Assembly: GCF_008017835.1 (NCBI RefSeq)
Contig: NZ_VRLT01000005.1
Span: 124,001 to 188,000, forward strand
Length of the DNA: 64,000 nt
Source of the DNA: Mesonia sp. HuA40
GTDB taxonomy: Bacteria > Bacteroidota > Bacteroidia > Flavobacteriales > Flavobacteriaceae
Reading direction: 5' to 3'
The position numbers were made by a program, and so were the translations under genes. How positions within the stretch are numbered: the first letter of the stretch is position 1; the number at the start of each line of letters is the position of its first letter. Shown one piece after another: positions 1 through 64,000 of this stretch. Below the pieces are notes generated by a model that saw only the letters and a list, made by a program, of their open reading frames with translations, made no database searches and had not been told where the DNA came from.

Positions 1-69
1 CAGAAAGTGCTTTCTTGGCAAGATGAACAAGCGGCTTTAAAATTTGTTAAAGCGCATCAGGTTAATTAA
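1..69 (+). CDS. C-terminal end of an unidentified protein (partial)
   Basis: An open frame enters from the left edge and stops at TAA, giving 22 residues that begin QKVLSWQDEQ and end KAHQVN. The start lies outside the window. The fragment is too short to assign to a family. It ends 23 bases before the hydrolase gene on the same strand, so the two may be cotranscribed. Confidence 0.5.
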   Translation, partial: QKVLSWQDEQAALKFVKAHQVN

Positions 70-92
70 TATGTTTTTTACTTTACGGAAAT

Positions 93-932
93 ATGAAAAA
101 GGCCATTAAAAAATTTATCCCTAAAATAATTGGAGCGCAATTAAATTCGCTTCACTTAGTGCATTCGGCGAAAGCCACCAAAAAAGCCTATAAGCTCTTT
201 TGCACGCCAAGATTGGGAAAAGCCAAACCTCATCATAAGGCGTTTTTAAATCCAGCGAAGACCCAAGAAATAGTGGTTGAAGGCACTTCAATTCAATGTT
301 ACAGATGGCCCGGAGAAGGCAAAAGGGTCTTACTAATTCATGGTTGGGAAAGCAACACACACCGCTGGAAAAAACTCATAGAAAGACTTCAAGAACAGTC
401 GTTTGATGTTTACGCATTAGATGCTCCCGCGCATGGTAATTCAAAGGGAAAAGTCATACATGTGCCTTTATATGCTCAAGTAATTCATCAAGCGCTAAAA
501 AAAATAAATCCCGCCTATGTTATTGGGCACAGTATGGGCGCTATGGCTAGCGTTTACGAGCAATATAAGTATAAATCACCCATTGAAAAATTGGTTTTAC
601 TTGGCCCTCCATCAGAATTGCAAAAAATAATTAGCGATTATCAAGCTATTTTAAAACTTAGACCTTCTTTAATTCAAGATTTAGAAAATTATTTTTTTAA
701 AAACCTCGGGTATAAATACAATGATTTTTCTATTGCTAAATTTGCTAAAAGTCTTCAAATACCTGGCTTAATTATTCATGATAAGTATGATAAAATTGCA
801 CCTGTTTATGCATCGAGAAGTATACATAATGCTTGGCAAAATTCATTTTTGATTGAAACGGAAGGGCTAGGTCATTCATTATACAGCCCAGGAGTAAATA
901 CGGAAATAATAAAATTTTTAAATGGAAATTAG
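93..932 (+). CDS. alpha/beta-fold hydrolase
   Basis: A 279-residue alpha/beta hydrolase of unknown substrate. The oxyanion-side motif LLIHGWESN lies near residues 80-88, the nucleophile elbow is GHSMGA near residue 145 (catalytic Ser), an acid is likely in the LIIHDKYDKIAP strand-loop near residue 228, and the catalytic His is in GLGHSLYSPG near residue 260. No signal peptide is obvious, although the first 25 residues are basic and hydrophobic. It ends 2 bases before the rluF start, suggesting a shared transcript. The fold is clear; the reaction (esterase, lipase or other) cannot be read from the sequence. Confidence 0.85.
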   Translation: MKKAIKKFIPKIIGAQLNSLHLVHSAKATKKAYKLFCTPRLGKAKPHHKAFLNPAKTQEIVVEGTSIQCYRWPGEGKRVLLIHGWESNTHRWKKLIERLQEQSFDVYALDAPAHGNSKGKVIHVPLYAQVIHQALKKINPAYVIGHSMGAMASVYEQYKYKSPIEKLVLLGPPSELQKIISDYQAILKLRPSLIQDLENYFFKNLGYKYNDFSIAKFAKSLQIPGLIIHDKYDKIAPVYASRSIHNAWQNSFLIETEGLGHSLYSPGVNTEIIKFLNGN

Positions 933-934
933 TC

Positions 935-1675
935 ATGAGTGACACCCCCCAAGGCAAAAGAATAAATAAATTTTTAAGTGAAGCTGGCTTTTGCTCAAGA
1001 CGCAAAGCTGACGAACTCATTGCTGCTGGAGTAGTAACTATAAACGGCAGGGTACCCGAAATGGGAACAAAAGTGCTACCCGAAGATCAGGTAGCCGTTA
1101 ACGGTAAAATCGTTGTCGCCAAAGAAAAACCTGTTTATCTTGCCTTTCATAAGCCGGTAGGGATTGTTTGCACAACCGATACTCGCGTTGAAAAAAATAA
1201 TGTAATAGACTACATAAATTACCCTACGAGGATTTTCCCTATAGGTAGGTTAGACAAGCCTAGTGAAGGTTTATTATTACTAACCAACGACGGAGATATC
1301 GTGAATAAAATATTACGCTCAAACAACAACCACGGTAAAGAATACCAAGTAAAAGTGAATCGGCCGGTAACCCAACAATTTATTAAGCGCATGGCAAACG
1401 GAATTCCGATTTTAGGAACGGTTACAAAAAAATGCCACGTAAAGAAAACAGGAAGTCACGATTTTGAAATTGTGCTTACTCAAGGGTTAAACCGGCAAAT
1501 AAGGCGCATGTGCGAGTATTTAGGATATCAAGTGGTTCAACTTAAACGAACGCGAATAATAAACATTCCTCTAGATGTTCCTGTAGGCAAGTATAGGGAA
1601 CTTACACATCAAGAATTAAATGATCTACAGACAATTCTTAAAAACTCAAAAAAAACACATTCACGAAATAAATAA
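935..1675 (+). CDS. rluF: 23S rRNA pseudouridine synthase RluF-like
   Basis: A 246-residue RsuA/RluF-type pseudouridine synthase, expected to isomerise a uridine in 23S rRNA (U2604 in the E. coli RluF case). An N-terminal S4 RNA-binding domain (about residues 8-55, with FCSRRKADELIAAG) precedes the catalytic domain. The active-site motif GRLDKPSEGLLLLTNDGD near residue 105 holds the catalytic Asp. The following NKILRSNNNHGKEYQV stretch resembles RluF more than RsuA, RluB or RluE. The ATG begins just after the upstream stop. The C-terminus is a short basic tail. The exact target uridine is inferred from family similarity. Confidence 0.85.
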   Translation: MSDTPQGKRINKFLSEAGFCSRRKADELIAAGVVTINGRVPEMGTKVLPEDQVAVNGKIVVAKEKPVYLAFHKPVGIVCTTDTRVEKNNVIDYINYPTRIFPIGRLDKPSEGLLLLTNDGDIVNKILRSNNNHGKEYQVKVNRPVTQQFIKRMANGIPILGTVTKKCHVKKTGSHDFEIVLTQGLNRQIRRMCEYLGYQVVQLKRTRIINIPLDVPVGKYRELTHQELNDLQTILKNSKKTHSRNK

Positions 1676-1755
1676 TATAGTTAATCATAAAATCTAACAT
1701 TCTTTTAAGGAGGATATTTAAAAATACTTGGTAAATTTAAAGCAAAAGATAAGAT

Positions 1756-1995
1756 ATGAGCAGACCAAGTATAAAAAATGAAGAACAATACGAAGCCTTA
1801 AGAGATCAAGGATACAGCCAAGAAAAAGCTGCCCGCATTGCCAACACCAAAAATGCTAGCCAAAAAGGAGGTAAGGCATCACCGTACGAAGATTGGACCA
1901 AGCAAGAGTTATATGAACGTGCCCAAGAAATTGGAATTGACGGTCGGTCTACCATGAATAAGAATGAACTTATTAAAGCCTTACGCAATAATTAA
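1756..1995 (+). CDS. small Rho-N/SAP-like DNA/RNA-binding protein
   Basis: A 79-residue protein. Residues 1-38 contain a YEALRDQGYSQEKAARIAN helix pair of the kind found in short KPC/DUF7218-like proteins. Residues 42-79 (SPYEDWTKQELYERAQEIG, then KNELIKALRN) look like a Rho N-terminal or SAP/LEM-like helical nucleic-acid-binding motif. Such small proteins are common in Bacteroidetes and have no established role. It ends 2 bases before the VOC gene, so it probably heads that run. A perfect-looking AAGGAGGA lies more than 40 bases upstream of the ATG, too far for ordinary ribosome binding. Confidence 0.75.
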   Translation: MSRPSIKNEEQYEALRDQGYSQEKAARIANTKNASQKGGKASPYEDWTKQELYERAQEIGIDGRSTMNKNELIKALRNN

Positions 1996-1997
1996 TT

Positions 1998-2423
1998 ATG
2001 AAAGAAGTACCCTTATTTCACTTGGCGATACCCGTTAAAAATCTTGCAGAATCAAGGTCCTTTTATAGTCAACGTCTCAAACTAAAAGAAGGTCGAAGCA
2101 GCAAACATTGGATCGACTATAATTTTGGTGGTCACCAATTGGTTATACACGAGGTACCTCAATATGAACCTCTTATTTTTAGCAATGAAGTAGATGATCA
2201 AAAGGTTCCCGTTCCTCATTTTGGACTGATTTTAGACTGGTTCTTTTTCGATGAATTTTCAGCTCAATTAAATCTCGAAAACATCGACTATATTATTTCT
2301 CCTTGTATTCGGTTTCAAAATCAACCTGGAGAGCAAAAAGTTTTATTTTTTAAAGACCCTTCTGGTAACGCCCTAGAGTTTAAAGCCTATAAAAACACTA
2401 ACGAAATATTTACTGCTCGATGA
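1998..2423 (+). CDS. VOC-superfamily (glyoxalase/dioxygenase-fold) protein
   Basis: A 141-residue single VOC module. It opens with FHLAIPVKNLAESRSFYSQR and carries a second half-motif VPHFGLILDW, then ends with FKDPSGNALEFKAY, the typical last beta-alpha unit with a metal-ligand Glu. His in the first strand and Glu near the C-terminus are the expected metal ligands. No specific substrate can be assigned. Its TGA overlaps the next gene's ATG (ATGA), indicating translational coupling to the permease. Confidence 0.85.
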   Translation: MKEVPLFHLAIPVKNLAESRSFYSQRLKLKEGRSSKHWIDYNFGGHQLVIHEVPQYEPLIFSNEVDDQKVPVPHFGLILDWFFFDEFSAQLNLENIDYIISPCIRFQNQPGEQKVLFFKDPSGNALEFKAYKNTNEIFTAR

Positions 2424-3514
2424 AACAACTTCACCCTAAATTGGTAAGACAATTATTCATCCTTCTTATAATAGGCGTTTCGGGATTTTTAATCTTTGCT
2501 AAAATGTTACCCTACTTTTCGGGTGTTTTGGGAGCTATCACCTTTTATGTACTGCTCAAAAAGTGGATGGTAAAATTAGAAAAAAGAAACTGGAATAAAG
2601 ATCTTGCTGCAACGGTGTTGATGTTATTTTCTTTTATTGGAATCTTAATACCAATAAGCGGAATGGTCCTTTTGCTTACTTCAAAAATAAGTAAAGCCGT
2701 AAATAACTCAGAAAAGGTTTTACAAGCCATCAACACACAACTGCAAAATTTAAATACATTAATCAATCAGTATTCCTCAAATTTCGATATCACCAAGCAA
2801 ATAAATACCAATGAAGTAACCAGTTTAATTTCAAGTAACCTTCAGAATTTAGCAGGAGGAACATTTGATGCATTTATAGCAATAGGTATAATGTATTTTC
2901 TGTTGTATTATATGCTCACCAAAAGAGACCATATGCAAAGAATGCTGGGTGATTATATTCCTATCAATAGAGAAAATTTAACTTTAATTGGGCAAGAAAG
3001 CACATCAATGGTTAAGGCAAATGCTATAGGAATTCCTTTAGTAGCAATTTGCCAAGGTATTATAGCCCTTATAGGCTTTTTAATACTAGGAGTTCCAGAT
3101 CCTTTCTTTTGGTTTGTGATTACCACCATTGGCTCTATGATTCCTTTTGTGGGTACGGCTATTGGGATTCTCCCGGTAACCATTTTGCTTTTTTCACAAG
3201 GCCAAAACTGGGAAGCTATTGCTATGCTTATTTACGGCGTGGTAGTTATCGGGTCTACCGATAACATTATTCGGCTTTATGTATTAAAACGCTTATCTGA
3301 TGTTCATCCGCTTCTAACCCTTATCGGAGTTGTGGTGGGGGTACCTTTATTTGGTTTTATTGGTCTAATTTTTGGGCCTCTACTTATCTCATTATTTTTA
3401 TTAATGGTGAAAATTTATAAGAAAGAATACGGAAAAAAAGAAGTTAACTCAACCGAAACAGCTCACACAGAAAATCAGGAATTAGAAAACTTACACCAAA
3501 ACAAAAAATTGTAA
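2420..3514 (+). CDS. AI-2E family transporter (permease)
   Basis: A 364-residue polytopic inner-membrane protein of the AI-2E exporter/permease family (PF01594 type). About seven or eight hydrophobic segments are visible: two near the N-terminus, one at 70-90, one at 155-170, and a C-terminal block from about 210 to 330. Family signatures include the VPDPFFWFVITTIGSMIPFVG and GVPLFGFIGLIFGPLLISL stretches. A hydrophilic linker, Asn/Gln rich, spans about 95-145. Members have been linked to autoinducer-2 export, Na+/H+ antiport or indole export, so the substrate is open. The C-terminal tail is charged. It is coupled to its upstream neighbour by overlap and followed 3 bases later by the YkvA-like gene. 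Confidence 0.85.
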   Translation: MKQLHPKLVRQLFILLIIGVSGFLIFAKMLPYFSGVLGAITFYVLLKKWMVKLEKRNWNKDLAATVLMLFSFIGILIPISGMVLLLTSKISKAVNNSEKVLQAINTQLQNLNTLINQYSSNFDITKQINTNEVTSLISSNLQNLAGGTFDAFIAIGIMYFLLYYMLTKRDHMQRMLGDYIPINRENLTLIGQESTSMVKANAIGIPLVAICQGIIALIGFLILGVPDPFFWFVITTIGSMIPFVGTAIGILPVTILLFSQGQNWEAIAMLIYGVVVIGSTDNIIRLYVLKRLSDVHPLLTLIGVVVGVPLFGFIGLIFGPLLISLFLLMVKIYKKEYGKKEVNSTETAHTENQELENLHQNKKL

Positions 3515-3517
3515 CAT

Positions 3518-3913
3518 ATGGCTACAAGTAGTAAAAAGATAGACAAAAATTATTTTGAGCGTAAAGTTTCTGGCATTACCAAGAGTGATGTAGATAATAC
3601 ATTGGCGCAAGAAAATGAAATTGAACAGAAAATTAAAAACGCTGGGGTATTTGAAAAATACGCAGAGATGGCTAAGCAGATGCTATTGATGCTCAAGGAT
3701 TATAGGCGAGGCTTATATACCGAGGTACCTTGGTTTACCATAGGATCTATTGTATTTTCACTCATTTATGTTTTAAATCCACTTGATGTAGTCCCAGATT
3801 TTATTCCTGGACTAGGCTATATAGATGATTTAAGTGTATTCACCTTTGCCTTACGATTTATAGAGAGCGATTTACATAACTACCTGGACTGGAAAATAAA
3901 CAAGGAAGAATAA
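3518..3913 (+). CDS. YkvA-like (DUF1232) membrane protein
   Basis: A 131-residue protein with the DUF1232 core at about residues 75-115, including YVLNPLDVVPDFIPGLGYIDDLSV, the diagnostic PxDxxPD...G.xDD pattern. A hydrophobic helix (WFTIGSIVFSLIYVL) precedes it. The N-terminal 60 residues are charged and likely helical. The function of the family is not known. It is the last gene of the run that starts at the VOC gene and is followed immediately by a hairpin terminator. Confidence 0.8.
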   Translation: MATSSKKIDKNYFERKVSGITKSDVDNTLAQENEIEQKIKNAGVFEKYAEMAKQMLLMLKDYRRGLYTEVPWFTIGSIVFSLIYVLNPLDVVPDFIPGLGYIDDLSVFTFALRFIESDLHNYLDWKINKEE

Positions 3914-3915
3914 AA

Positions 3916-3945
3916 AAGGCCCTATTACAAAAGGGCCATTTCTTA
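3916..3945. terminator. bidirectional terminator between the YkvA-like gene and folD
   Basis: GGCCC and GGGCC arms enclose a ten-base loop, flanked by A-rich sequence on the left and T-rich sequence on the right. The hairpin can therefore end transcription from both convergent genes, whose stop codons lie within 5 bases of the structure. Confidence 0.75.
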
Positions 3946-3946
3946 A

Positions 3947-4840
3947 TTAATTTAATGGATTTCTCATTCTATGTCGTTCTCGTGCTAATAAAGTATTTTT
4001 AAGCAGCATAGCAATGGTCATTGGCCCTACCCCTCCTGGAACAGGAGTAATATAAGAAACTTTCTTCTTTACATTCTCAAAATCAACATCACCGGTTATC
4101 ACATACCCTTTTGAAGCATTATCATCTGGTACTCGGGTAATACCTACATCTATTATCACTGCATCATCTTTAACCATTTCGGCTTTAAGGAAATTCGGGG
4201 TTCCTACAGCGATAATAATAATATCTGCTTGAGAGGTTATTTGTGTTATATTTTTGGTGTATCTGTGCGTGAGTGTGACGGTTGAGTTACCAGGAAAGCC
4301 CACTCTACCCATCAAAATACTCATAGGTCTTCCTACAATATGGCTTCTCCCTATTACCACGGTATGTTTTCCTTTAGTAGGAATATCATAGCGCTCCAAC
4401 AACTCTAAAATACCATAAGGTGTGGCAGGTATGAATGAAGTCATATCTAATGACATTTTACCAAAATTAGTCGGGTGAAAACCGTCTACATCTTTATCGG
4501 GATCAACAGCCATCAAAACGCGCTGAGTGTTTATTTGTGGGGGCAGAGGCAATTGAATGATAAAACCATCTATGGCTTCATTTTGATTTAACTCCTCTAT
4601 CTTATCTAGCAGTTCAATTTCTGAAGAATTACTAGACATACGTACCATAGTAGATTCAAAACCAACTCGCTCGCAAGCTTTCACTTTAGAATTCACATAG
4701 GTCATACTAGCTCCATCATTACCCACAATTATGGCTGCTAAATGCGGTACTTTTTCGCCCCGCTCTTTCATTTTTTTTACCTCAATAGCAATTTCATCTT
4801 TTATATCGCTACTTACTTTTTTACCGTCTAAAATTGTCAT
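3947..4840 (-). CDS. folD: bifunctional methylenetetrahydrofolate dehydrogenase/cyclohydrolase
   Basis: FolD interconverts 5,10-methylene-THF, 5,10-methenyl-THF and 10-formyl-THF in cytosolic one-carbon metabolism. Visible are the substrate-binding YVNSKVKACERVGF with the catalytic Lys, the FIIQLPLPP loop, the dinucleotide-binding GRSHIVGRPMSILM, and the C-terminal TPVPGGVGPMTIAML signature. The length is 297 residues when started at the internal ATG preceding TILDGKKVSSD, where the family normally begins. A longer in-frame reading adds ten non-conserved residues and is rejected. It lies just downstream of ffh with an intervening terminator hairpin. Confidence 0.95.
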   Translation of the reverse strand: MTILDGKKVSSDIKDEIAIEVKKMKERGEKVPHLAAIIVGNDGASMTYVNSKVKACERVGFESTMVRMSSNSSEIELLDKIEELNQNEAIDGFIIQLPLPPQINTQRVLMAVDPDKDVDGFHPTNFGKMSLDMTSFIPATPYGILELLERYDIPTKGKHTVVIGRSHIVGRPMSILMGRVGFPGNSTVTLTHRYTKNITQITSQADIIIIAVGTPNFLKAEMVKDDAVIIDVGITRVPDDNASKGYVITGDVDFENVKKKVSYITPVPGGVGPMTIAMLLKNTLLARERHRMRNPLN

Positions 4841-4859
4841 GTTGTGTGTTATATAATGC

Positions 4860-4891
4860 AAAAAAGCCAAGTTGTTTCCAACTCAGCTTTT
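4860..4891 (-). terminator. ffh terminator
   Basis: On the minus strand AAAGCTGAGTTG, loop GAAA, then CAACTTGGCTTTTTT forms a continuous stem with two G-U pairs followed by a T-run. It lies in the gap between ffh and folD, overlapping the folD 5' leader. Confidence 0.7.
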
Positions 4892-4897
4892 CCTGTT

Positions 4898-6226
4898 TTA
4901 TCTTAATCCTTTCATCATTTGCATCATCTTTTTACCGCCTCCACCTTGCATCATCTTCATCATCTTACTCATCTGATTAAATTGCTTTAGCAGCTGATTT
5001 ACTTGCGTTACAGAAGTACCAGAACCTTTTCCTATTCGTTTTTTCCGACTAGCATTAATAATACTCGGTTTCGCTCTTTCTTCTGGAGTCATAGAATGTA
5101 TAATGGCTTCAATATGTTTAAAAGCATCATCATCAATATCAATATCCTTCATCATTTTACCAGCGCCAGGTATCATGCCGATAAGGTCTTTCATATTACC
5201 CATCTTCTTAACCTGCTGGATTTGATTTAAGAAATCATCAAAACCAAATTGATTTTTCGCAATTTTCTTTTGAAGTTTTCTGGCTTCTTCCTCATCATAT
5301 TGCTCTTGGGCTCTCTCAACCAATGACACCACATCACCCATTCCCAAAATTCTATCGGCCATACGTTCGGGATAGAAAACATCAATAGCTTCCATTTTCT
5401 CTCCCGTACCTATAAACTTTATAGGTTTATCTACAACAGATTTAATCGAAATCGCGGCACCACCACGGGTATCACCGTCTAGCTTAGTTAAAATTACACC
5501 ATCAAAATTTAATATGTCATTAAATGCTTTGGCAGTATTTACCGCATCTTGACCAGTCATAGAGTCGACCACAAACAAGGTTTCTTGCGGTTGAATAGCC
5601 TTATGAATATTCGAAATTTCGGTCATCATTGCATCATCAACTGCTAATCGGCCGGCAGTATCTATAATCACCACATTAAACCCATTCGCTTTTGCATGTG
5701 CAATAGCATCTTGTGCAATTTTTACAGGATCTTTGGTTTCTCTATTTGAGTATACTTCAACTCCTATCTGCTCACCTACCACATGCAACTGATCGATTGC
5801 CGCTGGCCTGTATACGTCACAAGCTACCAATAAAGGTTTTTTGGTTTTTTTGCTTTTTAGAAAATTGGCCAATTTACCTGAAAAGGTTGTTTTACCACTA
5901 CCTTGTAACCCCGACATTAATATTACGCTTGGATTTTCTGATAAATTGATACCCTTCGCGTCGCCCCCCATAAGCGCAGTAAGCTCGTCTTTCACCAACT
6001 TCACCATCAGTTCCCCAGGTTTTAAACTGCTGAGTACATTTTGGCCTATCGCTTTATCTTTTACAGTCTTTGTAAAATCTTTAGCTATTTTATAATTCAC
6101 ATCGGCGTCTACCAATGCCCGGCGCACTTCTTTCAAGGTTTCGGCAACATTCACTTCGGTAATTTGACCGTGCCCCTTAAGAATATGAAAGGCTTTGTCT
6201 AACTTATCACTTAAATTATCAAACAT
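4898..6226 (-). CDS. ffh: signal recognition particle protein Ffh (SRP54)
   Basis: This is the GTPase subunit of the signal recognition particle, which binds 4.5S RNA and signal peptides and docks to FtsY. The 442 residues show the N domain (1-90), the G domain with P-loop GLQGSGKTT at about 106-114, DTAGRLA, and TKLDGDTRGGAA, and a Met-rich M domain with MTPEERAKP and SRKKRIGKGSG. It ends in a Met/Gly-rich tail. All family landmarks and the usual length are present. A Bacteroidetes-type -7 box lies about 26 bases upstream of the ATG. Confidence 0.97.
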   Translation of the reverse strand: MFDNLSDKLDKAFHILKGHGQITEVNVAETLKEVRRALVDADVNYKIAKDFTKTVKDKAIGQNVLSSLKPGELMVKLVKDELTALMGGDAKGINLSENPSVILMSGLQGSGKTTFSGKLANFLKSKKTKKPLLVACDVYRPAAIDQLHVVGEQIGVEVYSNRETKDPVKIAQDAIAHAKANGFNVVIIDTAGRLAVDDAMMTEISNIHKAIQPQETLFVVDSMTGQDAVNTAKAFNDILNFDGVILTKLDGDTRGGAAISIKSVVDKPIKFIGTGEKMEAIDVFYPERMADRILGMGDVVSLVERAQEQYDEEEARKLQKKIAKNQFGFDDFLNQIQQVKKMGNMKDLIGMIPGAGKMMKDIDIDDDAFKHIEAIIHSMTPEERAKPSIINASRKKRIGKGSGTSVTQVNQLLKQFNQMSKMMKMMQGGGGKKMMQMMKGLR

Positions 6227-6251
6227 AATTTTCGGTTGTTTTTAAGAGTTG

Positions 6252-6259
6252 CAAAGTTA
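6252..6259 (-). promoter_or_regulatory. probable -7 promoter element for ffh
   Basis: The minus strand reads TAACTTTG, an exact match to the Bacteroidetes -7 consensus TAnnTTTG, at a sensible distance from the ffh start. No clear -33 TTTG is seen at the expected spacing. Confidence 0.45.
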
Positions 6260-6302
6260 TGAATTAGATTGTTAAGATTAAAAACTTCTCATAAATATAC
6301 TT

Positions 6303-6310
6303 TAATTTTG
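6303..6310 (+). promoter_or_regulatory. possible -7 promoter element for the sigma-factor gene
   Basis: TAATTTTG matches TAnnTTTG in the divergent region between ffh and the ECF sigma gene. It would give a leader of roughly 100 bases. A -33 element is not evident at normal spacing. Confidence 0.35.
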
Positions 6311-6418
6311 TTTAGAACCGATTTTTAATCCGTAAAGCTAGTAATCACGCATCTCTAGAAAAACAAGACTCCTTTTAAATACCAGATTTTTTACTATTTT
6401 TAGCTAGATTTAAAGCTT

Positions 6419-6934
6419 ATGCCTAAAAAAATATTTGAAAATATTTGTGTAGATTCTGTTTTTGAAAGAATATACAATGATTACGCAAAAGATCTTCATG
6501 ATTTTTTATACTACAAATTTGGCAATGGCTACAACCACGAAGATAAAATGCACGAAGCCTTTGTAAAGCTATGGCATAAATGTGAAGATGTTACCTACAG
6601 CAAAGCTAAGTCGTTTCTTTTTACTGTTGCCAACAACTTAATGCTTAACGAAGTAAAGCATAAAAAAGTTAAACTTAAATACAACAAGAGCATTAAAGAA
6701 AATACTAATAAACAAAGCCCAGAATTTTTATTAGAAGAAAAGCAATACCTAGAAAAGTATGAGCGTGCGCTAAGCTCACTTACCGAAAAACAACGTTTGG
6801 TATTTAGTCTTTGTAAAATTGAAGCCAAGCCCCATAAAGAAGTAGCATCATTGCTTGATATTTCAACAAAAACTGTTGAAAAACACCTTTACAGTGCATT
6901 AAAGAAATTAAAATTAGAATTAAAAGAACTTTAA
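6419..6934 (+). CDS. ECF RNA polymerase sigma factor (FecI-like)
   Basis: A 171-residue extracytoplasmic-function sigma factor. Region 2 spans about residues 15-85 (IYNDYAKDLHDFLYYKFG ... HEAFVKLWHKCEDV). Region 4 spans about 110-165, with LSSLTEKQRLVFSLCKIE and the helix-turn-helix HKEVASLLDISTKTVEKHLY. The gene order sigma, FecR, TonB receptor is the cell-surface signalling arrangement in which the receptor senses a ligand, FecR relays it, and the sigma factor switches on the receptor gene. The signal and any other regulon members cannot be read here. Confidence 0.9.
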   Translation: MPKKIFENICVDSVFERIYNDYAKDLHDFLYYKFGNGYNHEDKMHEAFVKLWHKCEDVTYSKAKSFLFTVANNLMLNEVKHKKVKLKYNKSIKENTNKQSPEFLLEEKQYLEKYERALSSLTEKQRLVFSLCKIEAKPHKEVASLLDISTKTVEKHLYSALKKLKLELKEL

Positions 6935-6981
6935 GGTAGGAAAATAGCTTATTAAATTGTTATAGTGGTAAGTACAAGGAG

Positions 6982-7884
6982 ATGAAAAAAGAAGATATTT
7001 TATATAAATGGTTAATGGGCAAAGCACTCACCCAAACACAGCTTCAAGAATTGGAGTCTAAACCCGAATATGAAGAGTATAAAAAAATGCTCGATTATGC
7101 TGGTTATTTTAAAGCTCCTGCTTTGTCAAAAAGCAATAGTGCCAGCCTTATAGAAAGAGCAAAAAAACAAAAAAGAAGAAAACGAATACTTAATTGGGTT
7201 AGCAGCGCCGCTGCCATTTTGGTAATTGCCTTAGTAGCTTTTTGGTTTACCCAGCAAAATATAGTTTTAATTGATACCGCTAATGCTCAACAAAAAAACT
7301 TAGAATTACCCGATGGTTCCTTGGCGAAACTCAATGCTGGAAGTCAAATTAAATACCATTCTAATAAATGGAAAAAAGAACGCCAACTGCAATTAAAAGG
7401 AGAAGCTTATTTTGAGGTGAAAAAAGGAGAAAAATTTAGTGTGCAAACACCAATAGGAAAGGTAGAAGTTTTAGGAACCGCTTTTAACGTAAAACAACGT
7501 CAAAACTTTTTTAATGTTACGTGTTTCGAAGGGCTTGTTCGGGTTATTAAAGAGCAAGACACCTTAGCGTTACCGGGAGGACAATCGGTAAGTTTCTATA
7601 AGAATGAATATACAACCACTCAAATAACCGATGCAGCACCCAGTTGGCTTACAGGACAAAGCAAATTTAAAAGAGTACCATTAACACTAGTAATACAAGA
7701 AATTGAACGCCAGTATGACGTTAAAGTACTAATCGAAAACATAGATTTAGAAAAAAATAGTTATTTTACCGGTAGTTTCACCCACAGCAATCTTGATATG
7801 GCCTTGAAATCTGTTTGCATACCTTTTGGGCTTACATATCATATTGATGGAAAAACCGTAAACTTAAGTGAACAAAAAAATTAA
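6982..7884 (+). CDS. FecR-type anti-sigma factor / transmembrane sigma regulator
   Basis: A 300-residue protein in the usual FecR layout. A cytoplasmic anti-sigma segment (1-68) ends in a basic KKQKRRKR patch. A single transmembrane helix follows (about 71-89), then the periplasmic FecR domain (about 95-195, with LPDGSLAKLNAGSQIKY and LKGEAYFEVKKG), then a C-terminal DUF4974-like, STN-resembling domain (about 230-295, PLTLVIQEIERQYDVKV). It would sequester the upstream sigma factor and receive a signal from the STN domain of the downstream receptor. Its last 17 bases overlap the receptor gene. Confidence 0.92.
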   Translation: MKKEDILYKWLMGKALTQTQLQELESKPEYEEYKKMLDYAGYFKAPALSKSNSASLIERAKKQKRRKRILNWVSSAAAILVIALVAFWFTQQNIVLIDTANAQQKNLELPDGSLAKLNAGSQIKYHSNKWKKERQLQLKGEAYFEVKKGEKFSVQTPIGKVEVLGTAFNVKQRQNFFNVTCFEGLVRVIKEQDTLALPGGQSVSFYKNEYTTTQITDAAPSWLTGQSKFKRVPLTLVIQEIERQYDVKVLIENIDLEKNSYFTGSFTHSNLDMALKSVCIPFGLTYHIDGKTVNLSEQKN

Positions 7885-10165
7885 AGTTCAGCTATTTTTT
7901 ACTTTTTTGCTTTTTCCTATCCTGCTTTTAGCACAGGTAAAAACTAAGGAGAGCCTTAGTATATTAGATATCATAAAACGATTAGAGCAACAGACATCAT
8001 TTAAGTTTTCTTACCTTGAAAATGAGTTGGAGCAATTACCACCCTTTACAATTAGTTCAAATTTAACACCTAGGCAAATAATTGCTGATATTGAACGCAA
8101 TAGCAACCTTGAGTTTGAGTTTTTAAGTGAAGATTTTATAGCGATACGACTTCAAAATCCGCTTGAAGCGGATAAAGTTTTAGATCTCGAAGAAGTTATC
8201 ATTCAAAATTACCTCAACGAAAGTATTATAAAAAAAGATCAAGGCGTATTTGAAATTAATCTAGACCAGCTACCTACTCTACCAGGCCTTATAGAGCCAG
8301 ATGCCTTACAAGCTTTACAGGTGTTACCTGGGGTGGAGAGTATTAACGAAAAGGTAAGCGATTTAAATATTCGAGGGGGAACACCCGACCAGAATTTGGT
8401 ACTCTGGGATGGCATTCGCATGTACCAGTACGGTCATTTTTTCGGACTAATATCGGCCATAAATCCTTATTTTGTAGATGAAGTAGCCTTGATAAAAAAT
8501 GGTACAGACGCTTCTTACGGAAACAGTGTTTCTGGAGTGATATCTTTACAAACAAGCGATGAGTTGAATAAAAAATTCAATGCAGAAGCAGGAATAAATT
8601 ATCTTTACGGATTTGGTTTAATTGACACCCCATTAGGCAAGCAATCAAGTTTAAGGCTGGCGGCCAGAAGTTCTATAAACAACTATTTTAGAACACCCAC
8701 TTACAATCAATACTATAAACAGGCTTTTCAAAACACAATATTAGACCCGCTTGAACAAGAAAGCATTAAGCAGAATGACGAGTTCCATTTTTATGACACC
8801 ACGCTTCGTTACCTATACCAACCAAATAAAAGAAACAAATTTAAGCTAAGCTTCATTTATTTATCCAACAACTTAAATTATCGTGAGGATTTCCTGCAAG
8901 GCAATGAGATTGATCCAAAAACAAGCGGTTTATCACAATACAGTTTAGGATTCGGATTGAATTATGCGCACCATTGGAACAAAAAGATTATCTCAAAGGT
9001 ACACTATTACTATTCACTATATAATTTAGAAGCTAGTAATGAAGAGCGAAAGGAAGATAGGATTAGCCGTCAAAAAAACAAGGTAAGAGAACATGGTTTT
9101 AAAATTGAAAACACATTAAATCTTAATCATTTATCTGACTTACACCTGGGCTTTGAACATATTTTCGCACAGATTGAGAATTTTACCCGCCAAAGCAATC
9201 CGCTTGACGGTTTTTTTTCAACTCGATACACGTCAACCCAAGCTGTGTATGGCACCTATTCTTTTAAAAGTTTAGATGATAAAACCTATCTACATATAGG
9301 TTCGCGGCTCAATTATTTTTCACAGTTAAACCAATTTTATTTTGAGCCACGTTTTAGCTTAAATCAAAAAATGATTAAGAATCTAGCATTTGAATTTCTT
9401 GGAGAGGTAAAAAGCCAGTATCATACTCAAATTAACAGCACCCAAAAAGATTTTTTAGGTATTCAAAACAGTAAATGGCAAGGTGCAAATAACCAAGATA
9501 TACCTTTAATGCAAAGTATGCAACTCTCTTTGGGATTACATTATACTCAGAATAATTGGCTAGCCAGTATTGAGGGATATGCAAAAAAAGTAAATAATAT
9601 TACAGTTTCAAGTCAAGGCTTTCAAGACCAATACCAGTATGCGCCCTTCTCTGGCGATTATTATGTTAGAGGAATAGACTTTTTAATCCGTAAAGAGTTT
9701 AAAAGTTTTAATTTTTGGGCTGGCTATTCACTTACTAACAATGACTATCGTTTCAACGAGATTAGCCAAAACAGTTTCCCAAGCAATACAGCAATTGCCA
9801 ATTCTTTAAGTTTCAACACCAGTTATGAACAAAATGGGCTTCAAGTTTCTTTAGGAATAAAGTGGCGTTCAGGAAAAGCTTACACTCCAATAAGCCAAGA
9901 AAATTTAACCAATAACTTGTTTTTATATTCTCCTTCAAATAGTGCACAACTACCCAGCTATTTTAGAACAGACTTATCTGCAGGTCAAGAGTTTAAGCTA
10001 AACGATGAGGTAAATGCCTATATTGGCTTATCGGTTTGGAATTTATTGAACTCTACCAATATCATCAATGCCTACTATTTACAAGAAAACAATGAGATAT
10101 TTTTTATTCAACAGGAGGCTTTAAGAATTACACCTAATTTAATTTTTAGAATAAAAATTCATTAA
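7868..10165 (+). CDS. TonB-dependent outer-membrane receptor with STN signalling domain
   Basis: A 765-residue outer-membrane receptor starting with GTG inside fecR. A signal peptide (1-22, ending LLLAQ) is followed by an STN-type domain (about 25-100, SILDIIKRLEQQTSFKFSY). A plug domain spans about 145-225 (LQALQVLPGVESINEKVSDL, LNIRGG, VLWDGIRMY, TDASYGNSVSGVISL), and the rest is an aromatic-rich beta-barrel ending in a terminal strand NLIFRIKIH. The STN domain and gene neighbours imply a FecA-like transducer. The substrate (siderophore, metal complex or other) is unknown. There is no SusD partner. It converges on argS with an 11-base gap. Confidence 0.9.
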   Translation: MNKKIKVQLFFTFLLFPILLLAQVKTKESLSILDIIKRLEQQTSFKFSYLENELEQLPPFTISSNLTPRQIIADIERNSNLEFEFLSEDFIAIRLQNPLEADKVLDLEEVIIQNYLNESIIKKDQGVFEINLDQLPTLPGLIEPDALQALQVLPGVESINEKVSDLNIRGGTPDQNLVLWDGIRMYQYGHFFGLISAINPYFVDEVALIKNGTDASYGNSVSGVISLQTSDELNKKFNAEAGINYLYGFGLIDTPLGKQSSLRLAARSSINNYFRTPTYNQYYKQAFQNTILDPLEQESIKQNDEFHFYDTTLRYLYQPNKRNKFKLSFIYLSNNLNYREDFLQGNEIDPKTSGLSQYSLGFGLNYAHHWNKKIISKVHYYYSLYNLEASNEERKEDRISRQKNKVREHGFKIENTLNLNHLSDLHLGFEHIFAQIENFTRQSNPLDGFFSTRYTSTQAVYGTYSFKSLDDKTYLHIGSRLNYFSQLNQFYFEPRFSLNQKMIKNLAFEFLGEVKSQYHTQINSTQKDFLGIQNSKWQGANNQDIPLMQSMQLSLGLHYTQNNWLASIEGYAKKVNNITVSSQGFQDQYQYAPFSGDYYVRGIDFLIRKEFKSFNFWAGYSLTNNDYRFNEISQNSFPSNTAIANSLSFNTSYEQNGLQVSLGIKWRSGKAYTPISQENLTNNLFLYSPSNSAQLPSYFRTDLSAGQEFKLNDEVNAYIGLSVWNLLNSTNIINAYYLQENNEIFFIQQEALRITPNLIFRIKIH

Positions 10166-10176
10166 AATGGTACAAA

Positions 10177-11952
10177 CTACATTTGACTAGGAACTTTTAT
10201 TCCTAACAACTTAAAAGCATTTTTAATCACCTCTCCAGTAAGTTGTGCTAATTGTACTCGTAAAATGCGTTGATCTTCTTGTTCTGCCGCTAGGATAGAA
10301 ACATTTTGATAAAAAGAATTAAAATCACGCACTAAATCATAAGTATAATTTGCTATAATTGCGGGACTGTATTGTTTTGCTGCGAGTTGTATTGTTTCTG
10401 GCCAAGCCAACAAGTGCTTGATTACCGCTTTTTCTTTTTCTTCAAAAGTATAATCCTCTACAGTTTGCGCAAGTAATTTTTCACCTTTCCTTAAAATAGA
10501 TTGAATACGGGCGTAGGTATATTGAACAAATGGACCGGTATTTCCTTGAAAGTCTACAGACTCTTCTGGATTAAATAAAATACGCTTTCGCGGATCTACT
10601 TTTAAGATATAATACTTTAAAGCTCCTAAGCCAATGGTTTGATAAAGTTCTTGTCTCTCTTCTGCAGAAAACCCTTCTAGTTTACCTAAATCGTTTGAAA
10701 TCTTTTGCGCTGTTTGCGTCATTTCATCCATTAAATCGTCTGCATCAACTACGGTGCCCTCTCTACTTTTCATTTTTCCGCTAGGCAAGTCAACCATACC
10801 ATAACTTAAATGATACAAGTGCTCTGCCCAAGCATACCCCAATTTTTTAAGAATTAAAAACAGAACCTTAAAATGATAGTCTTGCTCATTACCTACGGTG
10901 TAAACCATACCATTAATAGAGTAATCATTTACACGTTGTATAGCGGTACCAATGTCTTGTGTCATGTAAACGGCGGTACCATCTGAGCGAAGGACAATTT
11001 TTTCGTCAAGACCTTCATCGGTAAGGTCTATCCACACGCTACCATCAGCTTTCTTATAAAAAACACCTTTTTCAAGACCCTCTTTAACCACTTCTTTCCC
11101 TAATAAATAAGTATCGCTTTCATAGTAGTTTTTATCAAAGTTAACTCCTAATCGCTTATACGTTTGTTCAAAACCGTCGTATACCCATTGGTTCATTTTT
11201 TTCCATAAAGCCAACACCTCCTTATCACCGGCTTCCCAAGCTTGAAGCATTTTTTTTGCTTCTTTTAATAGAGGGGCTTGCTCTTTAGCTTCTTTTTCAT
11301 CTAAGCCTTTGGCCATAAGCTCGTTTACTTGAGCTTTATACTCTTGGTCAAATTTCACATAGTAGGCTCCTACTAATTTATCTCCTTTTAGATTAGAACT
11401 GCTTGGGGTTTCTCCCGCTCCAAATTTTTGCCAAGCCAACATGCTTTTGCAAATATGTATACCTCGATCATTTATAATTTGAGTCTTATAAACTTGGTTC
11501 CCTGCTGCTTTTAAAATTTCGGCCACAGAAAAACCTAAAAGATTATTTCTAACGTGCCCTAAATGCAAAGGTTTATTGGTATTAGGTGAAGAATACTCTA
11601 CCATAATTCTGGGAGAAGATTCACCTGGTGCAACTAGGCCATATTCTTTTTTTGAGTAAATAGTCTTAAACTGATTTAAAAAATAAGAATCAGAAAATTC
11701 AAGGTTTAAAAATCCTTTTACTACATTGAAATCATCAACCTCATCTACATTCCTTTTTAAGAATGCACCTATGTCCTCTCCTAATTTTACTGGGTTGGTC
11801 TTAATGTGACGCAACAAAGGAAATACCACTAAGGTTAGATCTCCAGGAAATTCCTTACGTGTTGCTTGAAATTCAAAATCATGTAAATCTACTTGGTACA
11901 GTTCTTTTAGTGCTGCACTTATTTTACTCAATAAAAAGTCAGTTTTGAACAT
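10177..11952 (-). CDS. argS: arginyl-tRNA synthetase
   Basis: A 591-residue class I synthetase charging tRNA-Arg. It has the N-terminal Add-1 domain (1-85), the HIGH-type motif HLGH at 130-133 within SSPNTNKPLHLGHVRNN, and the KMSKS-equivalent GKMKSREGTVVDADDL. A C-terminal anticodon-binding DALR domain carries FVQYTYARIQSILRK and ends KNAFKLLGIKVPSQM. Length and landmarks are normal for the family. It is divergent from a small unknown gene. Confidence 0.97.
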   Translation of the reverse strand: MFKTDFLLSKISAALKELYQVDLHDFEFQATRKEFPGDLTLVVFPLLRHIKTNPVKLGEDIGAFLKRNVDEVDDFNVVKGFLNLEFSDSYFLNQFKTIYSKKEYGLVAPGESSPRIMVEYSSPNTNKPLHLGHVRNNLLGFSVAEILKAAGNQVYKTQIINDRGIHICKSMLAWQKFGAGETPSSSNLKGDKLVGAYYVKFDQEYKAQVNELMAKGLDEKEAKEQAPLLKEAKKMLQAWEAGDKEVLALWKKMNQWVYDGFEQTYKRLGVNFDKNYYESDTYLLGKEVVKEGLEKGVFYKKADGSVWIDLTDEGLDEKIVLRSDGTAVYMTQDIGTAIQRVNDYSINGMVYTVGNEQDYHFKVLFLILKKLGYAWAEHLYHLSYGMVDLPSGKMKSREGTVVDADDLMDEMTQTAQKISNDLGKLEGFSAEERQELYQTIGLGALKYYILKVDPRKRILFNPEESVDFQGNTGPFVQYTYARIQSILRKGEKLLAQTVEDYTFEEKEKAVIKHLLAWPETIQLAAKQYSPAIIANYTYDLVRDFNSFYQNVSILAAEQEDQRILRVQLAQLTGEVIKNAFKLLGIKVPSQM

Positions 11953-11967
11953 AGGTTAAATTTTGTG

Positions 11968-11975
11968 CAAAGATA
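11968..11975 (-). promoter_or_regulatory. probable -7 promoter element for argS
   Basis: The minus strand reads TATCTTTG followed by C, matching TAnnTTTG. It lies 15 bases upstream of the ATG, predicting a very short leader of about ten bases. Confidence 0.5.
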
Positions 11976-12014
11976 AAATTAAAAGGTTTGTTTTAGTTAT
12001 CTTTAAAATAAAAA

Positions 12015-12422
12015 ATGTTGGTTAATGTCTCTTATAATAAACCAGAGTTAAAACGTAAAATTAATATGCTGGTAGGTGAACCGTTTACTTTAAGAGAACG
12101 TTTTAAATTAAAAGGCATCGGATCTGGTAAAATTATTATAAATTCTGCTTGTTTAGCGATTCATAACTTATTGATTCTAGACAATAACCAAAACTGCTGT
12201 AATATCGAGTTAAGGCCAAAAGGTATTTTGGTTGGATTTAGGTCTTTGTTAGAGTCTTATGCATTGGTAATACCATATTATAAACTGGTATTGTACAAAG
12301 GGAAATCACAAGAATACAGCATACATATGGATCATTATTTTTTAAAGATAAAGGCTGATCGAGATAAAACTCATAAATATATAAAAAAAGTAATGCAACA
12401 AAAGGCTTTAGCGTGTTCCTAA
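12015..12422 (+). CDS. conserved hypothetical protein, 135 aa
   Basis: A soluble-looking protein of 135 residues with no signal peptide, no transmembrane helix and no catalytic motif I can name. The central part, IELRPKGILVGFRSLLESYA followed by VIPYYKLVLYKGKSQEYSIH, alternates beta strands in the manner of a small beta-rich domain (perhaps PH- or bPH-like, given the VIPYYKL pattern). It has the look of a family-restricted flavobacterial protein. A near-consensus -7 box (TATCTTTA) precedes it. It converges on a small membrane-protein gene with a 2-base gap. Confidence 0.6.
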   Translation: MLVNVSYNKPELKRKINMLVGEPFTLRERFKLKGIGSGKIIINSACLAIHNLLILDNNQNCCNIELRPKGILVGFRSLLESYALVIPYYKLVLYKGKSQEYSIHMDHYFLKIKADRDKTHKYIKKVMQQKALACS

Positions 12423-12424
12423 AA

Positions 12425-12625
12425 TCATTTACGTTTTCTAAATGAGAAACCAGCCAATAGTAATAATAAACCGGTAAACAGCATTGCCATATTTTGAGGT
12501 AAGGGCTGCTCTGTAAAAGGTTGATTGTTATAGACTGGTTGAAACTCAAATATAAGTTTGTAGCTAGCAAGAATAATAATGGTTACTCCAAGAAATAGTA
12601 GTACATATTTTAAAGTGTTTTGCAT
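12425..12625 (-). CDS. small two-helix membrane protein
   Basis: A 66-residue protein with two hydrophobic segments: residues 6-27 (YVLLFLGVTIIILASYKLIF) and 46-61 (MAMLFTGLLLLLAGF). They are separated by a polar, Pro/Gln-rich loop, and the C-terminus is basic (RKRK). This predicts a helical hairpin in the inner membrane. No family is recognised. The coding choice is supported by its clean ATG and the lack of a better reading frame. A palindromic TAAATTTA lies upstream, shared with the divergent SDR gene. Confidence 0.5.
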   Translation of the reverse strand: MQNTLKYVLLFLGVTIIILASYKLIFEFQPVYNNQPFTEQPLPQNMAMLFTGLLLLLAGFSFRKRK

Positions 12626-12693
12626 AATGGGTAGCAGTTACTTTTTTACGGATAAATTTACAGAAATAATTGCATAACTTAAGATAAACTAAA

Positions 12694-14121
12694 ATGAAAA
12701 TATTCTTAACCGGCGCAAATGGATACATAGGAATGCGCCTACTACCCATTTTACTCGCAAAAGGACATGAGGTTATTTGCGCTGTACGGAGTTCCGACAG
12801 ATTCTCTGTAAGCCCCAGTGTTAAAAGACAAGTGCAAATTGTTGAAATAGATTTTTTAGAAGAACCAGATAAAAATATTTTACCTAATGATATTGATGCA
12901 GCCTATTATTTGATACACTCTATGAGTGGCTCTACAAAAGATTTTGATGAGTTAGAAGCCAAAGCTGCGAGAAATTTTAATACACTTTTAGCCCCTTTAA
13001 ATATTAAGCAAGTAATATATTTAACGGGAATGACCAATGAAAATAAAACTTCTAAACACCTTAGTTCAAGGCAACAAGTAGCTGACATTTTAAAAAAGGG
13101 CAATTTTGCCCTTACTTGTCTTCAAGCGGGTATTATAGTAGGATCTGGTAGTGCCTCTTTTGAGATAATTAGAGATTTATGCGAAAAATTGCCGATTATG
13201 ATTACCCCTAAGTGGGTTAAAACAAAAACACAACCAATAGCCATTCGCAATGTGCTACAATTTCTAGAAAAGTCTTTGGGCCGCAAAGAGACTTATGATG
13301 ATGCCTTTGATATTGCTGGACCAGATGTCTTAACCTATAAAGATATGATGCTCACCTATTGTCGCATTCGTGGTCTAAAACTTCATATTCTAGACGTTCC
13401 ATTTATGTCGCCTAGATTATCTTCATACTGGCTGTATTTTGTTACATCCACTTCTTACAATTTGGCGGTAAACCTAGTTGATAGTATGAAAGTAGAAGTG
13501 ATCTCAAAAGACAATCGGTTAACAAAACTACTAGATATAAAACCGCTTAGTTATGAAGAGGCCATTCGGGCTGCTTTTGATAAAATTGAGCAAAATCAAG
13601 TTATCTCAAGCTGGAAAGACTCAAAAGTTAGTAGCCGTTTTACAAAAGTTGATCTCAATCAATTTATACAAGTACCTAAGCATGGATGTTTGGTGGATAA
13701 ACAAAGCTTAAAAACCGATTCGCCCGAAAAGTCATTGAATAAGATTTGGGAAATTGGCGGAAAAAATGGATGGTATTACGCTAACAATTTATGGAAAATT
13801 AGGGGTTTTATTGATAAACTAGTAGGCGGTGTAGGTCTTCGCAGAGGACGAACCAATTACCATGATATTTACACGGGCGATTCATTAGACTTTTGGCGGG
13901 TTTTATTTGCCGATTATGAAGAAAAGCGTCTTTTACTTTTTGCCGAAATGAAAATACCAGGCGAGGCTTGGTTAGAGTTTAAAATAGATAAAGACAACAT
14001 AGTTCACCAGACTGCTACCTTTAGACCCAGGGGTTTATTCGGTAGGTTATACTGGTATAGTATGTTGCCTTTTCATTTTTTTATTTTTGCGGGCATGCTA
14101 AAAAAAATTGCGCATGCTTAA
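12694..14121 (+). CDS. SDR-family NAD(P)-binding protein with DUF2867 domain
   Basis: A 475-residue two-domain protein. The N-terminal half is an atypical short-chain dehydrogenase/NmrA-like Rossmann domain: TGANGYIGMRLLPILLAKGH at residues 6-25, a YYLIHSMSGS region near residue 70, and QVIYLTGM near residue 105. The C-terminal part (about 330-475) matches DUF2867, with FWRVLFADYEEKRLLLFAEM and RPRGLFGRLYWYSMLPFH. The family is annotated only as putative nucleoside-diphosphate-sugar epimerase; no substrate is known. Its stop codon shares four bases with the convergent ctlX-like gene. Confidence 0.85.
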   Translation: MKIFLTGANGYIGMRLLPILLAKGHEVICAVRSSDRFSVSPSVKRQVQIVEIDFLEEPDKNILPNDIDAAYYLIHSMSGSTKDFDELEAKAARNFNTLLAPLNIKQVIYLTGMTNENKTSKHLSSRQQVADILKKGNFALTCLQAGIIVGSGSASFEIIRDLCEKLPIMITPKWVKTKTQPIAIRNVLQFLEKSLGRKETYDDAFDIAGPDVLTYKDMMLTYCRIRGLKLHILDVPFMSPRLSSYWLYFVTSTSYNLAVNLVDSMKVEVISKDNRLTKLLDIKPLSYEEAIRAAFDKIEQNQVISSWKDSKVSSRFTKVDLNQFIQVPKHGCLVDKQSLKTDSPEKSLNKIWEIGGKNGWYYANNLWKIRGFIDKLVGGVGLRRGRTNYHDIYTGDSLDFWRVLFADYEEKRLLLFAEMKIPGEAWLEFKIDKDNIVHQTATFRPRGLFGRLYWYSMLPFHFFIFAGMLKKIAHA

Positions 14122-15056
14122 ATGTCTTTTTTCGGTAAAAAAACTTCAGCCATCATACAACGTGCACTGCCACCACCTAAGGTTTCTATGGTAGAAATAT
14201 CACTATGTAATATTTCGCAATGAGCAGTTATTTTTTTTATTTGTTCTTCGGTTAGAGCATTATAGGCAGTTGTACTCATAACCAAATATTTTTTACCAAA
14301 AGCGCCTTCAACCTGCAACATATTTCCTGCAAAGGCGTGCATTTGCGATTCATTAATGGCTATAATTTCTTTATTATCTTCTTTAAGACTTGAAATTACA
14401 AGTTTCCTTTCCTTTTTATCGTCTATCGTATCTAGACAAATAACCGCAAAATCATCGGCCAAGCACATCATGACATTGGTATGGTAAATTAGTTTTCTTT
14501 CTTCTTCTACACTTTGGTAGGCATGAAAGATTACAGGGAACAGCTCAAAATCTTCACAAAATTCAATCAACAATTCTTCATTTGCTCGTGGCGATAATGC
14601 ACAATAAGCTTTGGCGTTTACTCGGTCTATTATTAAGTTTCCTGTGCCTTCTAGAAAGACTCCTTCCTCTTCTGCCTTAGTATAATCAAAAATAGTATTG
14701 ATTAAAAAACCTTCTTGTTCAAGAATTTCTAAAATATCTTCGCGTCTTTCTCTTCTTCTGTTTTCTGCAAACATTGGGTATAATGCTACATCACCATTTT
14801 GATGAAAGGAAATCCAGTTATTAGGGAAAATAGAATCTGGCGTATCGTTTTCTAAAATATCATCAACCACAATAACTTTAACACCTACTTTTCTTAACTT
14901 ACTTACAAAAGTATCAAATTCAAATTGAGCTTTTTGGGTAATTTCATCATTCGCCGCTGCGGTTCCTTTTTGAAAATAATTATTAACTGCCGTCTCTTCA
15001 TTCATCCGAAAAGCAACTGGCCTAATCATTAAAATACTATCTGTTATTTGTCTCAT
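14118..15056 (-). CDS. ctlX: CtlX-like citrulline/arginine-deiminase-fold hydrolase
   Basis: A 312-residue member of the guanidino-group-modifying (amidinotransferase/arginine deiminase) superfamily, most like the CtlX citrulline-utilisation branch. Visible are an N-terminal MIRPVAFRMNEETAVNNYFQ, the acidic substrate loop SIFPNNWISF, FLEGTGNLIIDR (the E-x-x-D equivalent), the catalytic His in IYHTNVMMCL, and the catalytic Cys at residue 300 in GGGSARCMMAEVFLP. The expected reaction is hydrolysis of citrulline or a related guanidino/ureido compound. The exact substrate is inferred from the family. It is 33 bases downstream of a second superfamily member, suggesting joint expression. Confidence 0.85.
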   Translation of the reverse strand: MRQITDSILMIRPVAFRMNEETAVNNYFQKGTAAANDEITQKAQFEFDTFVSKLRKVGVKVIVVDDILENDTPDSIFPNNWISFHQNGDVALYPMFAENRRRERREDILEILEQEGFLINTIFDYTKAEEEGVFLEGTGNLIIDRVNAKAYCALSPRANEELLIEFCEDFELFPVIFHAYQSVEEERKLIYHTNVMMCLADDFAVICLDTIDDKKERKLVISSLKEDNKEIIAINESQMHAFAGNMLQVEGAFGKKYLVMSTTAYNALTEEQIKKITAHCEILHSDISTIETLGGGSARCMMAEVFLPKKDI

Positions 15057-15089
15057 AGTTACATTTCTTACATTCCTAAATTCTAGGCA

Positions 15090-16004
15090 TTAGTCTCTAA
15101 TAAGCGGTAAAGTCGAGCAGCGTAAAAGCCCTTCTTGTTTTGAGATTTCTGCATAAGGCACCTCCTCAACAATAATATTATTTGCACGCAACCACTTATT
15201 TAGGCGAGTAAAGTTTTTCTCTGAAATCACCACGTTTTCTGCTATTGAAAAGATATTACTGTTCATTGAATACATTTCATCACTATCTATAAAGAATAAG
15301 TTTTCTTTACCATAAAAATCAACTAACCAATCAAATTCATCTTTATTTAAAAAGCCGTTTTCATGGATTATAGCTTTATCTTTACCTACAGGCTGAAAAC
15401 AGCAATCTAAATGTAATGCATTAAGACGCGGATCTGTACTCGACTTTCTCAAATTAAATGATTTAACTTTTCGGTTAGGAAAAATTTCTTGCATTTTTTC
15501 CACAGCCTTCATATTGGTTCTAGCGGTTATGTAATTAGGGTAATCTGCTTCTCTGTAGGTGCCTATAAAAATATAATTTTTTACAGGCATAACATCTCCG
15601 CCTTCTATATGACAATCTTCTGGTAAACGGATGACCTTACTAGGATCAATTTGATCTATAACGTGTTGGATAGCTTCTAATTCACGCTCACGATCTGGCA
15701 ATATATTGGCTTTAACAAAGGTATCATCAATCACAAAACCAATATCACGAGAGAAGATTTGATTGTAATCTGGGATCAATTTTGGTCTAAAAACCTGAAC
15801 ATCATACTTCTTTAAAACTGCATCGACCGCTGCCATTTCTTTGCGCATGTCTTCTTCTAGAGGGTAAGTTCCTGCTTTGATATACTCCGCAGACTTTGGA
15901 TCATATGCCTCTTCTATAGTTGGTGTTGGACCATTGCTTTCGGCCGTTCCTAGAATAACCGATCGCAAACGCGAAGTTTCATTTTTTATATTCAAATTCA
16001 ACAT
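15090..16004 (-). CDS. dimethylarginine dimethylaminohydrolase/amidinotransferase-family protein
   Basis: A 304-residue paralogous-fold enzyme of the same superfamily as its downstream neighbour. It shows FSRDIGFVIDD, HIEGGDVMPVKNYIFIG (the substrate-binding E-G-G-D), the catalytic His within LNALHLDCCFQPVG, and a catalytic Cys eight residues from the C-terminus in LLRCSTLPLIRD. I chose the ATG before LNLNIKNETSRLRSV, where conservation begins. An upstream in-frame start would run into the citrate synthase terminator. It could act on arginine, dimethylarginine or another guanidino compound, or be an amidinotransferase; this is not resolvable by eye. Confidence 0.8.
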   Translation of the reverse strand: MLNLNIKNETSRLRSVILGTAESNGPTPTIEEAYDPKSAEYIKAGTYPLEEDMRKEMAAVDAVLKKYDVQVFRPKLIPDYNQIFSRDIGFVIDDTFVKANILPDRERELEAIQHVIDQIDPSKVIRLPEDCHIEGGDVMPVKNYIFIGTYREADYPNYITARTNMKAVEKMQEIFPNRKVKSFNLRKSSTDPRLNALHLDCCFQPVGKDKAIIHENGFLNKDEFDWLVDFYGKENLFFIDSDEMYSMNSNIFSIAENVVISEKNFTRLNKWLRANNIIVEEVPYAEISKQEGLLRCSTLPLIRD

Positions 16005-16021
16005 TATATTTATCTTTAAAT

Positions 16022-16057
16022 TAAAAAAAAGCTCCATTAAATTATGAAGCTTTTTTA
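16022..16057 (-). terminator. citrate synthase terminator
   Basis: The minus strand forms AAAAAGCTTCAT, an AT-rich loop, then ATGGAGCTTTTTTTT, a seven-base-pair stem with one mismatch followed by eight Ts. It separates gltA from the guanidino-hydrolase pair. Confidence 0.7.
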
Positions 16058-16075
16058 TTGATTTTTATTTTAAAT

Positions 16076-17362
16076 CTATCGATTACTCATAGGTTTAAAA
16101 CTTCTTAAATTTTCACCAGTGTACACCTGTCTAGGTCTACCAATAGGCTCTTTCTTTAAGCGCATTTCTCTCCATTGTGCAATCCAACCTGGTAGTCTAC
16201 CCAAAGCAAACATCACCGTAAACATTTCTGTAGGAATTCCTAATGCACGATAGATAATTCCTGAATAAAAGTCGACATTTGGATATAGTTTTCTATCTAC
16301 AAAATAGCTATCTTCTAAAGCTTCTTTTTCTAAACCTTTTGCAATATCCAATACGGGATCTTGCACCCCTAATTTACCTAAAACTTCATCTGCAGATTTT
16401 TTAATGATTTTTGCTCGAGGATCAAAGTTTTTGTAAACACGGTGACCAAAGCCCATTAATCTGAAAGGATCATTTTTATCCTTAGCTTTTTTCATGTATT
16501 TTTTAGTATCTCCACCATCTTGCTTTATTCCTTCAAGCATCTCAATTACCGCTTGATTTGCCCCTCCGTGAAGTGGGCCCCACAAAGCAGAGATTCCTGC
16601 AGAGATAGATGCAAATAATCCTGCATGTGAAGAACCTACGATTCGTACTGTTGACGTTGAGCAATTCTGTTCGTGGTCTGCATGTAAAATCAAAAGCTTA
16701 TTTAAAGCAGAGGCGACAACTGGATCAATCTCATAATTTTCGCTAGGTTTTTTGAACATCATTTTTAAAATATTCTCTACATAACCTAAGCTACTATCGC
16801 CATAATCAAGCGGCTGCCCTTGTCTTTTGCGTAAAGTCCAAGCTACTAAAACAGGGAATTTAGCCAAAAGTTTGATGATGGCGTTGTACATATCTTCTTC
16901 GGAGTCGACGTTAACGGCACTTGGATTAAATGCTATCAACGCACTGGTTAATGAAGAAAGAACTCCCATAGGATGCGCTGATTTTGGAAAACCATCTAAG
17001 ATTTTCTTCATTTCTTCATCTACATTAGACTCGCGTTTAATGTCTGCGTATAATTTATCTAATTGTTCTTGAGTTGGAAGCTCTCCAAAAATTAACAAGT
17101 ACGCTACTTCAAGGAAACTAGCATTATCGGCTAATTCTTCGATGGCATACCCTCTATAACGCAAAATCCCTTCTTCTCCATTCAGAAAAGTAATTGCACT
17201 TTCACATGATCCTGTATTTTTATATCCCGGATCTAAAGTTATTAACCCACCAGTATCTCCTCTTAAGGATTTGATTTGAATAGCAACCTCATTCTCGGTT
17301 CCTACTACTATTGGAAATTCATATTTTTTTCCATCAAATTCTATCGTAGCTTTTTTTGACAT
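16076..17362 (-). CDS. gltA: citrate synthase
   Basis: A 428-residue type II (hexameric-type, GltA) citrate synthase condensing acetyl-CoA and oxaloacetate at the entry to the TCA cycle. Landmarks are the first His in LHADHEQNCSTSTVR, the second catalytic His in MGFGHRVYKNFDPRA, and the catalytic Asp in NVDFYSGI near residue 365. The N-terminal beta-rich extension (KATIEFDGKKYEFPIVVG) is characteristic of the Gram-negative form, which is NADH-sensitive in E. coli. Length and start are normal. Confidence 0.97.
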   Translation of the reverse strand: MSKKATIEFDGKKYEFPIVVGTENEVAIQIKSLRGDTGGLITLDPGYKNTGSCESAITFLNGEEGILRYRGYAIEELADNASFLEVAYLLIFGELPTQEQLDKLYADIKRESNVDEEMKKILDGFPKSAHPMGVLSSLTSALIAFNPSAVNVDSEEDMYNAIIKLLAKFPVLVAWTLRKRQGQPLDYGDSSLGYVENILKMMFKKPSENYEIDPVVASALNKLLILHADHEQNCSTSTVRIVGSSHAGLFASISAGISALWGPLHGGANQAVIEMLEGIKQDGGDTKKYMKKAKDKNDPFRLMGFGHRVYKNFDPRAKIIKKSADEVLGKLGVQDPVLDIAKGLEKEALEDSYFVDRKLYPNVDFYSGIIYRALGIPTEMFTVMFALGRLPGWIAQWREMRLKKEPIGRPRQVYTGENLRSFKPMSNR

Positions 17363-17481
17363 ATTGTAACTATATTATTTTTAATTTTTCTGCTGCTAAT
17401 TTACAAAAAATACTAGAAATTTTTTGTGTATAGCCTTCAAAAATTAGAGCTTTTTCGTAAAGGTTTGGTTAATATATTCTT

Positions 17482-17522
17482 AAAAAAAAGCAACCTAACA
17501 AAAATTTAAGTTAGGTTGCTTT
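17482..17522 (-). terminator. enolase terminator
   Basis: A perfect 11-base-pair stem (AGCAACCTAAC with GTTAGGTTGCT) and a ten-base loop, followed on the minus strand by about eight Ts. This is one of the strongest intrinsic terminators in the window. Confidence 0.9.
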
Positions 17523-17552
17523 CATAAATTCAAAATTTATTAATCCAGTATC

Positions 17553-18887
<1,335 letters not shown>

Positions 18888-20000
18888 TTAGCTTTTAACT
18901 TTTTTTATATTTTCTAAAAATTGATCAAATAAATACAGAGAATCATTTGGTCCGGGACTTGCTTCTGGATGATATTGAACACTAAAACAGTTTTTATCTT
19001 TCACTTTTAGTCCTGCAACCGTATTGTCGTTTAAATGTACATGGGTGATTTCTAAACTTTGGTTTTTTTCAAGAGCCTCGCGACTAACCGCAAAACCGTG
19101 ATTTTGAGAAGTAATTTCACCACAATTTGTACTTAAATTAAGTACCGGGTGGTTGATGCCGCGATGACCATTATGCATCTTAAAGGTATTCACTCCATGA
19201 GCTAATGCGATAATTTGATGACCTAAGCAAATTCCAAATGTAGGCTTGTTACTAGATATAATTTTTTTTGCCGTTTCAATTACCGACACCAAAGGTTCTG
19301 GATCACCGGGACCATTAGATAAAAAGAATCCGTCTGGTTCAAACTCATTTAATTCTTCAAAACTTGTATTGTAAGGAAAGACCTTTATAAAACAGTTTCT
19401 TGCACTTAAATTTCTTAAAATATTCTTCTTGACCCCTAAATCTAAAGCTGCTACTCTAATCATTGCATCAGAATTACCGATGGTATAGGCTTTTTGAGTT
19501 GAAACTTTTGACGCCAATTCCAAGCCTTTCATACTAGGTTGGGCGGCCAACTTTTCTTTAACCTCCTCAAGATTATCGATTTCTGTAGTGATAACGGCAT
19601 TCATTGCCCCATTATCGCGAATATAACTTACCAGAGCGCGTGTATCAACATCGGATATTCCCAGAAGTTCGTGTTGTTGCATAAACTCTTCGAGAGGAAA
19701 ATCTGCCTTGGGTCTAGAATAATTATAACTAAAATTTTTACATACCAAGCCTGCTATTTTAATACTATCTGACTCAACTTCCTCGGTAGAAGCCCCGTAA
19801 TTACCAATGTGAGCATTGGTAGTTACCATGATTTGCCCAAAATAACTAGGGTCGGTAAAAATCTCTTGATAACCGGTCATACCAGTATTAAAACAGACCT
19901 CACCGAAAGAGGTGCCACTTAAATTTCCAATAGCCTTACCCCAAAACTTTGTGCCATCTTCTAAGAGAAGAAGTGCTTTTTTTCTTTTCTGATATATCAT
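18888..20000 (-). CDS. carA: carbamoyl-phosphate synthase small (glutaminase) subunit
   Basis: A 370-residue glutamine amidotransferase subunit that supplies ammonia to CarB for carbamoyl phosphate, feeding pyrimidine and arginine synthesis. The N-terminal CPSase_sm_chain domain includes FNTGMTGYQEIFTDPSYFGQ. The C-terminal class I GATase domain has the nucleophile Cys in FGICLGHQIIALAHG and the His/Glu pair in QYHPEASPGP. The length is normal. carB is not in the window. It lies downstream of the rplQ terminator. Confidence 0.97.
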   Translation of the reverse strand: MIYQKRKKALLLLEDGTKFWGKAIGNLSGTSFGEVCFNTGMTGYQEIFTDPSYFGQIMVTTNAHIGNYGASTEEVESDSIKIAGLVCKNFSYNYSRPKADFPLEEFMQQHELLGISDVDTRALVSYIRDNGAMNAVITTEIDNLEEVKEKLAAQPSMKGLELASKVSTQKAYTIGNSDAMIRVAALDLGVKKNILRNLSARNCFIKVFPYNTSFEELNEFEPDGFFLSNGPGDPEPLVSVIETAKKIISSNKPTFGICLGHQIIALAHGVNTFKMHNGHRGINHPVLNLSTNCGEITSQNHGFAVSREALEKNQSLEITHVHLNDNTVAGLKVKDKNCFSVQYHPEASPGPNDSLYLFDQFLENIKKVKS

Positions 20001-20028
20001 TGTGTTGTGTTTAAGTAAAAAAAGGTTA

Positions 20029-20064
20029 AAAAAAAAGGATAAACTTAAGACAGTTTATCCTTTT
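20029..20064 (-). terminator. terminator of the ribosomal supercluster after rplQ
   Basis: GGATAAAC and GTTTATCC form an eight-base-pair stem around an eight-base loop. On the minus strand it is followed by a run of T residues. It closes the long ribosomal transcription unit before carA. Confidence 0.85.
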
Positions 20065-20093
20065 AATATTATAGCTTATAATACATCATGTTC

Positions 20094-20579
20094 TTATTCC
20101 TCTTCATTGGTTGAAGATTCTTCTTGTTTACTAGCTGTTTCAGAGCCTGATGTATTTTTACCTCCACGTCTACTTCGACGAGTTGATTTCTTCTTAGTTG
20201 ACCCGTTAGCGTTGTAAAGCTCATTAAAATCTACAAGCTCTATCATGGCCATATCTGCATTATCACCAAGACGGTTACCTAGTTTGATAATTCTTGTGTA
20301 TCCTCCTGGTCTATCGCCAACTTTTGGTGCTACCTCCCTAAATAATTCAGAAACTGCATATTTATCACGCAATTTAGAAAAAACAATTCTTCTGTTGTGA
20401 GTTGTATCTTCTTTAGATTTGGTAACCAAAGGCTCGATAAACTGTTTAAGGGCTTTGGCCTTTGCTGTTGTGGTATTTATTCTTTTATGCTCGATTAAAG
20501 AGCTAGCCATATTGGCAAGCATTGCTTTACGGTGAGCAGTCTTTCTTCCTAAATGATTAATTTTCTTTCCGTGTCTCAT
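20094..20579 (-). CDS. rplQ: 50S ribosomal protein L17
   Basis: Large-subunit protein bL17, 161 residues. The core (1-120) has [20 protein letters not shown] and [15 protein letters not shown]. Residues 126-161 form an extra tail, first basic ([14 protein letters not shown]) then acidic ([11 protein letters not shown]), making it longer than the 127-residue E. coli protein. It is the last gene of the alpha operon, 43 bases after rpoA. Confidence 0.97.
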
Positions 20580-20622
20580 AGTTCTATGAAATTAGAAATA
20601 TAGCTGAACTATACTTTCTATT

Positions 20623-21615
20623 TTAGTCTTTATCTAATTTATATTTTGAAAGATCCATCCCAAAAGTAAGTCCTTTCACACTTACCAATTCTTCTAACTC
20701 TGTTAAAGACTTTTTACCAAAGTTACGGAACTTCATTAGATCGTTTTTATTATAGGTTACCAAATCTCCTAAGGTATCTACCTCTGCCGCTTTTAAACAG
20801 TTTAGGGCACGCACTGATAAATCTAAATCAACCAATTTGGTTTTAAGCAATTGGCGCATATGCAATGATTCTTCATCATAAGTTTCGGTTTGTGCAATCT
20901 CATCGGCCTCGAGCGTAATTCTCTCATCAGAGAACAACATAAAGTGATGAATTAAGATTTTAGCCGCTTCAGTTAACGCATCCTTAGGGTGTATTGAACC
21001 GTCGGTTACAATTTCAAAAACCAGTTTTTCATAATCTGTCTTTTGTTCAACACGATAGTTTTCAATACTATATTTTACGTTTTTTATAGGTGTGTAAATA
21101 GAATCCGTAAAGATATTACCTAAAGCTGCATTACTTTTTTTATTTTCTTCGGCGGGCACATAACCTCTTCCTTTATCAATGGTAAGCTCAATATTAAGGC
21201 TTACATTCTTCTCCATATTACAAATTACTAAATCTGGGTTTAGTACTTGAAAACCTGAGATGAATTTTTGAAAGTCACCTGCCTTAAGTTGATCTTTTCC
21301 ACTTAGAGAAATAGTGACTGTTTCGTTATCGATATCTTCGATTTGTTTTTTAAACCTAACTTGCTTTAGGTTTAAAATAATCTCTGTTACATCTTCAACG
21401 ACTCCTGCAATGGTAGAGAATTCGTGATCTACTCCCTCAATACGCACAGAAGTAATTGCAAAACCTTCTAGAGAAGATAACAGCACTCTTCTTAAAGCGT
21501 TACCCACGGTAAGACCATAACCTGGTTCGAGCGGTCGAAATTCGAATTTCCCCTCAAACTCAGTAGAGTCTATCATGATAACTTTATCGGGCTTTTGAAA
21601 ATTTAGTATTGCCAT
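20623..21615 (-). CDS. rpoA: DNA-directed RNA polymerase alpha subunit
   Basis: A 330-residue RNA polymerase assembly subunit. The N-terminal dimerisation domain (about 1-230) contains [21 protein letters not shown] linker follows, and the C-terminal DNA- and activator-contacting domain (about 255-325) carries helix-hairpin-helix segments ([34 protein letters not shown]). It occupies its standard position between rpsD and rplQ. Confidence 0.98.
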
Positions 21616-21636
21616 ATTATGAGTTCTGTCTATTAA

Positions 21637-22242
21637 TTATTTAGAATATAACTCGACGATTAATTGCTCGTTGATGTTTTCTGGTATTTGAATTCTAGAT
21701 GGAACAGATACAAAAGTTCCTTGCTTTTGCTCTGCATTCCAAGAAATCCACTCATACACAGCATTTGCATTATCTAGAGATTGTACAATAGCCGTTAATG
21801 ATTTTGATTTTTCTCTTACCCCTACTACATCTCCAGCTTTTAATTGGTAAGAAGGAATGTTTACGATATTACCATTTACGGTAATATGTCTGTGTGAAAC
21901 TAATTGTCTAGCACCGCTTCTAGAAGGAGAGATTCCCATTCTGTAAACAACGTTATCTAATCTAGACTCGCAGTATTGCAACAAAACCTCACCAGTAATT
22001 CCCGGTGCACTTGTTGCTTTCTTAAACATATTTCTGAATTGACGCTCTAGGATACCATAAGTATACTTCGCTTTTTGCTTTTCCATTAACTGAATTGCAT
22101 ACTCAGATTTTTTTCCACGGCGTCTATTATTACCGTGTTGACCTGGAGGATAGTTTCTTTTTTCAAAAGATTTATCATCTCCAAAAATAGCCTCTCCAAA
22201 TTTACGTGCTATTTTCGTTTTAGGACCAGTATATCTTGCCAT
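21637..22242 (-). CDS. rpsD: 30S ribosomal protein S4
   Basis: uS4, 201 residues, is a primary 16S rRNA binder that nucleates 30S assembly and in E. coli represses its own alpha operon. It begins [20 protein letters not shown] and has the S4 RNA-binding domain in the middle ([31 protein letters not shown]). The N-terminal zinc-type Cys residues are absent. The gene is preceded by an unusually long 91-base leader that can fold. Confidence 0.97.
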
Positions 22243-22333
22243 TAAATTTGATTTATAAAAAACAGGTTATGAATTAAGGTCTAAAGTTTAATCCTTCGAT
22301 AACCTTACTGTTTTTTTTTAATTAATACTTTTA
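22243..22333 (-). promoter_or_regulatory. candidate S4 leader RNA upstream of rpsD
   Basis: This rpsK-rpsD spacer folds on the minus strand as nested stems. The outer A-run and ACAG pair with TGT and a T-run, GGTTAT pairs with ATAACC, and AAGG pairs with CCTT around a 13-base loop. The structure ends in six Ts about 18 bases before the ATG. Neighbouring spacers are 2-21 bases. S4 is a known autogenous regulator, and an S4-linked RNA motif has been proposed in Bacteroidia, so an autoregulatory element is likely but unproven. Confidence 0.5.
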
Positions 22334-22729
22334 TTAAACTCTTCTTCTTTTAGGAGGACGACAACCGTTGTGCGGTATAGGCGTAACATCGATTATTTCG
22401 GTTACTTCAACCCCTGAATTATGAATAGAACGTATTGCAGATTCTCTTCCGTTTCCAGGACCTTTAACATACACCTTCACCTTACGCAAACCTGCTTCGT
22501 GTGCCACTTTACTAGCATCTTCGGCAGCCATTTGTGCAGCATAAGGAGTATTTTTCTTACTTCCTCTAAAGCCCATTTTTCCGGCAGACGACCAAGAAAT
22601 AACATCACCATTCTTGTTACACAAAGAAACAATGATATTGTTAAATGAAGCCGTAACATGTGCCTCTCCAAAAGACTCAACTACAACTTTACGTTTTTTT
22701 GAGGTTGACTTAGATTTTGCTTTTGCCAT
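22334..22729 (-). CDS. rpsK: 30S ribosomal protein S11
   Basis: uS11, 131 residues, sits on the 30S platform near the mRNA exit. It shows [40 protein letters not shown] and the diagnostic C-terminus [15 protein letters not shown]. It begins 9 bases after rpsM in the usual rpsM-rpsK-rpsD order. Confidence 0.98.
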
Positions 22730-22738
22730 GTTTACTTA

Positions 22739-23113
22739 TTATTTAGTTACCTTTTTCTTATTAGCAACTGTTTTTCTCTTTCCTTTTCTGGTTCTAGAAT
22801 TATTCTTAGTACGCTGTCCTCTTAATGGCAAGCCCACTCTATGTCTAATTCCGCGGTAGCAACCGATGTCCATTAATCGCTTAATGTTCAATTGAACCTC
22901 AGAACGAAGTTCACCTTCGATAGTATATTTACCTACTTCTTGACGAATTCTACCTATCTCATCATCAGACCAGTCGGTAACTTTAGTACTCTCATCTACT
23001 TGGGCATCTTTAAGGATCATTTGAGCCCTACTTTTGCCTATTCCGAAGATATAGGTCAACGCTATAACTCCTCGCTTTTGTTTTGGTATATCAACACCTG
23101 CTATTCTTGCCAT
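22739..23113 (-). CDS. rpsM: 30S ribosomal protein S13
   Basis: uS13, 124 residues, is a 30S head protein contacting the P-site tRNA and bridging to the 50S. It begins [20 protein letters not shown], contains [20 protein letters not shown], and has a basic C-terminal tail. It follows rpmJ by two bases. Confidence 0.98.
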
Positions 23114-23115
23114 AA

Positions 23116-23232
23116 TTAGCCTTGTCTTTGTTTAAATCTAGGATTCTTTTTGTTAATTACATAAAGTCTACCTTTTCTGCGTACAATTTTGCAGTCGGCG
23201 CTTCTTTTCTTTACGGATGCTCTTACTTTCAT
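23116..23232 (-). CDS. rpmJ: 50S ribosomal protein L36
   Basis: A 38-residue bL36 found by reading the gap between rpsM and infA. It begins [20 protein letters not shown] and ends [12 protein letters not shown], then TAA. Only one of the four zinc ligands (Cys14) remains, so it is the zinc-independent C-minus type. The ATG is 40 bases downstream of a consensus -7 box, making it the first gene of the alpha-operon transcript. Confidence 0.95.
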
Positions 23233-23279
23233 CTTACTTAGTTTTTGTCCTTTTATATGGCTTCTAATTTTTCAGCACG

Positions 23280-23287
23280 CAAAAGTA
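23280..23287 (-). promoter_or_regulatory. probable -7 promoter element for the alpha operon (rpmJ-rplQ)
   Basis: The minus strand reads TACTTTTG followed by CG, an exact TAnnTTTG match inside the 89-base infA-rpmJ spacer. It would give a leader of about 43 bases before rpmJ. The -33 region is not well matched. The position agrees with a separate alpha-operon promoter inside the supercluster. Confidence 0.55.
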
Positions 23288-23321
23288 CTAATTTTTTTTC
23301 AAAAACCATAATTTTAGATTT

Positions 23322-23537
23322 TTAGTATCTATATGTTATTCGAGCCTTAGTTAGATCGTAAGGACTCATTTCTAATTTTACCTTATCTCCAGGCAATAAT
23401 TTTATATAATGCATGCGCATTTTGCCTGAGATGTGTGCAGTAACAATGTGTCCATTTTCTAGCTCTACACGAAACATTGCATTAGACAATGCTTCTACAA
23501 TTGTTCCGTCTTGTTCTATTGCTGGTTGTTTTGCCAT
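23322..23537 (-). CDS. infA: translation initiation factor IF-1
   Basis: A 71-residue OB-fold factor that binds the 30S A site during initiation. It has [20 protein letters not shown] and [20 protein letters not shown], then [17 protein letters not shown]-type ending (here [17 protein letters not shown]). It starts two bases after secY, with no adk or map gene in between. Confidence 0.98.
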
Positions 23538-23539
23538 AA

Positions 23540-24877
23540 TTAAGCTATTGCTTTTCTGTTTTTACCTGATTTCATTAAGCCATCATAATGTCTATTCAAT
23601 AAATATGAGTTTACTTGCTGTATAGTATCAATAGCCACCCCTACCATAATCAATAAAGAAGTACCACCAAAAAATAAGGCCCAACCCTGCTGTACACCAA
23701 AGCTAACTACAATGGCCGGAAAAATGGCAATTAAAGCCAAAAATACAGAACCAGGAAGGGTGATTTGCGACATTATACGATCTAAATACTCGGCAGTTTC
23801 AGTTCCAGGACGAATCCCAGGGATGAACCCTCCGCTTCTCTTAAGATCATCAGCCATTTTATTGGTAGGCACTGTAATTGCGGTATAAAAGTATGTAAAT
23901 ACAATAATCAATAAAGCAAAAACTAAGTTATACCAGAAGCCAAAGATATTTTGAAAAGCCGAGGTTATACCTTGAGCTGTTTCTGAATCTGAAAGTCCAG
24001 CAACAGCTGCAGGTATAAACATAATGGCTTGTGCAAAAATGATAGGCATTACTCCAGAAGCATTTAACTTTAGGGGTATAAACTGTCTAGCACCTCCAAA
24101 TATATTTTTCTCGTAGCCACCTGTGGCATTTCTACGTGCGTACTGCACAGGAATTTGACGAACGGCCATCACCAACATAACCGATGCAAAAATAATCGCA
24201 AACCAAATAGCTAATTCGATTAAAATCATAATCAAACCACCATTACTTTCGGCAACACGCGATTGTATTTCTTGCAAAAATGATTGTGGAAGTGTAGCAA
24301 TGATTCCCACCATAATTAATAAGGATATTCCGTTACCAATACCTTTATCGGTAATTCGTTCACCTAACCACATTGCAAAAATACATCCTGTTGTTAAAAT
24401 AATAACCGATGAAACTATAAAGGTAAAAGAGTCTCCTAACAAAAATGCACTATCTGGTAGTGTTGCATAAAGATTATAAATGTACCCCGGCCCCTGTACT
24501 AAAGTAATAGCAATGGTAAGCCAACGGGTAATTTGATTAATCTTCTTACGTCCACTTTCGCCTTCCTTTTGCAGTTTCTGCAAGTAAGGAACGGCAATCC
24601 CCATCAATTGCACTACAATCGATGCAGATATATAAGGCATAATTCCTAATGCAAAAATAGATGCATTTGAAAATGCCCCACCTGTAAATGCATTAAGTAA
24701 ACCCAGCAAACCTCCATCGGTTTGGTTTGCAAGATCTGTTAGTTGGGAGGCGTCTATTCCTGGAAGAACAACTTGTGCTCCAAAACGATAAACAAGTAAA
24801 AGCCCAAGAGTAACCAAAATTCGGTTTTTGAGCTCTTCAATTTTCCAGATGTTTTTTATAGTTTCAAAAAATTTCAT
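23540..24877 (-). CDS. secY: preprotein translocase subunit SecY
   Basis: A 445-residue channel subunit of the SecYEG translocon in the inner membrane. Ten hydrophobic segments are spread along the protein. Signatures include the N-terminal [18 protein letters not shown]-like stretch, [20 protein letters not shown] in TM2, and the cytosolic loops [20 protein letters not shown] and [19 protein letters not shown]. Length and order after rplO are standard. Confidence 0.97.
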
Positions 24878-24887
24878 TGTTTCTCTA

Positions 24888-25340
24888 TTATAAGGTTGTT
24901 GCTTCTCCTCCAGCAGCTTCGATAGCTTCTTTTGCAGTCGCTGTGAATTTATGTGCAGTTATTTTTAAACTTGCTTTCAACTCACCTCTTCCTAATATTT
25001 TGATTAAATCTCTTTTATTGGCCAATCGGTTTTCAACTAGAGTTTCAACCGTTACCTCATCTTTAATCTTTCCTTCATCAACCAATCGCTGCAACGTATC
25101 TAAGTTTATACCTTGATAAGCCACACGATTACGATTAGTAAATCCAAATTTTGGCACTCTTCTTTGAAGTGGCATTTGACCACCTTCAAATCCGATTTTC
25201 TTAGAATAACCAGAACGAGATTTAGCACCTTTGTGCCCACGAGTTGCAGTTCCTCCTTTACCAGAACCTTCACCTCGTCCTACTCGTTTGTTATTCTTAC
25301 GAACTGAACCTTTTGCAGGTTTTAAATTATTTAATTCCAT
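24888..25340 (-). CDS. rplO: 50S ribosomal protein L15
   Basis: uL15, 150 residues, is a late-assembly 23S rRNA binder. It starts [20 protein letters not shown], followed by the Gly/Arg-rich extension [20 protein letters not shown] and the [18 protein letters not shown] signature. I chose the ATG at MELNN; a TTG three codons earlier is possible but unnecessary and would collide with the rpmD stop. Confidence 0.97.
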
Positions 25341-25349
25341 CGTGTTCAA

Positions 25350-25532
25350 TTATTTTGCTTCCTCAACAGAAACTAAATGTTTTACTTTATTTATCATTCC
25401 AAGAATGTTAGGAGTGTCGTTATGCTCTACGCTTTGTCCGATCTTTTTCAACCCTAAAGCCTCCAATGTTAATTTTTGGTTCTTGGTTCGGTTAATAGCA
25501 CTACGTACTTTGGTAACTTTAATTTTTGCCAT
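25350..25532 (-). CDS. rpmD: 50S ribosomal protein L30
   Basis: uL30, 60 residues. It begins [20 protein letters not shown] and includes [20 protein letters not shown], the compact bacterial form of the protein. It lies between rpsE and rplO as in nearly all bacteria. Confidence 0.96.
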
Positions 25533-25543
25533 GACTTCCTGTA

Positions 25544-26068
25544 TTATCCGTTAAAAACTTTATCTAATGAGATTCCTCTTTGTTTGGCAATTGTTTCTGC
25601 ACTTCTTAACTGCAATAAAGCATCAAAAGTAGCTTTAACAACATTGTGTGGGTTTGAAGAACCTTGCGATTTAGACAATACATCATGTACGCCAACTGCT
25701 TCAAGTACTGCTCTTACAGCACCACCTGCAATCACCCCTGTACCAGGAGCTGCCGGTAAAATAAATACTCGCGCACCGCTATATTTACCCTTTTGTTCGT
25801 GAGGAAGGGTTCCTTTATGTAAAGGAATTCTAACTAAATTCTTCTTTGCATCTTCTACAGCTTTTGCAATAGCTTCTGCAACTTCTTTAGATTTACCTAA
25901 ACCGTGACCTACTACACCATTTTCATCTCCAACAACTACGATTGCAGAGAATCCAAAAGCTCTACCACCTTTAGTAACTTTTGTAACACGTTGTACACCT
26001 ACTAAGCGATCTTTTAAATCTAAACCACTTGGCTTTACAAGTTCTACGTTTTTATAATCTTGATACAT
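25544..26068 (-). CDS. rpsE: 30S ribosomal protein S5
   Basis: uS5, 174 residues, contributes to decoding fidelity and mRNA helicase activity at the 30S entry channel. It has the double-stranded-RNA-binding-like N-terminal fold ([20 protein letters not shown]) and the C-terminal ribosomal S5 fold ([40 protein letters not shown]). Confidence 0.98.
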
Positions 26069-26074
26069 ATTATT

Positions 26075-26428
26075 TTAGAATTTTAGTCCTCCTTCTCGAG
26101 CACCGTCTGCTAATGATTTAACTCTACCGTGATATAAATAGCCCCCTCGATCAAAGGTTACTAATTCTACACCAGCATTCTTTGCACGTTCTGCAATTAA
26201 TTTTCCTACCTCTTGAGCAACTTCAATTTTGGTTCCCTTTGAGGTTATTTCTTTATCTCGAGAAGATGCCGCTGCTAGGGTTACTCCGTCTACATCATTG
26301 ACCAACTGTGCGTAAATTTCTTTATTACTTCTGTACACAGATAATCTAGGACGAGAAGCATTACCAGCTAAATTTTTGCGTATTCTTCTTCTGATTTTTT
26401 CTCTTCTTTTTTCTTTTGAAAATGCCAT
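26075..26428 (-). CDS. rplR: 50S ribosomal protein L18
   Basis: uL18, 117 residues, is a 5S rRNA-binding protein. The N-terminus is highly basic ([20 protein letters not shown]). The core shows [20 protein letters not shown] and the C-terminus is [20 protein letters not shown]. Confidence 0.97.
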
Positions 26429-26440
26429 AATTACAATCTT

Positions 26441-26983
26441 TTAAGCTGATTTACCTGCTTTTCTTCTTAATTGTTCTCCTACAAATTTAATTCCTTTTCC
26501 TTTGTAAGGCTCTGGCTTACGGAATGATCGAATTTTTGCAGCCACTTGACCTACAAGTTGCTTATCATGAGAAGTTAGTTTAACGATTGGATTTTTTCCT
26601 TTTTCAGAAATTGCCTCAACTTTAACCTCTGGCGCCAATTCTAAAACAATATTATGCGAGAATCCCAAGGCTAAGTCTAAAACCTGCCCTTGATTAGAGG
26701 CACGGTAACCTACCCCCACTAATTCTAATTCTTTAGTAAAACCGTTTGATACACCTTCAACCATATTTTGGATTAAAGCTCTATACAAACCATGTTTACC
26801 CTTAAAGTTCTTTTTATCTGAAGAACGCTCTAAAATAACTTGGTTATCTTCTATTTTTATTTCGATATCCGAGAATTCTTGAGTTAACTCTCCTAACTTA
26901 CCTTTTACAGTAATCAACCCCTCATCTAGGGTTACAGTTACTCCTTCTGGTATCGAAACTGGACTGTTTCCTATTCTTGACAT
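26441..26983 (-). CDS. rplF: 50S ribosomal protein L6
   Basis: uL6, 180 residues, lies near the sarcin-ricin loop and the factor-binding site. Two repeated L6 domains are visible, with the C-terminal signature KPEPYKGKGIKFVGEQLRRK. The N-terminal start MSRIGNSPVSIPEGVTV is canonical. Confidence 0.98.
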   Translation of the reverse strand: MSRIGNSPVSIPEGVTVTLDEGLITVKGKLGELTQEFSDIEIKIEDNQVILERSSDKKNFKGKHGLYRALIQNMVEGVSNGFTKELELVGVGYRASNQGQVLDLALGFSHNIVLELAPEVKVEAISEKGKNPIVKLTSHDKQLVGQVAAKIRSFRKPEPYKGKGIKFVGEQLRRKAGKSA

Positions 26984-27002
26984 AACTTTTGTCTTTTAAA
27001 AA

Positions 27003-27401
27003 TTAGTAAACGTAGCAAAGTAATTCACCACCTACTTTCTCTCTTTGGGCTTGCTTACCTGTCATAACTCCTTTTGAAGTAGAAACAATAGCTATTCCTA
27101 ATCCGTTAAGGATTCTTGGAATCTCGTTCGCCCCTGCATATTTACGCAGACCAGGCTTACTAATTCGTTGTAACTTTTTAATTACACTCTCTTTAGTATC
27201 CTTGTCATACTTAAGTGCGATTTTGATACTTCCTTGAGCGGTAGTATCTTCAAACTTATAACTTAAGATATATCCTTGATCGAATAAAATCTTTGTTATT
27301 TGTTTTTTTAGATTAGAAGCAGGAATTTCAACTACGCGGTGATTTGCCGCCATAGCGTTTCTAATTCTTGTCAAATAATCTGCAATAGGATCTGTATTCA
27401 T
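27003..27401 (-). CDS. rpsH: 30S ribosomal protein S8
   Basis: uS8, 132 residues, is a 16S rRNA helix-21 binder and, in E. coli, the autogenous repressor of the spc operon. It begins MNTDPIADYLTRIRNAMAAN and ends with the diagnostic GIAIVSTSKGVMTGKQAQRE then KVGGELLCYVY. It is preceded by a 63-base spacer that can form a stem, while most nearby spacers are under 20 bases. Confidence 0.98.
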   Translation of the reverse strand: MNTDPIADYLTRIRNAMAANHRVVEIPASNLKKQITKILFDQGYILSYKFEDTTAQGSIKIALKYDKDTKESVIKKLQRISKPGLRKYAGANEIPRILNGLGIAIVSTSKGVMTGKQAQREKVGGELLCYVY

Positions 27402-27464
27402 TTTACAAATATTTTGATTGTGGTTTTCTTCTTTTTTATAGAACCTTCAATCAGTTAAACAATA
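27402..27464 (-). promoter_or_regulatory. candidate S8 leader hairpin between rpsN and rpsH
   Basis: On the minus strand GATTG-AA-GGTT pairs with AACC-A-CAATC, nine base pairs with a small internal loop and a terminal loop of about 16 bases, just before the rpsH ATG. S8 regulates spc operons elsewhere, so the site could be an autogenous control element. The link is inferred from position only. Confidence 0.4.
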
Positions 27465-27734
27465 TTACCAACTGGCTTTCTTTACACCAGGTATCAAACC
27501 TTTGTTGGCCATTTCTCTAAACATTACACGAGAAATTCCAAATTGTCTCATGTAACCTTTAGGTCTTCCGGTTAATTTACATCTATTATGTAAGCGAACT
27601 GGAGAGGCGTTTTTAGGTAATTTTTGCAATGCTTCATAGTCACCAGCTTCTTTCAAAGCTTTTCTCTTTTCAGCATATTTATCTACCAATTTTTGTCTCT
27701 TCACCTCGCGGGCTTTCATTGATTCTTTAGCCAT
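27465..27734 (-). CDS. rpsN: 30S ribosomal protein S14
   Basis: uS14, 89 residues, long zinc-independent (C-minus) form: only one Cys occurs, within [20 protein letters not shown], and no CxxC pairs are present. The C-terminus [18 protein letters not shown] is typical. It starts one base after rplE. Confidence 0.98.
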
Positions 27735-27735
27735 G

Positions 27736-28287
27736 TTATTTCTTTTTAAATGGTAAACCTAGTTCTGTCAATAAAGACTTCGCTTCTTTATCGGTTTTTG
27801 CCGTGGTTACAAATGTAATATCCATACCTGATATTTTGTTCACTGTATCGATATTTATTTCAGGAAAAATAATTTGCTCAGTAATTCCTAAGTTATAATT
27901 ACCCCTCCCGTCAAAACCAGTGGCTTTAATTCCGTTAAAATCACGCACCCTTGGTAAAGAAGCGGTGATTAATCGATCTAAAAATTCATACATACGCTCA
28001 CCTCTTAAAGTAACTTTGGCACCAATAGGCATACCTTTACGTAATTTAAAAGAGGCAACATCTTTCTTTGAAATGGTTGCAACAGCTTTTTGACCTGTAA
28101 TTGTAGTTAATTCATCAACGGCATGATCAATTAATTTTTTATCAGCCACAGCTGCACCTACACCTCTACTTACTACAATTTTAGTAAGTTTAGGCACTTC
28201 CATTTTATTTTCGTAACTAAATTCTTCTGTAAGAGCAGAAATGACCTTGTCTTTATACTCTTGTTTAAGTCTTGGTACGTAGCTCAT
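27736..28287 (-). CDS. rplE: 50S ribosomal protein L5
   Basis: uL5, 183 residues, binds 5S rRNA and contacts P-site tRNA. It shows [20 protein letters not shown], the [20 protein letters not shown] stretch and the [20 protein letters not shown] loop. It directly precedes rpsN. Confidence 0.98.
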
Positions 28288-28289
28288 AA

Positions 28290-28601
28290 CTAAATTAGTT
28301 CATTAGATTTTTTAGAAAATCTCACTTTCTTTTCTCCATCCATTTTAAATCCTACACGTGTAGTTTCTCCGTTTTTATCAATAAGAGATAGATTTGAAAT
28401 ATGAATAGGAGCTTCCTTCTTTTGAATTCCGCCTTGTGGATTAGAAGCGCTAGGCTTCTGGTGTTTAGAAACCAAATTGATTCCTTCCACAATGGCCTTC
28501 TTTTTGTCAACCAATACCTTTTGCACCTTACCTTCTTGACCTTTATGATCTCCAGCAATTACACGTACGGTATCTCCTGATTTTATTTTAAGCTTTGTCA
28601 T
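28290..28601 (-). CDS. rplX: 50S ribosomal protein L24
   Basis: uL24, 103 residues, is an assembly initiator near the 5' end of 23S rRNA. It has a KOW motif ([20 protein letters not shown]) followed by [20 protein letters not shown]. The size is standard. It is two bases from rplE. Confidence 0.97.
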
Positions 28602-28611
28602 TTTTTCTGTA

Positions 28612-28980
28612 TTAAAGCACCTCTGGTGCTAATGATACAATTTTCATAAATTGCTTATCGCGAAGTTCTCTAGCCACTGGACCAAAAACACGAGTTCCGC
28701 GCATTTCGCCAGTTGGGTTTAACAACACACAAGCATTATCATCAAAGCGGATGTACGAACCATCTGCTCTACGAACTTCTTTTTTGGTACGCACCACTAC
28801 TGCGGTAGAAACAGCTCCTTTTTTAACGCTTCCGTTAGGAGTAGATTCTTTCACACTTACCACAATTTTGTCTCCAACAGAAGCATAACGCTTCTTGGTA
28901 CCTCCCAATACACGGATAGTCAAAACCTCTTTGGCTCCAGTATTGTCTGCTACTTTTAATCTAGATTCTTGTTGTACCAT
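28612..28980 (-). CDS. rplN: 50S ribosomal protein L14
   Basis: uL14, 122 residues, forms an intersubunit bridge. It begins [20 protein letters not shown] and ends [12 protein letters not shown], with [16 protein letters not shown] between. This is the canonical length and sequence. Confidence 0.98.
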
Positions 28981-28982
28981 AA

Positions 28983-29240
28983 TTACTTAGCTCTTTCTAT
29001 GATTTCTACTAATCTCCAACATTTAGACTTACTCATAGGCTTAGTTTCCATAATCCTAACCGTATCTCCTTCGTTGCAGTCATTTTTTTCATCGTGCGCT
29101 ACGTATTTCTTCGTTTTTAAAACGAATTTTCCATACATAGGGTGTTTCATTTTTTTCACTTCAGAAACCACAATAGATTTCTGCATTTTGTTACTAGTAA
29201 CAACACCTATACGTTCTTTTCTTAAATTTCTTTTTTCCAT
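28983..29240 (-). CDS. rpsQ: 30S ribosomal protein S17
   Basis: uS17, 85 residues, is an OB-fold 16S rRNA binder. It shows [20 protein letters not shown] and [20 protein letters not shown]. It lies between rpmC and rplN in the usual order. Confidence 0.97.
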
Positions 29241-29252
29241 TACTCAGCAGAA

Positions 29253-29444
29253 TTATTGTAATTCTCTTTTTGTGATTTCTGTTGCTATACGTGCAATACT
29301 TCTTCTCACGTTTCTTATTTGCGCCGGGTTATCTAAAGGCGTGATCGCATGAGCCATTTTCAAGTCTCTGTACGATTGTTCTTGTATAGCCAATTGCTCT
29401 TGCAACTCGGCTACCGATAATTCTTTTACTTCTGATTGTTTCAT
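29253..29444 (-). CDS. rpmC: 50S ribosomal protein L29
   Basis: uL29, 63 residues, is a two-helix protein at the polypeptide exit tunnel, where SRP and trigger factor dock. It begins MKQSEVKELSVAELQEQLAI and contains NPAQIRNVRRSIARIATEI. Confidence 0.97.
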   Translation of the reverse strand: MKQSEVKELSVAELQEQLAIQEQSYRDLKMAHAITPLDNPAQIRNVRRSIARIATEITKRELQ

Positions 29445-29454
29445 AACTCAAAAA

Positions 29455-29874
29455 TTATTCTTGATAATCCCTTGCAACAATAAACTTAGTTCTTACAGGC
29501 AGTTTTTGAGCCGCTAAACGCAAGGCTTCTTTGGCTGACTCCTGAGGAACCCCTCCTATTTCAAATAAGATTCTTCCAGGTTTCACAACAGCTGCCCAAT
29601 ACTCTACATTACCCTTACCTTTACCCATACGTACTTCTAATGGCTTTTTAGTAATTGGCTTGTCTGGGAAAATTTTAATCCAAATAGACCCTTCTCTTTT
29701 CAAGTATCTTGTTGCTGCAATACGCGCAGCTTCTATTTGACGTGCTGTCACGAAGCTAGAATCTAATGATTTGATTCCAAAAGTACCGTTTGAAAGTCTA
29801 TGCCCTCTTCCGGCATTTCCTTTCATACGACCTTTTTGTTGCTTTCTATATTTCGTTCTTTTAGGCTGTAACAT
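29455..29874 (-). CDS. rplP: 50S ribosomal protein L16
   Basis: uL16, 139 residues, organises the A-site tRNA-binding region of the 50S. It starts [20 protein letters not shown] and contains [20 protein letters not shown] and [20 protein letters not shown]. Confidence 0.98.
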
Positions 29875-29892
29875 TTCTCTTAATTTAAAAAA

Positions 29893-30612
29893 TTACTTTC
29901 TACGACGTGATTTGTTACCACCTCGTCCAGATCCAGATTTACCTCCTTGCTTTTTAGACATTCCTACAAGCGGAGATAATTCTCTTTTTCCGTATACTTC
30001 GCCTTTCATGATCCATACTTTTACACCTAATCTACCATAAGTGGTGTGGGCTTCAACTAAAGCATAATCAATATCGGCTCTAAAGGTTGATAAAGGTATT
30101 CTACCTTCTTTGTAGGCTTCACTACGCGCCATTTCAGCACCGTTTAAACGACCTGAAATCTGCACCTTAATACCTTCAGCATTCATACGCATTGCAGCAG
30201 CAATAGCCATTTTTATTGCGCGACGGTAAGAAATTCTATTTTCTATTTGTCTTGCAATACTCGCCGCTACTAAATGAGCATCTAGTTCTGGTCTTTTAAT
30301 TTCAAAAATATTAACCTGAACTTCTTTTCCAGTAATTTTCTTAAGCTCTTCTTTCAACTTGTCCACCTCTTGACCCCCTTTACCAATAATGATACCTGGT
30401 CTGGCCGTTGTGATAGTAACGGTTACAAGTTTAAGCGTACGCTCAATAATCACTCTAGATACACTAGCTTTAGAAAGACGAGCATGGATATATTTTCTAA
30501 TCTTATCGTCTTCAGCTAATTTATCGCCGTAGTTGTCTCCTCCGTACCAGTTAGATTCCCATCCTCTGATGATACCAAGTCTATTCCCGATTGGATTTGT
30601 TTTTTGTCCCAT
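29893..30612 (-). CDS. rpsC: 30S ribosomal protein S3
   Basis: uS3, 239 residues, forms part of the mRNA entry tunnel. It begins [20 protein letters not shown], has a KH domain ([20 protein letters not shown]), and carries the C-terminal [19 protein letters not shown]. The tail is Gly/Lys/Arg rich. Confidence 0.98.
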
Positions 30613-30620
30613 ACTACTTC

Positions 30621-31028
30621 TTAGCTTTGTGTATTATTTTTAGATCCTAAAATCATAGTTACATGATTTGATCTCTTTCTTATTCTATGTGCTCTTCCTT
30701 GAGGTGCCGGTCTTAATCTTTTCAACATACTACCACCGTCAACTCTAATTTCTTTAATATAAAGTTCTGCATCTTCTAGACTCGCCTCTTCATTTTTGGC
30801 TTGCCAGTTTGCTATCGCAGACAACAAAAGTTTTTCTAAACGAATAGATGCTTCTTTTGTGTTAAACTTTAATATTTGAAGCGCCTTTTCTACACCTTCA
30901 CCACGTACCAAATCTGCTACTAAACGCATTTTTCTTGGCGAAGTAGGGCAGTTATTTAGCTTTGCGAAAGCTACTTGTTTCTTAGCTTCTTTAATTTGCT
31001 CTGCTCTTTCTTTTTTACGAACTCCCAT
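30621..31028 (-). CDS. rplV: 50S ribosomal protein L22
   Basis: uL22, 135 residues, lines the exit tunnel, where its loop affects macrolide sensitivity. It shows [20 protein letters not shown] and the loop [20 protein letters not shown]. The N-terminus has a short basic extension. Confidence 0.97.
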
Positions 31029-31036
31029 AGCTTCAA

Positions 31037-31315
31037 TTATTTTTTACCTTTATTTTTAGAACCTCCGTGCCCTCTATAAGAACGAGTTGGTGAAAATTCT
31101 CCTAATTTATGACCCACCATATTCTCTGTTACATAAACTGGTACAAACTGTCTACCGTTATGCACCCCTATAGTCTGGCCTACAAAATCTGGAGTTATCA
31201 TCGAAGCTCTTGACCACGTTTTGATAACAGTCTTTTTTCCTGACTCTACATTTTGCGCTACCTTTTTCTCTAACTTATAGTGAACGTAAGGTCCTTTTTT
31301 TAATGAACGTGCCAT
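31037..31315 (-). CDS. rpsS: 30S ribosomal protein S19
   Basis: uS19, 92 residues, is a 30S head protein. It begins [20 protein letters not shown] and contains [20 protein letters not shown] and [19 protein letters not shown]. The length is canonical. Confidence 0.98.
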
Positions 31316-31321
31316 ATCTTA

Positions 31322-32146
31322 TTATTTCTTTCTACGTTCTACAATAAACTTATTACTCGCTTTGGTTTTAGAACGAGTTCTATAACCCTTGGCTGGTATA
31401 CCTTTTCTAGATCTTGGATGACCTCCTGAAGCTCTACCTTCACCACCACCCATTGGGTGATCAACTGGGTTCATAACAACTGGTCTAGTTCTAGGTCTTC
31501 TTCCTAACCAACGCTTTCTACCTGCCTTACCAGAAACCAATAATTGATGATCACTGTTTGATACAGCACCAATAGTTGCCATACACTCACTTAAGATCAT
31601 TCTAATTTCTCCTGAAGGCAACTTTACCGTCGCATACTTTCCTTCTCTCGCGATCAATTGAGCAAACGCTCCAGCACTACGAGCCATCACAGCTCCTTGA
31701 CCAGGTCTTAACTCAATACAAGAAATTACAGTACCTAAAGGAATTTCCTTTAAAGGCATTGCGTTTCCTATTTCTGTGGCTACATCGCTTCCAGAAACTA
31801 AATTCTGACCTACCTGTAAACCATTTTGAGCAATTACATAACGTTTCTCTCCATCTTGATAGTTCAATAATGCAATAAACGCAGTTCTGTTGGGATCATA
31901 CTCGATTGAAGCAACAGTTGCAGGAATACCCGCTTTGTTACGTTTAAAATCGATAATACGATAACGTTTCTTATGACCACCACCTCTATAGCGCATGGTC
32001 ATTTTTCCTTGACTGTTTCTACCTCCCGTTCTTTTTCTCGGAGCAAGTAAACTTTTCTCCGGCTTATCAGTAGTTATGGCGTCATACCCATTAACTACTC
32101 TAAAACGCTGACCAGGAGTGATTGGTTTTAATTTTCTAACCGACAT
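31322..32146 (-). CDS. rplB: 50S ribosomal protein L2
   Basis: uL2, 274 residues, is required for subunit association and peptidyl-transferase centre formation. It shows [40 protein letters not shown] and the diagnostic [20 protein letters not shown] with the conserved His. The length is canonical. Confidence 0.98.
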
Positions 32147-32156
32147 CCTTTAATTC

Positions 32157-32447
32157 TTAAAGATTAGTATATAAATCTATTGTCTCTCCGTCTGCCACCT
32201 GTACAATTGCCTTTTTATAAGCATTTGTTTTACCAGTCACGACACCCGTTTTAGTATAACGAGTTTTTCGATCTGGACGGACAATCATTGTGCGAACTTT
32301 TTCAACTGAAACGCCATAAGCAGACTCTACTGCGTCTTTTATTTCAATCTTGTTCGCCTTTTTATTCACCACAAAAGCAAAGCGATTATTCAATTCGCTA
32401 TCATTAGTTGCTTTTTCTGTAATAATAGGTTTTATTAAGATACTCAT
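32157..32447 (-). CDS. rplW: 50S ribosomal protein L23
   Basis: uL23, 96 residues, sits at the exit-tunnel rim and docks trigger factor and SRP. It begins MSILIKPIITEKATNDSELN and includes NKIEIKDAVESAYGVSVEKV. It lies between rplD and rplB as usual. Confidence 0.97.
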   Translation of the reverse strand: MSILIKPIITEKATNDSELNNRFAFVVNKKANKIEIKDAVESAYGVSVEKVRTMIVRPDRKTRYTKTGVVTGKTNAYKKAIVQVADGETIDLYTNL

Positions 32448-32452
32448 AACGC

Positions 32453-33082
32453 TTATTTACTCAAATTCTTTTCAATTTCTTCTAATGACTCCTCAGTCAA
32501 CACAACTTTATTTGCATGCATCAATTTGTAAGTGCTTATTTCTGAGGCAGTTACAACTTCTGAGGTTTTCAAATTACGTGATGACAAATATACATTTTTA
32601 TTTGTTTCACCCAATACTATCAATGATTTTTTATCATTTAAGCCTAAATTAGCTAAAAAGCTTAAAAAATCCTTAGTTTTTGGTTTATCAAAATTAAAAT
32701 CCTCAACAACCATTAAATTGCTAGATTTTGCCTTTTGAGAAAGAACCGATCTTCTAGCCAAACGCTTAAGGTTTTTATTCAATTTAAAACCATAGTTTCT
32801 TGGTCTAGGTCCAAATATACGGCCACCTCCTCTAAAAATTGGCGACTTAATACTACCGGCACGGGCCGTACCTGTTCCTTTTTGCTTCTTAATTTTACGA
32901 GTACTTCCTACAATTTCGGCTCTTTCTTTAGCCTTATGTGTACCTTGTCTTTGATTTGCCAAGTACTGCTTAACATCTAAGTAAACAGCGTGCTCGTTAG
33001 GCTCAATTCCAAAAACAGCATCAGAAAGGTTTGCCTCTCTACCTGTTTCTTTACCTTGTTTATCTAAAACTGCTACTTTCAT
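32453..33082 (-). CDS. rplD: 50S ribosomal protein L4
   Basis: uL4, 209 residues, is an exit-tunnel protein and, in E. coli, the repressor of the S10 operon. The start is the ATG at [12 protein letters not shown], because a longer reading into rplC adds 15 non-conserved residues. It shows KERAEIVGSTRKIKKQKGTG, the extended loop RAGSIKSPIFRGGGRIFGPR, and a C-terminal globular domain. The rplC stop and this ATG share a base (TAATG), suggesting coupled translation. Confidence 0.97.
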   Translation of the reverse strand: MKVAVLDKQGKETGREANLSDAVFGIEPNEHAVYLDVKQYLANQRQGTHKAKERAEIVGSTRKIKKQKGTGTARAGSIKSPIFRGGGRIFGPRPRNYGFKLNKNLKRLARRSVLSQKAKSSNLMVVEDFNFDKPKTKDFLSFLANLGLNDKKSLIVLGETNKNVYLSSRNLKTSEVVTASEISTYKLMHANKVVLTEESLEEIEKNLSK

Positions 33083-33699
33083 TATTTCTGAATAGTTACG
33101 TAAGCGTTTTTGTGGCCAGGAACACATCCTTTAACTACTAGCAGATTTTTTTCTGCTACCACTTTTAACACTTTAAGATTTTCTACTTTCACTCTTTCGC
33201 CTCCCATTTGACCTGCCATGCGCATTCCTTTAAAAACACGCGCAGGGTAAGAAGCCGCACCAATCGATCCTGGAGCTCTTAAACGGTTATGTTGACCGTG
33301 CGTTTGTTGTCCAACACCACCAAAACCGTGACGCTTTACAACCCCTTGAAAACCTTTACCTTTAGAAGTTCCTGCTACATCAACAAATTCTCCTTCTGTA
33401 AAGTGCTCTACAGTAATTTGATCACCTAATTTGTAATCTTCTTCAAATCCTTGGAACTCGACAACTTTACGTTTTGCACCAGTACCTGCTTTCTTAAAGT
33501 GACCTGCAGCCGCTTTTGTAGTAGCTTTGTCTGATTTGTCATCGAAACCAAGTTGAAGAGCTTCATACCCGTCAACCTCGATGGTTCTGACTTGGGTAAC
33601 TACACATGGTCCAGCTTGGATAACGGTACACGGAATATTTTTTCCGTTTTCGTCAAAAATGCTGGTCATGCCTATTTTCTTTCCTATTAACCCAGACAT
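33082..33699 (-). CDS. rplC: 50S ribosomal protein L3
   Basis: uL3, 205 residues, nucleates 50S assembly near the peptidyl-transferase centre. It begins [20 protein letters not shown] and has the signature [20 protein letters not shown]. The [10 protein letters not shown] stretch contains the Gln methylated by PrmB in E. coli. It is preceded by a 152-base spacer with a terminator-like hairpin. Confidence 0.98.
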
Positions 33700-33851
33700 A
33701 ATTATTATTTATTATTAAACATTTATATTAAAAAAATTTAGGGGCTAGAAAAATATATCTAACCCCTAGACTATATTCTTCCGCTTTTCCCTCGCTCGCA
33801 GCTCAGGACATGTTACTATCACTTGTAATTAAGTAATAGCTTGGTAAATCA
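33700..33851 (-). promoter_or_regulatory. candidate S10-operon leader/attenuator between rpsJ and rplC
   Basis: This is the longest spacer in the ribosomal cluster. On the minus strand it holds a first hairpin with nine-base arms (CTATTACTT/AAGTGATAG, one G-U pair). About 50 bases later comes a second with arms TAGGGGTTAG/CTAGCCCCTA, then AA and seven Ts. The second is a classical terminator shape placed inside an operon. L4 is encoded by the second gene downstream and controls S10 transcription by attenuation in E. coli; any link here is inference. Confidence 0.5.
33730..33769 (-). terminator. terminator-like hairpin upstream of rplC
   Basis: On the minus strand a ten-base-pair stem (one U-G pair) with a ten-base AT-rich loop is followed by seven consecutive Ts. 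It separates the str genes plus rpsJ from the rplC-led genes and could act as an attenuator. Confidence 0.6.
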
Positions 33852-34157
33852 TTAAACTTTAATCTCTACCTCTACTCCACTTGGAAGCTCTAATTTCATA
33901 AGAGCATCAATTGTTTTAGAAGATGAGCTATATATATCTAATAACCTTTTATAAGAACTCAACTCGAACTGCTCACGCGCTTTTTTATTTACGTGTGGCG
34001 AACGCAACACTGTAAATATTTTTTTATGCGTAGGTAAAGGTATCGGACCCGTTACCACAGCTCCTGTAGTTTTAACTGTTTTTACAATTTTCTCAGCAGA
34101 TTTATCTACCAAGTTATAATCGTAAGATTTTAATTTTATTCTAATTTTCTGACTCAT
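33852..34157 (-). CDS. rpsJ: 30S ribosomal protein S10
   Basis: uS10, 101 residues, serves in the 30S head and as NusE in antitermination complexes. It shows [40 protein letters not shown] and [20 protein letters not shown]. It follows fusA by 12 bases with no tuf gene between, so it belongs with the str genes rather than with rplC. Confidence 0.98.
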
Positions 34158-34169
34158 GTTTACTTGATA

Positions 34170-36278
34170 TTAGTCGTTAGCTCCTTTTGCTGCTTTGATT
34201 ACTTCTTCAGAAATATTTGAAGGAGTTTCAGCATAGTGAGAAAATTCCATTGTAGAGGTAGCTCTACCTGAAGATAAGGTTCTTAATGTAGTTACATAAC
34301 CAAACATCTCTGCTAATGGCACTTCTGCTTTAATCACCTTAGCACCAGATCTATCAGACATATTGTTAACTTGACCTCTTCTTCTGTTTAAGTCACCTAC
34401 GATATCTCCCATATTTTCTTCTGGAGTAACCACTTCGTTTTTCATAATTGGCTCAAGAATAATAGCACCAGCTTTTTTAGCTGCTGCTTTATATCCTAAT
34501 TTTGCTGCCAATTCAAAAGATAATTGATCAGAATCTACAGGGTGAAATGACCCGTCTTTTAAAGTAACCTTTAAAGTATCCATTTGGAAACCTGCTAAAG
34601 GACCATTTTTCATCGCTTCTTCGAAACCTTTTTGAACCGAAGGAATAAATTCTTTTGGAATTCTACCCCCTTTAATTTCGTCTACGAACTGAAGACCAGT
34701 ACCTTCGAAATCTTCATCAACAGGCCCCATTTCAAATACGATATCTGCAAACTTACCACGACCACCAGACTGTTTCTTATAAACTTCTCTATGTTCAGCA
34801 GTTTGTGTAACAGCCTCTTTATACTCTACTTGCGGCTCACCTTCGTTAACCTCTACTTTAAATTCTCTTTTTAGACGATCTACTAATATTTCGATATGCA
34901 ATTCTCCCATACCCGAAATAATAGTTTGCCCTGAAGCTTCGTCAGTTTTTACCTGGAAAGTTGGATCTTCTTCAGCTAATTTAGCTAAAGCCATACCCAT
35001 TTTATCAACATCAGCTTTTGTCTTTGGCTCTACTGCAATACCAATAACTGGCGCAGGGAAAGTCATTGATTCAAGCACAATTGGGTTATCCATATCGGTA
35101 AGGGTATCTCCAGTTTTAATATCTTTAAAACCTACTGCAGCCCCAATATCACCAGCTTCGATACGATCGATAGGCTCTTGCTTATTGGCGTGCATCTGAT
35201 ACATTCTTGAAATACGCTCTTTTTTACCAGAACGATTATTTAATACGTAAGAACCTGCATCCAATGACCCTGAATAAGTTCTAAAGAATGCTAAACGACC
35301 TACGAAAGGATCGGTTGCAATTTTAAATGCTAAAGCAGAAAAAGGAGAATCTACATTAGGCTTACGCACTTCTGCCTCTCCAGTTTCAGGATTAGTTCCT
35401 TCGATAGCATCGATATCTACCGGTGACGGCAAATAACGCATTACCGCATCAAGCATAGCCTGAACTCCTTTATTTTTAAAAGCTGAACCACACATCATTG
35501 GTATAATAGACATGTCAATTGTAGCTGCTCTTAACGCTGCAATAATCTCATCTTCAGTAATAGAGTTTTCGTCTTCAAAGAACTTCTCCATTAACTCCTC
35601 GTCATATTCAGCAACAGCCTCAACAAGTTGAGCTCTATACTTATCTACATCTTCAACTAATTCAGCAGGAATCTCGATTTCCTTATAAGTCATACCGAAG
35701 TTATCCTCATCCCAAATAATTGCTTTTTTAGAAATAAGATCAACCACTCCTTTAAAATCAATTTCATCACCGATTGGCACTTGCAAAGGAACAGGATTAC
35801 CTCCTAACATTTCTCGCACCTGATTACAAACATTAAAAAAGTCTGCACCTTGTCTATCCATTTTATTTACAAAACCTAGACGTGGTACACGATATTTATC
35901 AGCTTGCCTCCATACGGTTTCAGACTGCGGCTCAACACCATCAACTGCACTAAATAAAGCCACAACACCATCTAAAACACGCAATGAGCGCTCTACTTCA
36001 ACAGTAAAGTCAACGTGACCTGGTGTATCGATAATATTTACTACATATTCTTGATCTCTATAGTTCCAGGTACAGTGCGTTGCAGCAGAAGTAATGGTAA
36101 TACCACGCTCTTGCTCTTGCTCCATCCAGTCCATAGTTGCAGCACCTTCGTGTGTTTCACCTATTTTATGGTTTACACCAGTATAAAACAAAATACGCTC
36201 TGTGGTAGTTGTTTTACCCGCATCAATATGCGCTGCAATTCCTATATTTCTTGTAAATTTTAAATCTCTTTGTGCCAT
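34170..36278 (-). CDS. fusA: elongation factor G
   Basis: EF-G, 702 residues, is the translocase GTPase. The G domain has [19 protein letters not shown] at 17-35, switch-region [28 protein letters not shown] and NKMDRQGAD. Domains II to V follow with [18 protein letters not shown] and a C-terminal [20 protein letters not shown]. It lies in the usual rpsL-rpsG-fusA order. Confidence 0.98.
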
Positions 36279-36284
36279 TGTTTT

Positions 36285-36761
36285 TTAGAATCTAAAGTGT
36301 GAGAATGCTTTGTTTGCTTCGGCCATTCTGTGCGTATCTACTCTCTTTTTAACTGCAGCACCTTCTTCTTTAGCAGCAGCTAAAATTTCTGCAGCCAACT
36401 TTGCCGCCATCCCTTTTTCATTACGCTTACGCGCAAACATAATCAACCACTTCATAGCGGTTGAAACTTTTCTATCTGGACGAATTTGCATAGGTATTTG
36501 GAAGGTAGCTCCACCAACTCTTCTACTGCGCACTTCTACGTGCGGCATTACGTTAGATAAAGCGTCTTTCCATAGCTCTAAAGCCGATTTTTCTTCGTCT
36601 TGCTTTTTCTCTTCTACAATATCAATTGCATCATAAAAAATCTTAAAAGCGATTGACTTTTTACCGTCCCACATCATCATGTTAACAAACCTAGTTACTA
36701 ACTGGTCATTAAACTTAGGATCTGGTAAAAGAGGTCTCTTTTTTGCCTGTCTTTTTCTCAT
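36285..36761 (-). CDS. rpsG: 30S ribosomal protein S7
   Basis: uS7, 158 residues, is a primary 16S rRNA binder of the 30S head and the autogenous repressor of the str operon in E. coli. It begins [20 protein letters not shown] and contains [20 protein letters not shown] and [20 protein letters not shown]. An 85-base spacer with long-range pairing precedes it. Confidence 0.98.
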
Positions 36762-36846
36762 GTCTTCTCTTAAATAAGTTAATTGTTAACGGTTATTGTT
36801 AATAGATAAATGTATTTCTCAACTTTTAGCGATCAACAAATAACTT
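36762..36846 (-). promoter_or_regulatory. candidate S7 binding/regulatory spacer between rpsL and rpsG
   Basis: On the minus strand the spacer starts with AAGTTATTTGTT. Forty-seven bases later comes AACAATTAACTT, which pairs with it over 11 of 12 positions, closing a large loop. In E. coli the same rpsL-rpsG intercistronic region binds S7. The position and pairing fit such a site, but the E. coli sequence is not reproduced. Confidence 0.45.
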
Positions 36847-37221
36847 TTACTTTTTAGGGCGTTTTGCTCCGTACTTTGACCTACGTTGCGTTCTACCTTC
36901 TACTCCGGCCGTATCTAATGCTCCACGAACAATATGATATCTAACCCCTGGTAAATCTTTTACCCTTCCACCTCTAACTAATACTATCGAGTGCTCTTGC
37001 AAATTGTGTCCTTCTCCTGGGATGTAGGCATTTACTTCCTTACCATTGGTTAACCTTACCCTAGCTACTTTACGCATAGCCGAGTTCGGTTTTTTTGGCG
37101 TAGTGGTGTAAACACGCGTACAAACCCCACGTCTTTGAGGACAAGAATCCAAAGCAGCCGATTTAGACTTCTTAGTTATTTTGGTTCTTCCTTTTCTTAC
37201 TAATTGTGAAATTGTTGGCAT
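36847..37221 (-). CDS. rpsL: 30S ribosomal protein S12
   Basis: uS12, 124 residues, is the decoding-centre protein. It shows [20 protein letters not shown], the [20 protein letters not shown] loop with Lys at the classical streptomycin position, and [20 protein letters not shown]. It is the first gene of the ribosomal supercluster, with a well-formed promoter upstream. Confidence 0.98.
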
Positions 37222-37255
37222 AATTTCTTTTACACTAATTATTAAAATATTAATT

Positions 37256-37269
37256 CCCGTTTTTTCGGG
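37256..37269 (-). promoter_or_regulatory. small leader hairpin ahead of rpsL
   Basis: CCCG, six A residues and CGGG make a four-base-pair hairpin at the predicted 5' end of the rpsL transcript. It may be a stabilising leader hairpin; no regulatory role is shown. Confidence 0.3.
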
Positions 37270-37273
37270 TTTG

Positions 37274-37304
37274 CAAATGTAAAAATTAATTTCAAAAAAG
37301 CAAA
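37274..37304 (-). promoter_or_regulatory. str/S10 supercluster promoter (-33 and -7 boxes)
   Basis: The minus strand reads TTTG, 19 bases, then TACATTTG, fitting the Bacteroidetes consensus TTTG-N19-21-TAnnTTTG in both boxes and spacing. It predicts a leader of about 48 bases before rpsL. It is the best two-box promoter in the window. Confidence 0.65.
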
Positions 37305-37310
37305 TTATAA

Positions 37311-37340
37311 TTGATTAATTTTCAATACAATTATACTTTG
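37311..37340 (+). promoter_or_regulatory. possible promoter of the Omp85-like gene
   Basis: TTG, 18 bases, then TATACTTTG: the -7 box has one extra base relative to TAnnTTTG. It lies back to back with the rpsL promoter and would give a leader of about 50 bases. Confidence 0.35.
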
Positions 37341-37396
37341 CATACACAAGTTTATTCGATTAATTTCGTTATCCTAAAAAGTACCATTAAAAATAA

Positions 37397-39073
37397 GTGA
37401 ACCGCACCTTCATACAAATAATACTTCTACTGTTAATAAGCTGTCCTTTGGGTTTTTCTCAAACAACCGTAAAAGCTTATATTTTAAACGCAGCAATCTC
37501 TATAGAAAAATCGGATACACTAGAAGTACTACAAACAAAATCCGTAAAGGAATTAAAACAAGTTTTAAACCAAAAAATAACCAATCTCCAAAAGCAAGGC
37601 TATTTAGATGCAGAATTCACTTCATTAAAAGCACAAAAAAACAATACCTATATATATAGATTAAAAAAAGGTAAACAATTTGAATACTTACATTTAAAAA
37701 TAACAGACAGTCTAGCGCAGGATTTAGCCGAATGTGATTTAAAAATTTTCAACAAAACAATTAAACTACCAATTTTTGATATAGAAGAGCAACTCACAAA
37801 AGTAAATAACTGTTTAGCCAATAAAGGCCAGCCTTTTTTACAACTCCAAGTAGTAAAGATTCGGAAACAAGACCACCAACTCTACGCTACTCTTGTGGTC
37901 AAATCATCTAAAAAGCGCCAACTCGATGAAATTATTATAAAAGGCTACTCCAATTTTCCTAAATCTTTTTTAAAACATCGCTTACAACTTATTACTGGAA
38001 AGAATTTCAACAAAGCAGAGATTTTGGAGAAATACAAACAAATCCAGCAATTAAATTTTGTCACAAGCATAAAACCACCCGAAATTTTATTCCAAAAAGA
38101 CAGCACCAAGCTATATCTATTTTTAAACAAACAACAGCAAAATGAATTTGATGGCTACTTAGGATTTTCAAATGAGGAACAGGGGAAATTTAATTTAAAC
38201 GGCTATTTAAATTTATCTCTACTAAACAATTTCAACCAAGGCGAACAAATAAATCTCTCTTATTTAAATAATGCCGAATCTCAATTAGAATTTAAAATAG
38301 CAGCAGAGCTTCCTTATCTATTTAATTCTCCAATTGGTATCAATCTAAATTTTAATTTATTACGCAAGGACAGTACTTTTACAAGAAATACTTTTGGGGC
38401 TCAGATACATTATAGTATTAAAAACTGGAAACCCTATATAGGCTACACCTCTATTAAGTCAAATCAAACCCAGTCAATCCCATCTTTTTCACAAAAAATA
38501 AATTTTAGCAACTACAACGCTAAATTCCTTCAAATAGGTGTTCGTCTCGACGTAAACCAAAAAAAAGATTTTTTCACCGCGCCCAGTTACCTAAACCTAA
38601 GCACTTCTTTTGGCTCACGAAAAGCAACTATCAATAGCTCTCAGCAAATTTACACGCTAAAGCACGCCCACTTCTTGCCAATTGCAAAACGAAGCGGAAT
38701 TCTTACATACCTAACGGCCCACTATTTAGAGAGCAAAGAATATTTTATTAACGAATTAAGCTTTTTTGGCGGAATTAACAGCTTTCGCGGAATTGAAGAA
38801 AACAGTTTAACGACAAATTTTTACGGTTTACTACAAACTGAATACCGTTTTAAGTTTGCCTCCAACTTTTATTTGCACAGCATTTTAGATTATGGTTTAT
38901 ACACACCTGCCCCTAACTCTTCACTGGAAAGTTTAACTAGCCTAGGTTTTGGTTTGGCTTTAAACACCAAAGCTGGTAAACTAGAGGTCATGTTTGCTAA
39001 TGCCAAATACCCTGGCACAGGCTTCAAATTTAGAAATACACTAGTACATCTCCGTCTTCAAAGCAGGTTTTAA
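37397..39073 (+). CDS. Omp85-superfamily (BamA/TamA-like) outer-membrane protein
   Basis: A 558-residue protein starting with GTG and a signal peptide (1-21, ending LGFSQ). Residues about 25-245 contain short POTRA-like units, for example ELKQVLNQKITNLQKQGYLD and LDEIIIKGYSNFPKSFLKHR followed by LITGKNFNKAEILEKYKQIQ. The remaining 310 residues look like a 16-strand barrel. The FFGGINSFRGIEEN motif near residue 455 corresponds to the conserved VRGF/Y motif of Omp85 barrels, and the C-terminus ends in Phe (LRLQSRF). It may insert, assemble or export outer-membrane or surface proteins. It is too short and diverged to be BamA itself. Confidence 0.75.
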   Translation: MNRTFIQIILLLLISCPLGFSQTTVKAYILNAAISIEKSDTLEVLQTKSVKELKQVLNQKITNLQKQGYLDAEFTSLKAQKNNTYIYRLKKGKQFEYLHLKITDSLAQDLAECDLKIFNKTIKLPIFDIEEQLTKVNNCLANKGQPFLQLQVVKIRKQDHQLYATLVVKSSKKRQLDEIIIKGYSNFPKSFLKHRLQLITGKNFNKAEILEKYKQIQQLNFVTSIKPPEILFQKDSTKLYLFLNKQQQNEFDGYLGFSNEEQGKFNLNGYLNLSLLNNFNQGEQINLSYLNNAESQLEFKIAAELPYLFNSPIGINLNFNLLRKDSTFTRNTFGAQIHYSIKNWKPYIGYTSIKSNQTQSIPSFSQKINFSNYNAKFLQIGVRLDVNQKKDFFTAPSYLNLSTSFGSRKATINSSQQIYTLKHAHFLPIAKRSGILTYLTAHYLESKEYFINELSFFGGINSFRGIEENSLTTNFYGLLQTEYRFKFASNFYLHSILDYGLYTPAPNSSLESLTSLGFGLALNTKAGKLEVMFANAKYPGTGFKFRNTLVHLRLQSRF

Positions 39074-39189
39074 AACCCTCCTATTTCTTGCTTATTCAAA
39101 GTGTTAAAAATTAATTTTAGTAAAAATAAGTTGCATTATTAAGTATTTATTAAGATTTTTGACGTTGGCTAATTCAAATAAATTACAAA

Positions 39190-42144
39190 ATGAAAACAAA
39201 GTTTAGTGGAATTTTGACGCTATTTCTAGCGTTTATGGTGCAACTATCGTTTGCCCAACAAAAATCAGTTTCCGGAACGGTTACCGACGATACCGGTATG
39301 CCGTTGCCAGGAGTTAACATTATTATTAAAGGAACGTCTTCTGGTACGCAATCAGATTTTGATGGTAATTACAGCTTAAATGCTACCCAAGGAGATGTTT
39401 TAGAATTTACTTACATTGGTTTCCAAACTCAACAAGTTACTGTTGGTGCGGCAAATACTTACAATGTATCTATGAAAGCAGGTAACGAGTTAGACGAGAT
39501 CGTTGTGACTGGTTACTCAAGCATAGACAAAACAAAGTATGCGGGTTCTATTTCAACCGTTAAGGCTGAGGCATTAGAGTCTGTGCCAATTCCTTCTTTT
39601 GACCAAGTATTACAAGGTCAAGCAGCAGGTCTTCAGGTTTCTGCAGGTTCTGGTCAACCAGGTTCATCTGCACGTGTTAGAATTCGTGGTAACGGATCTA
39701 TTAATGGAAACAACAACCCATTATACATCGTAGACGGTATTCAAATTTCGGCTGGTGATTTTTCTGCCTTAAACTCAAACGATTTTGACCGAGTAGATGT
39801 ATTAAAAGATGCAAGTGCAACCGCTCTTTACGGATCTCGTGGAGCAAACGGTGTAATTGTAGTAACTACTAAGAAAGGTTCTTTCTCTCAAGCTACTACT
39901 TTCAACTACAAATCGTCAATTGGTTTTACTGAAATTAGCGAACCTCGCTTTGAAATGATGAACTCTAGCCAGTTATTAAATTTCCAAAGGACAATCAATC
40001 GTGGAGTTGGGGCTGGTTTAACCGATGCTGAAATTGCAGAGTTAGCTCAGGTAAATACTAATTGGAGCGATGTGTTCTTTAGAACTGGTACCGTAAATAC
40101 TCAAGAATTAAGTATGAATGGTGGTAATGAAAACACCCGTTTTTTTAGCAGTGTACAGTATTTAGATCAAGAGGGTTTAATTAAACGTTCTGGATTACAG
40201 CGTTTTACTTTACGTAACAACTTAGAGCACAGACCAAATGAAAAAACTCAAATTGGTTTAAACACCCAGTTAGCGTTTACGAAACAATCTAGAATTGATT
40301 CGGAAAATTCTGTTACCTTACAAAACCCTTTTGCTGCCGCTTATTTAGGATCACCTTACCACCCAGTATATGACGAAAACGGAGATTTCGCAACCGGTGG
40401 AGGACGTGTAGGTCCCAATGCATTAGAGCACTTATTAAGAAGTGATAACGATCGTTTAAGAACTAAGATTGTAGCTTCTGGTTTTGCCAAAAGAGAGATT
40501 TTTGATAATGTAACCGCTGGAATCAACTTAGGGGTAGATTATGAGCAGACTAACGTTGTTCGATTTACAGACCCTAACACAGAATACGGTCGTACTACTA
40601 CTCCTGGAAATGCAGGACGTTATAACGAAGCTAACTCTTACGAAGCCAATTTCACTTCTACTACGAACATTGGTTATGCTAACACTTTTAATGAAAAGCA
40701 CGACTTCAGTATCGACGGTTATATAGAGTACTACAAGAATCATTATAGATCTAGTAGCTTTACCGGTTACGGAATCAACGAATTATTAATTGGTTACCCA
40801 GCTGGTATTACTGCTGGAACTCCAGATAACGAGCTTATTCCTACTGTAGGTGGTACGGATTTTGAAGAAGGCTTATTTTCTTATTTCGCAATCGCTGATT
40901 ACGGTTACGACGATAGATTTGGTATCGGTGGATCGATCAGACGTGATGCTTCAAGTTTCTTTGCCGAATCTAACAAATGGGCAACTTTCTGGTCTGTAGC
41001 AGGTCGTTGGAACATTAGTGAAGAGGCCTTTATGCAAGATGTAAGCTTTGTTAACAACTTAAAATTCAAAGCTAGTTATGGTACTGCGGGAAATAAAGAT
41101 GCAATTGGTGCATTTCGTTATGCTACTGGATACGGACAAGTATCTTATGCAGGTAATCCTGGATTTGCCCCTACTAACATCGGAAACCCAGATTTAAAAT
41201 GGGAAATATCTAACCAATTGAATACTGGTTTTGATTTCGATTTATTCGATTACAGATTATCAGGAAGCGTTGAGTACTACAACAACAAAACTACCGAATT
41301 ATTTATTCGAGAAAATTTAAGTGCTACATCTGGAACTACTTTCATTGATAGCAACTCTGGAGAAATGAGAAATTCAGGGATTGATTTATCATTAAACTAC
41401 AACCTTTTAAGAGGTGAAGGGCGTGATGAAGTAAACATTAATTTAAATTTCAACGGAAACTATAACAAAAATGAAATTTTAGATTTAGGACAAGTTAGCG
41501 AATTCGAATTAGGTACATCTATTATCCGGGAAGGTTTGCCATTAGGGACTCACTATTTTGTAGGTTGGGCTGGAGTAAACCCAGCAAACGGACAACCGTT
41601 GTATACCGACAAAGACGGTAATGTAACCAACGTATACTCTGAGGATAACTCTAGAGCAGATTTTGGAAGCTTTAACCCTGAGTATACAGGTGGTTTTGGT
41701 GGAGATATTTCTTACAAAGGTTTCACCTTATCTACATTGTTCACTTTCCAGGCAGAATACTACCGTTTCAACAACCAAACTTTCTTCCAAGAAAATCCTA
41801 ACTTTGCACAGTATAACTTGAGCACTAAAATGTTAGATATGTGGAAACAACCTGGTGATGTAACTGAAGTACAGAGCTACCTTTACAACAGAGAGTCTAC
41901 CTCTAAAGATATCGAAGATGCATCTTTCTTAAGATGGAGAAACGTAACTTTATCTTACAACTTCTCTGATGACGTAGTAGATGCTTTAAAATATTTCAAA
42001 GGAATCCGCGTTTATGGTATGGCACAAAACTTAGCCACTTGGACCAAGTTTACAGGCTTTGATCCTGAAGATGATGACAATATCGCACAGTACGAATACC
42101 CTACTCCAACAACCATCACTTTTGGTGTAGACTTAAAATTTTAA
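39190..42144 (+). CDS. SusC/RagA-family TonB-linked outer-membrane transporter
   Basis: A 984-residue SusC-type barrel. The order is signal peptide (1-22), carboxypeptidase-regulatory-like domain (about 25-100, VSGTVTDDTGMPLPGVNIII), then a plug with the ELDEIVVTGYSS TonB-box-like region near residue 100 and VRIRGNGSINGNNNPLYIVD, DVLKDASATALYGSRGANGV at about 165-225. A long barrel follows and ends FGVDLKF. It pairs with the next gene's SusD lipoprotein to import a bulky ligand. Neighbouring genes contain a protease but no glycoside hydrolase, so peptides (as in RagAB) are a better guess than glycans. By eye its codons (AAC, TTC, TAC, GGT) look more biased than the neighbours', consistent with high expression. 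Confidence 0.95.
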   Translation: MKTKFSGILTLFLAFMVQLSFAQQKSVSGTVTDDTGMPLPGVNIIIKGTSSGTQSDFDGNYSLNATQGDVLEFTYIGFQTQQVTVGAANTYNVSMKAGNELDEIVVTGYSSIDKTKYAGSISTVKAEALESVPIPSFDQVLQGQAAGLQVSAGSGQPGSSARVRIRGNGSINGNNNPLYIVDGIQISAGDFSALNSNDFDRVDVLKDASATALYGSRGANGVIVVTTKKGSFSQATTFNYKSSIGFTEISEPRFEMMNSSQLLNFQRTINRGVGAGLTDAEIAELAQVNTNWSDVFFRTGTVNTQELSMNGGNENTRFFSSVQYLDQEGLIKRSGLQRFTLRNNLEHRPNEKTQIGLNTQLAFTKQSRIDSENSVTLQNPFAAAYLGSPYHPVYDENGDFATGGGRVGPNALEHLLRSDNDRLRTKIVASGFAKREIFDNVTAGINLGVDYEQTNVVRFTDPNTEYGRTTTPGNAGRYNEANSYEANFTSTTNIGYANTFNEKHDFSIDGYIEYYKNHYRSSSFTGYGINELLIGYPAGITAGTPDNELIPTVGGTDFEEGLFSYFAIADYGYDDRFGIGGSIRRDASSFFAESNKWATFWSVAGRWNISEEAFMQDVSFVNNLKFKASYGTAGNKDAIGAFRYATGYGQVSYAGNPGFAPTNIGNPDLKWEISNQLNTGFDFDLFDYRLSGSVEYYNNKTTELFIRENLSATSGTTFIDSNSGEMRNSGIDLSLNYNLLRGEGRDEVNINLNFNGNYNKNEILDLGQVSEFELGTSIIREGLPLGTHYFVGWAGVNPANGQPLYTDKDGNVTNVYSEDNSRADFGSFNPEYTGGFGGDISYKGFTLSTLFTFQAEYYRFNNQTFFQENPNFAQYNLSTKMLDMWKQPGDVTEVQSYLYNRESTSKDIEDASFLRWRNVTLSYNFSDDVVDALKYFKGIRVYGMAQNLATWTKFTGFDPEDDDNIAQYEYPTPTTITFGVDLKF

Positions 42145-42150
42145 TCTCCT

Positions 42151-43554
42151 ATGAAAAATATATTTAAATTTAAATTAATTTTATTGGCCATTCTTACCGT
42201 GGTATCTTGTAAAGATGCTTATGAGGTTGAGCCAAAAGATGAAGTGTTTGAAGAGAACGCTTTTAATACTGTTGATCAGTTAGAGACCGGTTTATACGGA
42301 GTGTATAGCGGTATATCTGGATCTGCTTTAATCGATTTTACCTCAAAGTTTGTTGATGACTTAACAATCGCGGCTTCTAACCGTGGACAAGGAATTCAAG
42401 TATTCACATGGTCAATCAACTCAGGTACAAATGAGCCAGAATCAATCTGGAACAATTATTACCTTGTGATCAACCGTGCTAACCGTATTTTGCGTGCAGC
42501 AGAGGGAATTGAGGCTACTACAGAAGCAGAGCAAGAGAAAAAAGACCGAATTGTTGCTGAATTATATGCTATTCGCGGATTTGCGCACTTTGATTTAATG
42601 CGTCTTTATTCTGCAAGCTACGAGCCAAATGCTGAGTCTGTGCCAATCGTAGACCGTGTTTGGGTATACGAGCAGCCAGCTAGAAACACTGTTGAAGACG
42701 TAGCAAAATTTATTAGCGATGATTTCAAAGCAGCACAAGATATTTTTGCAAATTTACCTGCCTCTACAGACATCAACAGAATGTCTAGTTTAGCAGTTAC
42801 CGCTTACCAAGCTCGTTTGGCTTTGTATACAGGAGATATACCTGGAGCTATTAATTTTTCTACAGAAGTAATTAATAACTCTACTTTAGCTAATTCTCAA
42901 ACTGAATACTTAGGTATTTGGGCAGATGAATTCACTAGTGAAACTTTATGGCAATTAGCCAGAACACCTGGTCAAGGAGCAATTGGTACTATATTTACCG
43001 ATACCAACGGAGATGTTTTCTTTAATGTTTCTGAAGAAATGTTAAACACTTTAAACAACAACGATTGGACAGATGACCATAGAACATTTGCTGTATTAGA
43101 TACACAAAACTTTGATCCTGCCAACCTACAAGTTGGAAAATACTTAGGTTCTGAGGCTAACCCATTTTTGAATAACATCAAAATGATTAGAACTTCAGAA
43201 ATGTATTTAATTCGTGCAGAAGCATACGCTAGAGATAACAAATTAGGTTTAGCCTCTACCGATATGGAAACTTTAAAAAATGCAAGAAAAGATATTACTG
43301 TAACTGTAGGTTATGCTTCGCAAGCTAATGCTTTAGCTGATATTTTAGAAGAAAGAAGAATTGAATTAGCTTACGAGGGTCACAGAATGTTTGACTTGAG
43401 AAGATATGACTTAGGTGTAGACCGTTTACCTAACGATTGTGATAACGCTGCTGGAGCTTGCTCATTAGATAGCGGTGATTATAGATTTGCTTTACCAATT
43501 CCACAATCTGAGCGTTTTGCAAATGATAACATTTCACAAAACCCAGGTTACTAA
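42151..43554 (+). CDS. SusD/RagB-family surface lipoprotein
   Basis: A 467-residue SusD-type lid protein. A lipoprotein signal ends LTVVSC, with Cys as the lipidated residue near position 20. Tetratricopeptide-like helices follow, with AELYAIRGFAHFDLMRLYS near residue 130. The C-terminal SusD signature is YLIRAEAYARDNKLGLASTD then ILEERRIELAYEGHRMFDLR, ending ISQNPGY. It lies 6 bases after the SusC gene and would cap that barrel on the cell surface. Confidence 0.95.
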   Translation: MKNIFKFKLILLAILTVVSCKDAYEVEPKDEVFEENAFNTVDQLETGLYGVYSGISGSALIDFTSKFVDDLTIAASNRGQGIQVFTWSINSGTNEPESIWNNYYLVINRANRILRAAEGIEATTEAEQEKKDRIVAELYAIRGFAHFDLMRLYSASYEPNAESVPIVDRVWVYEQPARNTVEDVAKFISDDFKAAQDIFANLPASTDINRMSSLAVTAYQARLALYTGDIPGAINFSTEVINNSTLANSQTEYLGIWADEFTSETLWQLARTPGQGAIGTIFTDTNGDVFFNVSEEMLNTLNNNDWTDDHRTFAVLDTQNFDPANLQVGKYLGSEANPFLNNIKMIRTSEMYLIRAEAYARDNKLGLASTDMETLKNARKDITVTVGYASQANALADILEERRIELAYEGHRMFDLRRYDLGVDRLPNDCDNAAGACSLDSGDYRFALPIPQSERFANDNISQNPGY

Positions 43555-43566
43555 AAAATTAAAACT

Positions 43567-44361
43567 ATGAAAAAATTATTTTTATTATTATTTGTAGCTT
43601 CATTCGCATTTGTTTCTTGTGATGAGAATGAAGATCCACAAACTTATCAGGGTGATAGTTTAACCTATTTTGCTGATGGAACAACAAGCACATTTTTTGT
43701 TGAAGAGAATGCTACTGAAGGATATAAAATTCCTGTTGGTGTAACCGACAAAGCTGCTACCGACAGAACGTTTACCGTTAGTGTTGATGCAGATTTGACT
43801 ACTGCTACACCAGACCAGTATAGCGTTGGTACTTCTTTTGTGATTCCTGCAAACGAGCACATTGGATATATCGAAGTACAAGGAAACTATGACAATATTG
43901 CTTTAGAAGGTTCTATTCTTGCTCTAAAATTAGAAAGCATAGAGGGGTCTAATATTGCAGATTTCGATAATGTATACCAATTAAAATTAAGTCAGTTTTG
44001 CCCATTTGATATCGCATTAGAATATAACGGAACTGCCTCTATTGTAGGTCAAGGTCCTGTAAATTCTTACGATGTTGAATTGGTTCCTACTGGTAATTTA
44101 AATGAGTACAACGTAGCCACCATTTGGGGAGACTTCGTAGCTGCGGCTACTGGGGACCCATCGTATGCTGGAGACTATCAATATGCTGGTGTATTAAGCA
44201 TTGATTGTTTAGGCGTAGTGACCTACTCAAGTGACGAAGCCAGCCTTCCTGGAGGTACTGGTACTTACAATGAAGGTACAGGTAACATCACTATAATCTT
44301 AGATCAAGAGTTGTTCACCAATCCTTTCCAAGTAGAAGTTGTTTTAACACCAAAAAACTAA
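43567..44361 (+). CDS. surface lipoprotein of the SusCD locus, beta-sandwich-like
   Basis: A 264-residue lipoprotein with signal MKKLFLLLFVASFAFVSC. Residues 45-145 resemble a Calx-beta/Ig-like repeat (FTVSVDADLTTATPDQYSVG, then TSFVIPANEHIGYIEVQGN and ALKLESIEG). Residues 150-264 form a second, beta-rich domain with two Cys (CPFD, SIDCLG). Such genes directly after SusD often encode ligand-binding SusE/F-like or DUF-type lipoproteins. The ligand is unknown. It is followed by a strong terminator. Confidence 0.8.
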   Translation: MKKLFLLLFVASFAFVSCDENEDPQTYQGDSLTYFADGTTSTFFVEENATEGYKIPVGVTDKAATDRTFTVSVDADLTTATPDQYSVGTSFVIPANEHIGYIEVQGNYDNIALEGSILALKLESIEGSNIADFDNVYQLKLSQFCPFDIALEYNGTASIVGQGPVNSYDVELVPTGNLNEYNVATIWGDFVAAATGDPSYAGDYQYAGVLSIDCLGVVTYSSDEASLPGGTGTYNEGTGNITIILDQELFTNPFQVEVVLTPKN

Positions 44362-44381
44362 GAGTAACTCTCTAACGTTTT

Positions 44382-44416
44382 TAAAAGGGCTAATCAAAGT
44401 GATTAGCCCTTTTTTA
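44382..44416 (+). terminator. terminator of the SusCD-lipoprotein operon
   Basis: AAAAGGGCTAATC and GATTAGCCCTTTT form a 13-base-pair perfect stem around AAAGT, followed by more Ts. It isolates the protease gene downstream from the SusCD genes. Confidence 0.92.
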
Positions 44417-44469
44417 TATTTACATTTTCGTTTTTCTAAAAAAAATCTTAAATTGTGCAAAAAAATTTT

Positions 44470-46410
44470 ATGAAATTAAATAGACTACTATCACTAGGTT
44501 TTGTTTTAACCTCTGGTTTAGCTTTATCTCAAACAGCAAGCGAGGTGAAACAAATTCAAAAACAGAACCAACCTATTAAAATAGAATTAGCTCAAGAACT
44601 TGCAAACAATCTTGAAGCTAAAAGAAATGAAGCCAGAAAAAAAGCTGAGAGTTTTGGTATTTCTATTGATAGAATAGAAAACAACAAACGCTATAATTTA
44701 GTAGGCTTTGAAAACGGTAAACCTATTTACCGAACTACACATAATCTCGATGCAGCCAAGTCAACTCGTGCTAATTTTCTATGGCAAGGAGGCTCTTTAG
44801 GATTAAATCTAGAGGGGCAAAACATGACGATAGGAATATGGGACGGGGGTCGCGTACGAAAAGATCACCAAGAATTTGCTACTGCTTCAGGCTCTAGAGT
44901 TGTATTAGGAGATGCCACACCATTTAATCAAGATGAGTTTGATTCTCACGGTACCCACGTAGGAGGAACCATGGCTGCGGCAGGAACAAACCCTAACGCT
45001 AAAGGTATGGCTCCCCAGGCTACTTTGGTATCTTACAACTGGACCTCAGATTTAAGCGAAGTAGACACAGAAGCACAAAACGGCCTCTTAATTTCAAACC
45101 ATTCTTATGGTATTCCTGTAAACGATGGTGGAAGTCAAAATGCTCCTACCTGGATGATGGGTTGCTATGACACACAAGCTCGTCTATGGGATTTAAAAGC
45201 AAATGCCTACCCGTACTACTTAATGGTAGTATCGGCTGGTAACGACGGACAATCGAGTTACCAAGGCGGTTTAAGGGCTGGATATGATAAATTAACCGGA
45301 GAGAAGAACGCCAAAAATAACCTAGTAGTAGGAAATGCACAAGACGCAAGTGTTGATCCAAGCAGCGGTGAGCTTTTATTTCCTGTTTTTATTAATTCAG
45401 GAAGTAGTCAAGGACCATCTGATGATGGCCGTATAAAACCAGATGTTGTAGGAAACGGCACGCAAGTATTTTCGCCAGTTGACGCGTCTACAGCTTCTTA
45501 CGCCACCTTTTCTGGAACTTCAATGGCTGCTCCAAATGTTGCGGGAACATTAACTTTAGTTCAACAATATTACAATCAAGAAAAAACTAATTTCATGTTG
45601 TCTTCTAGTTTAAGAGCCCTTGCCATTCATACTGCAGACGATTTAGGTAACACCGGACCGGACGCTAGATACGGATGGGGATTAGTAAATGCAAAAAAAG
45701 CGATTGAAGTAATTCAAGATTCTCAAACAGATAACGCTAGAATTGAAGAAGTTGATCTTGACAATGGAGACACTTTTACTTTTACCGTAACTAAAGATCC
45801 TAGTCAAGATTTACGCGTAACAATTGCTTGGAACGATCCTGCAGGAAATGCTAAAGACGGACAGTTGAATAGCCCTACCCCTGCCCTTGTGAACGATTTA
45901 GATTTACGTGTCACCAACCAAGCTACTAATACTACTTTATTACCTTATCGCTTAAACTTAAGTAATGTTGCGGCACCAGCCACTTTAGGTGACAACACTG
46001 TTGATAACGTTGAAAGTATTCTTGTTGAAAGTACAGATGCGAATACTTACGAAATAAAGGTAAGCCATAAAGGTTCTTTGAGCGGAAGCAGCCAAATGGT
46101 AAGTATCGTAGTATCTGGAGTACAATCTACTAGCTTAAGCGCAGAACAGGTTACTCTTTCAGAAGATATTTCAGTTTGGCCAAACCCTGTACGTGGTGCT
46201 AGTGATATAAATATTGCTTTGGGAGATAATATCAATGCTAATGCTCAAGTAAAATTATATGACTTACAGGGAAGATTAGTAGCCAATAAAAATTATGACA
46301 ATACTAACGGTAATCTAAAATTATCTACAGCGTCTTTGCAACGTGGTGTTTATATTTTACAAGTTGGTGTTAACGGAGAAAACTATCAACATAAGATTTT
46401 GATAGAGTAA
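44470..46410 (+). CDS. subtilisin-like (S8) serine protease with T9SS sorting domain
   Basis: A 646-residue exported protease. A signal peptide (1-21, ending LALSQ) and a propeptide-like helical stretch (22-95) precede the S8 catalytic domain. That domain carries Asp125 (GIWDGG), His160 (DSHGTHVGG) and Ser351 (FSGTSMAAPNVAG). A beta-sandwich P-like domain (about 420-560) follows, then a type A T9SS C-terminal domain (VWPNPVRGAS, VKLYDLQGRLV, GVYILQV, HKILIE). It should be secreted across the outer membrane by the Por system and anchored or released. I use the ATG before KLNRLLSLGF; a GTG five codons upstream would add a poor prefix to the signal peptide. It has its own terminator. Confidence 0.93.
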   Translation: MKLNRLLSLGFVLTSGLALSQTASEVKQIQKQNQPIKIELAQELANNLEAKRNEARKKAESFGISIDRIENNKRYNLVGFENGKPIYRTTHNLDAAKSTRANFLWQGGSLGLNLEGQNMTIGIWDGGRVRKDHQEFATASGSRVVLGDATPFNQDEFDSHGTHVGGTMAAAGTNPNAKGMAPQATLVSYNWTSDLSEVDTEAQNGLLISNHSYGIPVNDGGSQNAPTWMMGCYDTQARLWDLKANAYPYYLMVVSAGNDGQSSYQGGLRAGYDKLTGEKNAKNNLVVGNAQDASVDPSSGELLFPVFINSGSSQGPSDDGRIKPDVVGNGTQVFSPVDASTASYATFSGTSMAAPNVAGTLTLVQQYYNQEKTNFMLSSSLRALAIHTADDLGNTGPDARYGWGLVNAKKAIEVIQDSQTDNARIEEVDLDNGDTFTFTVTKDPSQDLRVTIAWNDPAGNAKDGQLNSPTPALVNDLDLRVTNQATNTTLLPYRLNLSNVAAPATLGDNTVDNVESILVESTDANTYEIKVSHKGSLSGSSQMVSIVVSGVQSTSLSAEQVTLSEDISVWPNPVRGASDINIALGDNINANAQVKLYDLQGRLVANKNYDNTNGNLKLSTASLQRGVYILQVGVNGENYQHKILIE

Positions 46411-46433
46411 AACCTATTTAATTTAATTTATAT

Positions 46434-46470
46434 AAATAGGGTTTGATTAAATCAAACCCTATTTTTGTTT
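46434..46470 (+). terminator. terminator of the S8 protease gene
   Basis: AAATAGGGTTTGAT and ATCAAACCCTATTT form a 14-base-pair stem around TAA, followed by T-rich sequence. It lies just ahead of rlmB, with only 16 bases left before that ATG. Confidence 0.92.
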
Positions 46471-46486
46471 TTTAATAAATATTAAA

Positions 46487-47218
46487 ATGAGTACAATTAT
46501 ATTTGGCATACATGCCGTACACGAGGCAATTAAAAGCAATCAAACCCTAGACAAAATTTTTGTAGATGCTGCTGTACAATCATCAGGAATTAAAGAAATC
46601 TTAAAGTTGGCCGAAAATGCCAGTGTACAAATTGCATACGTACCTCATCAAAAAATAGATAAATTAGCTAAAAATGGTAATCATCAAGGGATCGTAGCAA
46701 AAATTTCACCAATACAGTTTCATAGTCTTGAAGCTATATTAGAAGAAAATCAGAAAACAGAAAAATCTAAATTGTACTTAATTCTAGATGGCGTTTCAGA
46801 CGTACGCAACTTTGGAGCTATTATTCGTACGGCAGAAAGCGTTGGGGTTGACGCTATTATTTTCCCCAAACAAGGTAGTGCATCTATAAATGAACAAATG
46901 GTAAAGACCTCTACAGGTGCCATATTTAATATCCCACTATGCAAAGTAGACCACACCAAGGATGCTTTATTTTATTTAAAATCATACGGCATAAAAACCA
47001 TAGCAGCCACCGAAAAGGCCTCTAAAATGGTATATGATGTAAATTTTAGAGATTCCATAGCCATCATTATGGGAAGTGAAGGCAAGGGTGTTTCTAAGGC
47101 AGCTTTGAAAATGAGTGACGATAAGGTAAAACTGCCAATTTTTGGCGAAACAAGTTCGCTAAACGTATCGGTTGCTTGTGGTGCAATTTTATATGAAGTT
47201 GTTCGGCAAAGGCTCTAA
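46487..47218 (+). CDS. rlmB: 23S rRNA 2'-O-methyltransferase RlmB / TrmH-family
   Basis: A 243-residue SpoU-class (trefoil-knot) methyltransferase, likely forming Gm2251 in 23S rRNA. The substrate-binding N-terminal domain (1-75, FGIHAVHEAIKSNQTLDKIF, GNHQGIVAKI) is followed by SPOUT motifs: LDGVSDVRNFGAIIRTAESV, IIMGSEGKGVS and LPIFGETSSLNVSVACGAIL. It overlaps the convergent rhomboid stop by four bases. RlmB versus another TrmH-family member is judged from the overall match. Confidence 0.85.
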   Translation: MSTIIFGIHAVHEAIKSNQTLDKIFVDAAVQSSGIKEILKLAENASVQIAYVPHQKIDKLAKNGNHQGIVAKISPIQFHSLEAILEENQKTEKSKLYLILDGVSDVRNFGAIIRTAESVGVDAIIFPKQGSASINEQMVKTSTGAIFNIPLCKVDHTKDALFYLKSYGIKTIAATEKASKMVYDVNFRDSIAIIMGSEGKGVSKAALKMSDDKVKLPIFGETSSLNVSVACGAILYEVVRQRL

Positions 47219-47994
47219 TCATTTGTCGTAGTAGTAACCCAGAAGTTGTGGTTAACTGAATCGTCCTTATTATTATCTTTATCTAATTTTACATCTACCT
47301 CTTTATCACTTGATAGGGGCGTTTGACTTGGTACAAAGTTGCCATCGGCATCAAAATGTTGCATAAAGACATCTTCCGCTTCGTTATAATCTGGCTTTTG
47401 CCAATCATAAACCGGTAGTTTTTCAATTACGCGAGACTTAAAAAAAAGAGCTAGACCCAAACCAGCAATAAAACCAGCCAAATGCCCTTCCCAACTCACT
47501 CCGCGTTCACCTGGAAAAAGACCCCAGACCAAACTACCGTAAACAAATACCACCAAAAGAGCTAAGGCAATTAACCTATAATGCTTAGACCAAATACCTT
47601 TAAAAAATAAAAAACTAGCCAACATATAAATGATGCCACTTGCTCCTATATGCACGCTTCCAGACTTCCCAAAAAGCCAAGTTAAGACACCCGCTATTAA
47701 AAATCCGTAAAGAAGTACTTTACCCGCTATCGGCTTGTAGAAGTATAAAAGACTCATTAATAATACAAATAACGGAATGCTATTGTTGTATAAATGAGTT
47801 ATGCTCCCGTGTATAAAAGGGGCACAAAAAACACCTACTAATCCTTTTAAGGATTTTGGCCCTACTCCATATGAATTTAAATTGATATGAAACTTTATTT
47901 CAAACCAATATACTATCCACAGTAGTAGTACACTAAATAATGGAATTAATAAGGTACCCGCAGACCAAGTGTGAATTTGTTTTTGATTTTGCAT
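47215..47994 (-). CDS. rhomboid-family intramembrane serine protease
   Basis: A 259-residue polytopic inner-membrane protease. Six hydrophobic segments lie between about residues 12 and 185. The catalytic Ser119 is in HIGASGIIYM (GxSG) and His171 in WEGHLAGFIAG. A conserved His-rich loop FIHGSITHLYNNSIPL precedes them. The C-terminal 65 residues are a soluble acidic tail with Asp/Lys repeats. Substrates are unknown. It is divergent from rarA. Confidence 0.9.
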   Translation of the reverse strand: MQNQKQIHTWSAGTLLIPLFSVLLLWIVYWFEIKFHINLNSYGVGPKSLKGLVGVFCAPFIHGSITHLYNNSIPLFVLLMSLLYFYKPIAGKVLLYGFLIAGVLTWLFGKSGSVHIGASGIIYMLASFLFFKGIWSKHYRLIALALLVVFVYGSLVWGLFPGERGVSWEGHLAGFIAGLGLALFFKSRVIEKLPVYDWQKPDYNEAEDVFMQHFDADGNFVPSQTPLSSDKEVDVKLDKDNNKDDSVNHNFWVTTTTND

Positions 47995-48056
47995 ACAGAA
48001 AGGTAATCAAATTCTTAACCAAATACATATTTCAGTAATATTGTCAGTTACTTTTG

Positions 48057-48064
48057 TACTTTTG
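48057..48064 (+). promoter_or_regulatory. -7 promoter element for rarA
   Basis: TACTTTTG matches TAnnTTTG exactly and ends only four bases before the rarA ATG, so transcription would begin at or very near the start codon (leaderless or nearly so). Confidence 0.5.
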
Positions 48065-48068
48065 CATT

Positions 48069-49346
48069 ATGAACACACCATTAGCCGAACGCATACGTCC
48101 GCAGAATTTAGAGGATTATATCAGTCAGCAGCATTTAGTGGGGCCACAGGGTAGCCTAACACAACAAATTAAGAAGGGCATCTTGCCTTCTTTATTATTT
48201 TGGGGTCCGCCTGGAGTGGGTAAAACCACACTTGCACAGATTATTGCTCAAACAGCTGAGCGCCCCTTTTTTACTTTAAGTGCAATCAATAGTGGTGTGA
48301 AGGAGGTGCGAGAGGTTATTGAGAAAGCCAAAAGGCAAGACGGATTGTTCACGACAAAGAACCCCATTCTATTTATAGATGAAATACATCGCTTTAGCAA
48401 ATCACAACAAGATTCATTATTGGGTGCGGTAGAAAGAGGTATCATCACCTTAATAGGCGCAACCACAGAAAATCCAAGTTTTGAGGTAATACCCGCATTA
48501 CTCTCTCGCTGCCAAGTATATACGCTTAACCCATTTAGCCAAGACGATCTTAAAGAATTACTCAAACGGGCCCAAGAGAAAGACCAATTTTTAAGCAAAA
48601 AATCGATTGAAATAAAAGAGTTTGATGCTTTATTTAGAGCGTCAGGCGGAGATGCACGTAAATTACTTAATATCTTTGAGTTATTGGTAAGCAATTCTAC
48701 CGAAGATCCGGTGGTGATTACTAATGCTTTAGTAAGCCAACAAATACAAAGCAACCCGTCTAGGTATGATAAAACAGGTGAACAACATTATGATATAATA
48801 TCTGCCTTTATAAAATCTATACGTGGTAGCGATCCCAACGCAGCTGTTTATTGGCTAGCTCGAATGATTGAAGGTGGCGAAGATGTAAAGTTTATCGCCA
48901 GACGCTTAATAATTTCGGCAAGTGAAGACATCGGATTAGCGAACCCAACCGCTTTAATTCTAGCGAATAATACTTTTCAAGCCGTGAGCACGGTAGGTTT
49001 ACCTGAAGCAAGAATTATTTTAAGTCAATGTGTAATCTACTTAGCTACATCGGCAAAGAGCAATGCCAGTTATATGGCTATTAATAAAGCGCAACAACAA
49101 GTAAAACAGACTGGAGATCTACCAGTACCATTACACTTGCGAAACGCACCTACCAAACTTATGAAAGACTTAGGCTATGGTAAATCTTATAAGTATGCCC
49201 ACGATTATAAAAACAATTTTATTGAAGAAGAGTTTTTACCTGATGTGATTCAAGGAAGTAAATTTTACCATCCAGGAGAGAACACGCGTGAAACCTCTAA
49301 TTTAAAGTTTTTGAAACAGCGCTGGAAAAATAAGTATAATTATTGA
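48069..49346 (+). CDS. rarA: replication-associated recombination protein A (RarA/MgsA, AAA+ ATPase)
   Basis: A 425-residue AAA+ clamp-loader-like ATPase acting at stalled forks. The Walker A is FWGPPGVGKTTLAQIIA near residue 45, Walker B is ILFIDEIHRFSKSQQD near residue 98, and sensor 1 is LIGATTENPSFEV. The C-terminal MgsA domains have GGEDVKFIARRLIISASEDI and PVPLHLRNAPTKLMKDLGYG. I chose the ATG at MNTPLAERIRPQ; a TTG five codons upstream overlaps the promoter box. Confidence 0.95.
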   Translation: MNTPLAERIRPQNLEDYISQQHLVGPQGSLTQQIKKGILPSLLFWGPPGVGKTTLAQIIAQTAERPFFTLSAINSGVKEVREVIEKAKRQDGLFTTKNPILFIDEIHRFSKSQQDSLLGAVERGIITLIGATTENPSFEVIPALLSRCQVYTLNPFSQDDLKELLKRAQEKDQFLSKKSIEIKEFDALFRASGGDARKLLNIFELLVSNSTEDPVVITNALVSQQIQSNPSRYDKTGEQHYDIISAFIKSIRGSDPNAAVYWLARMIEGGEDVKFIARRLIISASEDIGLANPTALILANNTFQAVSTVGLPEARIILSQCVIYLATSAKSNASYMAINKAQQQVKQTGDLPVPLHLRNAPTKLMKDLGYGKSYKYAHDYKNNFIEEEFLPDVIQGSKFYHPGENTRETSNLKFLKQRWKNKYNY

Positions 49347-50101
49347 TTTATTGCGCTAAGTATTATTTTCTCTTGTTTACCCGTTTGCATGTTAAAATAT
49401 TCAACAATTAAATCTTGATTAGTATCGATTTTTAAACTTCCATTTATATCAGCCGAGTTAAAAAGGTACTGTTTTTCTGAATTTTCGGTAATAACTGCTT
49501 TTCTATTCCCTTCCGCGTCAAGCAATAAATAGCCTACCTCTATTTTTTGTAATTGATATCGTTTTCCCTCCCAATTGTATTGTGTGGCTAATTGTTTTTG
49601 AATTGATTGCTTTTGCTGCAGCTGAGTTTCATGCTGCTCGCCTTTCTTTAAAGGTTCATAGGCGTATCTATATCCGCCAAATTTGCCAAAAGCTTCGCGT
49701 AAGGCCTCTTGATGTGCTTTATCAAATTTTTTCTCTCTACTACTGCCCTTAGCTTTATAAACAATTTGATTTCGACAATCATAAAACACCAGTGTAACCT
49801 CTGTAGTAAATGCAAACATACCCCCTTGAGTTAAAACGCTAGCACGTAAATTTAGGCAAGGATCTTTTTGGGCTGCTATTGGCAAAGTTTCATTATCCAT
49901 AAACACTTTAAAACCATGCTGCTTTAACAAGTGTCTCGTAAGTGAGGATAGCAAATACTCATTTTCCTGTTTAGCCGAATCGAACTGAACGGGAACAATA
50001 ACATTTCTATAAGCATTTAATTTTTGAACCTCTCTTTCTTGTGCTTTCACTGAAATAAAATAAATCGAAAAAAATATCAGCGTTAAAAATTTTAATTTCA
50101 T
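49340..50101 (-). CDS. secreted protein of unknown function, 253 aa
   Basis: A signal peptide (1-20, ending ISVKAQ) precedes about 230 residues. Residues 30-155 (RNVIVPVQFDSAKQENEYLL, VFYDCRNQIVYKAKGSSREK) look like the putative lipoprotein/stress-type folds that bind outer-membrane material. The rest, with YQLQKIEVGYLLLDAEGNRK, has short beta strands. I do not recognise a named family. It is the last gene of a four-gene run after radC, the polysaccharide-deacetylase-like gene and the HAD phosphatase. Its stop overlaps the convergent rarA stop by seven bases. Confidence 0.7.
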   Translation of the reverse strand: MKLKFLTLIFFSIYFISVKAQEREVQKLNAYRNVIVPVQFDSAKQENEYLLSSLTRHLLKQHGFKVFMDNETLPIAAQKDPCLNLRASVLTQGGMFAFTTEVTLVFYDCRNQIVYKAKGSSREKKFDKAHQEALREAFGKFGGYRYAYEPLKKGEQHETQLQQKQSIQKQLATQYNWEGKRYQLQKIEVGYLLLDAEGNRKAVITENSEKQYLFNSADINGSLKIDTNQDLIVEYFNMQTGKQEKIILSAINQ

Positions 50102-50110
50102 AAGTTTTGA

Positions 50111-50788
50111 TTAAAAAAATTGTTGTAATTCATTAAAATGTACAATTTTATTCCCCGCATGAGAAATTTTATTTTCAGGATCGAATAAAATAGATTTTAA
50201 ACCAACAGATTCTGCTCCTAGTATATCGGCTTCTAAATTATCACCAATCATTATACTCTGTTGTTTTTGTGCATTCGCCTTACTCAAAGCGTGCTCAAAT
50301 ATGGCCGGATTAGGTTTCTTAACGCCTACGTCTTCTGAGGTGGTCAAAGTGGTAAAATAATGACTTAAATTAGATCGCTTTAATTTTATGCTTTGAACTT
50401 CTTTGAATCCATTGGTGATAATATGCAACCTCAACTCTCTATTTAATAGTTCTTGTAGCATTTGCTCTACACCATCAAAAAGATGATTGTTCAATGGCAG
50501 ATGCTCGATATACGCTTGAGACAATACGTGAATCAATTCAGGCTTGACAGTGTAACCCGAAGCTAGCATCGCCTCATTTAATCTATTAAAACGCAGTTCT
50601 TGCTTACTTATTTTTTCTTCTCTAAAGAGTTTCCAGTAATTAAAATTGATTGGGACATAATGCGTTAAGAAATGTTCTAAATCAACAGAAACCTTATTTT
50701 TTTTAAATATTTCTTGAAAAGCTAACGCGGAATTCTTCTCAAAATCCCACAATGTATGATCTAGGTCAAAAAAAACATCTTTAATCAT
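50111..50788 (-). CDS. YjjG-family HAD phosphatase (noncanonical pyrimidine nucleotidase)
   Basis: A 225-residue HAD-superfamily hydrolase. Motif I is VFFDLDHTLWDFEKNS with the nucleophile Asp near residue 8, motif II Thr is in HIITNGFKEVQ, motif III Lys in DVGVKKPNPAIFEHAL, and motif IV is MIGDNLEADILGAESVG. The WDFEKN after motif I is a YjjG trait. It probably removes phosphate from unusual pyrimidine nucleotides. The start overlaps the upstream gene by eight bases. Confidence 0.85.
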   Translation of the reverse strand: MIKDVFFDLDHTLWDFEKNSALAFQEIFKKNKVSVDLEHFLTHYVPINFNYWKLFREEKISKQELRFNRLNEAMLASGYTVKPELIHVLSQAYIEHLPLNNHLFDGVEQMLQELLNRELRLHIITNGFKEVQSIKLKRSNLSHYFTTLTTSEDVGVKKPNPAIFEHALSKANAQKQQSIMIGDNLEADILGAESVGLKSILFDPENKISHAGNKIVHFNELQQFF

Positions 50789-52070
50789 CGGCCTGTAATT
50801 TTTCTAGAAGGGATAAATACTTTACTTGTTCATCCCAAGGATCTAATAATGCATTTTCTATCAAACATAAAAATTTACCATTTACCTCACGCACTTTGCT
50901 ATTTAAATTGTCAATTCGCACTTTTATATCAAAAAAAGAAAACTCTTGAAAACATAGACTGCTTAATGCATATGGATGAATGGTCAATGGTGAAATCCTT
51001 TCGAAATTAATATCATAATATAAAAAAGGTGTACATGTTCCCGCTCTAAAGCCAGGATGTTTCGGGTATCCCATAGAAAAATCCTGACTAATTTCTAATT
51101 TATCCAAATTGTTGTAAAATTGCGGCAAATTGATTCCATATTGGAAACTTAAAACACGAGATAAAGGAGTATTTACAATATTTTCCCATCTTTTTTTTTC
51201 CTTTCGTAAAATCGCTAATTTATCAAGTGCATCAAAACCAGGCAACAAACCTAAAACACCATAATCACCCATAGACTTTATGAGCGCCTGATAGCTCAAT
51301 TTATGAAAACTTATATTTTTATTTTGCAATGAAAAATCAGATAACTGAAAAAAAAATGTCCAATGCATTTTTTGCAATCTAGCCCGTTCAATAAGCCTAT
51401 CATAAATGTCGTAAGGATCACTTTGTAAAAAAACTAAAGTCCTAATTCTTTCAAGGCTCGATTTAAACTGCAATTTAACAATATCTCTTACCAACGCGCC
51501 TAATGTTCTTACAATACCTTTCTTTTTATACTTAAATACTTCTTGCACCACCATTATTGAGCTTGCTTGATAGGTTCTTTGAAGTGGTAATTTTTTCTCG
51601 AAGCGGTTTTCAAGCAGATCTCTAAACTTTAAAGTCCATAAATCTATGACGGGCAATTCTAAAAAATCTTCTTTGAAGGCTAAACTTTCCTGAAAGGGAA
51701 ATCTTCCTAGCTCATCTTTCACATGGGGCAAATATTCTTCATATCGACTAAGCAGAAAAAAACTGGCTGCAAAAATATCAAAGGGCACATCACTATCTTG
51801 ACTACATTTAAAAAAACAGGGTAAGCCCTCCCAATCTCCTACATTTATTTCAATATCTTGAATGCCTTGCTGGTCAAGTAAATCGTGTTGCTGTACAAAA
51901 AACTCATTCCCCAATTTTTTTTTACCATAAGAAATTTTCAACCCGGGATGAGCGATAAACTCTTCAATCTTTGAAGTAAACTGAATTTCATAACCTAATA
52001 TTGAATTGAGCAAATGCTTAAATGTATATGAAATTCGGGGAGTAAGTGTTTTTACATAAATTAAAAACAT
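50781..52070 (-). CDS. polysaccharide deacetylase-like protein
   Basis: A 429-residue protein. Residues 1-140 match the N-terminal DUF7033-type domain seen in flavobacterial polysaccharide deacetylases (GDWEGLPCFFKCSQDSDVPF, ASFFLLSRYEEYLP). Residues 210-420 resemble a NodB/PDA-type barrel, with the GLLPGFDALDKLAILRKEKK stretch (where HPGFRAG-type and SFQYGINLPQFYNNL segments sit) and FRAGTCTPFLYYD. The canonical HHH-D metal ligands are not all obvious, so activity is uncertain. A role in peptidoglycan or capsule modification is a guess. It is 6 bases downstream of radC. Confidence 0.7.
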   Translation of the reverse strand: MFLIYVKTLTPRISYTFKHLLNSILGYEIQFTSKIEEFIAHPGLKISYGKKKLGNEFFVQQHDLLDQQGIQDIEINVGDWEGLPCFFKCSQDSDVPFDIFAASFFLLSRYEEYLPHVKDELGRFPFQESLAFKEDFLELPVIDLWTLKFRDLLENRFEKKLPLQRTYQASSIMVVQEVFKYKKKGIVRTLGALVRDIVKLQFKSSLERIRTLVFLQSDPYDIYDRLIERARLQKMHWTFFFQLSDFSLQNKNISFHKLSYQALIKSMGDYGVLGLLPGFDALDKLAILRKEKKRWENIVNTPLSRVLSFQYGINLPQFYNNLDKLEISQDFSMGYPKHPGFRAGTCTPFLYYDINFERISPLTIHPYALSSLCFQEFSFFDIKVRIDNLNSKVREVNGKFLCLIENALLDPWDEQVKYLSLLEKLQADD

Positions 52071-52076
52071 GGGCTA

Positions 52077-52772
52077 TTAAATAAGACCTTCATTAGCGAA
52101 GCTAAAGTAAGCATTTTCAGTTACAATGAGGTGATCTAGCACTTTTATATCTAAACTTTCGCCTGCTTTTTTAAGTTTTAGGGTCAAATTTTTATCAGCC
52201 ATGCTAGGCTTTAGATTCCCAGAAGGGTGATTATGCGCCAAAATTATACTTACTGCATTTTCTTCTAGGGCCTTCTTAAACACTAAGCGTACATCCACTA
52301 AGGTACCAGTTATTCCGCCTTTGCTCAATTGAAATGTACATAAAACTTTATTGCTGTTACTTAGAAACAATACCCAAAATTCTTCGTGCCCCAAATCACC
52401 TATTAAGGGCTGCATCAAATCAAAAACAGAATCGCTTGAGGTGATTTTAACCCTTTTTTTTGGTTCTTCTGCTCTTCTTCTTCTTCCTAATTCTAAAGCG
52501 GCTACGATACTAATTGCCTTGGCTTCTCCAATACCTTTAAATTTCATAAGCTCCTTAACGGATTTTTTACCGAGAAGGCCTAATTCATTCTGATTGGTTT
52601 GCAGAATTCTTTGCGATAAAGTCACGGCGCTTTCCTCTCGATTACCAGAACCAATCAGAATGGCCAACAGCTCGGCATCTGAAAGGCTTGTCTTGCCTTT
52701 TAACAAAAGTTTTTCTCTAGGCCTATCAGATTCTGCCCAATATTTAATTGAAAAGGAGGTAGATTCAGTCAT
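52077..52772 (-). CDS. radC: RadC-family (JAMM/MPN) protein
   Basis: A 231-residue protein. An N-terminal helix-hairpin-helix part (residues 25-100, LSDAELLAILIGSG, MKFKGIGEAKAISIVAALEL) precedes the MPN/JAMM domain, with HNHPSGNLKPSMAD giving His180, His182, Ser190 and Asp193. The family name comes from radiation sensitivity in E. coli that was later attributed to another gene; the real function is unclear. It heads the run toward the secreted unknown. Confidence 0.93.
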   Translation of the reverse strand: MTESTSFSIKYWAESDRPREKLLLKGKTSLSDAELLAILIGSGNREESAVTLSQRILQTNQNELGLLGKKSVKELMKFKGIGEAKAISIVAALELGRRRRAEEPKKRVKITSSDSVFDLMQPLIGDLGHEEFWVLFLSNSNKVLCTFQLSKGGITGTLVDVRLVFKKALEENAVSIILAHNHPSGNLKPSMADKNLTLKLKKAGESLDIKVLDHLIVTENAYFSFANEGLI

Positions 52773-52790
52773 ATGTAATTAGATAAGCAT

Positions 52791-52821
52791 CTAAATTACA
52801 GCATAAAACTAAGATATCCAA
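52791..52821 (-). promoter_or_regulatory. possible radC promoter
   Basis: The minus strand has TTG, 20 bases, then TAATTTAG, one base off the -7 consensus, with correct spacing. The -33 box lies within the 3' end of mpl. Confidence 0.35.
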
Positions 52822-54164
52822 GCCTTTACTTCTTCAAAATCAAGCCCTCCGTAATTCCCACTGCTCATGAAAAGAACCGCATTATTGACAAAAGAATAAT
52901 TTTTTAAAAATGCTTGAAAGGCTTGTGTATCCGTGTAAACTTTCAAGTTTTTATGTCTAAAAGCACTTTCAATAGCTCTAGCATCAATCTGAGCTAAACC
53001 TTTTAAGGCCACGGCTTCGGGCGAATAAAAAACCACGGCTTCATCGGCAGCATCAAGTGTGTGACTATATTGATTTAAAAATTCGGCATTTAAGCTGCTG
53101 TAAGTATGTAACTCTAAACAAGCCAATATCTTTTTGTTTTTATATTGTTCTTTTATAGCCTGAGTTGTTGCCTTAACCTTAGAGGGACTATGTGCAAAAT
53201 CTTTAAAGGCCACACATTTTGTATTTTCTGCAATGCGCTCCAATCGTTTTGAAGCACCTTTAAAACTGGCAATGGCTTCATAAAAGTCTGACTCATCAAC
53301 ACCCATATGTTGACAAACCCATTTAGCACCTGCCAGGTTATTAAGATTATGTTTACCAAATACAGCTACTGGCATAAAACCCTCAGGCGTATCTATTAGC
53401 GTTTCTCCTTCCTCTATCTTATACAGAGGTGTTTTATAAGGCTGTTTACGCGTAGGATTTTGAGCCGCTTCGGCTATTGCTTTTACTGCTTCATCTTCCT
53501 CATTATAAATTAAAATACTTCCGGGTACCATTGTTTCGGTAAAACGACTGAATTGCTCTTGATAATTTTCTTCTGTAGGAAAAACATTAACGTGATCCCA
53601 GGCTATTCCGCTTATCAAAGCAATATTAGCCTTATACCAATGAAATTTAGGTTTAAGATCTATGGGTGAAGATAAGTACTCATCACCCTCTAGCAAGATA
53701 AAATCATTTTCTTGAGTTAAATGCACCATAGTATCAAAACCTTCAAGTTGTGCCCCAACCATAAAATCTACTTCTTTTTCGTGATAGTGCAAAACATGTA
53801 AAATCATAGAGGTAATAGTTGTTTTACCATGACTACCTCCTATAACCACACGGGTTTTGTTTTTGCTGTGTTCGTACAAAAACTCTGGATAAGATACAAT
53901 TTTCAATCCAAGTGCCTTAGCCTTTTGTAACTCTGGATTGTCTTTTTTGGCGTGCATTCCTAAAACTACCACATCTATAGCTGTGGTAATTTTTTCGGGA
54001 AACCAGCCCATCTGTTCTGGTATTAAATTGGCTTTTTGCAACCTCGACCTACTGGGTTCAAAGATGGCGTCATCACTACCAGTTACTTTTTCTCCTTTTT
54101 GATGAAGCGCTAATGCTAAATTGTGCATAGCGCTTCCGCCTATAGCTATAAAATGAATATGCAT
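52809..54164 (-). CDS. mpl: UDP-N-acetylmuramate:tripeptide ligase (Mpl)
   Basis: A 451-residue Mur ligase of the murein-peptide recycling type, which attaches L-Ala-gamma-D-Glu-meso-DAP to UDP-MurNAc. The Rossmann N-terminus MHIHFIAIGGSAMHNLALAL replaces the MurC sequence. The ATP-binding loop GGSHGKTTITSMI is at about 109-121, and NNLAGAKWVCQHMG and FAHSPSKVKATTQAI are later signatures. I use the ATG at MHIHFIAIGG; a longer reading adds 24 non-conserved residues and would run into the TPR gene. Mpl versus MurC is judged from the motif order and the GMHAKKDNPEL segment. Confidence 0.9.
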   Translation of the reverse strand: MHIHFIAIGGSAMHNLALALHQKGEKVTGSDDAIFEPSRSRLQKANLIPEQMGWFPEKITTAIDVVVLGMHAKKDNPELQKAKALGLKIVSYPEFLYEHSKNKTRVVIGGSHGKTTITSMILHVLHYHEKEVDFMVGAQLEGFDTMVHLTQENDFILLEGDEYLSSPIDLKPKFHWYKANIALISGIAWDHVNVFPTEENYQEQFSRFTETMVPGSILIYNEEDEAVKAIAEAAQNPTRKQPYKTPLYKIEEGETLIDTPEGFMPVAVFGKHNLNNLAGAKWVCQHMGVDESDFYEAIASFKGASKRLERIAENTKCVAFKDFAHSPSKVKATTQAIKEQYKNKKILACLELHTYSSLNAEFLNQYSHTLDAADEAVVFYSPEAVALKGLAQIDARAIESAFRHKNLKVYTDTQAFQAFLKNYSFVNNAVLFMSSGNYGGLDFEEVKAWIS

Positions 54165-54181
54165 AAAAAATAATTCTAGCG

Positions 54182-54189
54182 TAAAGATA
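54182..54189 (-). promoter_or_regulatory. possible -7 promoter element for mpl
   Basis: The minus strand reads TATCTTTA, a near match to TAnnTTTG, 17 bases upstream of the chosen ATG. It supports the shorter mpl start, because the longer reading would begin upstream of this box. Confidence 0.4.
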
Positions 54190-54205
54190 TTAAATGCCAG
54201 CAGTT

Positions 54206-54940
54206 TTAAGAAGATTTTGCCATAAAAGCATTCCAATTTTCTTTGGGGTGGGCCCGATTTGCCCGTTGCAGAAGATCATTAATTTTCTCTGGCGCAAAAT
54301 TTGCTTTAATATATAGTTCTAACAACTTCTGATAACAGGTTACAGAATCACCTAATTGCAATGCCTTAACCAAATATTTTTCTGCTTGCTTGTAGTGTTC
54401 AATTTCTTGGTAGATTTTTCCGTAAGCTAGGTATCCGTCAATTTCACTTATTGCCTTTAATTCATTAGCATAGGCTAAAGCCACATCTGTACCACCTCCT
54501 AAAATTTTAGGAAGTTTTAAATAAAGTTCTAATAAAGCCCATCTTGCTCCTAGATGCGTTTTATCTAAGGCAGCCGCACGTTTTAAATAATGTTTAATAT
54601 CTGAAATATAAAAAGCAGCCTGAAACTTTGATAGCTCCAAAGCTTTTAACCCCAAAGCACCACCATATTTAAAATTATAATTAGCATTATCAGGTTTTTC
54701 TTTTAGCAGCAAATCATAGAAGTGAAGCGCTTTGTCCCATTTTTTTTCATGGGCTGCAATATCTCCTAAATATTCGCAAGCCTTAAAATAATTTTTTGAA
54801 ACGGGTTCAACTTGAATCAGTTGTTTTTTAGCCAACACCCATTGTTGATCTTTATAATAAGCTACTCCTTTTTCAAATGCAGATTGCCCTAACACTGAAA
54901 AACAGCACAGAAAACACAGGTATAATAGTATATTCTTCAC
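54206..54940 (-). CDS. TPR-repeat periplasmic protein
   Basis: A 244-residue protein with GTG start and signal peptide (1-19, ending FSVLGQ). Several tetratricopeptide-like helix pairs follow: AFEKGVAYYKDQQWVLAKKQ, ACEYLGDIAAHEKKWDKALH, KYGGALGLKALELSKFQAAF and YLAYGKIYQEIEHYKQAEKY. It likely forms a scaffold for protein-protein contact in the periplasm. The partner is unknown. It is divergent from the giant macroglobulin gene. Confidence 0.8.
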   Translation of the reverse strand: MKNILLYLCFLCCFSVLGQSAFEKGVAYYKDQQWVLAKKQLIQVEPVSKNYFKACEYLGDIAAHEKKWDKALHFYDLLLKEKPDNANYNFKYGGALGLKALELSKFQAAFYISDIKHYLKRAAALDKTHLGARWALLELYLKLPKILGGGTDVALAYANELKAISEIDGYLAYGKIYQEIEHYKQAEKYLVKALQLGDSVTCYQKLLELYIKANFAPEKINDLLQRANRAHPKENWNAFMAKSS

Positions 54941-55021
54941 GGCGTAAAAATAGCAAAATCGAGATCAAATTGAAGACTAACTCAATTAAATTAGATATTT
55001 AAAAAGTTTAATCTATTTATG

Positions 55022-55029
55022 TATCTTTA
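55022..55029 (+). promoter_or_regulatory. possible -7 promoter element for the macroglobulin gene
   Basis: TATCTTTA lies 17 bases upstream of the ATG. It is the same near-consensus octamer that precedes eno and mpl. No clear -33 box is seen. Confidence 0.35.
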
Positions 55030-55046
55030 AAAAAATTAGAGGTTTT

Positions 55047-58000
55047 ATGAATAAAAGATACATTTTAGGGTTATTATTGGTGCTTACTAGCCAACTTCAG
55101 TTTGCTCAAAAAAGCTTCGAAAAACGTTGGTCGACGGTTGAGCAATTAGAGCAAGAAGGAAGATTGAGTAGTGCTCTTGAAAAAGCAGAGTTAATTTTAA
55201 AAAAAGCAGATAAAAGAGAAAATACTTCTCAATTTATAAAAGCTTTTCTATATGTTTCTAAATACAAGCTCCTTTTAAAAGAAGAAAGTCATTTTGAAGT
55301 TTATCAAGACTTCTTAACTGAAATAGAAAAACAACCAGCCCCTACTAAGCAAATCCTATATTCCTTTCTAGCCGAAAATTTAAATGAATTCTATCGAGCG
55401 AATAGATGGGCTATCGCCAGAAGAACACCGGTTCAAAATCCATCCAATGATTATAGGTTGTGGGATGCTAAACATTTTAAATATCAAATTGATTTTTACT
55501 ACAACAAATCGCTTACTAAAAAAGAATTATTGCTAGCTACAAATTTAAACGCACTCGAGCCAGCGCTACATTACGGTATTAATTATAATCGTTTTAGAAG
55601 TACATTATTAGATTTACTAACCAATCGTTATTTAAATTACTTAAAGCAACAGTCTCCAACCAAAACTGAAATTGACATCGACATAATCGAGTCAAATAAT
55701 CTTTATGCTCTACCAGGAGAATTTTCTCAATTACAGTTACCCAAGGACACCGCCAATGGCAGCTTTATTAAAGGATTAGAAGTGTACCAGCATTTAACAC
55801 GACAGCATCAGAAAAACAAAAATAAAAGTTCTTTACTAGTAACTACCTTAGAACGTTTAAGCTTTATAAAGGACCAAGATCACCGAAAAGATCGAAATAC
55901 GCTTTATAAAAACGCACTTCTAATTCTTAAAAATGAGGTGAAATCCGATAAGGAGCTCGCTTGGATTCATTACTACCTAGCTCGATTTTATTTAGATGAG
56001 GCCGAAAAAAATAGTCACCCCGATTATTTAAATAAAAGTCTAACCCATCTTAAAAAAGTTAAAGAAATCGCCCCAGATAGTTATCCTGCTGTAGAATCTT
56101 CGCATCTCGAGTATGTTATTTTAGACAAAAAATACCGTGTTACCATCCACAAAAAGCCATTAGCCAATAAAAAGTTTAGAGCTCTTGTACATTATAAAAA
56201 TATAGATAGCTTGTACGTACATATTTATAAGTCTAAGCTAAACCACTCTAAATACCCGAGCACTAAGCAAGACTCTGTGATTAAAGCCAATTACACGCGT
56301 GCTAAAAGGCTTAGTTTGCAATCTTTTTCTCTGCCAAAAAAAATAGATTATTATACCTACTCAACAGAAATTCTGCTAGAGGCCTTACCTGCAGGGGATT
56401 ATTTAGCGATTTTCAGTAAAAAAGAAAACTTGAATTTTGAAAGTGAGGAATTTCTATACCATAATTTTCAAGTAACTGATTTAAGCCTTACCAGTTTTGA
56501 TTTGAGCCCTAATCAACAAGTCTATATTGCTAGTAGAACCTCAAGTAAACCTATTAAAAATGCAAAAATTCACGCTAAAAATAGACCAAACGCATACTAC
56601 AGAACCAATCAAAAAGGGCTAGCCACTATACCAGCACCAGCTATAAATAAAACCGAGAGACTCCCCATAACTATTACAAAAGATGGCGACACGTTGCACA
56701 CTGATCTTATTTTTTTTAAACAAAATTTGGGTGAGGATAGCCAAAATGAATTCCTATTAAAAGGAAGCTTATTTACAGATCGCAGCATCTACAGGCCCGG
56801 GCAAGAGGTACATTTTAAAGCAATTTTGACCGTACAAGGAAAAAAATTACGCAAAACAGTTGCTAATCAAAATATCACCATCTATATGCGTAATGCAAAT
56901 CGTCAGATAATTGATAGTTTGCAAATTACCACCAATTCCTATGGCTCTGGACATGGAAAGTTTAAACTGCCAGAAAATGACCTTACGGGAAGTTATAACT
57001 TATTTTTAAAAGAAGAGTTAGCCTCAGGTAGCACCTATGCCAGTGCAGATTGGAGTAGAACTTATTGTTATTTCAATGTTGAAGAATACAAAAGACCCCG
57101 CTTTGAAGTTTTCTTTGACAAAATAAAGACAACAAAGGTTATAAATGATTCTATTTCGTTAAGCGGAAAAGCCAAAGCATATTTCGGCGGAAGCCTAACA
57201 CAAGCTAAGGTGCCTTACACAATAGATCGTGAAATATTTAATTCTTATCGATATGGTTTACCCTATCATGAGAGGAAGAAAAAACGATTATACAAGGGGG
57301 CAACAGTAACCGATGCTAATGGGAATTTTAAAATTAAATTTAAAGCCCTGGCTCCCAATCATATTAAATCTGATTTAAAACCCATTTACACCTATACTAT
57401 AAATGCGGTTGTAACCGATGTAAATGGTGAAACACAAAGTGCATTTCAACAAATACGTTTAGGATATCACGCGGCAGATATTTATTTTGATTTACCCAAT
57501 AATTACTCTAATGTTGTCAATTTAAATAAAAATGCAGCCATACATGTAAAAGCTAACGATTTAAATGGTTTACCAACCAAAGTAGATGGTCATCTCTATT
57601 TATACCAATATAAAACACCAAACCGTTATTTGTTAAAAAGGGATATTCCTTTACCAGAAATACAACAAATACCTTACAATGAGTTTATTAAAAATTTTCC
57701 GCATACGGCATACGACAGTTTAGATTTAGCCGAAAAATGGCCAAAAACTGAAATTTTAAAAATTCCTGTCAAAATAAACCAAACACAAAGCATAAACCTA
57801 GCAGCTTACCAAGAGCAGCTTAAAAGCGGACAGTATCTTTTATCTTACAAAGGCCAAGATATCCGTAAATTTCCCGTTGAAGTAAACCGACGAATTACCC
57901 TGGTCAACCCCAATCGGCCAAATTTAGATCTTCATCAAAACACCATAGATTTTGATTACCACCTAGACCAAGAAAAAAAACAAATAAGGCTTGATTTTAA

Positions 58001-61000
58001 AACCCCTTTTAAAAATTTACACTTATTAACCAATTTAACTTTCGATGATAGTCAACTGCAACAAGAGGTTATGCATTTTAATGAAAATGAAAAGAGTATC
58101 ATTCTTTCGATTCCTAAAAATGCTAAATACCTACACTTAGCGTATTTTTACAACTACTTGGGACGTTACGGAAATAAGCGCCATAAAATTGAACTTCTAC
58201 CGCCAACTAAAAACAAATCAAAGCTAAAATTTGAAGTTTTACATTTTCGTGATAAGCTTGAACCCGGTCAAGCCGAACAATGGCAACTTAAAATTTTAAA
58301 TCAAGACGGAAGCCCAGCTGAAGCGGAAGTACTCGCGAGTATGTATGACGCTTCATTAGATCAATTTAAACCTCATCGCTGGAGTAATGTATTGTACCAT
58401 AATTATTTTAAACGTAAAAAAAATGGACTTCCCAACAGTATCAATCATTTAGGACATTATAACCAAGTTTACACTTCAAGGGCTACTCAACATTTGAATA
58501 GCAATGGGTATAATTTTTTCTCACCGAATTATGCTAATTTTAATTATTTTGGTTATCATTTTATATACACCAGCCTAACCAATAAAACCTATTTAAAAGG
58601 GCTAGCTGTAAATAAATACCAAGCCAAAAACACACCCCAAGGCTATATTGCAGGTAAAATCACCGACCGTTTAGGCAAAGCCTTACCGGGTGTACAGGTT
58701 TTTAATCAAACAAAAAAACAAGCAACTTTAAGCAATTTTGACGGTTACTTCATTTTAAAAGGAGAGCCTAGCGACTTATTGTTTGTTAGATATATAGGAC
58801 ATAGTAAAGCACAAATTATAGCTAAAAAATACAACAACCTTACATTAGAGAATGGGTTTGTTCACAACAATGATAAAATCTTAAGCCATTATAGCGTTGC
58901 TGAATACAGCTTAGAAGAAGTAAGTTCTGCCATTTTATCTGATAATCATCCGCGGTTTAAAGATCTACTTCAGAATAAAGCCCTAGGTCTAATGCTGGTA
59001 GGAGGAGGTTCTGGGCAAGTGGGTGCTGCTACAAGCGTTCGTATACGTGGTAATGGCAGCACTTTAGATAAGGTACCGCTGTATGTAATAAACGGCGAAA
59101 TAGTTGACCCTAGCAAGTTTAAAGACATACCAACAGACCAAATTATCGATATGCAAATGCTTACGGGAACTAGTGCTAAGGCTCTATACGGTGCTCGAGC
59201 CGTCAATGGCGTTGTGCTTATCACAACCAATCAAGAACCAAAAGATCAACTGCAACAGATAGAGGCGCGCACTAACTTGAGTGAAACCGCGTTTTTCTTG
59301 CCTCAACTAAAAACCAACAAAAAAGGAGAAATCATCTTTAATTTTAAAAGTCCAGAGGCATTAACAAAATGGCATTTTCAAGCTTTTGCACACGATAAAC
59401 GGCTAAATCAAGATAAATTAGACCTTTATGTCAATACCCAGAAAAAACTTAACCTTATTCCTAATTTCCCTCGATTTTTTAGAAGTAAAGATAGTTTAAG
59501 TATCTCGGCAAAAATCAGTAATCTCTCGAATGAAGCAATAGAAGGAATCATTCAACTGTCTTTCACCAATAAAGATGAAAGCCTCGTAGATTTATTTACA
59601 AGTTCACAACAAACTAAAAACTTCAGTCTAAACGCAAAAAATAATACTCAGGTAACCTGGAAAATAGCCATTCCGGAAGGTCTTTCGGCAGTCAAGTACC
59701 GTATTGTTGCAAAAGCCGATAATCTAGGCGATGGTGAAGAAGGGCTTATACCGGTGTTAACCAATCGTGTTTTAACCACCGAAACACTACCCATTTGGGT
59801 TAATCCGAATGAGCAGAAAGAGTATAGCTTTAATAGTCTAAAAAATAATAATTCACCAACAAAAGAAAATCACCAGTTGGTTTTTGAGTACACCTCAAAT
59901 CCGGCTTGGACCAGTTTATTGGCGCTACCTTATTTAGTAGAATATCCGCACGAATGTTCAGAACAAGTATTTGCAAAATTTTATGCGAGTCATCTTACAA
60001 AGTTAATGCAAGAATTAAATCCAGAAATTAAAAAGGTATTGCATCAATGGCAAAAGAATAAAACTACTATTCCCGATTGGCATAAAAATACCAATTTAAA
60101 ACAGATGCTTTGGGAAGAAAGCCCCTGGCTAAAAACAGCAGGAACCCCAGCGGAACAACAAAAAAGAATTGCAGAAGTACTCGACATAGAAAAAACGCAA
60201 CAAAATATTCACCAAGCCTTAAAAAAACTATCTAACCTACAACTTGATAACGGAGGCTTTCCTTGGTTTGGGGGCGGTCGTGCCAACAGGTTCATTTCTC
60301 TGCACATTTATGCTGGGTTAGGCAAACTTCAGAAGTTAGATTCCGCAATAGCTCAATTACCAGAAGTTAAAAAAATAACAGAGCAATTAGCCCGTTATTT
60401 AGATTTTGAATTTCTGCAGCCAAATGACAGTCCAAAAATATACTCGTTCAACCCCACAGCCATTCAATACGCTTATGCGAAAAGTTGTTATGACCTAAAA
60501 GCTACGGCCGATTTTAAACGCTACATAGAAACTATGTTTGAAGCCTATGAAGATAATTGGACGTCTTTGACTATTCACTCACAGCTAACCCTTGCTATTC
60601 TAGCGCAGCGTCATAAAAATACAGATTTGGCAAAACAGATTTTAACCGCTCTGCAAGAAAGTGCTGTAATAAATTCAAAGCACGGAATGTATTGGAAAGA
60701 ACTAAAGAAAAATTATGGCTGGCACAATGAACCCATTACTACACAAGTTAGGGCAATTGAAGCTTTCGCGGAAATTGCAGGAGATAAAAAAACGATTACG
60801 AAACTCAAAACTTGGTTAATACGTCAAAGAAAAAATCAAGCTTGGCACTCTACAAAAGCTACTACAGAAGCTATTTATGCACTACTTATTTACGGAGAGC
60901 AAGCAACACTGCAAAAAGAATCTCCTAAAATAAAAATTGGTGAAGAAAAAATTAGCTTTGACAATTCCAGCGCTGCCGGTTATGTTAAGAAAATATGGCA

Positions 61001-61559
61001 AGGCAATTTTATTAATAAAGAACTCGCAAATATAGCTATTAGGAACAATTCAAAAACCGCACAGTATGGCGCAATGTATTGGCAGTACTTTGAAGAGTCT
61101 GATGCCGTGCAAGCCAGTAACCACGAAAGCCTTAAGATTGAGAAAGAATTGTTAAAGAGAGTAGAAACCCTTGAAGGGAGTGTGTTAAGGCCCATATCGG
61201 TAGATCAACTTCGTGTTGGAGACTTAATTAGGGTTCGTTTAATAATAAAGGCAAAAGAAGATTTTAATTTTATGCATTTAAAAGATAGCCGTGCAGCTGG
61301 TCTAGAACCAGTTGATGTGATATCCAAATACAAATGGCAAGATGGTTTAGGTTATTACCAGAGCACAAAAGATGTAGCAACACACTTCTTCTTTGATAAC
61401 ATACCGGCGGGCACTTATGTATTCGAATACAACCTAAGGGTTGTTAATGCAGGTAATTTTTCAAATGGGCTATCCGAATTGCAAAGTATGTATGCACCAG
61501 AAATTAAAGTACAATCTGAAGGTAAAAGACTTGAATTATTACCACGAACAAAAAATTAA
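55047..61559 (+). CDS. alpha-2-macroglobulin-family protein with inserted carboxypeptidase-like and TonB-plug domains
   Basis: A 2170-residue secreted or periplasmic protein. Signal peptide 1-20; TPR-like helical N-terminus to about 380; MG2-type domain about 571-680 (FTDRSIYRPGQEVHFKAILT). Further macroglobulin domains run to about 1190. A carboxypeptidase-regulatory-like domain sits at about 1197-1280 (GKITDRLGKALPGVQVFN). A SusC-like plug is at about 1299-1394 (VRIRGNGSTLDKVPLYVING, GTSAKALYGARAVNGVVLIT). The A2M central domain starts near 1409. The thioester-type motif PHECSEQ places the Cys at 1637, with a terpenoid-cyclase-like helical domain to about 2000. No outer-membrane barrel follows the plug. 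Bacterial A2Ms trap proteases; the role of the plug is unknown. It is followed by a bidirectional terminator. Confidence 0.85.
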   Translation: MNKRYILGLLLVLTSQLQFAQKSFEKRWSTVEQLEQEGRLSSALEKAELILKKADKRENTSQFIKAFLYVSKYKLLLKEESHFEVYQDFLTEIEKQPAPTKQILYSFLAENLNEFYRANRWAIARRTPVQNPSNDYRLWDAKHFKYQIDFYYNKSLTKKELLLATNLNALEPALHYGINYNRFRSTLLDLLTNRYLNYLKQQSPTKTEIDIDIIESNNLYALPGEFSQLQLPKDTANGSFIKGLEVYQHLTRQHQKNKNKSSLLVTTLERLSFIKDQDHRKDRNTLYKNALLILKNEVKSDKELAWIHYYLARFYLDEAEKNSHPDYLNKSLTHLKKVKEIAPDSYPAVESSHLEYVILDKKYRVTIHKKPLANKKFRALVHYKNIDSLYVHIYKSKLNHSKYPSTKQDSVIKANYTRAKRLSLQSFSLPKKIDYYTYSTEILLEALPAGDYLAIFSKKENLNFESEEFLYHNFQVTDLSLTSFDLSPNQQVYIASRTSSKPIKNAKIHAKNRPNAYYRTNQKGLATIPAPAINKTERLPITITKDGDTLHTDLIFFKQNLGEDSQNEFLLKGSLFTDRSIYRPGQEVHFKAILTVQGKKLRKTVANQNITIYMRNANRQIIDSLQITTNSYGSGHGKFKLPENDLTGSYNLFLKEELASGSTYASADWSRTYCYFNVEEYKRPRFEVFFDKIKTTKVINDSISLSGKAKAYFGGSLTQAKVPYTIDREIFNSYRYGLPYHERKKKRLYKGATVTDANGNFKIKFKALAPNHIKSDLKPIYTYTINAVVTDVNGETQSAFQQIRLGYHAADIYFDLPNNYSNVVNLNKNAAIHVKANDLNGLPTKVDGHLYLYQYKTPNRYLLKRDIPLPEIQQIPYNEFIKNFPHTAYDSLDLAEKWPKTEILKIPVKINQTQSINLAAYQEQLKSGQYLLSYKGQDIRKFPVEVNRRITLVNPNRPNLDLHQNTIDFDYHLDQEKKQIRLDFKTPFKNLHLLTNLTFDDSQLQQEVMHFNENEKSIILSIPKNAKYLHLAYFYNYLGRYGNKRHKIELLPPTKNKSKLKFEVLHFRDKLEPGQAEQWQLKILNQDGSPAEAEVLASMYDASLDQFKPHRWSNVLYHNYFKRKKNGLPNSINHLGHYNQVYTSRATQHLNSNGYNFFSPNYANFNYFGYHFIYTSLTNKTYLKGLAVNKYQAKNTPQGYIAGKITDRLGKALPGVQVFNQTKKQATLSNFDGYFILKGEPSDLLFVRYIGHSKAQIIAKKYNNLTLENGFVHNNDKILSHYSVAEYSLEEVSSAILSDNHPRFKDLLQNKALGLMLVGGGSGQVGAATSVRIRGNGSTLDKVPLYVINGEIVDPSKFKDIPTDQIIDMQMLTGTSAKALYGARAVNGVVLITTNQEPKDQLQQIEARTNLSETAFFLPQLKTNKKGEIIFNFKSPEALTKWHFQAFAHDKRLNQDKLDLYVNTQKKLNLIPNFPRFFRSKDSLSISAKISNLSNEAIEGIIQLSFTNKDESLVDLFTSSQQTKNFSLNAKNNTQVTWKIAIPEGLSAVKYRIVAKADNLGDGEEGLIPVLTNRVLTTETLPIWVNPNEQKEYSFNSLKNNNSPTKENHQLVFEYTSNPAWTSLLALPYLVEYPHECSEQVFAKFYASHLTKLMQELNPEIKKVLHQWQKNKTTIPDWHKNTNLKQMLWEESPWLKTAGTPAEQQKRIAEVLDIEKTQQNIHQALKKLSNLQLDNGGFPWFGGGRANRFISLHIYAGLGKLQKLDSAIAQLPEVKKITEQLARYLDFEFLQPNDSPKIYSFNPTAIQYAYAKSCYDLKATADFKRYIETMFEAYEDNWTSLTIHSQLTLAILAQRHKNTDLAKQILTALQESAVINSKHGMYWKELKKNYGWHNEPITTQVRAIEAFAEIAGDKKTITKLKTWLIRQRKNQAWHSTKATTEAIYALLIYGEQATLQKESPKIKIGEEKISFDNSSAAGYVKKIWQGNFINKELANIAIRNNSKTAQYGAMYWQYFEESDAVQASNHESLKIEKELLKRVETLEGSVLRPISVDQLRVGDLIRVRLIIKAKEDFNFMHLKDSRAAGLEPVDVISKYKWQDGLGYYQSTKDVATHFFFDNIPAGTYVFEYNLRVVNAGNFSNGLSELQSMYAPEIKVQSEGKRLELLPRTKN

Positions 61560-61590
61560 ATATGACCTGAATTTCTAATTATAGATAAAA

Positions 61591-61625
61591 AAAAGCGATT
61601 AGGGTTAACCTAATCGCTTTTTTTA
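61591..61625. terminator. bidirectional terminator between macroglobulin and DUF4136 genes
   Basis: AAAGCGATTAGG and CCTAATCGCTTT form a 12-base-pair stem around GTTAA, flanked by eight or more As on the left and eight Ts on the right. It serves both convergent genes. Confidence 0.9.
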
Positions 61626-61632
61626 GAAATTG

Positions 61633-62157
61633 TTATTTTGGTGGAAATTCCTTTACGCCTTTACTGATTAGCCGATTAAAAAATACTTGTTTTTCTTTTG
61701 GATTCATCTGGCGTTTATATTGATCTTCTACAACAGCTTGCCAAAATAATTCGTTGGTTTGAGCCTCACTAAAATTAAGGCTTAAACTCAATATGGTTTT
61801 CGTCGTACTTATAGGTATTCCACCTGAAACACCACCGCCAACGTGGCCTCCTCCTCCACCAAATCCAATTCCTATTTGAGAGTTGTTACGCTCTTGAAAC
61901 AAATCGGTTTCTAAAAGAATTTTAAAATCGGGATTACTGCTTTTTGCGTAACCTTGTTGGGCTAAGACGTCTTCAACAGCTTTTATCAGGCGTTCTTGGT
62001 CTAGCTCGTTTAAATGACCAGCAGCAATATTGTGTTGAGGATAAAATTGATAAGTGCGGTATTTTTGGAAATTTACTTTAGCATCATAATCTACATAAAC
62101 CTTTGGACCGCAACTCATCAAAAACAAAAAAAAAACCAAACCTAAAATACGTGTCAT
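61633..62157 (-). CDS. DUF4136 lipoprotein
   Basis: A 174-residue lipoprotein (signal ending FLFLMSC, Cys16). The DUF4136 domain shows VYVDYDAKVNFQKYRTYQFY at the start and LNELDQERLIKAVEDVLAQQ then GYAKSSNPDFKILLETDLFQ. A glycine-rich loop (GIGFGGGGGHVGGGVSGGIP) lies in the middle, and LSLNFSEAQTNELFWQAVVE follows. The family is widespread in Gram-negative envelopes with no assigned role. Confidence 0.88.
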   Translation of the reverse strand: MTRILGLVFFLFLMSCGPKVYVDYDAKVNFQKYRTYQFYPQHNIAAGHLNELDQERLIKAVEDVLAQQGYAKSSNPDFKILLETDLFQERNNSQIGIGFGGGGGHVGGGVSGGIPISTTKTILSLSLNFSEAQTNELFWQAVVEDQYKRQMNPKEKQVFFNRLISKGVKEFPPK

Positions 62158-62206
62158 GCTAATAAATTTACCACAAGATACTGAAAAACAAAATACTAAT
62201 TAAGTT

Positions 62207-63217
62207 TTAAATAGGCTTTTTATTTAAGTTTTCCCACAATACATCTTTTAACTGGGCTATTCCTTGCTGCGCTACAGCTGATATAAATAAATAGGGTATC
62301 TTATTAAAATAAGCGTCGAGTTCTTCTTGTTGTTCGCGTTGCAACTCTTGATCAAGCATATCGCTTTTAGAAATGGCCACTACACGATCTTTATCTAATA
62401 ATTCTGGATTGTATCGGCGCAATTCATCTAACAAAATCTCATATTGCTTTATCACATCATCTGCATCACAGGGAATTAAAAAAAGTAACGTCGAGTTACG
62501 TTCTATATGTCTTAAAAACCGGTAACCTAAGCCTTTCCCTTCTGCTGCACCTTCTATGATTCCAGGAATATCTGCCATTACGAAACTTTGATAATCGCGA
62601 TACTTTACAATACCCAGATTGGGTTTAAGGGTCGTAAATTCATAATCGGCTATCTTGGGTTTGGCCGCGGTAATAACCGAAAGCAATGTAGATTTGCCTG
62701 CATTAGGAAAACCAACAAGACCTACATCTGCAAGTACTTTTAATTCTAAAGTAATATCTCGCTCCTCTCCTGGTATTCCAGGTTGTGCATATCTTGGGGT
62801 TTGATTGGTAGAGGATTTAAAATGCCAATTGCCTCTTCCTCCTTTTCCGCCTCGAGCGATAATAATTTCTTGGTTATTCTCGGTAATCTCATCTATAATA
62901 GCTTGGGTGTCGGTATCTCGAATTACCGTTCCTAACGGAACATCGATATAAACGTCTTCCCCATCGGCTCCCGTGCTTCTTTGTTTACCGCCATTCCCGC
63001 CGTGCTCTGCCTTGATGTGGCGTTTAAAATTAAATTCGTAAAGCGTCCAAAGGTTTTCATTACCACGAATAATCACATGGCCCCCTCTGCCGCCATCTCC
63101 GCCGTCGGGGCCGCCTTTAGTAATGTATTTTTCTCTATGCAAATGCATAGAACCTTTTCCGCCATTACCTGAGCTAACGTGTAATTTAACGTAGTCTATA
63201 AAATTCCCTTCTTTCAC
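62207..63217 (-). CDS. obgE: GTPase Obg (CgtA)
   Basis: A 336-residue ribosome-associated GTPase involved in late 50S assembly and stress responses. The Obg domain (1-158) shows glycine-rich [20 protein letters not shown]. The G domain follows with [14 protein letters not shown] at 169-182, [20 protein letters not shown] and SKSD. The variable OCT C-terminal domain is absent, as in many Bacteroidetes. It starts 6 bases after adk. Confidence 0.97.
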
Positions 63218-63223
63218 TTCTTA

Positions 63224-63802
63224 TTATTTTTCTAACTTATCGATTACTTGGCAAATTCTTTCGGTAATTTCGGCAATGCTGCCTACTCCATTAACGCCAA
63301 AGTACTTGTTCTGCTTTTGGTAAAATGATTTTACCACGGCCGTTTCTTTATGGTATACCTCTATTCTTTTTCGGATTACTTCTTCATTGGCATCATCTTT
63401 CCTACCTGAGGTTTTACCGCGTTCTAACAATCGTTCAACCAAAACCTCATCATCTACCTCTAGGGCTATCATAGCATTTACTTTTTCGTCGTGTTTGGCC
63501 AAAAAAGCATCAAGCGCTTCTGCTTGAACTTTTGTACGAGGAAAACCATCAAAAATATACCCACTCGCTGGCTTTTGCTTAGATACCTCATCTTTTAACA
63601 TGTCAACGGTTACCGAGTCGGGAACCAATTGACCTTTTTCTATAAAAGATTTGGCCTGAACCCCTAACGGAGTATCATTTTTCATGTTATACCTAAAAAT
63701 GTCTCCGGTAGATAAATGAATTAAGTTATACTTTTCTTTAAGTATACTTGCTTGGGTCCCTTTACCGGCTCCAGGAGGGCCAAATAATACTATTTTAATC
63801 AT
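63224..63802 (-). CDS. adk: adenylate kinase
   Basis: A 192-residue short-type (no zinc LID) adenylate kinase making 2 ADP from ATP and AMP. The P-loop is GPPGAGKGTQ at 8-17. AMP-binding LSTGDIFRYNMKNDTPLG, FDGFPRTKVQAEAL and RLLERGKTSGRKDD with LID-region Arg residues follow. In many bacteria adk lies between secY and infA; here it is with hpt and obgE. Its ATG overlaps the hpt stop by eight bases in another frame. Confidence 0.97.
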   Translation of the reverse strand: MIKIVLFGPPGAGKGTQASILKEKYNLIHLSTGDIFRYNMKNDTPLGVQAKSFIEKGQLVPDSVTVDMLKDEVSKQKPASGYIFDGFPRTKVQAEALDAFLAKHDEKVNAMIALEVDDEVLVERLLERGKTSGRKDDANEEVIRKRIEVYHKETAVVKSFYQKQNKYFGVNGVGSIAEITERICQVIDKLEK

Positions 63803-64000
63803 GTTGTGTTTCGATTAATTGATAAACTTCGGGTAAATTTCTTCCTAAACCATCATAATCTAATCCAAATCCTACTATGAATTTATTGGGTATTTCTATA
63901 CCAACGTAATCCAAAGCGTGGTTTTGATGATAAGCTTCTGGCTTATAAAATAAGGTTGCAATCTTATAACTGCTCACCTCCTGATTTTCTAAGATATTAA
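63795..64000 (-). CDS. hpt: hypoxanthine phosphoribosyltransferase, C-terminal part (partial)
   Basis: The frame runs in from the right edge and encodes at least 68 residues, with NILENQEVSSYKIATLFYKP, then VGIEIPNKFIVGFGLDYDGL and GRNLPEVYQL, the conserved C-terminal part of HPRT that contacts the purine. The N-terminal two thirds, including the PRPP motif, lie beyond the window. It salvages hypoxanthine/guanine and is coupled to adk by an eight-base overlap. Confidence 0.9.
   Translation of the reverse strand, partial: NILENQEVSSYKIATLFYKPEAYHQNHALDYVGIEIPNKFIVGFGLDYDGLGRNLPEVYQLIETQHD

Follow-up and report, generated by a model that had tools for sequence, protein, structure and literature searches.

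The alpha-2-macroglobulin (A2M) family protein encoded at 55047..61559 of the window, the 64,000-nucleotide stretch of the Mesonia sp. HuA40 genome analysed here, carries at its bait position what is recognisable as the N-terminal module (NTE and plug) of a SusC/RagA-type TonB receptor, devoid of a barrel. Among relatives, this position behaves like a cassette site at which receptor pieces have been repeatedly swapped, lost and gained, and we tentatively propose that such modules could serve as bait imitating the cell's own receptors.

Results

The gene, like all features described here on the forward strand, is a single open frame from ATG to TAA encoding 2170 residues, starting with a signal-peptide-like N-terminus (MNKRYILGLLLVLTSQLQFAQ, 55047..55109) which by inspection is without a cysteine. 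As identified with Pfam, MG2 (PF01835, residues 575-663, 56769..57035, 1e-17), A2M (PF00207, residues 1414-1503, 59286..59555, 4.2e-12, starting inside the conserved segment TNLSETAFFLP) and bMG10 (residues 2037-2152, 61155..61502, 4.4e-31) are present in the order of type I bacterial A2Ms, with the thioester motif CSEQ at residues 1637-1640 (59955..59966). CxEQ is found in 94 of 97 proteins examined and was not found in the other three (L051, L052 and L053). A run-up conserved from ASMYDASLD to the NYFGYHF anchor (residues 1097-1172, 58335..58562) precedes the insert (residues 1196-1399, 58632..59243), which is flanked by domains homologous to those of ECAM and Sa-A2M, as judged from where the alignment starts and ends, while plug-less relatives possess a variable linker at the same place. 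The location of the insert corresponds to the bait-region/anaphylatoxin position of A2Ms. The earlier note on this DNA was silent on this placement and on the turnover of the site.

The insert consists of an NTE (CarbopepD_reg_2, residues 1201-1276, 58647..58874, Pfam 1.3e-9), a decayed Ton box DKILSHYSV (58872..58898), predicted to be disordered and aligning with DEVVVTGYG-like stretches of relatives, and a Plug domain (residues 1301-1389, 58947..59213, 4.1e-6, exceeding the Pfam cut-off) with the SusC signature ALYGARAVNGVVLIT. The NCBIfam models TIGR04056 (SusC, 2e-32, spanning profile positions 3-396 of 981) and TIGR04057 (SusC_RagA_signa, 5.6e-9) match as well, both under their curated cut-offs, and a profile of 21 relatives compared with solved SusC NTE-plug regions gave a best match of 2.7e-43 at profile positions 1198-1393. 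No barrel family matched the protein at E<=1 in Pfam, A2M domains following the plug instead, and a Ton-box HMM did not match the window segment at E<=0.01, its state being NTE and plug only. Having two traits of SusC/RagA receptors, NTE and plug, and lacking the Ton box and the C-terminal beta-barrel, the insert can be assigned to a barrel-less SusC/RagA-type N-terminal module. The earlier note, which described a macroglobulin frame interrupted by a carboxypeptidase-regulatory-like domain and a barrel-less plug and resuming with a thioester-type motif, is thus borne out, as MG2, A2M, CarbopepD_reg_2 and Plug all matched in the translation.

The strings by which it likened the plug to that of the separately encoded complete SusC at 39190..42144 (NTE, Ton box LDEIVVTGY, plug and barrel) were located at residues 1331, 1344 and 1379 of the A2M and 163, 177 and 212 of the SusC, but its wording that one plug closely mirrors the other overstates the likeness, since identity between insert and SusC is 32% (residues 1196-1428). 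At 32-34% identity to resident SusCs, recent copying from the window's own SusC is ruled out; the insert is an old, diverged SusC capture and therefore no longer a close copy of a present receptor. Structure prediction, proposed as a further check, gave models of low pTM (0.39 and 0.41); pLDDT is about 64-84 in the second half of the plug and about 50 or below in the first, and no receptor plug is among the 50 matches listed in either VIA search, so the plug assignment is based on sequence.

A frameshift, assembly or annotation error fusing an A2M to a SusC gene was considered, and nothing in its favour was found for the window gene. No homologue was seen to stop before residue 1190, the sign of an error named in the earlier note; a full-length orthologue, 93% identical, exists in a second genome, orthologues occur in other species, and the gene neighbourhood is common to the window gene and its orthologues. 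Intact orthologues rule out an assembly error, and an artefact of any kind is extremely improbable. Unbroken plug-bearing orthologues, the similar fusions anticipated earlier, were found in nine other Mesonia genomes (eight also with the NTE) and, with 2080-2214 residues, in other species and genera, while plug-less relatives of about 1960-2020 residues align on both flanks and skip the insert. Mesonia sp. HuA40 itself is a marine bacterium. The searches gave no A2M match in 5 of 15 other same-genus genomes, in which only SusCs matched, no match in 11 of 60 relatives searched and no A2M-core match in 149 of 295 class genomes.

In a sample of 98 orthologues, mostly Flavobacteriaceae (L054 and L105 left out for incomplete segments, one duplicate removed), one or more N-terminal pieces of SusC (NTE, Ton box or plug) were detected in 67, which is not a phylum-wide rate because the named loci are the best 80 of at least 576 relatives, all near the window. 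None of the 198 shuffled and 197 adjacent control segments (one further adjacent segment being too short) contained such pieces; the HMMs were built without one SusC in which no Ton box was recognised. No SusC piece was detected in 31 of the 98 nor in 94 of 100 class-level orthologues, and thus the A2M family manages without the insert; of the six class-level segments with pieces, three belong to the same family as the window and a fourth to the same order. Pfam families matching the 98 segments are, among the 25 of 33 listed, first of all plug and NTE-type families, then TTR/Ig-like ones (CooC_C in 21, TTR_TEN1-4 in 10, MetallophosN in 5 and Big_1 in 4 segments, among the matches listed), DUF7382 in 2 and singletons. 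The TTR/Ig-like matches are taken as cross-hits to the NTE, as verified for CooC_C on the segment from the window.

Barrel pieces were seen at the bait site neither among the Pfam matches listed for the 98 segments nor in a comparison with full SusCs, from which the A2M fragment L065 was excluded. In some distant families, pieces of another plug type occupy the same site. An HMM of this second type gave 11 class-level matches, below 1e-3 for L216, L203, L171, L233 and L206 besides L231 and L223, which are not independent as the HMM was built from loci found with them, and at 0.0038-0.0092 for L161, L218 and L225; L141, likewise matched, is SusC-type. On the core tree plug presence changed 15 times, 11 of the changes being forced by supported branches, and baits are replaced between close relatives: the position is a cassette site.

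For three A2M inserts the nearest relative is a SusC of the same genome; that of L039 is nested with its own SusC with a support of 100/100. In one of these three genomes, a tract of 51 residues over the Ton box differs by one residue from a resident SusC, a pattern resembling gene conversion. A recent SusC donor for the L037 and L043 inserts was found in none of the genomes searched, their own included, and the closest sequences to the L046 insert are from other A2Ms and not from a SusC. The AU test of a single A2M clade is borderline overall, as p rises from 0.042 with 40 A2M rows to 0.075 without two long rows (SusC_L032, which contains stops as read, was excluded from the tree). A single origin followed by vertical descent only was rejected by the L039 nesting, three changes forced by starred branches and the own-genome matches.

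A Ton box detectable in 27 of the 44 plug-bearing orthologues, together with the nearly identical tract over it in one genome, is what could be expected of a docking module, with NTE and/or Ton box and plug bringing the trap to TonB-ExbBD, to a receptor barrel vacated by its plug or, via the NTE, to the POTRA domains of BAM, by which protease surveillance would be placed where receptors are assembled or energised. However, the Ton box was undetected in the other 17 and the NTE missing from 19 of the 44, the plug was undetected in 23 of 50 orthologues with a Ton box, and the BamP model NF053692, while matching segments of 25 of the 98 relatives (E<=0.1), does not match the window protein. With the window Ton box decayed and Ton box and plug often undetected in orthologues, no combination that a TonB-driven machine would need persists across all members. 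For the window protein, coupling to TonB is the less likely reading, and we consider docking in general unlikely; the earlier proposal of barrel docking, TonB binding or transport coupling is weakened, retaining in its favour the members with a Ton box and the tract over it.

In four plug-bearing pairs dN/dS of the insert is 0.11-0.22, and 0.27-0.33 in three plug-less pairs and one pair of which a single member has a plug fragment. With other boundaries, values are 0.27 for the window and L034 (0.22 in the first set), 0.39 for L035/L046, 0.27 for L035/L037 and 0.29 for L038/L040. Being far under 1 in 7/7 plug-bearing pairs (range 0.11-0.39), dN/dS points to purifying selection on plug-bearing inserts. 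A tighter constraint on these than on plug-less baits was considered and dropped, as the ranges overlap (0.11-0.39 versus 0.27-0.33).

Several pairs (0.27-0.39) being no lower than plug-less baits would suit a neutral capture, in which the bait linker accepts nearly any sequence and the numerous SusC genes overwrite a SusC-like stretch by recombination, with no benefit. The many kinds of piecemeal states and fragmentary remnants fit this as well, and the excerpted text of PMC9352918 reports the bait sequence of human A2M to be dispensable. Yet it is TonB-receptor N-termini that recur, with no barrel pieces seen among the matches listed, distant families hold another plug type at the same site, and dN/dS is far under 1 throughout the plug-bearing pairs. 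We consider neutral capture as unlikely as docking. The dropped contrast in constraint raises its odds slightly and slightly lowers those of docking, of the decoy and of its extension discussed below.

Discussion

The bait region of a macroglobulin decides which proteases get trapped. Starting from the place of the insert, its derivation from TonB receptors, the repeated resupply and reshuffling of the site and purifying selection, all read from sequence, we infer, as the best reading, a decoy function mimicking the cell's own receptors, which we regard as a serious possibility at somewhat less than even chances. The SusC-type N-terminal module (NTE, Ton-box linker and plug) sits in the bait region of the trap. 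The Ton-box linker of TonB receptors, and their plug when out of its barrel, are flexible and face the periplasm, and a protease able to clip these parts might cut the A2M-borne copy instead; the cut at the bait position would trigger the conformational change of the A2M, expose the CSEQ thioester and lead to trapping of the protease. With resident receptors as the source of the copies, the decoy would stay in step with the proteins needing protection. A more doubtful extension is that baits of Bacteroidia A2Ms are self-updating, rewritten repeatedly from the own TonB-receptor repertoire and kept self-matching by gene conversion, so that the trap fires on receptor-attacking proteases.

According to the excerpt of PMC9352918, adding 10-20 residues to the bait is enough to shift human A2M towards its collapsed form, and an insert of about 200 residues would therefore need folded domains with their ends close together. 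Plug expulsion in detergent is probably non-physiological according to the authors of PMC7782687. Speaking against a decoy, constraint on the insert is no greater than on plug-less baits, five same-genus genomes gave no A2M match, and the window copy is diverged, with no close match to a present receptor.

The type I bacterial A2Ms ECAM/YfhM of E. coli and Sa-A2M of Salmonella share with the window protein MG2, PF00207, bMG10, CxEQ and a bait before PF00207, whereas the receptor module of about 200 residues at this position distinguishes the latter. ECAM has an inner-membrane anchor, as stated in the excerpted part of PMC4498604, whereas the window N-terminus is by inspection without a lipobox cysteine. 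Complement C3, C4 and C5 likewise hold a folded domain at the bait position, theirs being the anaphylatoxin that is cut on activation and that of the window protein an NTE and plug of bacterial receptor origin. SusC/RagA receptors have the same order of NTE, Ton-box linker and plug with the SusC signature at the plug end, but in contrast to the window protein they possess a beta-barrel and no decayed Ton box. The N-terminal part of BamP, a periplasmic component of the Bacteroidota BAM complex, is NTE-like at profile level, and is followed by a C-terminal three-helix domain (excerpt of PMC12611786) instead of plug and A2M. Among the matches listed for the open-access PMC literature, no description of a plug or NTE within an A2M was found.

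To our knowledge, little is known about the evolution of bacterial bait regions and the targets that bacterial A2Ms guard against. A bait in which part of another protein can be recognised allows a testable guess at the guarded target, TonB receptors, and provides a case of a quickly swapped cassette within an otherwise conserved gene, while NTE-plug modules outside barrels bear on the roles of NTE and plug themselves. If true, the self-updating bait would be a bacterial immune-like decoy.

An alpha-2-macroglobulin with a SusC-type NTE and plug at the bait position

The gene at 55047-61559, in a genome of 2.64 Mb, is a single frame of 2170 residues whose product has the MG2, A2M and bMG10 domains (Pfam scan) of an alpha-2-macroglobulin (A2M), a protease trap, and a CSEQ motif read in the sequence. 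The interruption of these domains by carboxypeptidase-regulatory-like and plug domains, claimed in the earlier note, is borne out by Pfam, which places CarbopepD_reg_2 at residues 1201-1276, ahead of the A2M domain, and Plug at residues 1301-1389, immediately before it. The NCBIfam SusC/RagA model matches this stretch at 2e-32 and the plug-end signature matches the protein at 5.6e-9, both under their curated cut-offs, and a profile of 21 relatives compared with solved structures matches, at positions 1198-1393, the regions of SusC and RagA that comprise the N-terminal extension (NTE) and plug (best 2.7e-43), its other parts matching A2M and complement proteins. By its domains and CxEQ motif the protein matches type I bacterial A2Ms; having neither barrel nor Ton box, it is not a TonB receptor.

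Similar fusions occur in related genomes, as had been surmised: a second genome holds a full-length orthologue at 93% identity, insert-bearing orthologues share 42-48% identity within Mesonia and, in the family's other genera, 33-35%, and insert-less relatives of about 1960-2020 residues can be aligned on either side of the insert. An A2M was found in 10 of 15 other Mesonia genomes, all nine unbroken ones with the plug and eight also with the NTE; the other five genomes gave SusC matches only and no A2M match. The plug-bearing fusion is both real and old. The broken gene (L054; G012:C6:153294-161176, an uncultured Mesonia), 91-95% identical in pieces and with in-frame stops, is either decayed or an assembly fault of the bin.

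The gene neighbourhood is common to the relatives. Among 89 loci surveyed over about 6-10 kb per side, homologues of the flanking genes, which by their sequences we take to be mpl, obg, adk, hpt and purE, occur in 61, 57, 56, 49 and 41 respectively, a TPR-like protein in 47 and a homologue of a 174-residue protein in 50. In the window the latter (61633-62157, minus strand) lies directly downstream of the A2M gene and is a possible partner.

The bait position as a cassette site

HMMs from 42 SusC proteins (E<=0.01), run on 98 mostly Flavobacteriaceae orthologue segments (the window, 20 relatives and 77 named loci), found the NTE in 32, the Ton box in 50 and the plug in 44, with at least one piece in 67; the same HMMs found none in 198 shuffled and 197 adjacent A2M segments. 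All three pieces occur together in 21 segments, the Ton box only in 16, the plug only in 13, NTE and Ton box in 7, Ton box and plug in 6, NTE and plug in 4 (among them the window) and none in 31. At E<=0.1, Pfam and NCBIfam gave Plug in 36, CarbopepD_reg_2 in 31 and TIGR04056 in 54, and all 123 matches to two full SusCs, from 66 segments, end inside the first 260 residues. On an A2M-core tree of the same 98 proteins, a quick search with some long branches, the plug state changes 15 times, starred branches forcing 11 of these, and the full piece state 41 times.

SusC-type pieces are rare among 100 Bacteroidia-wide segments (our HMMs: NTE 5, Ton box 5, plug 1; Pfam: Plug 2, CarbopepD_reg_2 5; NCBIfam: TIGR04056 4), and of the six segments with such pieces, three belong to the window's own family. 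Elsewhere in the class, distantly related families can carry parts of a second type of plug at this position. The bait of locus L231 is 58% identical over 48 residues (2.3e-12) to a 1262-residue frame that carries NTE and plug in the same genome and is, by that plug and its length, probably a TonB receptor; a barrel family search of 728 of its residues gave no hit. An HMM of this second type matched 11 of the class-level segments out of 100, with seven under 1e-3, and 28 of the first 98; neither the shuffled nor the adjacent controls gave a match at E<=0.01.

Bait replacement, donors and selection

In the close Mesonia orthologues L035/L046, dS is 0.21-0.22 in two large flanks, 0.39 just before the insert and 0.94 in the insert, whose NTE is absent from one member, and the Winogradskyella pair L075/L077 has unrelated baits with flank dS of 0.28 and 0.46. 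In the Tenacibaculum pair L074/L092 the insert (dS 0.21) is more alike than the flanks are (0.52, 0.75), which is what a transfer would produce. The A2Ms do not form a single clade in a tree of 40 A2M inserts and 43 SusCs (six changes, three forced), and the L039 insert groups at 100/100 with two SusCs, one from its own genome and the other from another Mesonia; the AU test of one A2M clade gives a borderline p of 0.042, or 0.075 when two long rows are left out.

Among the sequences compared, an own-genome SusC is nearest to the inserts of L039 (74% over 201 residues; next A2M 50%), L126 (69%, against at most 49% in four other genomes) and L045 (56%, against at most 51% in five others). The likeness of L039 to its SusC is strongest in a 51-codon tract running downstream from the Ton box (pN 0.01, pS 0.34; flanks pN 0.28 and 0.17, pS 0.69 and 0.79), a pattern such as gene conversion would leave. 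No tract as sharp was seen between L126 or L045 and their SusCs, and no recent donor was found for the L037 and L043 inserts among the genomes searched. The A2M plug of L126 lacks the long loop after the VDGVP motif of the closest resident SusC (L353).

Insert dN/dS in plug-bearing pairs is 0.22 or 0.27, by boundary, for the window and L034, 0.12 for L074/L092, 0.16 for L070/L079, 0.11 for L066/L069, 0.27 for L035/L037, 0.29 for L038/L040 and 0.39 for L035/L046; bait values are 0.27-0.33 in three plug-less pairs and one pair in which a single member has a plug fragment. The inserts are thus kept as protein, though constraint on the plug-bearing ones is not clearly tighter than on plug-less baits, and those of L035/L037, L038/L040, L035/L046 and window/L034 are less strictly kept than the measurable flanks. 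The place, origin, turnover and purifying selection of the insert are legible in the sequences themselves.

Other plug proteins without a barrel

L305 (736-2991, minus strand) encodes a DUF4140/DUF4139 protein (PF13598 match at 220-744) with NTE, Ton-box-like and plug-like stretches inside DUF4139, the last at E 0.0016, under the Pfam cut-off; it is a different sort of protein in which a plug-like piece comes without a barrel. Frames of 749-762 residues at L300, L303 and L306 are grouped with it, the Pfam scan covering L305. Those of 250-287 residues at L293 (991-1740), L294 (982-1743) and L296 (853-1713) carry NTE, Ton-box-like stretch and plug and end soon after the plug, without a barrel (Pfam scan of L293 and L296). 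A 332-residue frame at L311 (955-1953, minus strand, contig C22 of its own genome), with a Ton-box-like stretch and plug, is too short for a receptor barrel and by its look a remnant, while a 444-residue frame at L323 (1036-2370, minus strand, contig C54 of its own genome), adjoining a FecR-like gene, reads by eye as a SusC-like start (NTE and part of the plug) followed by a dissimilar C-terminal portion, as might result from two genes fused by a deletion.

Proposed function

The insert might serve for docking, to TonB, a barrel or the outer-membrane protein assembly machinery (BAM); the N-domain of BamP, a BAM-complex protein of Bacteroidota, points to BAM (PMC12611786). We hold a docking role and neutral overwriting of the bait each to be rather improbable. 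According to PMC7782687, the SusC Ton box is flexible and lies between NTE and plug, and plugs can come out of the barrel in vitro, ejected plugs being thought open to proteolysis and their expulsion probably non-physiological.

Among the matches listed, open-access papers gave no description of a receptor piece in an A2M bait; the novelty lies in the receptor origin of the bait and in its turnover. We infer that the insert-bearing A2M is periplasmic, is cleaved and traps, with benefit to its bearer. As a decoy bait, a reading we favour tentatively, the NTE, linker and plug displayed where the A2M has its bait would let proteases that attack receptors from the periplasmic side set off the trap.
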